Assembly (NCBI RefSeq): GCF_003480315.1
Contig: NZ_QUIV01000031.1
Location: 832 to 36,531, forward strand
Length of the DNA stretch: 35,700 nucleotides
Origin: Clostridium sp. AM33-3
GTDB lineage: Bacteria; Bacillota; Clostridia; Lachnospirales; Lachnospiraceae
Direction: 5' to 3'
Shown here: in pieces, positions 1 to 35,700 of the stretch
How positions within the stretch are numbered: position 1 is the first letter of the stretch
Layout: each line of letters begins with the position of its first letter
Notes under the pieces: generated by a model
Told to the model about the DNA's origin: nothing
Seen by the model: the letters and a program-made list of their open reading frames with translations, nothing else
Database searches by the model: none
Translations under genes and position numbers: made by a program

Positions 1-1
1 A

Positions 2-286
2 ACAGGCGGCGGAGCGCAAGAGGTACAAAATTCCACTCAGTGCCGCGTTTCTTGTATGGTGTGCCCGGAACTTCGGACCTTCGATGGTTATTACTCAAAT
101 TTTTATTATTTTGAAAGCCGCGCCCGGCCGCCGAGTGTTCTACGGGATATTCTGAAAGGTGAGCCTAGACACTGGCGATACGCAGAAAGCGCATTCCTCC
201 CGGAACCGGTGCAGCGGTTTTATTATAGCGCCGGGAATGAAAAAATGCAACGCTACAGCAGCTTTTTTATGGCATCCATGAGATAG
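2..286 (+). CDS. 3' end of an unidentified gene (partial)
   Basis: This frame is open from the left edge of the window to a TAG at 284-286, and an intrinsic-terminator-like hairpin follows about 28 bases later, which supports a real plus-strand gene ending here. The visible C-terminus is rich in Tyr, Phe and Arg, with no motif I recognise. The first in-frame ATG (56) has no ribosome binding site, so the true start is probably outside the window. A competing reading in the third frame is open only to about 170 and looks hydrophobic, so the coding frame is not certain. Confidence 0.3.
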   Translation, partial: TGGGAQEVQNSTQCRVSCMVCPELRTFDGYYSNFYYFESRARPPSVLRDILKGEPRHWRYAESAFLPEPVQRFYYSAGNEKMQRYSSFFMASMR

Positions 287-313
287 AAGAACCATGCCAG
301 CATCCTGCATCAC

Positions 314-356
314 CCCGCCTTCTGATAGTAGTATATGCAGAAAGCGGGATTCTTTC
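314..356 (+). terminator. Probable intrinsic terminator of the upstream gene
   Basis: CCCGCCTTCTG (314-324) pairs with CAGAAAGCGGG (338-348) with one mismatch and a 13-base loop, followed by a weak T-rich stretch (attctttcc). It lies between the stop codon at 286 and the promoter of the next gene. Confidence 0.45.
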
Positions 357-357
357 C

Positions 358-386
358 GTGACAGAATGGGAACAGACTGCTATAAT
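358..386 (+). promoter_or_regulatory. Promoter of the threonine aldolase gene
   Basis: GTGACA (358-363), a 17-base spacer and TATAAT (381-386) form a near-consensus vegetative promoter. The -10 box is preceded by TGC, an extended -10. Transcription would begin near 393, giving a leader of about 43 bases before the ATG at 436. Confidence 0.65.
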
Positions 387-435
387 AGGGAAAAACGAAA
401 CGCATTTTATGCGGAGAAGAGGAGAGTCAAACATC

Positions 436-1470
436 ATGATTCGTTTACACAATGATTACAACCGCGGCGCCTGTGCCAAAATTTTAGAGAAGCTGGCAGA
501 GACTAATGCCGAAAGCTATGATGGATACGGAGAGGATACCTGGTGTGAAAAGGCAGCGGACCTGATACGGAAAAAATGCAAAGCTCCGGAAGCAGCTGTT
601 CATTTCTTCCCAGGTGCAACCCAGGCAAACTTTATTGTCCATGCAGCAGCGTTAAGCCCGATCCAGAGTGTCATCTGCCCGGATTCCGGCCATGTGTATG
701 CCCATGAAGCTGGTTCGATTGAGAACACCGGACACAAGCTGGTTCCGCTTCCATCTGCAGACGGAACCATTACAGCAGAACAGATCCGCAAGGCAGCCGC
801 AGCTTATTATGAGGCAGGAGAACCGAACTATCTCTGTGAGCCGAAGCTGGTTTACATTTCCTTCCCGACCGAGTGGGGAACGCTGTATTCCGAGCAGGAT
901 CTGAAGGATATCCGCAAGGTATGCGATGAGTACGGTATGTATCTGTTTGTGGACGGTGCACGCCTGGGCTATGGACTTGGTTCTGCGAAGAATGATGTAA
1001 CGCTGGAAAAACTGGCAGAACTGACAGATGTATTTTATATCGGCGGAACGAAATGCGGCGCTTTGTTTGGTGAGGCACTGGTCATCACAAACAGCGGACT
1101 GGCACGGAAATTCCGCACCTATATGAAACAGAATGGTGCGGTGCTGGCAAAAGGCTGGCTTCTGGGTCTGCAGTTCTGTGCGCTTCTGGAGGATGACACT
1201 TATGAGAAGATGACGGCCCGGGCCGATGCCTACGCCATGGAAATTAAGGCAGCCTTCAAAGAAAAAGGTATCCAGGAATTCGTGGACAGCTACACAAACC
1301 AGCAGTTCGTGATCGTGACGGACGAACAGGCAGAGAAGCTGGCGAAGGAGTATACTTTTGAGCAGGAGCGGACACTGGACGATGGAAGAAGGGTCGTACG
1401 GTTCTGCACCAGCTGGGCCACCACGGAAGCGGAGAAAGACCAGTTAATTGGGGATATCCGGGCACTATAG
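436..1470 (+). CDS. Low-specificity threonine aldolase / beta-eliminating lyase family protein
   Basis: This is a PLP-dependent fold-type I enzyme of 344 residues, expected to cleave L-threonine or L-allo-threonine to glycine and acetaldehyde in the cytoplasm. The N-terminus MIRLHNDYNRGA is the family's substrate-binding start. FVDGARLGYG (near residues 171-180) carries the PLP-ring Asp, and YIGGTKCGALFGE carries the PLP-binding Lys at about 206. Length matches the family. I chose ATG 436 because a purine-rich GGAGAAGAGGAGAG precedes it and family similarity begins there; the longer reading from 358 overlaps the promoter. The gene stands alone, with its own promoter and a terminator at 1530. 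The exact substrate within the family (threonine, phenylserine or another beta-hydroxy amino acid) cannot be read from sequence. Confidence 0.9.
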   Translation: MIRLHNDYNRGACAKILEKLAETNAESYDGYGEDTWCEKAADLIRKKCKAPEAAVHFFPGATQANFIVHAAALSPIQSVICPDSGHVYAHEAGSIENTGHKLVPLPSADGTITAEQIRKAAAAYYEAGEPNYLCEPKLVYISFPTEWGTLYSEQDLKDIRKVCDEYGMYLFVDGARLGYGLGSAKNDVTLEKLAELTDVFYIGGTKCGALFGEALVITNSGLARKFRTYMKQNGAVLAKGWLLGLQFCALLEDDTYEKMTARADAYAMEIKAAFKEKGIQEFVDSYTNQQFVIVTDEQAEKLAKEYTFEQERTLDDGRRVVRFCTSWATTEAEKDQLIGDIRAL

Positions 1471-1492
1471 AATTTCCTGGATCTGGGAATCA

Positions 1493-1501
1493 TGCTATAA
1501 T
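1493..1501 (+). promoter_or_regulatory. Possible extended -10 promoter just after the aldolase gene
   Basis: TGC-TATAAT (1493-1501) is a perfect extended -10 box, but no good -35 box sits 17 bases upstream. A transcript from here would start near 1508 and meet the terminator at 1530-1571, giving an RNA of about 60 bases. It may be the relic of a promoter for a gene now lost downstream. Confidence 0.35.
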
Positions 1502-1529
1502 GGAAACAGTATAGGAATAAGCTTGAAGA

Positions 1530-1571
1530 AAAACAGGTACTGATCGGATGACGGTCAGTACCTGTTTTTTT
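1530..1571 (+). terminator. Strong intrinsic terminator
   Basis: AAACAGGTACTGATC (1531-1545) pairs with GGTCAGTACCTGTTT (1553-1567) through a 7-base loop and is followed by a run of T ending at 1571. It ends transcription of the aldolase gene. The group II intron remnant begins three bases after the T run. Confidence 0.85.
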
Positions 1572-1573
1572 GA

Positions 1574-2276
1574 GTGCGCCTAGCGGCGCACGTTTCTAAC
1601 GGGTTAAAGTCCCAAATCCGCCCGGTAGTGGAAAGGATATAGCCGAAAGCAAGGGTGTCCATCGTGAGATGGAATCTGAAGGAAGCTGGATGTGAGAAAC
1701 ATACTAACTCATGGGCAAATCTCTGGTCTGACGAACAGAAATCTCATATAAGGTTATGCATGAGGACAAGGCTGCTCATCAAGTCGAAGTCCAATAACTA
1801 CACGGAATCATGCATGATAAATGAGGCAGATGGATGGAGAGGAAGAAACGTGTGGTACCTAGGGAGGTCTGTGCGGTACGCCTTGAAAGAGGTAACCATT
1901 GCATAAAGCAATGCTGAATGCACAGAAGTCAGCAGAGGTCATAGTAGCCGAGAGGTGAAGGACCGAATCAGTAGGAGTTTTGAGTATGACCGAGAAAGGA
2001 GGAATGACCGTCTATGGCAGAAAACATTGAAAACAATGGCTGTTCGCAAAGAGATAATGCGGAACATGAAGGGTATGTGAAAGCGTCTAGGTCATTCAAT
2101 CGGATATGGAAAGAAAGAGACAGTGCACAGCCGAGACTTTTGGAAGCGATACTGTATAAAGACAACTTTAACAGAGCGTATAAGAGAGTTAAGGCAAACA
2201 AGGGAGCGCCAGGAATTGATGGCATGACCATTGAGGAGGCTCTTCCATATCTAAAGGAACATCAACAAGAGTTATA
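1574..2276 (+). mobile_element. 5' remnant of a group II intron (catalytic RNA part and start of its ORF)
   Basis: GTGCGCC at 1574 fits the GUGYG 5' end of bacterial group II introns, and 1574-2013 reads like domain I to IV RNA (long structured non-coding stretch containing tracts such as aacgggttaaagtccc and ggatatagccgaaagc). An intron-encoded reverse transcriptase begins at 2014 but breaks off near 2274, so most of the ORF and the 3' intron domains V and VI are missing. The element therefore cannot splice or move by itself. It sits directly behind a terminator hairpin, the typical target of group IIC introns; class assignment from this is inference. Confidence 0.8.
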
Positions 2277-2286
2277 TGCCATTTGA
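2014..2286 (+). pseudogene. ltrA: Truncated group II intron reverse transcriptase/maturase (N-terminal 90 residues)
   Basis: The start is ATG 2014 behind GAAAGGAGG. Residues from about 45 (LLEAILYKDNFNRAYKRV), then NKGAPGIDGMTIEEALPYL, are the hallmark N-terminal (RT0/RT1) region of intron-encoded proteins, which normally run to over 400 residues with an YADD catalytic box and a maturase domain. Here similarity stops after KEHQQEL and the frame closes four codons later (TGA 2284-2286). All catalytic motifs are absent, so the product is inactive. The lost part lies at a junction near 2274, after which unrelated promoter sequence of the next gene begins. Confidence 0.88.
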
Positions 2287-2326
2287 TGCGATTAACAAAA
2301 TTGATAATAATTTTCATTATAAAGCA

Positions 2327-2356
2327 TTGTATTAATACCTGTACATATGATATACT
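2327..2356 (+). promoter_or_regulatory. Promoter of the surface-protein gene
   Basis: TTGTAT (2327-2332), an 18-base spacer and TATACT (2351-2356) preceded by TGA (extended -10). Transcription would start near 2363, giving a leader of about 44 bases that includes a small hairpin, GTTAG/CTAAC, at about 2365-2380. Confidence 0.55.
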
Positions 2357-2406
2357 CCTATAAGTTAGCTAAGACTAACCAATACTGAAGGAAAAGGAGT
2401 TCTGAT

Positions 2407-5400
2407 GTGAAAGTAATTAATGTATTGTCTGCGGCTGCTTGCGCTGCGCTCATAGCGGCGTCTTCTGCAGGGACCGCAATGGCTGCGGAAACCGTAACTG
2501 GGGGGGGCATGGAAGACGTCTTGGAGTTATGTAATGCCAGATGGCTCTCGTGCGAAAAATGTCTGGGTGCAAACACCTGATGGAAAATGGTATCATATGG
2601 ATCAGGATGGTATTATGCAGACCGGATGGTTTTATGATCAGAATGGAAAATGGTACTACCTGAAACAAGATGGTTCTATGGCAACAGGGTGGCTTCTCAT
2701 TGGACAGCGCTATTATTATCTCAATCCATCAGGAGATATGGTTGCCAATGGGAAGACACCTGATGGCTATACAGTAAATGCGGATGGTGCCTGGTGTAAT
2801 CCAGATGGAAGCGCAATTGTAGTTAATAACAGTAATTCTGGAACCGCAACCACAAGGAGCTCTGGAAGCTCTTCTGGTGGAGGAGGTTCAAGTAGCAGTT
2901 CATCCAATAACGGATCTAACAGCACAGATAAAACTGATCCAGAACAGCCAAACAAACCGGAACAGCCTGATAAACCAGAAAATCCAGAGCAGCCAGATAA
3001 ACCAGACCAGCCAGAAAATCCTACTGTTCTGCACGGATCGGCAGCAGTGGGCTATGGTTATTATGCAAAGGTGGCTGTGACTGTAAATGATGATGGCACC
3101 ATTCTTTCTGTGGAGGATGATGGAACGGTTCCGAAAGAGGATGGACTCAGTCCTGCATTTTGGAATAAAGCCTTGCAGTTTTTTGATACCGTAGTTGGCA
3201 AGAATCTCTCTGATTTAAAGGCAATGAAGACAACTCCTGGCGGCTCAAAGGAAGAGAAGGCGGACGCAGTTTCTGGAGCTACCTATTCTTCTAACGCAAT
3301 CCGTCTTGCAGTATTAGATGCTTTGGGAGAAAGCGAAGATAGCGATGATTTTGTGATAAACGATGAAAATGTTTTGACAGAGTACACAGGTGATTCCGAG
3401 TTGGTTGTTATTCCGGATGGTATTCAGGCGATTGATGAATACTCCTTCTCCGGAAAAGAAAATGTTAAGAAGATTGTAATCCCTGCCTCCGTTACATACA
3501 TCAATTCCAGCGCTTTTGAGAATTGTTCCAGTCTGAATGATTTTGAAGTTGCAGAAGATAATGAAGAGTATTATACAGAAGATGGAGTAATCTACGACAA
3601 AAAGGCAGATTCACAGCTTGTGCTTTTCCCATGTGGACGAGATGGCGCTTATTCGGTACCTGATACAGTTAAGACGATCGGTGATGGGGCATTTTATACT
3701 TCTCGTTTGGAAAGCCTTAAAATCCCAGCTTCTGTTGAAACAATTGGCAGTGGCATTGTAGACTATTGCTCTTTCCTTACTACTATTACCGTATCTGAAG
3801 ATAATGCGATATACTCAAGTTCGGATGGGATTGTTTATGATAAGAGTCAAACACGTCTTGTAATTGTACCTCCGGGGATTAGTGGCGAGCATACGATACC
3901 GAATACAGTAACAGAATTAGAAGATTTTGCATTTTATAGTTGCTATAAACTGACAAAGATCAATCTACCTGGAAAGCTGAAGACTCTTCCGATGGGAGTA
4001 TTTGCCGGTTGCTCTGGATTAAAGACTATACAGCTGCCGAATGGTCTTGAAACAATTGAGGATCGCGCATTTATCGGCTGCACATCTTTAGAGAGTATTA
4101 CGATTCCAGAAGCTTTGACAAATTTTGGAGCCTATGTATTTACACAGTGTACAAGTTTGCAGAGTATCAAAGTTGATGATTTGAATTTTGAATTTAACTC
4201 CAAAAAGGGAGTTCTGTTTAATGCATTCGGAGATACTTTATATGCTTATCCAACAGGAAAATCAGGAGATTATGAGATTCCATCTGGAACAGTAATAATT
4301 AAACAGGGTGCTTTCTTCTCTGCTACGGATTTAGGGACAGTAACCGTTCCGGATTCTGTAACAGATATTGAACCAATTGCATTTGTAATGCCTGGTAGTG
4401 ATATGCGTCCGGCTAATTTGAAGCTTAAGGGAAGTGCTGGATCAGCGGCTGAAGAGCATGCAACTATATATGGTATTGAATTCGAAACAGTCGGTGGCAG
4501 CCAACAGCCTGTAATTCCGGAAAAAGGACTTACTGAAAAAATTGATGGTGTAAGCTATCGTACATTTGATGGTAAAACAGCCCGTGTAGTTTCTGTTGAT
4601 GACGATGTAAAAGAGATTATTATCCCGGACAACGTCACAATTCAAGGGATGGAAGTTGTTGTCAATCAGATTAATGTACAGGCATTTGCGGGATCTGCAG
4701 TTGAAACGATTGTAGTTGGTGACAATGTTGAAAAAATTATGGATTTGGCGTTTATGGAATGCTCTAAACTACGTTCAGTAACCTTAGGAGCTAAGGTTTC
4801 AAAATGCGATTATTCAGTATTTAATGCTTGTTATGCACTTGAAGAAATAAGTGTATCATCTGAAAATGCAACATTCTTTGATAACGACGGAGTGCTGTAT
4901 GAGGATATAGATGAGGAAAATTGGACTCTTGTACATTATCCAAGTGCTCGTGCCGATGAAGAATATGAAATACTGAATGGTACGACAAGTGTTGCAGACA
5001 GCGCTTTCGAAAAAGCTAAAAACTTAAAACTCGTAACTTTCCCGGAGGGCGTTCACGAAATTGGTGATGACGCATTCTACGGACACAATGCGGAGCTTGT
5101 TATTGCAGCTCCTTCTGGCAGTGCAGCAGAAAGTTATGCGGAAGAGAACGAAATCACCTTCAAATCTACGGATGAAGATGAAAAGGTTGAGTCTGTATTA
5201 AAATCAAACGCTGATGTAGTAGCAGACGTTATCCCAGAAGTAGTCGAAAAGGTTGAGGATACCAAGGATTCTGAAAATGATGGCATCACCTCTAATACAG
5301 AAGAAATCAACAAAAACGATTCAAAATCCGAGGACGAATCAAACAAGGATGGCTCCGATAAGGTAGAGGATATCGATAAAGATGAATCTGGTAAGTCCGA

Positions 5401-5623
5401 AGAAAGCAAAGACGAAGCATCAGAGGATGAAAAGTCCGAAGAAAGCAAAGACGAAGCATCAGAGGATGAGAAGTCCGAAGCGAGCGGAGACGAAGTTTCA
5501 GAGGATAAGAAGTCTGATGAGAGTGAAGACGAAGTTTCAGAGGATGAGAAGTCTGGCGAAAATGGAGACGAAAGTTCAGATGAGGAAATCTCTGACGAGC
5601 AGGAAGAAAGCACAGAAGCTTAA
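2407..5623 (+). CDS. Secreted cell-wall-binding, FMN-binding, BspA-like leucine-rich-repeat protein; frame broken at a G8 tract
   Basis: AAGGAG (2394-2399) lies 7 bases before GTG 2407 (the nearby ATG 2405 runs into TGA). This frame encodes a clear signal peptide with an AMA-AE cleavage site near residue 27, then reaches G8 (2500-2507) and stops at 2578. The body is open in the next frame to TAA 5623. With G7 the two join to give ...TVTGGAWKTSWSYVMPDG... Counting from Met 2534, the body has three Trp/Tyr/Gly cell-wall-binding repeats (1-90), a Ser/Gly and PEQPDKP linker (95-165), an FMN-binding domain (about 168-265) with SGATYSS whose Thr near 250 is the flavinylation site type, LRR_5 repeats (about 270-880) and an acidic tail with 13-residue repeats. 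No LPXTG anchor is present; wall attachment would be through the Trp repeats. Likely role: adhesion plus extracellular redox (inference). An internal ATG at 2534 has GGAG 7 bases upstream but would give an unsecreted form. Confidence 0.85.
2500..2507 (+). repeat. Homopolymeric G8 tract, candidate phase-variation switch
   Basis: Eight consecutive G lie exactly between the signal-peptide coding part and the mature part of the surface protein. As written, the signal-peptide frame terminates at 2578 after 57 codons. Removing one G (or adding two) fuses both parts in frame. The position, early in a surface-protein gene, is that of contingency tracts in other bacteria. A base-count error in the assembly is the main alternative. 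Confidence 0.6.
5393..5587 (+). repeat. Five tandem 39-bp repeats coding an acidic tail
   Basis: Five in-frame copies of a 39-base unit begin at 5393, 5432, 5471, 5510 and 5549. The first two encode KSEESKDEASEDE identically; the others diverge progressively (KSEASGDEVSEDK, KSDESEDEVSEDE, KSGENGDESSDEE). The gradient suggests recent duplication at the 5' end of the array and a copy number able to change by recombination. Confidence 0.85.
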
Positions 5624-5636
5624 GGTTTTATGACAA

Positions 5637-5687
5637 AAGAAATACCGTTTCATGGTCTTAGGATCATGGAACGGTATTTCTTTTTTT
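5637..5687. terminator. Intrinsic terminator between convergent genes
   Basis: GAAATACCGTTTCATGGTC (5639-5657) pairs with GATCATGGAACGGTATTTC (5662-5680) with few mismatches, followed by T7. An A-rich stretch on the left side could also serve the minus-strand MATE gene whose stop is at 5724. Confidence 0.85.
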
Positions 5688-5723
5688 GATAAGCATTTAA
5701 AATTTCATTGTGCGTTCAAATGC

Positions 5724-7043
5724 CTAAATAAAGCGATACAAGTACTTTCTGTGCATCCAGATGGACAGCAGCAGTGTCACAAACTCTGCCACAGGAATAG
5801 CCAGCCATGCCCCATTGACCCCGAAGAACTGCGGAAGCACCAGCAGTGAGATCACGGTGAAGAGCAGAGTACGGCAAAAGGAGATGATGGCAGATGATTT
5901 TCCGTCGGACAGGGCGGTGAAAAAGCCGGAGGAGGCAATGTTAAAGCCGCTGAATAAAAAGTTATAGGCAAAGATCCCAAATCCGGTCACGGCCAGTGCA
6001 TGAGTTTTCGGATCATCCGTGAAGATAGTTACAATACCGGTCGAAAGATAAACGGCGGCAAAGGCTATGATCACAGAGGAAATGCTGACAAAACGGAAGG
6101 AAATACGGTAAATGCTTTTCAGCTCCTTCCGGTTTCCGGCACCGTACTGATATCCCACGATCGGGCTGGTTCCAATGGAAAAGCCCAGGTAAAAGGCATT
6201 GAACAGAAACTGTCCGTACAGCAGGATCGTGATGGCAGCTACACCATTCGGACCTGCCAGACGCATCAGGATGATGTTGAATAGAAAGGTGATCACGGCA
6301 TTGGAAAACTGGTTTACCATTTCAGAGGAACCGTTGTAGCAGGCCTGGATCAGTTCTTTTGTGTGCATGGTGAAGCGAGTCAGATGAAGAGCATGCTTCT
6401 GATTCAGAAAAAAGACCAGTCCTGCCAGGGCCGGTACCATCTGGCCAAGTCCGGTAGCCAGGGCAGCTCCGGCAATGCCAAGATCGCAGGATACGATAAG
6501 TACATAGTCCAGTCCCGCGTTGATGATCCCGGCGATCATGGTGAGGAAGAGTCCGAGGTGCGGCGCTCCGGCAGTTACCAGATAGGACTGGAACAGAGTC
6601 TGGAGCATGCAGGCCGGAGCAAAGCCCATGAGGATGCTGAGGTAGGTGCGGCAGTCTGCTAACAGCAGATCGTTGGCACCGAGTGCCCGGCTGATGAAAT
6701 CCGGAAAAAGCAGGGACAGGATGGACATCAGCAGACTTAACAGAAAGCCAGTCAGAGTAAAAAGGGAGAGACATTCTTTTGCCAGCTGTATTTTCTCCTC
6801 GCCCAGATACCGGCTGATGACTGCATTGCCGCCAGTGGCCAGCATGGTGCCAATGGCAATGACGATGCTGGCCACCGGATAGACGATGTTTAAGGAGGAC
6901 AGGGCATTACTGCCAATAAAGCGGGAGATGAAAATGCCATCCACGATGGTGTAGAGGGACATAAACATCATCATAATGATAGAAGGAAATGTAAACTTCA
7001 GCAGACTCCAGGGAGAAAAATGCTGGCTGATGGATGTACTCAT
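5724..7043 (-). CDS. MATE-family multidrug/cation antiporter (MepA-like)
   Basis: A 439-residue polytopic membrane protein with about twelve hydrophobic segments in two MatE halves, the normal family size. FTFPSIIMMMFMSLYTIVDGIFIS near the N-terminus and the ATGGNAVISRYLGE stretch are typical of MATE exporters, which expel cationic drugs or metabolites using Na+ or H+ gradients. I place the start at ATG 7043, not the TTG at 7049, because AAGGAG on the minus strand (7058-7053) is 9 bases from the ATG and only 3 from the TTG. The gene is divergent from a MerR-type regulator, and its promoter has MerR geometry, so drug-induced expression is likely (inference). The natural substrate is unknown. 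Confidence 0.9.
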   Translation of the reverse strand: MSTSISQHFSPWSLLKFTFPSIIMMMFMSLYTIVDGIFISRFIGSNALSSLNIVYPVASIVIAIGTMLATGGNAVISRYLGEEKIQLAKECLSLFTLTGFLLSLLMSILSLLFPDFISRALGANDLLLADCRTYLSILMGFAPACMLQTLFQSYLVTAGAPHLGLFLTMIAGIINAGLDYVLIVSCDLGIAGAALATGLGQMVPALAGLVFFLNQKHALHLTRFTMHTKELIQACYNGSSEMVNQFSNAVITFLFNIILMRLAGPNGVAAITILLYGQFLFNAFYLGFSIGTSPIVGYQYGAGNRKELKSIYRISFRFVSISSVIIAFAAVYLSTGIVTIFTDDPKTHALAVTGFGIFAYNFLFSGFNIASSGFFTALSDGKSSAIISFCRTLLFTVISLLVLPQFFGVNGAWLAIPVAEFVTLLLSIWMHRKYLYRFI

Positions 7044-7098
7044 AATCAAAAACTCCTTATAAAAAAGAAATAGCTTGAAAACTTAAGTGACCTTTGAG

Positions 7099-7129
7099 AG
7101 AATAAACCATAGGGTTACCCGATAGTCAA
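7099..7129 (-). promoter_or_regulatory. MerR-type promoter of the MATE gene (19-bp spacer)
   Basis: On the minus strand TTGACT (7129-7124) and TATTCT (7104-7099) are separated by 19 bases instead of 17. A long spacer holding a palindrome is the signature of promoters activated by MerR-family proteins through DNA distortion. Transcription would begin near 7092, about 49 bases before the MATE start. Confidence 0.75.
7106..7126. promoter_or_regulatory. Palindromic operator for the divergent MerR-family regulator
   Basis: A 21-base imperfect palindrome of the form AC-AT-GGGT-ACCC-AT-GT is centred at 7116, inside the 19-base spacer of the MATE promoter. Sixteen of its twenty paired positions are self-complementary. 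It is the expected binding site of the product of the adjacent gene. Confidence 0.7.
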
Positions 7130-7197
7130 GAGGTTTGAATGTTTTTTTTGAAAAACGGTCGCTAAAAAATCAGGATAGTAGCGAAGGAGAAATATGT

Positions 7198-8028
7198 ATG
7201 GACCGTAATCTGTATATGACAACAGGAGAGTTTGCCGCGCTGATGGGCGTTTCCAAATATACGTTATTCCATTATGATGATATTGGCCTGTTTTCTCCGG
7301 AATATGTGGCAGAGAACGGTTACCGTATGTATTCACTTTATCAGCTGGAAACTCTGGAAACGATTCTGATGCTTCGGGATCTTGGTATGCCGCTGAAAGA
7401 AATCCGGCAGTTCCTGCAGGTGCGAAGCCCCAAAGAGCTGGTCCGGATCTTTGCGGAAAGGGAACAGCAGATTGAAAAAGAATTGTCCAGATTAAAAACG
7501 ATGCAGGGGTGGATCCGGCAGCGGCGAAAAAAGATCAGCATGGTAATGCAGCAGGATTTTTCTGATATTGGGATCCATCATTTTCCGGAACGTTATTATC
7601 TGATCCGGCAGATTGACGGGACATCAGAGAAGGATTATATGGAAAAAACCAACCGGCTGATTCTGGATTTTAAACATGCGGAACAGCGCAATGATTACGA
7701 AGTGGCATATCTGCAGTATGGAAAAAATCTGTCCAGGCGGATTTATAATGCGTATGACAATGTACTTCTTCTTCTGGAGCAGAAACCGAAGCATATGGAA
7801 TACCGTATCATGCCGGAGGGGGATTATCTGACGGGATTTCATGTCGGACACTGGAATGCAATCGGAGAAGCTTATGCGCGCATGGAAGCTTACCGGAAGG
7901 AACACAAAATTCAGACAGATATGGTGTATCTGGAGCGTGACATGGTGGATCAGCTTGCGGTGACAAGCGTGGAAGAGTATGTGACGGAAATTGCGGTTCG
8001 CATTGTACACGAAAACTGGACTGATTGA
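7198..8028 (+). CDS. MerR-family transcriptional regulator with C-terminal effector-binding-like domain
   Basis: A 276-residue protein of the BmrR/TipA type. Residues 1-70 form the winged helix-turn-helix (YMTTGEFAALMGVSKYTLFHYDDIGLFSPEYV, then NGYRMYSLYQLETLETI), residues about 75-115 a coiled coil rich in Glu, Gln and Arg, and the C-terminal half ends with GDYLTGFHVGHWNAIGEAY, resembling a GyrI-like ligand-binding fold. ATG 7198 is chosen because AAGGAG (7184-7189) is 8 bases upstream; an ATG at 7194 is out of frame and the longer reading from 7135 overlaps the divergent promoter region. It probably activates the MATE gene when a drug-like ligand binds and may control itself. Confidence 0.9.
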   Translation: MDRNLYMTTGEFAALMGVSKYTLFHYDDIGLFSPEYVAENGYRMYSLYQLETLETILMLRDLGMPLKEIRQFLQVRSPKELVRIFAEREQQIEKELSRLKTMQGWIRQRRKKISMVMQQDFSDIGIHHFPERYYLIRQIDGTSEKDYMEKTNRLILDFKHAEQRNDYEVAYLQYGKNLSRRIYNAYDNVLLLLEQKPKHMEYRIMPEGDYLTGFHVGHWNAIGEAYARMEAYRKEHKIQTDMVYLERDMVDQLAVTSVEEYVTEIAVRIVHENWTD

Positions 8029-8039
8029 AAAATATAAAA

Positions 8040-8075
8040 CTGGATATTTAAAACAATCCAGATAGCCGCTATAAT
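8040..8075 (+). promoter_or_regulatory. pdxST promoter with an inverted repeat over the -35 region
   Basis: TATAAT (8070-8075) is a consensus -10; the -35 position (8047-8052, TTTAAA) is poor. CTGGAT (8040-8045) and ATCCAG (8056-8061) form a perfect inverted repeat with a 10-base gap that brackets the weak -35 box. This suggests an operator for a regulator such as a PdxR-type factor, but no such gene is in the window. Confidence 0.45.
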
Positions 8076-8144
8076 CTCCATCAAGATAACCGATGCGGTC
8101 CGGAACGCAGGGAATCATACGTTTACGCAAAGGAGACAGATGGA

Positions 8145-9020
8145 ATGAATACAGAGAGATATGAGTTAAATAAGCAGCTGGCACAGATGTTAAAGGGCGG
8201 CGTTATCATGGATGTTACTACCCCGGAGCAGGCAAGGATCGCGGAAGAGGCAGGCGCGTGCGCAGTTATGGCGCTGGAGCGTATTCCGGCGGACATCCGC
8301 GCGGCAGGTGGTGTTTCCCGCATGAGCGATCCGAAGATGATCAAGGGCATTCAGGAGGCTGTATCCATTCCGGTTATGGCAAAATGCCGGATCGGTCATT
8401 TTGTGGAGGCACAGATCCTCGAAGCCATCGAGATCGATTACATTGACGAGAGTGAAGTTCTCTCCCCGGCGGACGATGTGTTCCATATCGACAAGCGCAA
8501 ATTCAACGTTCCATTTGTCTGCGGTGCGAAGGACCTGGGGGAGGCGCTCCGCCGCATCAATGAGGGAGCTTCCATGATCCGTACCAAAGGTGAGCCGGGA
8601 ACCGGTGATGTTGTGCAGGCTGTCCGCCATATGCGCATGATGAATCAGGAAATCGCTAAGATTACCTCTATGCGTGAGGATGAACTGTTTGAGGAGGCAA
8701 AGGTTCTCCGGGTTCCGTATGATCTGGTGCAGTATGTACATGACAATGGACGTCTTCCTGTTGTAAACTTCGCGGCAGGCGGCGTGGCAACCCCGGCCGA
8801 TGCAGCCCTGATGATGCAGCTTGGTGCAGAGGGCGTGTTTGTTGGTTCCGGCATCTTCAAATCCGGAGATCCAAAGAAGCGTGCGGCAGCCATCGTAAAA
8901 GCAGTTACCAACTTCAAGGATCACAAGATGCTGGCTGAGCTTTCCGAGGATCTGGGTGAAGCCATGGTCGGCATCAATGAGCAGGAAATTGCGCTGCTGA
9001 TGGCAGAAAGGGGCAAATAA
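8145..9020 (+). CDS. pdxS: Pyridoxal 5'-phosphate synthase, synthase subunit PdxS
   Basis: The 291-residue Pdx1 TIM-barrel makes PLP from ribose 5-phosphate, glyceraldehyde 3-phosphate and ammonia supplied by PdxT; the subunits assemble as a 12+12 complex in the cytoplasm. Family blocks are all present: [20 protein letters not shown] (catalytic Asp near 24), [13 protein letters not shown] (catalytic Lys replaced in this stretch by the usual downstream Lys in VMAKCRIGH, near 82), [24 protein letters not shown] with the second catalytic Lys near 149, and the [30 protein letters not shown] phosphate site. AAAGGAG at about 8129-8135 precedes ATG 8145. It is followed after one base by pdxT, forming an operon that ends at the terminator near 9622. 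Confidence 0.97.
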
Positions 9021-9021
9021 G

Positions 9022-9603
9022 ATGAAGATTGCAGTCCTTGCAGTTCAGGGTGCCTTCATCGAACACGAGAAAAAGCTGGGGGCTCTTGGAGCAGAATGCT
9101 TTGAACTTCGTCAGAAGAAGGACCTGGACACCGGTTTTGACGGCCTTGTGCTTCCGGGCGGCGAGAGCACGGTGCAGGGAAAGCTTTTGCGGGAGCTTGA
9201 CATGTTTGATGCACTGAAAGAAAAAATCGAGAGCGGCTTGCCGGTTCTCGGCACTTGTGCCGGTCTTATTCTGCTGGCAGAGCAGCTGACCAACGATGAC
9301 CATGTGTATTTTGGTACGCTTCCGGTTTCTGTGCGTCGAAATGCCTATGGAAGGCAGCTTGGAAGTTTTCATACGGTACAGGAATTTGCTGGAATCGGAG
9401 AGGTTCCCATGACGTTTATCCGTGCCCCTTATATAGAAGAAGCAAAGGAAGGTGCGCAGGTGCTGGCTGAGGTGGAGGGGCACGTTGTGGCGGTGCGCAG
9501 CGGAAACCAGTTTGGAATGTCTTTCCATCCGGAGCTAGATGCAGACAACCGGATCCATGAATTATTTTTAAAGACTGTGCAGGCATGGAAAACGCACCGA
9601 TAA
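9022..9603 (+). CDS. pdxT: Pyridoxal 5'-phosphate synthase, glutaminase subunit PdxT
   Basis: A 193-residue class I glutamine amidotransferase that releases ammonia from glutamine and passes it to PdxS. MKIAVLAVQGAFIEHE is the canonical start, LPGGEST forms the oxyanion region, GTCAGLILLA carries the nucleophilic Cys near residue 78, and FHPEL carries the catalytic His and Glu near 170-172. Its length is usual for the family. The start codon lies one base after the pdxS stop, so translation is probably coupled. Confidence 0.97.
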   Translation: MKIAVLAVQGAFIEHEKKLGALGAECFELRQKKDLDTGFDGLVLPGGESTVQGKLLRELDMFDALKEKIESGLPVLGTCAGLILLAEQLTNDDHVYFGTLPVSVRRNAYGRQLGSFHTVQEFAGIGEVPMTFIRAPYIEEAKEGAQVLAEVEGHVVAVRSGNQFGMSFHPELDADNRIHELFLKTVQAWKTHR

Positions 9604-9621
9604 TCTGGAAAAACTAAAAAA

Positions 9622-9668
9622 GAAAACCCGAACATTCACCGAAAAAGGTGTTGGTTCGGGTTTCTTTT
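9622..9668. terminator. Bidirectional terminator between pdxT and the YczE-like gene
   Basis: AAACCCGAAC (9624-9633) with CACC (9637-9640) pairs with GGTG (9647-9650) and GTTCGGGTTT (9654-9663). T-rich sequence follows on the right and an A-rich run precedes on the left, so it can end transcription from both convergent genes. Confidence 0.85.
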
Positions 9669-9684
9669 ATAAAAGGACTGACGT

Positions 9685-10344
9685 TTATTCTGCAGCGGGT
9701 TCAGCCGTACAGAGCTTTTTGAGCGGCAGTTCAAGAAGGGAACGCCACAGGCGAACCAGCTGGCCGACGCAGAGTGCATTGATCAGGGTACCCTCTCGCA
9801 CACCGTTGAGCTTGTGGAAAGCGATGAGGGCAACTGCCATAGCCAGGATGGTCAGGGTACTGTCGAAGGCAACCTTGGCATTTCCGAAAGGAATACCGGT
9901 TTTTTTCGAAAGCTCGCGCACGAATGCTTCGGCCGGAAGCATGATCACATCGGCAATTACCTCAAAGCTGATGCCAAGTGCCATGATAATGCATCCGATG
10001 ACCAGGTAAACAAAGGACGGACCCCATGGACCGCCGAAGCGGGTCGGGATAAAGGCCATAGCCGTATCAATGCAGAAGCTGAAAAAGAATGTCACCGGAA
10101 TCTGCAGAGCCTGATGGATGGTAAATTTTCTGCGAAGAATGGCTTCCAGCATCAGGAACGTCATATTGAATAAAAATGTGTAGGTTCCCATGGAAATGCT
10201 GGTGATCAGGCTCAGAACAAACGGAAGACCGGATACTGGCGAAGTGCCGAGACCGGCACGTGTAATAAAGGCAATGCCGGTGGCGCTAAGGATGACTCCG
10301 GTCAGGAACAGGGCATAGCGCCGGATGTAAGTGTGAATAGACAT
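9685..10344 (-). CDS. YczE/YyaS/YitT-family integral membrane protein
   Basis: A 219-residue protein with about five to six membrane segments. YALFLTGVILSATGIAFITRAGLGTSPVSGLPFVLS is the characteristic start of the YczE/YitT group, and the later block GISFEVIADVIMLPAEAFVRELSKKTGIPFGNAKVAFD is also typical. The molecular function of the family is not established. I chose ATG 10344 because GGGAGG on the minus strand lies about 9 bases upstream; a longer reading to 10368 passes through that ribosome binding site. It is transcribed alone from the promoter at 10376-10404. Confidence 0.85.
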   Translation of the reverse strand: MSIHTYIRRYALFLTGVILSATGIAFITRAGLGTSPVSGLPFVLSLITSISMGTYTFLFNMTFLMLEAILRRKFTIHQALQIPVTFFFSFCIDTAMAFIPTRFGGPWGPSFVYLVIGCIIMALGISFEVIADVIMLPAEAFVRELSKKTGIPFGNAKVAFDSTLTILAMAVALIAFHKLNGVREGTLINALCVGQLVRLWRSLLELPLKKLCTAEPAAE

Positions 10345-10375
10345 GACTGTAAACCTCCCAATTGTCATTGTCTAT

Positions 10376-10404
10376 ATTTTAACTGCAATCTAACTATTTT
10401 TCAA
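10376..10404 (-). promoter_or_regulatory. Promoter of the YczE-like gene
   Basis: On the minus strand TTGAAA (10404-10399), a 17-base spacer and TAAAAT (10381-10376) sit just upstream of the ribosome binding site; transcription would start near 10369, leaving a leader of about 25 bases. Confidence 0.65.
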
Positions 10405-10431
10405 GTATAATAAAAATTTTTTTGGTAAAAA

Positions 10432-10914
10432 TCACTGCTTCAGGTCCTGAAGAAAATGGATCAATTCAGCAGAACAGTTATTTTTGATGATGATCATGCC
10501 CTGGTTGGCAGCTGTCATCAGATAAAAATGGGTTCTGGTTTCTACCAGGTGGGCAATGCTGCTGTATGGAACATCAACGGACTGCTGGTTGCTGGTCTCC
10601 TGAAGATGGTCTTCATAAAAACGCATGACAGAATGGCGCTCCTGCAGCTGAGGATTGGCATTGTAGACCCTGCGGCACTGGCGTTTGGAAACATACACCA
10701 GTACAAGCGGTATGGCAAATACTACAAGCAGGTAGGTAAAAGCCGAGGTACCGGGGGCTGTAAAAACCCGCAGGAAACCGGAGAAGATCATAAGAATGTA
10801 GCATACAGCCAGGATCTTCGGGCGGTATTTGCTGATCCGGAGTGGAACGATCATGTTGAAGCGTGTAAATTCTTCCAGGTTATAATCAGTAAAGGTCTGG
10901 TATAAAAATTTCAT
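10432..10914 (-). CDS. YcxB-family membrane protein
   Basis: A 160-residue protein with a short cytoplasmic start, two adjacent membrane helices (PKILAVCYILMIFSGFLRVF and FTYLLVVFAIPLVLVYV, about residues 33-80) and a soluble C-terminal domain resembling the YcxB C-terminal region (MRFYEDHLQE, then YSSIAHLVETRTHFYLM and MIIIKNNCSAELIHFLQ). Its function is unknown. ATG 10914 is preceded on the minus strand by AGGAGG at a suitable distance; the longer frame to 10974 covers the promoter. No partner gene is evident. Confidence 0.75.
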   Translation of the reverse strand: MKFLYQTFTDYNLEEFTRFNMIVPLRISKYRPKILAVCYILMIFSGFLRVFTAPGTSAFTYLLVVFAIPLVLVYVSKRQCRRVYNANPQLQERHSVMRFYEDHLQETSNQQSVDVPYSSIAHLVETRTHFYLMTAANQGMIIIKNNCSAELIHFLQDLKQ

Positions 10915-10938
10915 ATGTGAAAGCCTCCTATCATCCCG

Positions 10939-10967
10939 ATTATAGCGAAAAGTGATAAAAATTACAA
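10939..10967 (-). promoter_or_regulatory. Promoter of the YcxB-like gene
   Basis: On the minus strand TTGTAA (10967-10962), a 17-base spacer and TATAAT (10944-10939). The remaining 10968-11101 stretch is very AT-rich and shows no gene or clear site. Confidence 0.65.
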
Positions 10968-11101
10968 CCTGCATTGTGTATTTTATACAACTTTTTTATT
11001 GTGAATACTACAGTGGAAACCTGTGAACTTTAGATAATTAAGAAAAATATAAAAAAATAGATAGCGATAGTGTGCAAAATAGAGAAAGTAATGGCACAAA
11101 C

Positions 11102-11130
11102 TTGACTTTTGTAAAGTATCATGCTATTAT
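11102..11130 (+). promoter_or_regulatory. Strong promoter that runs straight into a terminator
   Basis: TTGACT (11102-11107), a 17-base spacer and TATTAT (11125-11130) form a strong vegetative promoter; a start near 11137 is expected. The terminator hairpin begins six bases later. The next gene starts at 11266. Confidence 0.7.
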
Positions 11131-11142
11131 ACGTGACAAGAC

Positions 11143-11183
11143 AAAGGGGTCTACATCAGATAAGGAGATGTAGGCCCTTTTTT
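11143..11183 (+). terminator. Promoter-proximal intrinsic terminator (attenuator or short-RNA terminator)
   Basis: Fifteen base pairs join 11143-11157 (AAAGGGGTCTACATC) with 11167-11181 (GATGTAGGCCCTTTT...) through a 9-base loop, followed by T to 11183. No plus-strand gene lies within 1.5 kb upstream, so this terminator can only act on the promoter at 11102. It would yield an RNA of about 47 bases or attenuate the hydrolase/transporter genes behind it. Confidence 0.8.
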
Positions 11184-11220
11184 GTTCTATCTTAACAACA
11201 TTTTAATAAAAAGACCCCCA

Positions 11221-11243
11221 ATGCAACCCCCAACCCCTTGCAT
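11221..11243 (+). promoter_or_regulatory. Inverted repeat in the leader before the hydrolase gene
   Basis: ATGCAA (11221-11226) and TTGCAT (11238-11243) flank a C-rich 11-base loop. Just upstream, AGACCCC (11212-11218) is complementary to GGGGTCT in the 5' arm of the terminator at 11143. These could form alternative leader structures; no known riboswitch is recognised. Confidence 0.3.
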
Positions 11244-11265
11244 CGAAAGAAAGGAGATAGACTTG

Positions 11266-11979
11266 ATGAAAAAACTGATCGGACTGATTCCTTTGTATGA
11301 CGATGACAAGGACAGCTACTGGATGCTTCCCGGATATATGAAGGTTCTCGAAGCCTGCGGAGCCCTTCCGGTCATGCTTCCGTTAACCACGGATCCGGAA
11401 GAACTGAATGACTGCTTCAGTCTTTGTGATGGCATTCTGATGACCGGCGGACACGATGTGGACCCGGCACTTTACGCAGAGACGGCAAAGAAAACCTGCG
11501 GAATACCATGCAGCAGCCGTGATAAGATGGAAGCGTATCTGTTTGAGAAAGCATTACAGGAAGACAAGCCGGTATTTGGAATCTGCAGAGGCGTACAGCT
11601 TATGAATGTACTGCTTGGCGGGACTCTGTATCAGGATCTTCCTACAGAACATCCATCTAAGACGGAGCATCACATGGCGTCTCCTTACGACAGGCCGGTA
11701 CATAAGGTTACAGTAAAGGAAGGAACACTTCTGGCGGACATCATCGGAGCCGGAGAGCATGGCGTGAACAGTTATCATCACCAGGCGGTAAAAGACCTGG
11801 CACCGAAAGCCGAAGCCATGGCATACTCTGAGGACGGACTGGTGGAGGCCATTGCGGTACCGGACAAAACCTTCATCGTGGGTGTGCAGTGGCATCCGGA
11901 ATTTGCATTTGAAAAAGATCCGGAGTGCAGGGCAATCGTTCAGGCCTTTGTGGATGCCTGCAGTAAAAAAGAATATTGA
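11266..11979 (+). CDS. Gamma-glutamyl-gamma-aminobutyrate hydrolase-like peptidase (family C26, class I glutamine amidotransferase fold)
   Basis: A 237-residue cytoplasmic hydrolase of the PuuD type, predicted to cleave gamma-glutamyl amide bonds. ILMTGGHDVDPALY is the family oxyanion block, PVFGICRGVQLMNVLLGGTLYQDLP holds the nucleophilic Cys near residue 108, VNSYHHQAVKDL is a family signature, and VQWHPEF holds the catalytic His and Glu near 209-211. ATG 11266 follows AAAGGAG at a normal distance; upstream in-frame codons lie inside the leader. It precedes an amino-acid ABC transporter by 77 bases, suggesting that it trims imported or internal gamma-glutamyl compounds (inference). Confidence 0.9.
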   Translation: MKKLIGLIPLYDDDKDSYWMLPGYMKVLEACGALPVMLPLTTDPEELNDCFSLCDGILMTGGHDVDPALYAETAKKTCGIPCSSRDKMEAYLFEKALQEDKPVFGICRGVQLMNVLLGGTLYQDLPTEHPSKTEHHMASPYDRPVHKVTVKEGTLLADIIGAGEHGVNSYHHQAVKDLAPKAEAMAYSEDGLVEAIAVPDKTFIVGVQWHPEFAFEKDPECRAIVQAFVDACSKKEY

Positions 11980-12056
11980 TCCTTGACCGGCTATGGCCGT
12001 TGGGATAGATCAGGTGGAGAGGCTTCTTCACAGCGTAAAAAGAGAGGAGAATTATT

Positions 12057-12914
12057 ATGAAAAAGAAAGTAATGGTTATGGTAATGGCAGCAGCAATGGC
12101 AGCAGCAATGACAGCATGCGGCGGTTCCAAGAGCGCAACTGCAGATACTACCGCGGCAGCAGCAGATACCACCGCAGCAGATACCGCAGCAGAATCTAAG
12201 GCAGATGATACCACCGCAGCAGCAGACACTTCCGATAAGACCTGGGTCATCGCAACCGATACAGCTTTTAAACCTTTCGAGTATACGGATGAGAGCGGCA
12301 ATTTTGTAGGTATCGATATGGATATCCTCAAGGCAATTGCAGAGGATCAGGGCTTCAAGTATGATGTACAGGTACTTGGCTGGGACGCTTCCATCGCAGC
12401 ATGCCAGGCTGGTCAGGCAGACGGTATGATCGCAGGCGCATCCATTACCGATGAGCGTAAGAGCTCCGGCTGGATCTTCTCTGATGGCTACTATGATGCA
12501 AATCAGAGCATGGCAGTTGCAGAGAACTCTGATATTGCCGGCTTTGATGATTTAAACGGAAAGAAGGTTGCAGTTAAGACCGCATCCATGAGTGCAGATT
12601 ACGCAGAAAGCATCAAAGACCAGTATGGATTTGAGATTACCTACTTTGAGGATTCACCGACCATGTATCAGGCAGTTGTAGGCGGTCAGGTAGCTGCATG
12701 TTTCGATGATACCCCGATCATGGCAAGCAACATCAAGGATACCGGTATTGCCATGAAGCTGGTAGATGGCACCGGCAATGATCCGGCTGAATACGGCTTT
12801 GCAATCTTTGATGACAGCAAGCAGGAGCTGGTTGATATGTTCAACGCCGGCCTGAAAGACATCAAGGATAACGGCACCTACGATGAGATCATCGCAAAAT
12901 ATTTAGGTGAGTAA
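12057..12914 (+). CDS. Amino-acid ABC transporter, substrate-binding lipoprotein (family 3)
   Basis: A 285-residue secreted lipoprotein. The signal peptide ends in the lipobox MTAC with the lipidated Cys near 21, followed by a Thr/Ala/Asp-rich linker to about residue 60. The type 2 periplasmic-binding fold begins with WVIATDTAFKPFEYTDESGNFVGIDMDILKAIA, the classic start of polar-amino-acid and glutamine binders, and contains GMIAGASITDERK and the hinge VAVKTASMSADYA. GAGAGGAG precedes ATG 12057. It is followed by a permease and an ATPase of the same system. The ligand is probably a polar or acidic amino acid or related compound; it cannot be fixed from sequence. Confidence 0.93.
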   Translation: MKKKVMVMVMAAAMAAAMTACGGSKSATADTTAAAADTTAADTAAESKADDTTAAADTSDKTWVIATDTAFKPFEYTDESGNFVGIDMDILKAIAEDQGFKYDVQVLGWDASIAACQAGQADGMIAGASITDERKSSGWIFSDGYYDANQSMAVAENSDIAGFDDLNGKKVAVKTASMSADYAESIKDQYGFEITYFEDSPTMYQAVVGGQVAACFDDTPIMASNIKDTGIAMKLVDGTGNDPAEYGFAIFDDSKQELVDMFNAGLKDIKDNGTYDEIIAKYLGE

Positions 12915-12968
12915 TATCGCTTAGAAACCAGAGGATGCGCCGCCGGCGCTTCCACGATATGGAAACAA

Positions 12969-12996
12969 GGCAGGCCCGTGCAATGCGGGCCTTGCC
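12969..12996 (+). other. Intercistronic stem-loop between binding protein and permease
   Basis: GGCAGGCCCG (12969-12978) pairs with CGGGCCTTGCC (12986-12996) with one bulge, and no T run follows. It is likely an RNA element that protects or partly limits the transcript so that the binding protein is made in excess over the permease. Confidence 0.55.
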
Positions 12997-13037
12997 GGCT
13001 GTAACATTAAAACATAGAAAGAAAAAGGTGAGGCATT

Positions 13038-13718
13038 ATGATCAAGATTATCACCACCTACGGACAGCTTCTTCTGCTTGCAATGGGACGGACCCTGCTG
13101 CTTGCATTCTTAGGTTTGATTTTCGCGTGTATTCTGGGAATGATCTTCGGACTTCTCAGTGTAGTTAAGAATAAGGCATGCAACATCATTGCACAGATCT
13201 TCGTATTCGTAATACGTGGTGTGCCGATGATCGTGCTGGCCTTCTATGTATTCTTTGGTATTCCGTATCTGCTCAACACAATTCTGGGTATCGGAAACGG
13301 CTTTACGCTGTCAGCACTTCAGGCCGGCGTTATCTGCCTTGCCTTAAACTGCGGCGCTTATATGGCTGAGATCATTCGTGCCGGCATCCAGTCTGTGGAT
13401 ATCGGTCAGATGGAGGCCGGAAGATCTCTGGGTCTTCCATATTGGAAAACCATGAGAAAGATCATTCTTCCCCAGGCAATCCGCACCATGATCCCGAGCA
13501 TCATCAACCAGTTCATCATCACCGTAAAGGATACCTCTATTCTGTCCGTTATCGGTTTTCCGGAGCTGGTTCTGGCTGCAAAGAATGTGCAGGCAGGTAC
13601 CTTTAAGTCCTTTGAAACCTGGACCATTGTCGGAATCATGTATCTGATCGTCATTACGATCCTGTCTTATCTTGCAAAAATGGTAGAGAGGAGGGTGAAC
13701 CGTGGAGTTAAACGATAA
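13038..13718 (+). CDS. Amino-acid ABC transporter permease (HisM/GlnP family)
   Basis: A 226-residue inner membrane protein with about five membrane segments. The block [44 protein letters not shown] is the EAA loop that docks onto the ATPase, and [18 protein letters not shown] is typical of the His/Glu/Gln/Arg/opine permease family. Start ATG 13038 follows AAAAAGGTGAGG. Its last codons overlap the ATPase start by 17 bases. It probably works as a homodimer, since only one permease gene is present. Confidence 0.94.
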
Positions 13719-14448
13719 AACTGTAAAGATCAAAGTCGAGAAGCTTCGCAAATGCTTCGGTGACTTGGAGGTTCTGCGGGATATTTCTACAGAAATCCAT
13801 GAGGGCGAAGTGGTTGTTATTCTGGGACCGTCCGGTTCCGGTAAATCTACCTTCCTGCGCTGCTTAAACAAGCTGGAGACTACGACTGCCGGAAGCATTG
13901 TGATCGATGGCGTTAATATTTCAGAGAAAAAGGTAAACATGAATAAGGTGCGTGAGAACATCGGTATGGTGTTCCAGCATTTCAATCTGTTCAACAATAT
14001 GGATGTGCTCCATAATCTGATGCTGGCTCCGACGGAGCTGAAAAAAGCAGACAAAAAAGAAGCGAAAGAGCGGGCGATGGCTATGCTGAAGCGGGTCGGT
14101 CTTGCCGAAAAGGCAGATGCGTATCCATCCCAGCTTTCCGGCGGACAGAAGCAGCGAGTTGCCATTGCGCGCGCACTGTGCATGAAACCGGACATCATGC
14201 TGTTTGATGAGCCGACCTCTGCACTGGACCCGGAGATGGTCGGTGAGGTACTGGCGGTTATGAAGCAGCTTGCCGCAGACGGCATGACCATGGTCATCGT
14301 GACCCATGAGATCGGTTTTGCCAGAGAAGTGGCTGACCGTGTTATCTTTATGGACGGCGGTTACATTGTGGAGGAAGGAACTCCGCAGGAGGTTATCTTA
14401 AATCCAAAAGAGGCACGTACCATCAGTTTCCTGAATAAGGTACTTTAG
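13702..14448 (+). CDS. Amino-acid ABC transporter ATP-binding protein (GlnQ/HisP type)
   Basis: A 248-residue ABC ATPase with Walker [10 protein letters not shown] (about residues 38-46), Q-loop in VFQHFNLF, signature [15 protein letters not shown] (about 140-154), Walker [15 protein letters not shown] and switch VTHE. These match polar-amino-acid importers. The start is GTG at 13702, inside the permease gene, preceded by GAGGAGGG; translation is probably coupled. It powers uptake with the two preceding proteins. Confidence 0.95.
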
Positions 14449-14462
14449 ACGGAGGTGCAGCC

Positions 14463-15062
14463 ATGGAAAAATATGTGATCACTATCTCCAGACAATACGG
14501 TTCATTCGGACGCCTGGTGGCAAAAAAGCTTTCAGAGCAGCTCCATATTGATTTTCTGGACCGTGATATTGTCGAGGAGACCGCGAAGCGGATGAATACC
14601 TCGGTCAAGCAGATCAGCCGGGAAGAAGAAATCACCCACTCTAAATTTTCGTATCTCAGCTATCCCTTTGGGCTGGGTACACCGGATGTGAGCGATGAGA
14701 TCTTTCTGGTACAGCAGAGCATCATTGAGGATTTTGCCAGAAAGGGCTCCTGTATTATCGTGGGACGCTGCGGCGCCTACTGTCTCAGGAATGAGCCGAG
14801 ACTTCTGCGGGTTTATATTTATGCACCTTATGAAGTCCGCTTAAAGAACTGCGTGGAGTACTTCGGCATGACCGGAAAAGAAGCCGTGCGGGCCGTGAAT
14901 GAGTCCGATAAGGCGCGGGAGCATTATCACAAAAAATATATCCCCGGATATCAGAGCGATACGTTAAACAGCGACCTGTGTATCAACAGCGCATACTACA
15001 GTATCGAGGAAGCAGCTGAGCTGATCACGCAGGCAGCGAGGATGAAGTTTGGGGATATATAA
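14463..15062 (+). CDS. Cytidylate kinase-like family protein
   Basis: A 199-residue P-loop protein starting 14 bases after the ABC ATPase with GGAGG at a normal distance. YVITISRQYGSFGRLVAKKLSEQL is the family's modified Walker A, DFLDRDIVEETAKR the LID/NMP-like start, and SCIIVGRCGAYCLRN a further family block. These proteins resemble CMP kinase but lack its established specificity, and a true cmk is usually encoded elsewhere. Its steady position behind amino-acid transporters suggests a regulatory or salvage kinase; the substrate is unknown. A terminator follows at 15092. Confidence 0.85.
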   Translation: MEKYVITISRQYGSFGRLVAKKLSEQLHIDFLDRDIVEETAKRMNTSVKQISREEEITHSKFSYLSYPFGLGTPDVSDEIFLVQQSIIEDFARKGSCIIVGRCGAYCLRNEPRLLRVYIYAPYEVRLKNCVEYFGMTGKEAVRAVNESDKAREHYHKKYIPGYQSDTLNSDLCINSAYYSIEEAAELITQAARMKFGDI

Positions 15063-15091
15063 AAATACAAAACAATGAACCTGTATTTTTT

Positions 15092-15127
15092 AAACAGCCA
15101 GGGGGCTTGGGCCTCCTGGCTGTTTCT
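15092..15127 (+). terminator. Intrinsic terminator after the amino-acid transport run
   Basis: AAACAGCCAGG (15092-15102) pairs with CCTGGCTGTTT (15114-15124) around an 11-base loop; a short T-rich tract follows. Confidence 0.75.
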
Positions 15128-15225
15128 GCTTTTTATCTTTATTTTTATAAAAATATATGAGATAATAAAAAGCAAACAAAAGTTCCTGTAATTTTCAAAT
15201 CCATAAAGCAACGGGAGGAACATGT

Positions 15226-16347
15226 ATGAGTAAACAAAAACTTCCGGTAGGAATGGACGGGTTTGAAAAAATCCGTCGAAATGGCTTTTATTATATTGAT
15301 AAAACAAAATTAATTGAACAATTATTTCTAAATTGGGGAGAAGTGAATCTGTTTACGCGTCCGCGGCGTTTCGGTAAAACACTCAATATGAGCATGCTGA
15401 AGAGCTTTTTTGAGATCGGAACAGATCCGTCACTTTTTGAAGGACTCTACATTTCCGGGAATCAGGCCATTTGCGAGCAGCATATGGGGCAGTATCCGGT
15501 TATTTTTCTTTCTCTTAAAAATGTCGAAGGCTCCAATTTCGAGCGTGCGAAGTATCAGATGATGGAGCTGATAGCAAAGGAAGCAGCGCGGCATTCCGAT
15601 CTTCGGGAAAATAAAGCACTGGATGGGAATGCGAAAAAGGAATATGAGGCGTTGACTACATTTTCAAACGGCCGATATCAGATGACAGAAGAAGCCTTGC
15701 TTGGTTCCCTGCAAACGCTTTCTGAGCTGCTGGCTTCGCATTACCATAAGAAGACTGTCATCCTCATCGATGAGTATGATGTGCCGCTGGATAAGGCATT
15801 TCAGCATGGCTATTATAAGGAGATGATTTCGCTCATCCGGATGATGTTCGGAAAAGCGTTAAAGACGAATGACGCACTCGCTTTTGCGGTATTGACAGGC
15901 TGTCTTCGTGTGTCGAAAGAGAGTATCTTTACGGGGCTTAACAACTTTAAAATCCTGTCGATCACAGATACGCGTTTCGATGAGCAGTTTGGGTTTACGG
16001 ATACGGAAGTGAAAAAGCTGCTTTCTGATTATCAATTGGGAGAACGCTTTCCGGAAGTGAAAGACTGGTACGATGGCTACCGTTTTGGAAAAGCGGATGT
16101 CTACTGCCCATGGGATGTCATAAACTTTGTGGATCGTGCGAAGGATGATCCGGTTTCCGGTATTGTCGCAGAATTAAAGTACACGAAAGATTTTGGGGAG
16201 ATGGAAGCAGCATGCCAGAAGGCGCTTCAACAGATTAAAGATCGCCGTTATCAGGAGTATCTTTTAAACGATGGCCGGAAGGATATTCAACTTTATGGCA
16301 TTGCTTTCTGCAAAAAAAGATGCCGGGCGATCTGTGAAAGATTATAA
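15226..16347 (+). CDS. AAA-ATPase-like / PD-(D/E)XK nuclease-like protein with a large internal deletion
   Basis: A 373-residue protein; related AAA-ATPase-like proteins (PF09820 plus a PDDEXK_9 C-terminal domain) usually exceed 500 residues. The ATPase part is complete: GFEKIRRNGFYYIDKT, RPRRFGKTLNMSM (P-loop), VILIDEYDVPLDKA (Walker B), CLRVSKESIFTGLNNF and DWYDGYRFG, CPWDVINFV. Immediately after this, near base 16150, the sequence jumps to the last stretch of the nuclease domain (AELKYTKDFGEMEAACQKALQQI...YGIAFCKKRC), which keeps the ExK motif but loses the preceding Asp motif. The reading frame is intact. GGGAGG lies 7 bases before ATG 15226. The cellular role of the family is unproven; nuclease activity is probably lost. 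Confidence 0.8.
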   Translation: MSKQKLPVGMDGFEKIRRNGFYYIDKTKLIEQLFLNWGEVNLFTRPRRFGKTLNMSMLKSFFEIGTDPSLFEGLYISGNQAICEQHMGQYPVIFLSLKNVEGSNFERAKYQMMELIAKEAARHSDLRENKALDGNAKKEYEALTTFSNGRYQMTEEALLGSLQTLSELLASHYHKKTVILIDEYDVPLDKAFQHGYYKEMISLIRMMFGKALKTNDALAFAVLTGCLRVSKESIFTGLNNFKILSITDTRFDEQFGFTDTEVKKLLSDYQLGERFPEVKDWYDGYRFGKADVYCPWDVINFVDRAKDDPVSGIVAELKYTKDFGEMEAACQKALQQIKDRRYQEYLLNDGRKDIQLYGIAFCKKRCRAICERL

Positions 16348-16371
16348 AAATATATTAGAGGTGGAACCCTT

Positions 16372-17379
16372 ATGAATAAGAATGGATGTTACATTGACCT
16401 TCATGCCCATCTGGACGGAAGTGTTACCGTAGATATCGCGAAGAAACTGGCGGCACTGCAGAACATTGCGCTGCCGGCGGACAATGATGAGGAGCTTCTG
16501 ACTTTGCTTTCGGTGCCGGATTCCTGTGAGAGTCTGAATGATTTTTTACAGTGTTTTGATTTGCCGGGACGTCTGATGCAGACGCCGGAGGGGCTGCAGA
16601 ATGCAGTGACCCTGGTGTTGGAAAACATGGCCCAGGATGGTGTGATTTATGCGGAGCTGCGCTTTGCGCCGCAGTTTCATACCCTTGGCGGCATGACCCA
16701 GGAGCAGGCGGTGCAGGCGGCAGTTGCAGGACTGAAAAATGCCCCGATTCCGGGCAATCTGATTCTGTGCTGCATGCGCGGCGAGGGCAATGAAAAGGCA
16801 AATGAGGAGACTCTGGCTCTGGCGAAGAAATACCTGGTTAGGGATCACGGTGTAACAGCCATGGATCTGGCCGGAGCGGAGGCGCTGTTTCCGACTGTGA
16901 ATTATCTTGGCTTGTTCGAAGAAGCGAAAACGGCAGGAATTCCGTATACCGTGCATGCCGGGGAGGCAGATGGGCCGGAGAGTGTACGCGCGGCGATTCA
17001 GACTGGAACAAAACGTATTGGACATGGCGTTCGCAGCATGGAGGATGAAGCTGTGATGGAGCTGATTCGGGAAAAGGGCATCACCCTGGAAATGTGCCCT
17101 ACCAGTAACCGCCAGACCCACGCCATCCCGGATATGAAGCAGTATCCGCTGGTGCGCTTTTTAGAGAGCGGCATCCGCGTGACGGTGAATACGGATGATA
17201 TGGGCATTGAGCGCACCTGTCTGTCAAAAGAGTTTGATTATCTGAAACGGGAGTTTGGACTGACTGAAGAACAGCAGAAGCAGGTGGTGCTGAACGCGGC
17301 GGACGCTGCCTTTGCCAGTGAAGAGACAAAAAAGATGCTGCGGGAGAAGATTTTGAAAGTCTATGGAGCGTCCTTATGA
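16372..17379 (+). CDS. add: Adenosine deaminase
   Basis: A 335-residue TIM-barrel metal enzyme that converts adenosine (or deoxyadenosine) to inosine in purine salvage. DLHAHLDGS near residues 9-17 gives the two zinc His residues, TVHAGEAD near 190 gives the third His and catalytic Glu, RIGHGVRS the catalytic His, and VNTDDMG the zinc Asp and second catalytic Asp near 270. Length matches the family. RBS AGAGGTGG precedes ATG 16372. The stop overlaps the next start codon (ATGA), so the DUF4317 protein is translationally coupled. A related adenine deaminase-like substrate cannot be excluded. Confidence 0.93.
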   Translation: MNKNGCYIDLHAHLDGSVTVDIAKKLAALQNIALPADNDEELLTLLSVPDSCESLNDFLQCFDLPGRLMQTPEGLQNAVTLVLENMAQDGVIYAELRFAPQFHTLGGMTQEQAVQAAVAGLKNAPIPGNLILCCMRGEGNEKANEETLALAKKYLVRDHGVTAMDLAGAEALFPTVNYLGLFEEAKTAGIPYTVHAGEADGPESVRAAIQTGTKRIGHGVRSMEDEAVMELIREKGITLEMCPTSNRQTHAIPDMKQYPLVRFLESGIRVTVNTDDMGIERTCLSKEFDYLKREFGLTEEQQKQVVLNAADAAFASEETKKMLREKILKVYGASL

Positions 17380-17999
17380 TAAATCGCGAAGACATGCTGG
17401 AACTGACCCGGCGCATGACACCGGCCCGCTCCTCTGTGGGGCGGATTGCCGGTGCTTATTTTGATGAAGAGGGTTATGTGGATGGAACCTTCAATACGAA
17501 TTTTTTAAAGCTGTCCACACCGGAGCGCACAAAGAATTTAAACCTTGCAAAGACGGTGCTATTTTCCACTACCAACGAGCAGCTGCGGGAATACCGCATC
17601 CCGGACAGTGCCAGAAAGCCGGGCGGTCTGTGGCAGCTTCTGAATGCCATCAAGCGGGATGGCATGAAAAATGACGCGTCCCTGGATCTGTTTTATGAGG
17701 TATTCAGTGAGCATTTTCAGCCGGGATATCCGTATGCGGTCTTTCTGTTTCATGGCCGGTACGATGTGCCGGTGAAGGGGACTGACAAGGAATGGCAGGA
17801 AGGTTCTGAAGAGATTTACGAGTATCTGATCCTGACCGTTAGTCCGCTGACCGGAGAGTACGAACCGGGAGAGCCGGAGTTTGGTTTTCTGTATCCGGCC
17901 TTTAAGGAGCGGGGAGCGGCGATGAATTTTGTGAATATTTTCGAGAAAAATCCGGCACGGGTGCACCGGGAACTGGGCGCCTGGATGCTGCAGGGATGA
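17376..17999 (+). CDS. DUF4317 family protein, short form
   Basis: A 207-residue soluble protein of unknown function. ELTRRMTPARSSVGRIAGAYFDEEG at the N-terminus and the later blocks FLFHGRYDVPVKG, EIYEYLILTVSPL and FGFLYPAF followed by NIFEKNPARVHREL resemble the N-terminal and middle part of DUF4317 proteins, many of which are considerably longer. No membrane segment or catalytic motif is evident. It overlaps the adenosine deaminase gene by four bases, implying co-translation. Family assignment is by pattern memory. Confidence 0.7.
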   Translation: MINREDMLELTRRMTPARSSVGRIAGAYFDEEGYVDGTFNTNFLKLSTPERTKNLNLAKTVLFSTTNEQLREYRIPDSARKPGGLWQLLNAIKRDGMKNDASLDLFYEVFSEHFQPGYPYAVFLFHGRYDVPVKGTDKEWQEGSEEIYEYLILTVSPLTGEYEPGEPEFGFLYPAFKERGAAMNFVNIFEKNPARVHRELGAWMLQG

Positions 18000-18191
18000 A
18001 ATAGGAAACTGCAAAGAAAAAATACCGGAAGCGTGTTTTGGTATGGATGCGGGCGTTGCGTGGCATGATGATAGTGATGGGAATCTGGAAATCGCGGAGA
18101 TTCTGAACCGATGATTGGAAACGCGTGGATTGTAAATAAGATTTTGCGTGAGTTCATGATGAAATGTGAAAATGGAGCGTGATGATAAGAT

Positions 18192-19232
18192 ATGAAGAAA
18201 CGGGATTTTTACCTGCCATCCAGTGATGGAAAGTCCAGGCTGCACTGTGTGGAGTGGATGCCGGAACCTGTAGGGCGTGTTGCGAATTCTCCGGAGCGCG
18301 CGGATTTGCCAGAAGGAAAGCCGGATCCGGCAGTGCAGAAATCCAGGGCGGAAATGAAACTCTGGGTCCAGCTTGTTCATGGAATGAATGAGCATATGGG
18401 CCGCTATGGGGAATTTGCCGCTTTTCTGGCTGAACACGGCATTGCCGTGATCGGACATGACTGCCTTGGCCATGGATCGACTGCTGCTTATGGAGCAACG
18501 GAACTTTCAAAAGAAGACCGAGGCTTTTTTGCAGCGGAAAACGGCGGAGCTTTTCTGCTGCGCGATATGCGCCGGGTGGCCAGTTATGGTGCAAAACGCT
18601 ATCCGAATGCAAAACACATCATGCTTGGCCACAGCATGGGTTCGTTTTTGACCCGGCGTTATCTTTCGGCATATCCGGGAAAAGAACCAGACGGAGTTAT
18701 CCTTCTGGGAACCGGTTTTCCGGCTTTACCGCTGGTGTTTACCGGCGAAATGCTGGCCTCTTTATTTGGAAAACGGAAGGGAAAGCATTACCGAAGCCGT
18801 CTGCTCTATGAGCTTTCCATCGGAAACTATAACCGGAAATTCCAGCCGGTGCGCACGGACTATGACTGGCTTACCAGAGATGAGCGGTATGTGGACCGCT
18901 TTTTGAATAATCCGCGCTGTGATTTTATTTTTACTGTTGGTGCTTACCGCGATTTCTTCCATGAGATCCATGCGGCCGAGAAGGCAGAAATGGTGGGCTA
19001 TATGCCAACAGTCATTCCGTATCTGATCCTGTCCGGAGACAAGGATCCGGTGGGAGAGAATGGGAAAGGCGTGAAAAAGCTTGCCGCCCTGTATCGAAAG
19101 GTAGGCGTGCAGGATATCACAATGAAGCTGTATCCCGGTGCGCGCCATGAAGTGCTCAATGAGGTGAACCGGGAAGAGGTATTTGAGGATATCCTAAGGT
19201 GGCTGACAGAAAAATATAACATCATGTTTTAA
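18192..19232 (+). CDS. Alpha/beta hydrolase, monoacylglycerol-lipase-like (Hydrolase_4)
   Basis: A 346-residue serine hydrolase. LVHGMNEHMGRYGEFAAFLAEHGIAVIGHDCLGHG is the oxyanion region of the lysophospholipase group, LGHSMGSFLTRRY holds the nucleophilic Ser near residue 148, LILSGDKDPVG the catalytic Asp, and GARHEVLNE the catalytic His near 320. No signal peptide is visible, so it acts in the cytoplasm. Residues about 28-55 form an unusual insert (SPERADLPEGKPDPAVQ) before the core strand. The ribosome binding site (GGAG, 18175-18178) is rather distant from the ATG. The 190 bases upstream hold no recognisable feature. The substrate is unknown. Confidence 0.88.
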   Translation: MKKRDFYLPSSDGKSRLHCVEWMPEPVGRVANSPERADLPEGKPDPAVQKSRAEMKLWVQLVHGMNEHMGRYGEFAAFLAEHGIAVIGHDCLGHGSTAAYGATELSKEDRGFFAAENGGAFLLRDMRRVASYGAKRYPNAKHIMLGHSMGSFLTRRYLSAYPGKEPDGVILLGTGFPALPLVFTGEMLASLFGKRKGKHYRSRLLYELSIGNYNRKFQPVRTDYDWLTRDERYVDRFLNNPRCDFIFTVGAYRDFFHEIHAAEKAEMVGYMPTVIPYLILSGDKDPVGENGKGVKKLAALYRKVGVQDITMKLYPGARHEVLNEVNREEVFEDILRWLTEKYNIMF

Positions 19233-19267
19233 AGCCGGCACATGCGCAGTTCTGTCCGTTTGCATAC

Positions 19268-20608
19268 TCAGGATGCCTTCTGTCCGGGCTGATTTTTCAT
19301 CCACACAAAGGCAATGGCGCAGATCAGTACAGAAAGCAGGGATCCTGCCGGAGCAGCACAGCCCATGGGAAACAGGTTGTCCGGATAGTATTTTGATGCC
19401 AGATAGGCCAGGGGAATGCGGGCACAAAGCACGGAAATGATGTTGTGCAAAAATGAGATTCCAGACTGTCCATAGGCACAGAAGTATCCGCTGAAACAGA
19501 AGTGGATTCCGGCAAAAACGCAGTCCCAGATATAACTGTGCAGGTACTGGCTGCCCAGACGGATGACATCGGCATTGCCTGAAAAAAGGCTGACAATATG
19601 GTGTCCGGTAAACTGCATGAGAATGGAAATCACAATACCGTAGGACACTGCAATGGTGGTGGCACAGGTTAGTGTCTGGCTTGCCCGATCGTGCTTTCCG
19701 GCACCAATATTCTGTGCGCACAGAGCAGAAACGGTAGACAACATAGAGGACGGAACCAGGAAAAACAGGCTGATCATTTTTTCCACAATGCCGACTGCGG
19801 CAGCGTCATTTAAGCCGCGGCGGTTGGCAATAATGGTGATGACAATAAAGGCAATCTGGATAAATCCGTCCTGCATGGCGATCGGAAATCCAATTTTTAA
19901 GAGACCGCCCATCATGCTTCGCACCGGTTTTAAATCTGCAAAATGAAATTCCGGGATCATGCGTTTGCGACAGATCATGGTCAGGAAAATCAGCACACTG
20001 ATGGTCTGGGACAGGGTGGTGCCAAGCGCCGCGCCTGCGGGACCAAGCTTCAGCAAGCCGATGAACAGATAATCCAGGGCAATATTAAAAGCACAGGCAA
20101 TCGCAATAAAAAACATAGGACTTTTCGAGTCTCCTATGCCGCGGAAAATGGAGCTGATGATGTTGTAGGCTGTGATAAACGGGATGCCGAGAAAACAGAT
20201 GGTCAGGTAGGTGATGGTGCCACTGACTGCTTCCATTGGGGTGGACATGACAGCCACGATGGGTTTTACAAAACAGAGCAGGATTGCGGTCAGGGCAACG
20301 GACAGCAGCATGAATAAAGATGCTGTATTGCCGACAGCAAGATTGACCTGTCTGCGGTCCTGTGCGCCCACAGCCCGTCCGGTCATAACCGTGGTGCCCA
20401 TGGCCAGTCCCACGATCATGACAGTAAGCATGTGCATGACCTGACTTCCGATAGAGACAGCGGTGGTGCTGTCTACAGAGTTAAACTGTCCGATGATGAA
20501 CAGATCTGCGGTGCCGTACAGGGTCTGCAAAAAATAGGAAAGAAAGTATGGCAGTGAGAAAGAAAAAATGGTTTTTGGGATACTGCCGGTAGTCAAATTG
20601 CGTTCCAT
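19268..20608 (-). CDS. MATE-family efflux transporter
   Basis: A 446-residue membrane protein with two MatE halves and about twelve helices. SIPKTIFSFSLPYFLSYFLQTLYGTADLFIIGQF and GRAVGAQDRRQVNLAVGNT are typical of the Clostridial MATE group. On the minus strand AAGGAG lies about 9 bases before ATG 20608. It converges with the hydrolase gene, and I see no strong terminator in the 35-base gap. It is only distantly similar to the MATE protein at 5724-7043, so the two are not a recent duplication. Substrate unknown. Confidence 0.92.
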   Translation of the reverse strand: MERNLTTGSIPKTIFSFSLPYFLSYFLQTLYGTADLFIIGQFNSVDSTTAVSIGSQVMHMLTVMIVGLAMGTTVMTGRAVGAQDRRQVNLAVGNTASLFMLLSVALTAILLCFVKPIVAVMSTPMEAVSGTITYLTICFLGIPFITAYNIISSIFRGIGDSKSPMFFIAIACAFNIALDYLFIGLLKLGPAGAALGTTLSQTISVLIFLTMICRKRMIPEFHFADLKPVRSMMGGLLKIGFPIAMQDGFIQIAFIVITIIANRRGLNDAAAVGIVEKMISLFFLVPSSMLSTVSALCAQNIGAGKHDRASQTLTCATTIAVSYGIVISILMQFTGHHIVSLFSGNADVIRLGSQYLHSYIWDCVFAGIHFCFSGYFCAYGQSGISFLHNIISVLCARIPLAYLASKYYPDNLFPMGCAAPAGSLLSVLICAIAFVWMKNQPGQKAS

Positions 20609-20641
20609 TTGTATAGCTCCTTATCGTTCGATTCTGATTTG

Positions 20642-20670
20642 ATTATACTGGGAAAAAAGGATTAAGTCCA
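20642..20670 (-). promoter_or_regulatory. Promoter of the second MATE gene
   Basis: On the minus strand TGGACT (20670-20665), a 17-base spacer and TATAAT (20647-20642), with a start near 20635 and a leader of about 27 bases. Confidence 0.65.
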
Positions 20671-20702
20671 TTATAATATCAGAACGGTAAAACGAAATCC
20701 AG

Positions 20703-20731
20703 TTGACAGTTTTTCCCTCATGCCGTAAACT
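20703..20731 (+). promoter_or_regulatory. Promoter of the cobalamin-riboswitch operon
   Basis: TTGACA (20703-20708), a 17-base spacer and TAAACT (20726-20731). Transcription would start near 20738, directly before the riboswitch aptamer. Confidence 0.75.
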
Positions 20732-20739
20732 ATCCTACG

Positions 20740-20912
20740 GAATAAGTGTCGGCCGTTCGGGGCCGGTGAAAAGGGAAACGGGTGTGAGTCCCGTGCGGTG
20801 CCGCCGCTGTAAGCGCATGAAGGGCAGTCTGGATTTCACTGTTTTATATGAAAAATGGGAAGAAACCAGGCACTATTGCCGCGCAAGCCAGAAGACCTGC
20901 TTATGTCCACTT
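20740..20912 (+). ncRNA. Cobalamin riboswitch (AdoCbl-type aptamer)
   Basis: The conserved core is plain: GGCCGGTGAAAAGGGAA, then CGGGTGTGAGTCCCG, then GCCGCCGCTGTAAGC, and after a variable arm the B12-box-side block GCCAGAAGACCTGC (20887-20900). Order and spacing fit the cobalamin family, which senses adenosylcobalamin or related corrinoids and switches off B12 uptake or synthesis genes. Its boundaries are approximate. It controls the ABC importer starting at 21114. Confidence 0.93.
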
Positions 20913-20964
20913 TTGCTGTCACGGTCCATGGCAAGGCAAGGGAAACAAGGGCGAAGTCTGCCCT

Positions 20965-21026
20965 GGATGCAAAATACGGTGCATCATCCGGTTTACTTTT
21001 GGTAAGCCGGATGGTGCTTTTATTTT
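20965..21026 (+). terminator. Expression platform of the riboswitch: terminator with possible antiterminator
   Basis: GCATCATCCGG (20981-20991) pairs with CCGGATGGTGC (21007-21017) and is followed by TTTTATTTT, a terminator. GGATGC (20965-20970) can instead pair with GCATC (20981-20985), which would disrupt the terminator's 5' arm. This is the usual OFF/ON arrangement, with ligand binding favouring termination. Confidence 0.75.
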
Positions 21027-21113
21027 GTCAATATGTGTCGCAGGCTACATTTTTGCATCGCGTTCCTGCATGGGTGATACGAAAAAAATTTCAACATCAG
21101 GAGGAAAACAATT

Positions 21114-22199
21114 ATGAGAAACAAGAAACTGGTAATTTTAACTATGGCTGCCTGCATGACTGCAGGTCTGGCAGCCGGATGCGGCGCAAAGAGCGCGGAT
21201 ACCGCAACAACGGCTGCAGCGGCAGCAGAGAGCACCGCAGAGACTGTGGAGAGCAGCGCAGAGGAGACCGAAGCAGGCGGCGTGGCGGCAGATGAGGCAT
21301 ATGAGCCGGTTACCATTACCTTAAACCTGGAGCGTTCCGGTTTGGGTGAGAACGTAGAGTATACCTTCACCGAGAAGCCATCCGCAGTGGTTGCTTCCGG
21401 CGATCAGATGGCAGATTTCTTCTTTGATCTCGGTCTGGAAGACCAGATGGCCGGTTACACCAAGGGAAGCTGCTGGAGTACCGTTTCCCAGTATCCGGCA
21501 AGAGATAAGGTGCCGCAGCTGTTAGAGGCAGGAAAGGGCATTTCCAATCTTTCCAAAGAGGAGCTGGTGGCAACCGGATGCGATTTCCTGATGGGCTGGG
21601 ATTCTGTATTTTCCGATAAAAACTTTGGAAAAGAGTTCTGTGATGCCAACGGAATCGCAATGTATTTCCCTTATGTATGCTCGGATAAGGCAACCTTTGA
21701 AGAGCTGTACAAAGACTATGAGACACTTGGGAAAATCTTTAAAGTAGAGGATGTGGCATCTGAGAAGATCCAGGCTATGAAGGATACGCTTCAGGAAGTA
21801 AAAGACACGCTGGGTGATGATGTTTACCAGAATCCGGTGACCGTGTTTGCATACGATTCCGGTGAGGATGCCCCGTTTACCGCATGTCAGGGTATGCCGG
21901 GTGATATCATCAAGCGGGCTGGCGGTATCTCTATTTTCGATGACATTGAGGCTGGATGGGCTACTCCGTCCTGGGAGGAAGTGGTAGAGCGTGACCCGGA
22001 TGTAATTCTGATCCTGGACTATACCGGTGACATTTCTGAGAAGAAAAATTTCCTGGAGACCAACGAGTTTACCAAAGATTTAAGAGCAGTCAAAGAGGGA
22101 AAAATCTATTCCGCATGCTGCAGTGATATGCAGGGTTCTGCAGGTTCCGCAGAGGCAGTCAGAGAGATCGCAAAGCAGCTGTATCCGGACAAGTTCTAA
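21114..22199 (+). CDS. btuF: Corrinoid-type ABC transporter, substrate-binding lipoprotein (BtuF-like)
   Basis: A 361-residue lipoprotein with lipobox LAAGC (Cys near 23) and an Ala/Thr/Glu-rich linker to about residue 65, then a class III (Peripla_BP_2) fold: PSAVVASGDQMADFFFDLGLEDQMAGYT, NLSKEELVATGCDFLMGWDS, and AGWATPSWEEVVERDPDVILILDYTG. This fold binds B12, heme or siderophores. The cobalamin riboswitch upstream makes a corrinoid the best guess. AGGAGG precedes ATG 21114. The binding protein is encoded first, before the permease and ATPase. Confidence 0.88.
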   Translation: MRNKKLVILTMAACMTAGLAAGCGAKSADTATTAAAAAESTAETVESSAEETEAGGVAADEAYEPVTITLNLERSGLGENVEYTFTEKPSAVVASGDQMADFFFDLGLEDQMAGYTKGSCWSTVSQYPARDKVPQLLEAGKGISNLSKEELVATGCDFLMGWDSVFSDKNFGKEFCDANGIAMYFPYVCSDKATFEELYKDYETLGKIFKVEDVASEKIQAMKDTLQEVKDTLGDDVYQNPVTVFAYDSGEDAPFTACQGMPGDIIKRAGGISIFDDIEAGWATPSWEEVVERDPDVILILDYTGDISEKKNFLETNEFTKDLRAVKEGKIYSACCSDMQGSAGSAEAVREIAKQLYPDKF

Positions 22200-22260
22200 T
22201 CAGAAACTGTTGAAACATGAGGAATTTCCTGCATGGGAAGTCCCTGTTTTTGGAGAAAAC

Positions 22261-23328
22261 ATGAAATCAGAAATCAGTAAAAAAAGTGACCGGGAAACTG
22301 GACGTTTTATAGGTACCCTTCTGATGGTTCTGCTTCTGATCGCGGCAGTAACGACCATCTCCGTGACCCTGGGTGCCATCCATGTGTCACCGGATGAGAT
22401 CGTAAAGATCCTGGCAAATAAGATATCCGGAAAGGAGATTTTTGCGGTGTCCTGGGAGCAGAAAACAGAAAACATCATCTGGAATATCCGTTTTCCGCGG
22501 GTTATCATGGCATTTATTGTAGGAGCAGGCCTGTCTCTTTGCGGTGTGCTGATGCAGGCACTCACAAAAAATCCACTGGCAGATCCCTATGTGCTGGGAA
22601 TTTCCTCCGGTGCCTCTGCCGGAGCAGTCAGCGTCATCATTCTGGGGCTTTTCAGTTTTCTGGGCGGTTATTCCGTGATTTTTGGCGCGACGCTGGGCGC
22701 GGCTGTGGCCATCAGCCTTTCTCTGAGTATTGCGTCTGTAAAAGGGAGGATTACCTCTACCCAGTTGGTGCTGGCCGGAATTGCCACTTCCGCCTTGTTC
22801 TCCGCACTGACGAATCTGATCGTTTACGGGTTTAACAATGGTTCCGATAAGACCAAGATGGCGCTTTACTGGATGGTAGGCTCCTTAAGCGGAGCCACCT
22901 GGAGCCGCGTGAAATATGTGTTCATCGTGTCTGTTGTTATGATGGCAGTGATTCTGTTATTTGCGCGGGAATTGGACATTCTTCTTCTGGGAGATGATGT
23001 GGCAGAGACGCTGGGAGCAGATACCCGACGCATCAAGCTGCTGATCATTCTGGCCTCTACTGTGCTGACAGGTGTGGTTGTTTCTGTCAGCGGCGTTATC
23101 GGCTTTGCAGGACTTGTGGTGCCTCATGTGATGCGTGGCTTTGTGGGCTCCGGCCATAAGCAGCTGATTCCCATGTCTATTCTGGGCGGTGGTCTCTTTG
23201 CCATGATCGCGGATCTGATCTCCCGCATCATCATTGCGCCGGAAGAACTTCCGATCGGTGTCATTGCGGCATTTTTCGGTGCCCCGTTCTTCTTGTATCT
23301 GATTCGGAAAGGAAGTGTGGGACGATGA
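22261..23328 (+). CDS. btuC: ABC transporter permease, FecCD/BtuC family
   Basis: A 355-residue inner-membrane protein with about ten helices. RFPRVIMAFIVGAGLSLCGVLMQALTKNPLADPYVLGISSGASAGA is the hallmark of the FecCD family, and GVVVSVSGVIGFAGLVVPHVMR and GVIAAFFGAPFFLYLIRK close it. I start at ATG 22261, since GGAG lies just upstream and the longer reading from 22123 runs through the end of the binding-protein gene. It forms the homodimeric channel for uptake. Its stop overlaps the ATPase start by ATGA. Confidence 0.92.
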   Translation: MKSEISKKSDRETGRFIGTLLMVLLLIAAVTTISVTLGAIHVSPDEIVKILANKISGKEIFAVSWEQKTENIIWNIRFPRVIMAFIVGAGLSLCGVLMQALTKNPLADPYVLGISSGASAGAVSVIILGLFSFLGGYSVIFGATLGAAVAISLSLSIASVKGRITSTQLVLAGIATSALFSALTNLIVYGFNNGSDKTKMALYWMVGSLSGATWSRVKYVFIVSVVMMAVILLFARELDILLLGDDVAETLGADTRRIKLLIILASTVLTGVVVSVSGVIGFAGLVVPHVMRGFVGSGHKQLIPMSILGGGLFAMIADLISRIIIAPEELPIGVIAAFFGAPFFLYLIRKGSVGR

Positions 23329-24107
23329 GCTTAACGGTAAAACATCTGGATTATGAAATCGGAAATGAGCGGATCCTGGATCAGATTTCCCTCGAAATCA
23401 AAGAGGGGGAATTTGTGGGACTGGTTGGACCGAATGGCTGCGGCAAGTCCACATTGCTGAAGCATATTTATCGGACCTATAAGCCTAAGGGGCAGACCGT
23501 CTTTCTGGATGGGAAAGATATCATGGACCTTTCAGCTAAAAAACTGGCGGGAGAACTGGCGGTCATGGCGCAGGAAAATCAGCTGGAATTTGATTTTACC
23601 GTTCGGGATATGGTTATGTTCGGACGTTACGCTCACAAGAAATTTCTGGAGGGAGACACTGCAAAAGACCGGGAACTTTGTGAAAAATGCCTTCGGGAAG
23701 TAGGACTGAGCGGCTACGAAATACGCTCCTATTTAAGCCTTTCCGGCGGAGAAAAACAGCGTGTCCTACTGGCCCGCGTACTGATGCAGGAAAGCCGCTA
23801 TATTGTTCTGGATGAGCCGACCAACCATCTGGATGTCAGCTATCAGTATCAGATCATGGATATTTTACGAAACCAGGATGTCACGGTATTCTCCTCCATC
23901 CATGATCTGAATCTGGCTGCTCTTTACTGTGACAGGATCATTTTTCTGTACCAGGGAAAGATTGTAGACTGCGGCACACCGGAAGAGGTGCTGACGAAAG
24001 AAAATATCCGAAAATATTTCGGCATCGAAGCACAGGTGACAAAAAATGAAGCCACCCGGAAGATGCAGATTTATTATCTGCCGGGGTGGGTGAAGGAAAA
24101 GGGCTGA
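23325..24107 (+). CDS. btuD: ABC transporter ATP-binding protein, BtuD/FepC family
   Basis: A 260-residue ATPase with Walker A GPNGCGKST near 36-44, Q-loop AVMAQENQ, signature LSLSGGEKQRVLLARVLMQ near 136-154, Walker B YIVLDEPTNHLDV and switch IHDLNLAALYCD. These are typical of siderophore/B12 importers. It overlaps the permease by four bases and completes the riboswitch-controlled operon. Confidence 0.93.
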   Translation: MSLTVKHLDYEIGNERILDQISLEIKEGEFVGLVGPNGCGKSTLLKHIYRTYKPKGQTVFLDGKDIMDLSAKKLAGELAVMAQENQLEFDFTVRDMVMFGRYAHKKFLEGDTAKDRELCEKCLREVGLSGYEIRSYLSLSGGEKQRVLLARVLMQESRYIVLDEPTNHLDVSYQYQIMDILRNQDVTVFSSIHDLNLAALYCDRIIFLYQGKIVDCGTPEEVLTKENIRKYFGIEAQVTKNEATRKMQIYYLPGWVKEKG

Positions 24108-24134
24108 ACCGGAACCGCGGACAGATCTGCCTGC

Positions 24135-24163
24135 TTGACGAAAAGATGGAAGAAAGTTATAGT
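24135..24163 (+). promoter_or_regulatory. Promoter before the GNAT gene
   Basis: TTGACG (24135-24140), a 17-base spacer and TATAGT (24158-24163). Transcription would start near 24170 and then meet a hairpin plus T run before reaching the coding region. Confidence 0.65.
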
Positions 24164-24182
24164 AGAAATAGTTTTGTGTGAG

Positions 24183-24220
24183 AGAGAACGCGGTTCAGAC
24201 GAAACGCAGGTCTCTTTTTT
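24183..24220 (+). terminator. Hairpin with T-run in the GNAT leader (terminator/attenuator)
   Basis: AGAGA..C GCG (24183-24192) pairs with CGC..G TCTCT (24205-24215) with small bulges, followed by T to 24220. It may end the btu operon transcript; for the promoter at 24135 it would be a leader terminator. Confidence 0.55.
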
Positions 24221-24257
24221 CATAGACAAAGATGAGTATGTATAAAGGAGTTGTTTT

Positions 24258-24767
24258 ATGTTACAACGAATCAATGAAACTAATTTCCCAGAAATCTACC
24301 GCGTTATGCAGGCCAGCTTCTCGGATGACGAATATCGTCCTTATGACGAGCAGCTTGCGCTTTTTGAAGAACCGGAATACCGGATTTATTATATGCCAGC
24401 AGGCTTTCTTGCCGTCTGGGAATTTGAATCTTTCATCTACATTGAGCATTTCGCAGTAGATCCAGCCCTTCGCAACAGCGGGACCGGCTCCGCCATGCTG
24501 CAGGAACTGGTAAAACAGTACCAGAAGCCAATCTGCCTGGAGGTGGAACTTCCGGAAGATGAATTAACCCGCAGACGCATTGGCTTTTATGAACGCAATG
24601 GGTTTGTATTTAACGAATATCCTTATATCCAGCCACCCATTTCCAAAGGAAAATCCCCGGTGCCGCTGCGGATTATGACATATAAAAGCGAAATTACGAG
24701 GGAAGAATTTCAGAAGATGAAAGAAATACTTTATCGTCGAGTGTATAAGTGCGGAGCAAGAATTTGA
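24258..24767 (+). CDS. GNAT-family N-acetyltransferase
   Basis: A 169-residue acetyltransferase that should transfer acetyl from acetyl-CoA to an amine. FIYIEHFAVDPALRNSGTGSAMLQELV is the acetyl-CoA-binding motif A (residues about 58-84, normally R/Q-x-x-G-x-G/A; here RNSGTG), and RRIGFYERNGFVFNEY is motif B. AAAGGAG precedes ATG 24258. The acceptor is unknown. It has its own promoter and is followed by a terminator. Confidence 0.9.
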   Translation: MLQRINETNFPEIYRVMQASFSDDEYRPYDEQLALFEEPEYRIYYMPAGFLAVWEFESFIYIEHFAVDPALRNSGTGSAMLQELVKQYQKPICLEVELPEDELTRRRIGFYERNGFVFNEYPYIQPPISKGKSPVPLRIMTYKSEITREEFQKMKEILYRRVYKCGARI

Positions 24768-24827
24768 TTTTTTATCATTCAGAACTGAATGCTTTCTTTG
24801 GTTCAAAAATTCGAACTGGTCAAATGG

Positions 24828-24856
24828 TTTACACATAACGGGCCTGGTGTTATATT
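24828..24856 (+). promoter_or_regulatory. Promoter of the NRPS-like gene
   Basis: TTTACA (24828-24833), a 17-base spacer and TATATT (24851-24856). The predicted start near 24863 falls inside the 5' arm of the hairpin at 24857, so promoter and terminator overlap. Confidence 0.6.
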
Positions 24857-24889
24857 TGAGACAGATACATAAAATCTGTCTCATTTTTT
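24857..24889 (+). terminator. Terminator overlapping the NRPS-like gene's promoter
   Basis: TGAGACAGAT (24857-24866) pairs perfectly with ATCTGTCTCA (24874-24883) through a 7-base loop, followed by T6. It can stop read-through from the GNAT gene, while transcripts starting at the embedded promoter would lack part of the 5' arm and escape it (inference). Confidence 0.8.
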
Positions 24890-24904
24890 ATTTGGAGGAA
24901 TCAT

Positions 24905-27900
24905 ATGATGCTTTACGAAAACACAAGAACTGTTTACGATCTGGTGCACAACGCGGCGGCAGAGCATGGAGACCGTGTTTTTTTGCAATATGAAGAAAAT
25001 GGAATTATTTTCCGTGTAACCTACAAAGAATTCGCATGTGAGTGTGATGCTATTGCTGCCTGGGCCAGGGAAAAGCGTGCGCAGGTGGGACACAAGTTAA
25101 AGGTTGGTATTCTGGGAGTCAGCAGTCATCATTATCTGGCCGTACTGCTTGGCGTGATGAGCGGAGGCGATACCGGCATTCCGCTGGATGTCCAGCTCAA
25201 CGCACAAAAGCTGGCAGACTGCTTAAACCGTTCCGATGTGGACGTGCTGTTTTACGACTGGGCTTTCCATCCGCTGACCGAGGAAGTGAAGGATAACTGC
25301 CCAACGGTAGTGGAGTATATTTCCCTGCAGCATGGAAAGCATGTGAACTGCTCCGATAAGATCCTAAAAGCCTATGAGGGGCAGCATGTGGAGTCTGACG
25401 CAAAGGCCGATGAGTGTGCCATGATCCTGTTTACCTCCGGGACCACAGGACGCGGCAAGGGCGTGATGCTGTCCAATGGAAACCTCATGGACAACAATTT
25501 CTGCACCACAGACAACAACCATCCGGAGCAGGAAATTTACTTAAATGTCCTGCCGATTCATCATGTGTTCTGCTTAAATGGAGATGTGTTTACCGTTATG
25601 CGTTATGGAGGAATCCTCTGTTTGAACCGTGATATGAAGAAGCTGGCAGAGCATATATTACTGTTTGAACCGACGGTCATCCGCATGGTTCCGATGATGG
25701 CAAAGGCACTTTACAACCGCATTGCTATCTTAAACCGGCAGCGCCCGGAGATGCCCATCCGCAAGGTAAAAGAGCAGGTGCTTGGTACCAGGCTTCACAA
25801 GATCATCAGCGGCGGCGGATACCTGGCACCGGATCTGGCAGCCAATTACCAGCGCCTCGGTATTGCTATTGCCCAGGGCTACGGCATGTCGGAGTGTTCC
25901 CCGAAAATTTCTTCTCCGGACTGGACAAGACCGGATAAGATTGCGTCCGTGGGGCGTATTGTAGACCGCTGTGAGGTGCGTATCGTGGACGGCGAGATCC
26001 AGGTCAAGAGTCCGTCTGTCATGATGGGATATTACAAGGAACCGGACAAGACTGCGGAGGCCATCACACCGGATGGCTGGCTTTGTACGGGAGATATCGG
26101 CCATGTGGACGAGGAGGGCTTTCTGTACCTGACCGGTCGGAAAAAGAACCTCATTATCTTAAGCAACGGTGAGAATGTGGCACCTGAGGAGCTGGAAAAT
26201 CTCTTTGAGGATGAGCGTCTGATCGAGGATATTCTGGTGTACGGCGAGGACGATACGATCTGTGCGGAGATATACCCGAATTTTAAATATGCGGAAGCTG
26301 CAAATATTGCCGATATTGAGAGCACGGTGGCTCAGATTATCAAAAAACACAATGAGGAACTGCCGACGTTCAAGCGCATTCTGCGCAGCAGGATAAGAGA
26401 AGTTCCTTTTGCAAAAACCTCTTCCAAAAAGATTATCCGCAGCCAGTATCTGGAGGGAAAACAGAAAGAAGAGCAGGAGGAGAAGCGTTTCCGTATGCCG
26501 GAAAATGAGTTTCAGAATCAGATTTATGACTGCATTGCCGCTGTACTGGGGCACCGTCGTTTTGGCATTGATACAGAGCTCTACGAGGCAGGACTGGATT
26601 CCCTTGGAAGCGTGCTGTTACTCACGGATCTGTACCAGATCTTAAAGGTTTCCATGACCCTGGATGACCTCTTACAGCATGCTTCGGTGCTGAAGCTGGA
26701 AGAATTTGCCCGGGAGGGAGCCGGCGCAGAGCAGGTGGATCACACAGTGCGGCAGGTCTATCCGTTAACCAATCTGCAGCTTTATTTTGCCTATGTCATG
26801 CGTGGAAATACTACGGCAAATCTGCCGTTTCTCTATAAACTGGACGAACGGACGGATCTGCGCCGCTTAAAGTTTGCGGTGGAGCAGCTTTTTGAGGTGC
26901 ACCCGGAGCTAAAGGCCATCATCCAGATGGCAGAGGGCCGTTACCAGATCATCCGTGATGATAAGAGAAAGATTGACATTCCGATCGTGAGATTAAGCAA
27001 TGTCCAGTGGGAGGAAACGAGAAAAGGATTGCTGTATCCGTACCTTTACGGAGAGGGTGAGAACCTGTTCCATATCGGTATTTATGAGACGGATTCCGCC
27101 AATTATTTCTTCTTTGATATTGCCCATATTATGGGGGACGGTATGACCATGAACGTGCTGTTTGAGGACTTAAACCAGCTTTATCTCGGTAGGGCTGTGG
27201 AGCCGGAAACCTACACCTTCTACGAATATATCCTGGATGAAAAGGATCGGGATGCGAGAGGACTCCGGACAAAGAATGAGACGTATTTCCGGGGCCTGAT
27301 GAAGGACTTTAAGATTCGTAAGAGCATCCTCACCCGCAAGGACTGCTACAGCCTGGAGCATGGCGTGGATGCTGATTTAAAGGGACGTTTTACGAGCCTG
27401 AACCGCCGTAATGTGAGCGCATTTTGTAAAAAGCTTGGCGTTTCGGAAAATGTATTTTTCCTGACGGCCTATAACTTAAGCATTGGCCTGTTCAGCAACG
27501 AAAAGGATACCGTTTCCTCCTCCATTCACAGCGGAAGAACCGACAGCCGCTGGAACCGCCTGGCAGGACCTTTGTTCCTTACCTATTTCTTCCGGAACAA
27601 AGAAGGTGTGGATCAGACCGTGCCGGAGCTTTTGAAGACGAATGCAACGCAGATCATGGATACCATGCGCTGCTACATATCGAACCTGCACGCAGATGAG
27701 ATGTTCTTCCAGTACCAGGGGGATATCTTAAATATCGATACCGTGGGAGGGTATCCGGCAGAACGCCAGCGCATGCAGCTGGATTCTTTGCCGTTCCATC
27801 TGCAGGTATTTACTGATGCGAAGGGCTATTACTATGAGCTGCGCTACTGGGAGAACCGGTTTGACACCCGCCAGCTTCATGATTTCCTGACGGTGATGGA

Positions 27901-28498
27901 GTCTCTGATGGATGCTATGCAGGAGGAGACACTGGTGCGCCGTTTAAGCCGCCGCCTGCCGGACCGTCTGTTTCCGCTGCATTACACCATTACTGTGGGA
28001 GAACTGAATCAGGCAGCGAAAGGCCAGCTGGTGACCGGCGTGGATGGAAAAGAACCGGTTAAAGTTTATGTGTTTGATGAAAACTGCAGGAAGAAGCCGT
28101 TTGGTGCCTGGGGAGAGCTGTATGTGATGGACTGTAAACCGGAGCAGGTGCTGGATGAGATCACCAATCCATATGGGCCTGGAAAACTTTACGATAGCGG
28201 GCGGACCGCGAGAATTCTGCCGGACGGTTCCCTGGATTTTTTGGAGCAGGGTGGCAGGACCATCATGCAGGAAGGTCTGACTGGTCGTCAGTTCCACGAT
28301 CTGTATCAGATCGAAACGGCTTTAAAACAGGTGCCGGGTGTGGAGGAAGCCGCCGCCTATGTGCGTTATGCTGATGGCAACAAGCTGGTACTGACAGCAG
28401 AAGTGAAGGGCACTATGGGGCAGAATGCTGATGTACTGAAAGCACAGGTGGAGGCGCAGTGCGGCAAGGCTCATGTACCGGATATTCTCTGGAGATGA
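24905..28498 (+). CDS. NRPS-like enzyme: adenylation, carrier, condensation-like and partial second adenylation regions
   Basis: A 1,197-residue cytoplasmic protein. Residues 1-about 520 are an AMP-forming acyl/aminoacyl ligase: LFTSGTTGRGKG (near 175), YGMSECSP (near 326), TGDIG and TGRKKNLIILSNGENVAPEELE, and the catalytic Lys in TSSKKIIR near 510. It looks most like acyl-activating ligases. Residues about 540-610 are a carrier with GLDSLGS, the Ser near 565 receiving phosphopantetheine. Residues about 620-1010 are a condensation-like domain with HIMGDG (HxxxDG, His near 741). From about 1050 the tail reads like the end of another adenylation domain (VYVFDENCRKKPFGAWGELYV, PDGSLDFLEQGGR, QIETALKQVPGVEEAA) without its ATP core. 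There is no thioesterase, reductase or nearby phosphopantetheinyl transferase. GGAGG lies 6 bases before ATG 24905; the next ATG (24908) is also possible. Product unknown; an N-acyl amine or amide is possible. Confidence 0.85.
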   Translation: MMLYENTRTVYDLVHNAAAEHGDRVFLQYEENGIIFRVTYKEFACECDAIAAWAREKRAQVGHKLKVGILGVSSHHYLAVLLGVMSGGDTGIPLDVQLNAQKLADCLNRSDVDVLFYDWAFHPLTEEVKDNCPTVVEYISLQHGKHVNCSDKILKAYEGQHVESDAKADECAMILFTSGTTGRGKGVMLSNGNLMDNNFCTTDNNHPEQEIYLNVLPIHHVFCLNGDVFTVMRYGGILCLNRDMKKLAEHILLFEPTVIRMVPMMAKALYNRIAILNRQRPEMPIRKVKEQVLGTRLHKIISGGGYLAPDLAANYQRLGIAIAQGYGMSECSPKISSPDWTRPDKIASVGRIVDRCEVRIVDGEIQVKSPSVMMGYYKEPDKTAEAITPDGWLCTGDIGHVDEEGFLYLTGRKKNLIILSNGENVAPEELENLFEDERLIEDILVYGEDDTICAEIYPNFKYAEAANIADIESTVAQIIKKHNEELPTFKRILRSRIREVPFAKTSSKKIIRSQYLEGKQKEEQEEKRFRMPENEFQNQIYDCIAAVLGHRRFGIDTELYEAGLDSLGSVLLLTDLYQILKVSMTLDDLLQHASVLKLEEFAREGAGAEQVDHTVRQVYPLTNLQLYFAYVMRGNTTANLPFLYKLDERTDLRRLKFAVEQLFEVHPELKAIIQMAEGRYQIIRDDKRKIDIPIVRLSNVQWEETRKGLLYPYLYGEGENLFHIGIYETDSANYFFFDIAHIMGDGMTMNVLFEDLNQLYLGRAVEPETYTFYEYILDEKDRDARGLRTKNETYFRGLMKDFKIRKSILTRKDCYSLEHGVDADLKGRFTSLNRRNVSAFCKKLGVSENVFFLTAYNLSIGLFSNEKDTVSSSIHSGRTDSRWNRLAGPLFLTYFFRNKEGVDQTVPELLKTNATQIMDTMRCYISNLHADEMFFQYQGDILNIDTVGGYPAERQRMQLDSLPFHLQVFTDAKGYYYELRYWENRFDTRQLHDFLTVMESLMDAMQEETLVRRLSRRLPDRLFPLHYTITVGELNQAAKGQLVTGVDGKEPVKVYVFDENCRKKPFGAWGELYVMDCKPEQVLDEITNPYGPGKLYDSGRTARILPDGSLDFLEQGGRTIMQEGLTGRQFHDLYQIETALKQVPGVEEAAAYVRYADGNKLVLTAEVKGTMGQNADVLKAQVEAQCGKAHVPDILWR

Positions 28499-28554
28499 TC
28501 AAAATATTTATTGAAAATTCAAATAAATAGCAATAATGAATTAATGAATACAAT

Positions 28555-28583
28555 TAGACAAAAACTGCGAGAACCGATAAAAT
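28555..28583 (+). promoter_or_regulatory. Promoter before the PHP-derived chimera
   Basis: TAGACA (28555-28560), a 17-base spacer and TAAAAT (28578-28583). It excludes the ATG at 28582 as a start and supports ATG 28618. Confidence 0.55.
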
Positions 28584-28617
28584 GAAAGGACAAAATCATT
28601 TACGGGAGACAGAAAAA

Positions 28618-29457
28618 ATGTTCATTGACCTTCATTTACATGAATCCGCTTATTCGCCGGACAGTCAGATGACGCTGGACGAGCTTGTGCAGGCAGCACG
28701 GGAAAAGAGACTTATTTCCGCAGCTGAGCTTGGCTATCTGGAGCAGTATGAGTCTCCGGAAGCAGAGGCGATTGATGCAGGTTATCGTGATAAAGACGGT
28801 TACTGGACCGGACTTGCGCTGGTTCCGGCAGGCCTCCTGGTAAACAACGATGTCCTGAAGGAAAAGGGACTGGAAGCACCGAAAACCTGGGAAGATCTGG
28901 CAGATCCGAAGTATAAAGACGAGATCATTATGGCATCTCCGGCTATCTCCGGTACCCAGTACGCAATCCTGAACGGAACCCTCCAGGCCTGGGGAGAAGA
29001 GAAGGGCTGGGAGATTTGGACTGCCATCAATGACAACGTGGATTTCTATGCAAAGGGCGGCGGTGAGCCGGGCCCGAAGGTATGCGCAGGCGAGTACGGA
29101 ATTGGAATTCTTGCCATGACAGGCGGCACCTTTGCACTGGAGAAAGAGTACCCGGTTACCGCAGTTTATCCGGAAGATATGATTCCGTGGACTCCGGCGC
29201 CGATCGCAATTTTCAAAAACTCTGAGAACAAGGATGCGGCAAAAGTATTTGTGGATTACTATCTTTCCAAAGAGGGTCAGGAGGTTTTAAGAGAAGCAGA
29301 CGCAAGAGTTATGGCACGCGGTGATGTAGATGTTCCGTCAGAGATCGGAACCGTAGATACCACGAAGCTGATCAAGCAGGATGTACTCTTATTTGGCTCT
29401 GAGAGAGAAGCTCTTCTGGAAAAATGGGATGAGCTTGCAGGCGAAAAGGACTCATAA
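28618..29457 (+). pseudogene. In-frame chimera: PHP-domain N-terminus joined to a truncated ABC solute-binding protein
   Basis: Residues 1-about 30 (MFIDLHLHESAYSPDSQ, then TLDELVQAAREK) are the first metal-binding motif and helix of a PHP phosphoesterase. From about residue 35 (base near 28710) the sequence changes to an extracellular solute-binding protein of the ferric/thiamine type: GYLEQYESPEAEAIDAGYRD, WTGLALVPAGLLVNN, PKTWEDLADPKYKDEIIMASPAISGTQYA and CAGEYGIGILAM, up to the normal C-terminus. The binding protein has lost its signal peptide and roughly its first third; the PHP protein has lost nearly everything. The fused frame is open for 279 residues but neither activity is expected. 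A permease fragment follows after six bases, showing the original operon. Confidence 0.8.
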
Positions 29458-29463
29458 AAAAAT

Positions 29464-29651
29464 ATGAAACAGGATATGAAAATCATCCGCAGAAGATGCC
29501 GGACAGCTAAGATGCTGGACCGGCTCCTTCTGTTTTTATTGCTTGCGGGGATTGCCGTTTTTATCCTGTATCCGCTCGTTTCCCTGATTGGAAGGAGCGT
29601 GTTTAAAAACGGCATGTTTACCCTGGAATACTACCGGCTGCTCTCTGCACG
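29464..29651 (+). pseudogene. N-terminal fragment of an ABC transporter permease
   Basis: MKQDMKIIRRRCRTAKMLDR followed by one membrane helix (LLLFLLLAGIAVFILYPLVSLIGRSVF) and FTLEYYRLL is the usual start of a ferric-type ABC permease (FbpB/AfuB), which normally exceeds 500 residues. Similarity ends near base 29645, and the sequence passes out of frame into the 3' end of an ATPase gene. The residual frame runs on to a TAA at 29695-29697. Confidence 0.75.
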
Positions 29652-29801
29652 GTGCTGGAGCGGCAGTTTATGGGATCCCATACAGAGTATCTGGTAACAG
29701 ATGGAGAAAAAAACTGGCAGGTCAGTCTGTTCGGGCAGGCCGGGAGCCGTTTCCGGCCCGGAATGAAGGTGCGGCTGGACATGCAGGAAAAACGTTATTG
29801 A
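29652..29801 (+). pseudogene. C-terminal (TOBE) fragment of an ABC transporter ATPase
   Basis: In a different frame from the permease piece, 50 codons up to TGA 29799-29801 read VLERQFMGSHTEYLVTDG, WQVSLFGQAGSRFRPGMKVRL, the TOBE-type regulatory end of ferric/spermidine-type ABC ATPases. The nucleotide-binding domain is absent and no start signal is present. Together with the two preceding pieces this shows the order binding protein, permease, ATPase of a lost importer. Confidence 0.75.
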
Positions 29802-29802
29802 G

Positions 29803-29846
29803 AAAAAATATCCGAGTCTGCATCTTGACAGATCCGGATATTTTTT
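29803..29846 (+). terminator. Terminator of the former ABC operon
   Basis: AAAAAATATCCG (29803-29814) pairs perfectly with CGGATATTTTTT (29835-29846). The loop holds TTGACA, the -35 box of the copper operon. Confidence 0.8.
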
Positions 29847-29853
29847 CTATACT
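29825..29853 (+). promoter_or_regulatory. Copper-operon promoter embedded in the terminator
   Basis: TTGACA (29825-29830), a 17-base spacer and TATACT (29848-29853), nearly full consensus. The -35 lies in the loop and the spacer covers the 3' arm of the upstream terminator. Transcription would start near 29860, inside the CsoR operator. Confidence 0.85.
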
Positions 29854-29857
29854 CAAT

Positions 29858-29874
29858 ATACCCTATGGGGGTAT
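29858..29874. promoter_or_regulatory. CsoR-type copper operator
   Basis: ATACCC-TATGG-GGGTAT is a 6-5-6 palindrome of the kind known for copper-sensing CsoR repressors (compare the copZA operator of Bacillus subtilis). It overlaps the predicted transcription start, so repressor binding would block initiation until Cu(I) releases it. Confidence 0.85.
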
Positions 29875-29934
29875 GCAAAAGGCAAGAGAAAAAAATCATG
29901 CCGGAAGCAGAACTCACGGGAGAATGCTTTTTTA

Positions 29935-30062
29935 TTTCATAGGAAATTGCGTCCTATGAAACAAAAAAGCGCTCCGCAGGGATGCGCACTCGGCGCAAAG
30001 GTAGATGGTTGCTGAAGCAACCGCGCCTCGGCGCGAGAATGTGCCAAGGCACATTCTTTTTT
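29935..30062 (+). other. Hairpin-rich csoR leader ending in a terminator
   Basis: Four stem-loops occur in the 220-base leader: TTTCATAGGA/TCCTATGAAA (29935-29961), GGTTGC-TGAA-GCAACC (30007-30022), GCGC-CTCG-GCGC near 30023-30034, and GAATGTGCC-AA-GGCACATTC followed by T6 (30036-30062). The last is a full intrinsic terminator 5 bases before the csoR ribosome binding site. The motif CTCGGCGC occurs twice (near 29989 and 30027). It may be a leader attenuator or a mobile hairpin repeat. Confidence 0.65.
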
Positions 30063-30080
30063 ACAGAAAGGTGGAATTGC

Positions 30081-30476
30081 ATGGAGCATACCGATAAAAG
30101 GAAATGCTGCAGTGGAATGGCAGAGCATGCAGAAGCAGCGAAGCCAGATGCCGCAGAGAAAAAAGCGGAGCATAAAGAAGGAAAGCCGTGCTGTTGTCAT
30201 AAAAAGAAAGAACGTTCGGAGAAGGAATACAAGGACCTGATCCATCGCTTAAACCGCATTGAAGGACAGATCCGGGGAATCCGCAACATGGTAGAGCAGG
30301 ACGCCTACTGTCCGGATATCCTCATTCAGGTGGCTGCGGCCAACGCGGCGCTCAACAGCTTCAACAAGGTCCTTCTTGGAAATCATCTGCGGACCTGCGT
30401 GGCCAATGATATACGCGAAGGCCATGATGAGACCATCGATGAGTTATTGAAGGTATTGCAGAGACTGATGAAGTAA
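30081..30476 (+). CDS. csoR: CsoR-family copper-sensing transcriptional repressor
   Basis: A 131-residue all-helical DNA-binding regulator (DUF156). LIHRLNRIEGQIRGIRNMVEQDAYCPDILIQVAAANAALNSF and GNHLRTCVAND contain the Cu(I) ligands Cys, His, Cys of the family. Residues 1-50 are an extra Cys/His/Lys-rich extension (KCC, GKPCCCHKKK), unusual in length and likely metal-binding. ATG 30081 follows AAAGGTGG; the frame is open further upstream but runs through the leader terminator. It should repress its own operon through the operator at 29858. A nickel- or sulfur-sensing relative (RcnR, CstR) is less likely given copA downstream. Confidence 0.93.
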   Translation: MEHTDKRKCCSGMAEHAEAAKPDAAEKKAEHKEGKPCCCHKKKERSEKEYKDLIHRLNRIEGQIRGIRNMVEQDAYCPDILIQVAAANAALNSFNKVLLGNHLRTCVANDIREGHDETIDELLKVLQRLMK

Positions 30477-30644
30477 AGGTGAGAATCTTTGCTGGCCATG
30501 ACACAGAGAGCAAGTGGCAGTGAGGAGAGATTTCGAAGCAATGCGAGGCGGATAAGAAAACAGTATTCCGGGCATGGTAAAGAAGAATGCAATTGGGAAG
30601 AAGCAGTTGCAGGGGGAATCGAAAAAGGAGGAAACGACAACAAG

Positions 30645-33200
30645 ATGGAACAGTATACAGTAACCGGCATGAGCTGCGCGGCCTGCAGCAGCCGCGTGGA
30701 AAAAGCGGTTTCCGGGGTGCCTGGTGTTACAGGCTGTTCGGTCAGCCTGCTGACCAATTCCATGGGTGTGGAAGGCACGGCATCGTCCGCTGATATCATC
30801 AAGGCGGTGCAGGATGCCGGATATGGCGCGTCTGTAAAGGGCGCGGGAAAAGAGGGCAGTGTACGGGCACAGTCCTTAGACGCGGAGGAAGCGTTAAAAG
30901 ATCATGAGACTCCGGTCTTAAAGCGCAGGCTCTGGTATTCCGTTGGATTTCTGATCGTTCTCATGTATTTTTCCATGGGACATATGATGTGGGGCTGGCC
31001 GCTTCCGGCATTTTTTGACGGAAACCATGTGGCGATGGGGCTGATCCAGCTGATCTTAACCGCCATCGTTATGGTCATCAACCAGAAATTCTTCATCAGC
31101 GGTTTTAAGAGCCTGTGGCACAAAGCTCCGAACATGGATACCCTGGTGGCCCTCGGTTCCATGGCGGCATTTACTTACAGTACCTACGCACTGTTTGCCA
31201 TGACCGATGCCCAGGTAAAGGGCAATGCGGACGCTGCCATGAGCTACATGCATGAGTTTTATTTTGAATCCGCAGCCATGATCCTGACCCTCATCACCGT
31301 GGGCAAGATGCTGGAGGCGCGCTCCAAAGGAAAAACCACCGATGCGTTAAAGAGCCTGATGAAGCTGGCTCCGAAGACTGCGGTGCTGGTTCGGGACGGC
31401 GAAGAAGTCACTGTCGGCATTGAACAGGTACAGAAAGGAGATGTCTTCGTTGTCCGTCCGGGCGAGAACATTCCGGTGGATGGCATTGTATTAGAAGGAA
31501 GCAGTGCCGTGAACGAGGCAGCCCTCACCGGTGAGAGCATCCCGGTGGATAAGACCGTAGGTGACAGTGTTTCCGCGGCAACGGTAAACCAGTCCGGCTT
31601 TATCCGCTGCGAGGCAGTCAGAGTCGGAGAAGATACGACTCTGTCCCAGATCATCCAGATGGTCAGTGATGCGGCTGCCACCAAGGCGCCGATCGCAAAG
31701 GTTGCCGACAGGGTATCCGGTGTGTTTGTACCGACTGTTATTACTATTGCAGTCATTACAACCATTGTATGGCTGCTGGCTGGCCAGAGCGTGGGCTTTG
31801 CGCTGGCCCGGGGCATTTCCGTTCTGGTCATCAGCTGTCCGTGTGCACTGGGGCTTGCGACTCCGGTTGCCATTATGGTGGGCAACGGCATGGGCGCAAA
31901 GCATGGCATTATGTTTAAGACTGCGGTTTCCCTGGAGGAAGCGGGCAAGATGGATATTGTGGCACTGGATAAGACCGGTACCATCACCAGCGGCGAGCCG
32001 AAGGTGACCGATATCATCCTGGCAGAAGCAAAGAGTGAGCAGGAGCTTCTGGCACTGGCCTGCAGCCTGGAGAAGAAGAGTGAGCATCCGCTGGCCCGCG
32101 CTATCAACGAGCGCGCCCGGGCAGACGGCATTACCGCCGGTGAGGTGGATGATTTCACGGCGCTTCCGGGCAACGGACTCTCCGGTATTTACGAGGGCAG
32201 TGAGCTCTGCGGAGGAAACGCGAACTTTATCAGCAGTGTTGCAGCGGTATCCGATGAGATCCGAGCGAAAGCAGAAAAGCTTGCGGAAGCAGGCAAGACC
32301 CCGCTGTATTTCAGCCGTGACGGACAGCTTCTTGGTATTGTTGCGGTGGCGGATGTCATCAAGGAAGACAGCCCGCGGGCGGTTAAAGAACTGCAGAACA
32401 TGGGCATCCGCGTTGTGATGCTGACCGGTGATAACGAGCGCACTGCGAAAGCTATCGGCGCCCAGGCCGGTGTGGACGAGGTCATCGCAGGCGTGCTTCC
32501 GGAAGGAAAAGAGAGCGTGATCCGTTCTCTGAAAGAACAGGGCAAGGTAGCCATGGTCGGTGACGGAATCAACGATGCTCCGGCGCTGACCCGTGCGGAT
32601 ATTGGTATTGCCATCGGAGCAGGAACGGATATTGCCATCGATGCAGCCGATGTGGTTCTGATGAAGAGCCGCTTAAGCGATGTCCCGGCAGCCATCCGGT
32701 TAAGCCGCGCAACGCTGCGTAACATCCACGAGAACCTGTTCTGGGCATTTTTCTACAACGTTATCGGCATTCCGCTGGCAGCCGGAATCTGGTATCCGCT
32801 GTTCGGACTGAAGTTAAACCCAATGTTCGGCGCGGCAGCCATGAGCCTTTCCAGTTTCTGTGTCGTAACCAATGCCCTGCGCCTGAATCTGTTTCAGATG
32901 TATGACGCGTCCAAAGATAGGAAGAAAAAACAAAGCAGACCACATGATGAAAGTCATGTTGATCATAAAGAGAAAAAGGAGAAGAGTGCTATGACAAAGA
33001 CTATGAAAATCGAAGGAATGATGTGCGGACACTGTGAGGCCAGAGTGAAAAAGACCCTTGAGGGCATCGAAGGCGTAACCGAGGCAGTGGTAAGCCATGA
33101 GAAGGGAACCGCAGTTGTAACCCTGGAGAAGGAAGTTGCAGACAGCGTTCTGAAAGAGGCTGTTGAGGCACAGGATTACAAGGTCGTATCAGTACAGTAA
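30645..33200 (+). CDS. copA: Copper-exporting P1B-type ATPase with HMA domains at both ends
   Basis: An 851-residue membrane pump that exports Cu(I). N-terminal HMA with GMSCAAC (Cys 11 and 14), eight membrane helices, TGES actuator motif ([11 protein letters not shown]), the CPC ion site in [11 protein letters not shown] (near 397-399), phosphorylation site DKTGT (near 441), SEHPLA, and [10 protein letters not shown] (near 638). After a polar linker of about 25 residues ([19 protein letters not shown]) comes a second complete HMA with GMMCGHC (783-851). AGGAGG (30626-30631) precedes ATG 30645; the frame is open upstream from 30489 but without a ribosome binding site. It follows csoR by 168 bases in the copper operon. 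Confidence 0.95.
32991..33200 (+). CDS. copZ: Predicted internal in-frame CopZ-like copper chaperone within copA
   Basis: ATG 32991 is in the copA frame and has AAGGAG (32976-32981) exactly 9 bases upstream. Initiation here would give a free 69-residue HMA protein ([19 protein letters not shown]...), the normal size of bacterial CopZ, sharing the pump's stop codon. Separate production of pump and chaperone from one frame is inferred from this ribosome binding site. Without it the domain would only be a C-terminal HMA of CopA. Confidence 0.6.
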
Positions 33201-33206
33201 ACACGA

Positions 33207-33230
33207 GCGGCGCACCGACAGGTGTGCCGC
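33207..33230 (+). other. Intercistronic stem-loop after copA
   Basis: GCGGCGCACC (33207-33216) pairs over ten positions with GGTGTGCCGC (33221-33230) around GACA. No T run follows, so it is probably an RNA stability element inside the operon. Confidence 0.6.
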
Positions 33231-33251
33231 GAACGTATGAAGGAGAAATAA

Positions 33252-33446
33252 ATGTCACATTCACAGAACTCCATGGGATATATGGTGGTGCTTTGCATCA
33301 TCCTGTACATAGTAGGCGTATCTATTTATCTCTTTGTAAAATTTGTAAGAAAGAAACTGGATGAGGCGAGAGACCGCAGATTCCAGAAAGAACATCAGGT
33401 AAATCCGATGGCAGAAGCAGCCAAAGAAAAGCCGGATGAAAAATAG
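33252..33446 (+). CDS. Small single-span membrane protein of the copper operon
   Basis: A 64-residue protein with one membrane helix (YMVVLCIILYIVGVSIYLFVKFV, about residues 10-32) and a charged cytoplasmic tail (RKKLDEARDRRFQKEHQ). AAGGAG lies 6-7 bases before ATG 33252, so it is a real gene despite its size. No motif identifies it and it has no Cys or Met cluster. Its place between copA and a tethered HMA protein suggests an accessory role in copper handling (inference). Confidence 0.7.
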   Translation: MSHSQNSMGYMVVLCIILYIVGVSIYLFVKFVRKKLDEARDRRFQKEHQVNPMAEAAKEKPDEK

Positions 33447-33487
33447 AGACTGAAGGAAAGACAGAAAAAAGAAGGGAGCAATCAGTC

Positions 33488-33847
33488 ATGACAGATATCA
33501 TTGTAATTTTGGTCATTGCAGTATTCGTTCTTCTTGGTGTAAAATCCACCATCAAGCATTTTAAAGGTGAGGGAGCCTGCTGCGGTGGCGGCGGTGGAAG
33601 CCTTCCGCCGGAAGAAAAAAAGCTGGAGAATCCGGTTATCGGAAAGAAAATCGTCAAAATCTCCGGCATGCACTGCGAGCACTGTGTAAATGCAGTCACC
33701 GAAGCCATCAACAAGATCGACGGCGCATCCGCAAAAGTCAGCCTGCACGGCAAAAAAGCTGTTGTCAGCTTCGACCGGGAGCTGGATGAGGCGGTGTTGA
33801 AGAAGACCATTGAAGATGCGGGATATACCGTAGAGGAAATGAAATAA
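33488..33847 (+). CDS. Membrane-anchored HMA (heavy-metal-associated) protein
   Basis: A 119-residue protein. Residues 3-22 form one membrane helix (IIVILVIAVFVLLGV), then a short loop with ACCGGGGGS resembling FeoB-associated Cys-rich membrane proteins, then an HMA domain (about 53-119) with GMHCEHC for Cu(I) binding. It is therefore a chaperone tethered to the membrane next to the pump. Start ATG 33488 follows GAAGGGAG at a usual distance. It is the last gene before the terminator at 33855. Confidence 0.88.
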   Translation: MTDIIVILVIAVFVLLGVKSTIKHFKGEGACCGGGGGSLPPEEKKLENPVIGKKIVKISGMHCEHCVNAVTEAINKIDGASAKVSLHGKKAVVSFDRELDEAVLKKTIEDAGYTVEEMK

Positions 33848-33854
33848 GAATTAT

Positions 33855-33897
33855 AAAAGCCGGAAAGTGGGTTAATAAGCTGCTTTCCGGCTTTTGT
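33855..33897 (+). terminator. Terminator of the copper operon
   Basis: AAAAGCCGGAAAG (33855-33867) pairs with CTTTCCGGCTTTT (33883-33895) through a 15-base loop. Confidence 0.85.
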
Positions 33898-33919
33898 TGT
33901 TTCTAAAAAAAATGGTCTG

Positions 33920-33928
33920 TGTTATACT
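33920..33928 (+). promoter_or_regulatory. Extended -10 promoter of the AlbA-type gene
   Basis: TATACT (33923-33928) preceded by TGT; the -35 region (TTTCTA, 17 bases upstream) is weak. Transcription would start near 33935. Confidence 0.5.
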
Positions 33929-33978
33929 AAAAAACAAGAAACAATTGAAAATTGGGTTTTGATAAGGAGGCGGCTGAA

Positions 33979-35445
33979 ATGGACACAAGAACTATGAAAA
34001 CCATACTGGAAATAGGCGAGACTATTGCGGTCGAATTCAAAAGATGTGGAAATGGAATTGAAAGTGATGTATACGAAACAGTATGCTCGTTTTTAAACCG
34101 TTTTGGAGGAGATATATTTCTGGGGGTTCTGGATGACGGAACCGTTTCTGGTGTGCCGGAAAAGCAGGCTCCAGATATGGTAAAAAATTTTATTAGCTGT
34201 ATTAGTAATCCTGCATTGTTTTCACCGACTATTTATCTCAATCCTGAGATTTTGGATTATGAAGGGAAGAAACTCATTCATATACACATTCTTCCAAGTG
34301 CAGAAGTGCACAGCTACAAAAAAGTAATCTATGATCGTGTAAATGATGCTGACGTGAAAGTTACGGCCACAGCTCAGATTGCCCAGATGTATATCCGCAA
34401 GCAAGAAATTTACACAGAAAAGAAGATTTTCCCATATGTGGGACTGGAAGATTTACGTCTGGACCTGTTGCCAAAACTCCGGATCATGGCGGCGAATAAC
34501 AGTGGTCAGACACATCCGTGGAGCAGTATGTCAGACGAGGAAGTATTAAAAAGTACAAGATTGTATAGTATAGACCGTGTCACCGGAGCAAAAGGATACA
34601 ATCTGGCTGCGGTCATGCTTTTGGGAAAAGATGATGTAATTGCAGATGTGGTACCGGCCTATGTGACGGATGCACTGCTTCGCAAGGTAAATATAGATCG
34701 GTATGATGACCGGGAAATTATCAAAACCAACTTGATCGAAAGTTATGAACAGCTCATGGAATTTGGCCGGAAACATCTGCCGGATCGTTTCTTTTTGGAA
34801 GAAGACCAGCGGAAGAGTCTTAGAAATATCATTACGCGAGAAATGATAGCCAATACACTGATACACCGGGAATATACCAGTTCCTATCAGGCAAAATTTG
34901 TAATAGAAAAAGACCGGATGTATGTAGAAAATGCAAATCGTGCTTCACAACAGGCAGTTCTGACACCGGATGATATCGAACCAAATCCAAAGAATCCGAT
35001 CATCGCTGCATTCTTTCGGAATATCGGGTATGCGGACCAGCTTGGATCTGGTGTGAGAAATTTGTTCAAATATAGTGAAGTTTATTCAGGGAAAGAGCCA
35101 GAGTTTGTAGAGGGAGACGTATTTCGGATTATTGTGCCGTTGGATGAAGCGTTGATGAATGAAGGAACCACCCAGTCCACCCAATCGACCACCCAGTCCA
35201 CCCAATCGACCACCCAGTCCACCCAATCGACTATTGATGAAGTGGTTCATAATATGCAAGGTGAAATAGAATATGCAATTATGCAGTTGATGATAAATAT
35301 TCCAGAGATTTCTCAAAAAGAGATAGCGGCAAGAAATGGGCTTAACTTGAATACGGTGAAGTATTATATCCGCAGGATGCAAAAGAAAGGAATGATTGAG
35401 CGAGAAGGAACCAACCGAAAAGGAAAATGGATCGTAAAACAATAA
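33979..35445 (+). CDS. AlbA_2/Schlafen-type DNA-binding protein with GHKL ATPase-like and winged-helix domains
   Basis: A 488-residue putative transcriptional regulator, often annotated as RecG-like. Residues about 10-125 are AlbA_2 (ETIAVEFKRC, SFLNRFGGDIFLGVLDDGTVSGV, HIHILPS). About 295-395 form the HATPase_c_4 domain (REMIANTLIHREYTSSYQAKFVIEKDRMYVENAN, then YADQLGSGVRNLFKYSE). A Thr/Gln/Ser linker made of perfect repeats follows (397-417), then a C-terminal winged helix (ISQKEIAARNGLNLNTVKYYIRRMQKKGMIEREG). ATG 33979 follows AAGGAGG. The end overlaps the next ORF by 19 bases. Partner and target are unknown; some relatives sit in defence or toxin loci, but no such genes are visible here. 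Confidence 0.85.
   Translation: MDTRTMKTILEIGETIAVEFKRCGNGIESDVYETVCSFLNRFGGDIFLGVLDDGTVSGVPEKQAPDMVKNFISCISNPALFSPTIYLNPEILDYEGKKLIHIHILPSAEVHSYKKVIYDRVNDADVKVTATAQIAQMYIRKQEIYTEKKIFPYVGLEDLRLDLLPKLRIMAANNSGQTHPWSSMSDEEVLKSTRLYSIDRVTGAKGYNLAAVMLLGKDDVIADVVPAYVTDALLRKVNIDRYDDREIIKTNLIESYEQLMEFGRKHLPDRFFLEEDQRKSLRNIITREMIANTLIHREYTSSYQAKFVIEKDRMYVENANRASQQAVLTPDDIEPNPKNPIIAAFFRNIGYADQLGSGVRNLFKYSEVYSGKEPEFVEGDVFRIIVPLDEALMNEGTTQSTQSTTQSTQSTTQSTQSTIDEVVHNMQGEIEYAIMQLMINIPEISQKEIAARNGLNLNTVKYYIRRMQKKGMIEREGTNRKGKWIVKQ
35167..35229 (+). repeat. Three perfect 21-bp tandem repeats (TTQSTQS linker)
   Basis: Copies at 35167, 35188 and 35209 are identical over 21 bases and encode TTQSTQS in frame. 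Being a multiple of three, copy-number changes would lengthen or shorten the linker between the ATPase-like and winged-helix domains without shifting the frame. Confidence 0.9.
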
Positions 35446-35618
35446 GTGAGAAGGAATTAATTCGGAAAGTAGAATATGCGGAAGGGAAAAGAGAAGGTGC
35501 GGAGCAGATTTTTACCATTTACAGGCTGCATAAAGAAAAATATACGGAGCAGCAAATCGCGGAGCAGATGGGATTAGATGTAGGAGAGGTGAAAAACGTT
35601 CTGGAACGACTTAAGTAG
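35427..35618 (+). CDS. Small helix-turn-helix-like protein overlapping the AlbA-type gene
   Basis: A 63-residue ORF beginning inside the last codons of the preceding gene in another frame. The C-terminal half (KYTEQQIAEQMGLDVGEVKNVLERL) looks like a helix-turn-helix of the sigma-70 region 4 or resolvase type; the N-terminal half is a charged helix. It has no clear Shine-Dalgarno sequence and may rely on coupling, or it could be the tail of a longer disrupted gene. The last 80 bases of the window show nothing recognisable. Confidence 0.5.
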   Translation: MDRKTISEKELIRKVEYAEGKREGAEQIFTIYRLHKEKYTEQQIAEQMGLDVGEVKNVLERLK

Positions 35619-35700
35619 AATGGATATGTAAACAGAAATGAGGGGGAGTATCCCAAAGTTTGTGTAAACCTCCAAACTGATGTAAGATAAAATTACTCAG

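What the first reader, a model, noticed from the sequence alone, without database searches (positions are those of the whole stretch)
2407..2580. G8 tract separates signal peptide and body of a large surface protein: candidate phase-variable switch
A well-formed start (AAGGAG, GTG 2407) and signal peptide run into G8 at 2500-2507 and then stop at 2578. The 1,029-codon body is open in the next frame right through the tract. G7 would give one continuous secreted protein. Homopolymer slippage that switches surface proteins is well known in Proteobacteria but little described in gut Clostridia. As written, the gene is OFF.
Basis: partly seen in the sequence, partly recalled or inferred. Interest (0 to 1): 0.75.

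Follow-up and report, generated by a model that had tools for sequence, protein, structure and literature searches.

The report
Slipping G-tract switches surface protein export
A run of eight Gs between the export signal and the body of a large surface protein of a gut bacterium (family Lachnospiraceae) puts the two out of frame here, while near-identical relatives have them in frame, so the gene looks like a natural on/off switch; similar arrangements turn up in other species of the family.

Summary
Confirmed: G8 at 2500-2507 separates a 31-residue signal-peptide segment (GTG 2407; stop 2578) from a 1,041-residue body open in another frame (2498-5623). It is the window's only G or C run of six or more. 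The body has choline-binding repeats, an FMN-binding domain and BspA-type leucine-rich repeats. Relatives show both states: of 13 close protein clusters, 9 begin with this signal peptide in frame and 4 at the body's internal ATG; all 13 bodies are long and intact. One body-only cluster matches an in-frame one at 987 of 988 residues. On a tree the states need 4 changes, 3 forced. The short out-of-frame product was found on other contigs, once one glycine longer. Assembly error or old decay therefore fits poorly. Four secreted-protein genes in two other genomes of the family show signal peptide, poly-G and out-of-frame body. Best reading: a slippage contingency locus controlling export. No reads or relatives' DNA were available, so switching within a population is not shown. 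The mechanism is known; I found no report of it in this family.

The parts
1658..1963 (+). 5' part of a group II intron (domains D1-D4); no 3' part found
   Evidence: Rfam RF02001 at 1658-1854 and RF01998 at 1893-1963, the only two hits at gathering threshold in 1-6000
2014..2286 (+). ORF of 90 aa just upstream of the surface gene, probably the cut-short start of an intron-encoded protein
   Evidence: ORF list; no Pfam hit; identity inferred from position and recall
2394..2399 (+). ribosome-binding site AAGGAG
   Evidence: read directly; 7-base spacer to GTG 2407
2407..2580 (+). signal-peptide ORF, 57 aa plus stop; 31 residues precede the tract
   Evidence: translation; same product in P0123 and P0124
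2500..2507 (+). G8 tract, the proposed slippage site
2523..2536 (+). GGAG plus internal ATG 2534, possible start of a non-exported body
   Evidence: read directly; 4 of 13 relative clusters begin at this ATG
2498..5623 (+). body of the surface protein, open frame of 1,041 residues
2621..2794 (+). choline-binding (cell-wall-binding) repeats
   Evidence: PF19127, PF01473, PF19085, best stretches at body residues 42-99
3050..3325 (+). FMN-binding domain with SGAT motif at 3272-3283
   Evidence: PF04205 E 6.6e-9; motif position
3893..4180 (+). best-scoring stretch of BspA-type leucine-rich repeats (five stretches in all)
   Evidence: PF13306 E 1e-70
5638..5681 (+). intrinsic terminator-like hairpin after the gene
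   Evidence: consensus scan

Best explanation
A contingency locus. Replication slippage in a G-tract between the export signal and the body of a cell-wall-bound, probably flavin-carrying BspA-type surface protein sets the reading frame and so decides whether the protein is exported. SHOWN: anatomy; relatives in both frame states (one state read from where the gene call starts); intact bodies in both; repeated state changes; a second length of the glycine run in the out-of-frame product. INFERRED: that the cause is slippage, that it is reversible and frequent, that selection keeps the tract, that in the out-of-frame state translation ends at 57 residues or starts at the internal ATG to give a non-exported form, and that export serves adhesion or surface redox work.
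For: Only G/C run of six or more in the window against 12.8 expected. 9 of 13 close clusters read SP-TVT-GG-AWK in frame; 4 of 13 begin at the internal ATG. P0013 (body only) and P0010 (in frame) agree at 987 of 988 residues. States need 4 changes on the tree, 3 forced by starred branches; this window's nearest relative is in frame. Out-of-frame product on other contigs with GGG (12 members) and GGGG (1 member). Same anatomy in secreted proteins of two other genomes of the family: L097 and L108 (G032), L132 and L139 (G063); L132's body is also BspA-type LRR in an open frame of 1,964 residues, L108's (GH43) of 2,276. Tracts of nine or more G span or break a gene with G on the coding strand in 42 of 95 cases, against 12 of 95 for the reverse reading.
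Against: No reads, and no DNA for the relatives, so their tract lengths are inferred from protein; the in-frame glycines could be other codons. The body-only clusters could in part reflect gene-caller choice or contig ends. 0 of 9 in-frame clusters have an extra glycine, and the search with the short product returned only 2 proteins, neither in the third frame. A tract this short slips more slowly than the longer tracts of classic loci (recalled). The states are neither more nor less clustered on the tree than shuffled labels (251 and 248 of 500 shuffles as low): as expected of a fast character, but not proof of one. The strand bias is weak in G063 (12 against 5 of 30) and G017 (6 against 4 of 14). 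The other genomes are single assemblies, so tract errors there cannot be excluded.
Confidence: 0.74

Rival explanations
1. Mutational hot spot without selection: the tract slips now and then and knocks the gene out; out-of-frame copies are short-lived losses, not a switch. (Rivals here are not all exclusive of each other or of the best explanation.)
For: In-frame clusters outnumber body-only ones 9 to 4; a tract of this size is modest; no longer in-frame tract was seen.
Against: Unique G/C run in a window that otherwise has none of six or more; bodies of body-only clusters intact; the same junction is used by other secreted-protein genes elsewhere in the family.
Confidence: 0.18
2. Sequencing or assembly error in this window; the strain is really in frame.
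For: Homopolymers are error-prone; the nearest relative P0003 is in frame.
Against: The same class of out-of-frame product occurs in another cluster with 12 member sequences and in a one-glycine-longer form; 4 of 13 body clusters begin at the internal ATG.
Confidence: 0.05
3. Internal translation start: the body is normally made from ATG 2534 as a non-exported protein and the upstream ORF is a leader or separate peptide.
For: GGAG seven bases before ATG 2534; 4 of 13 clusters are called from it.
Against: 9 of 13 clusters carry an in-frame signal peptide; wall-binding repeats and an FMN domain point to export.
Confidence: 0.08
4. Programmed or transcriptional slippage lets the out-of-frame allele still make some exported protein.
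For: Slippery homopolymer directly at the frame junction.
Against: The in-frame class is the commoner one, so recoding is not needed; no stimulatory structure was tested.
Confidence: 0.05

Closest known systems
Bifidobacterium breve UCC2003 sortase-pilus G-tract switches (PMC9187656; passages seen)
   Same: Intragenic G-tract that joins or separates two ORFs, ON/OFF by slippage, surface structure, Gram-positive gut commensal
   Different: Actinobacteria (recalled); tracts of about G9-G12; pilus operons; deep sequencing proves mixed lengths, which is not shown here
5' homopolymeric tracts as a general regulatory device, with Listeria inlA as the model (PMC2831843; passages seen)
   Same: Tract near the 5' end of a surface protein gene (inlA as a leucine-rich-repeat protein: recalled); frame states with at least two independent origins
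   Different: Poly(A); the paper's main text has 0 occurrences of Clostridium or Firmicutes
Poly-G contingency loci of Campylobacter and Neisseria (search listings only)
   Same: Homopolymer tracts in surface-related genes, many tracts per genome, as in G032 and G063 (details recalled)
   Different: Proteobacteria; tracts on the whole longer than the one here (recalled)
Phase variation in Clostridioides difficile (review PMC11868660, passages; listings)
   Same: Clostridia, surface- and motility-related phenotypes
   Different: Site-specific DNA inversion, not slippage

Membership tests
Homopolymer-slippage phase-variable (contingency) gene | Homopolymer tract within the coding region or promoter whose length sets expression | tested here: met
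   G8 at the frame junction; effect on expression itself is inferred from the frames
Homopolymer-slippage phase-variable (contingency) gene | Both frame states found among close relatives, gene otherwise intact | tested here: met
   9 in frame, 4 body-only of 13; bodies intact; out-of-frame product elsewhere
Homopolymer-slippage phase-variable (contingency) gene | Several tract lengths at the site | tested here: inconclusive
   Three glycine-run classes (GG-A, GGG-M, GGGG-M) seen in protein only
Homopolymer-slippage phase-variable (contingency) gene | Mixture of lengths inside one clonal population, reversible | not testable with these tools
   No reads
Choline-binding surface protein | Signal peptide plus wall-binding repeats | tested here: met
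   PF19127, PF01473, PF19085 above cut-off; in-frame signal-peptide-like N-terminus in 9 of 13 relatives (no predictor was run). Not met in frame in the window itself
BspA-type leucine-rich-repeat protein | PF13306 repeats | tested here: met
   E 1e-70
ApbE-flavinylated extracytosolic protein | FMN-binding domain with [S/T]GA[S/T] motif | tested here: met
   PF04205 above cut-off; SGAT at 3272; motif as given in PMC8238504 (passages)
ApbE-flavinylated extracytosolic protein | Covalent FMN on the protein | not testable with these tools
   Needs protein chemistry

The most novel reading that the evidence does not exclude
Lachnospiraceae, and perhaps gut Clostridia at large, use poly-G contingency loci at the signal-peptide/body junction as a common device to switch export of large surface proteins; some species hold dozens of such tracts, a repertoire like that of Campylobacter. 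Here the switched cargo would include a wall-bound flavoprotein, so surface redox capacity itself would be bet-hedged.
Probability: 0.4. Interest if true: 0.8.

Novelty: new member of a known kind. Interest (0 to 1): 0.62.

Why it matters
Slippage switches are best known from Proteobacteria and mollicutes, with some Gram-positive cases such as B. breve pili and Listeria inlA (partly recalled). For Clostridia the passages I saw describe DNA inversion. If Lachnospiraceae, a dominant gut family, switch exported surface proteins by poly-G slippage, strain-level annotation will call live genes 'pseudogenes', and within-host surface diversity could be read from tract lengths in existing metagenome reads. 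That is testable at once.

Tried and rejected
Relatives by DNA: the genome-contig scan with the body found none, viral contigs none; the window's own genome is not held. The MATE transporter next door reached relatives of at most 69-71%, so no strain of the same species could be compared at DNA level. The nearest homologue in a held genome (L019, 49%, among 397 genomes) and P0016 (48%) have another N-terminus, without wall-binding repeats (P0016 by its listed Pfam domains, L019 by eye), so they say nothing on the tract.

A family-wide pattern (G7, two bases, TGGAAR) in 397 genomes hit 11 genomes at 13 places; the same pattern read backwards gave 8 hits, so no enrichment is claimed. I read all 13 loci (9, the 4 on the reverse strand); none is a signal-peptide/choline-binding start. 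Searching residues 1-140 of P0003 gave 167 hits, 120 listed: the same 13 clusters plus other choline-binding proteins. Of those others I read the N-termini of 21 (P0125-P0145); none has this signal peptide. My note ('other CBPs do not') says more than that.

Invertible promoter considered: the only inverted repeat reported in 1470-2620 is a terminator-like hairpin at 1529-1569, upstream of the intron remnant; rejected. Promoter-like sites over 2200-5750, both strands: 11 found against a mean of 7.5, sd 2.5, in shuffles; two weak ones (9 of 12) lie at 2283-2320 ahead of the gene; not used. FMN domain against solved structures by sequence: best E 0.17, nothing significant. No fold was predicted.

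The 'through/broken' script is loose: it called L132 and L139 'through' because of far-upstream GTG/TTG codons; read by hand, the signal peptide is in another frame than the body. That survey used 22 of 26 tracts of G032, 30 of 33 of G063, 14 of 14 of G017 and one tract each from 29 other genomes; 53 of the 95 showed no gene across the tract in the G-sense reading. In 6 of the 30 G063 loci the contig ends near the tract (5 within 21 bases, 1 at 187), which fits polymorphism or assembly trouble. In note I wrote 13 of 95 for the reverse control; the sum is 12 of 95. Searching two more loci in their genera gave no close relative with another tract length (2 of 77 genomes matched L132's body, one being its own at 100%, the other at 41%; for L108 the genus holds 1 genome).

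Full report
OBSERVATION. AAGGAG (2394-2399) precedes GTG 2407. The 31 residues before the tract end in AMA-AETVT, a typical signal-peptide end (recalled rule; no predictor was run). The short frame stops at 2578. The body frame has its last upstream stop at 2495 and is open from 2498 to 5623. G8 is the sole G or C run of six or more in 35,700 bases, where a Markov model gives 12.8; GGG is 71 of 768 Gly codons in 26 picked ORFs and the tract the only GGG-GGG of 42 Gly-Gly pairs. A terminator-like hairpin follows at 5638-5681, so the gene is probably its own unit.

THE PROTEIN. Body: choline-binding repeats (PF19127, PF01473, PF19085), FMN_bind (PF04205, E 6.6e-9) with SGAT at 3272, BspA-type LRR_5 (E 1e-70), and an acidic Ser/Asp/Glu-rich tail. 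[S/T]GA[S/T] is the ApbE flavinylation motif (PMC8238504, passages seen). It reads as a wall-bound, possibly flavin-carrying surface protein; function is inferred.

RELATIVES. The protein search scored 7,989 candidates and listed 120 of 1,207 hits; 13 are close (87-96%, P0003-P0015), each the representative of a 90% cluster whose other members I could not see. Their sources are coded lgn, ena and mgnify; I take them as metagenome or read-archive assemblies, lgn probably Logan (not stated by the tool). 9 of 13 begin MKV(I/M)NVLSAAACAALIA(A/V)SSAGTAMAAETVTGGAWKTSW in frame; 4 of 13 (P0005, P0013, P0014, P0015) begin MPDGSRAK, which is ATG 2534. The 13 bodies reach one of two related acidic C-terminal tails. 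P0013 and P0010 differ at 1 of 988 aligned residues although one is body-only and one in frame. On a tree of 14 rows (window included) plus an outgroup, the states need 4 changes, at least 3 forced by starred branches; the window (out of frame) pairs with P0003 (in frame) at 100/100. Shuffled labels do as well in about half of cases, so the states follow no clade.

THE OTHER FRAME. Searching the 57-residue product found two proteins: P0123 (57 aa, 12 member sequences, TVT-GGG-MEDV, one substitution besides the start residue) and P0124 (58 aa, 1 member, TVT-GGGG-MEDV). The first is the class of this window; the second is one codon longer in the glycine run, most simply a tract three bases longer. 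So the out-of-frame allele exists outside this assembly, and the site varies in length. No third-frame product was among the hits.

ELSEWHERE IN THE FAMILY. In 60 genomes of that family, 43 have a tract of nine or more G; the median is 1, but G063 has 33, G032 26, G017 14 and G020 13. Read by hand, L097 and L108 (G032) have AAAGGAG, ATG, a signal-peptide-like segment, G9 and a stop, with a long body in another frame (L108's body: GH43, open frame of 2,276 residues). L132 and L139 (G063) have a signal-peptide-like segment, acidic spacer, G10, stop, and a body in another frame (L132's body: BspA LRR, open frame of 1,964). L145 is in frame through its tract behind a signal-peptide-like segment; L124 is in frame through a G10. 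Across 95 tracts, 42 span or break a gene with G on the coding strand against 12 on the other (G032 14 against 1 of 22; G063 12 against 5 of 30; G017 6 against 4 of 14; 29 other genomes 10 against 2); the criterion is loose. In single assemblies tract errors cannot be excluded.

MECHANISM. Slippage changes the tract by whole bases; one length class in three joins signal and body. In the other classes translation stops soon after the signal, or starts at ATG 2534 behind GGAG and gives a body without export signal. Shown: anatomy, both states, repeated change, intact bodies. Inferred: slippage as the cause, reversibility, rate, selection, phenotype.

LITERATURE. Closest is B. breve pilus switching at intragenic G-tracts (PMC9187656, passages). 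General 5' tracts: PMC2831843 (passages). A 2025 review discusses Clostridioides difficile for promoter inversion and has no occurrence of Lachnospir, Firmicutes or Bifidobacterium (PMC11868660, passages). Searches (15 of 24 listed; 7 of 7; 1 of 1; 3 of 3; 10 of 66; 15 of 162; 8 of 259; 12 of 52) listed no title on poly-G surface switches in Lachnospiraceae; the one paper holding Lachnospiraceae, phase variation and homopolymeric together (PMC6437147, listing only) is on AB5 toxins and was not read. Lists were capped and the library is open-access only, so this is weak evidence of absence.

VERDICT. A credible slippage switch of a known kind, apparently new in this lineage.

Noticed in passing
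window 1658-2286: 5' half of a group II intron with a short ORF lies directly upstream of the surface gene; no 3' half was found by Rfam in 1-6000. The surface gene may have arrived with a rearrangement inside the intron.
   Followed up: partly
G032 (L097, L102-L121) and G063 (L122-L151): Two Lachnospiraceae genomes with 26 and 33 tracts of nine or more G, several in surface, acyltransferase-like and sugar-related genes (by eye): candidate poly-G repertoires.
   Followed up: partly
L137, L140, L146, L147, L148, L151 (G063): In 6 of 30 loci the contig ends near a poly-G tract (5 within 21 bases), as expected if the tract is polymorphic in the sample or hard to assemble.
   Followed up: partly
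L162 (G017), tract at 1502-1510 of the reverse strand: Lipoprotein-like signal ending in Cys followed at once by a G9 tract and stop, with a solute-binding-protein body (PF01547) in another frame.
   Followed up: partly
L068, L069/L138, L098: G10-G11 tracts inside sugar-epimerase-like or membrane-protein genes of Lachnospiraceae (by eye, no family search).
   Followed up: no
window 24905-28498: 1,197-residue ORF with CoA-ligase/adenylation and NRPS-like matches (all below the curated cut-offs shown).
   Followed up: no
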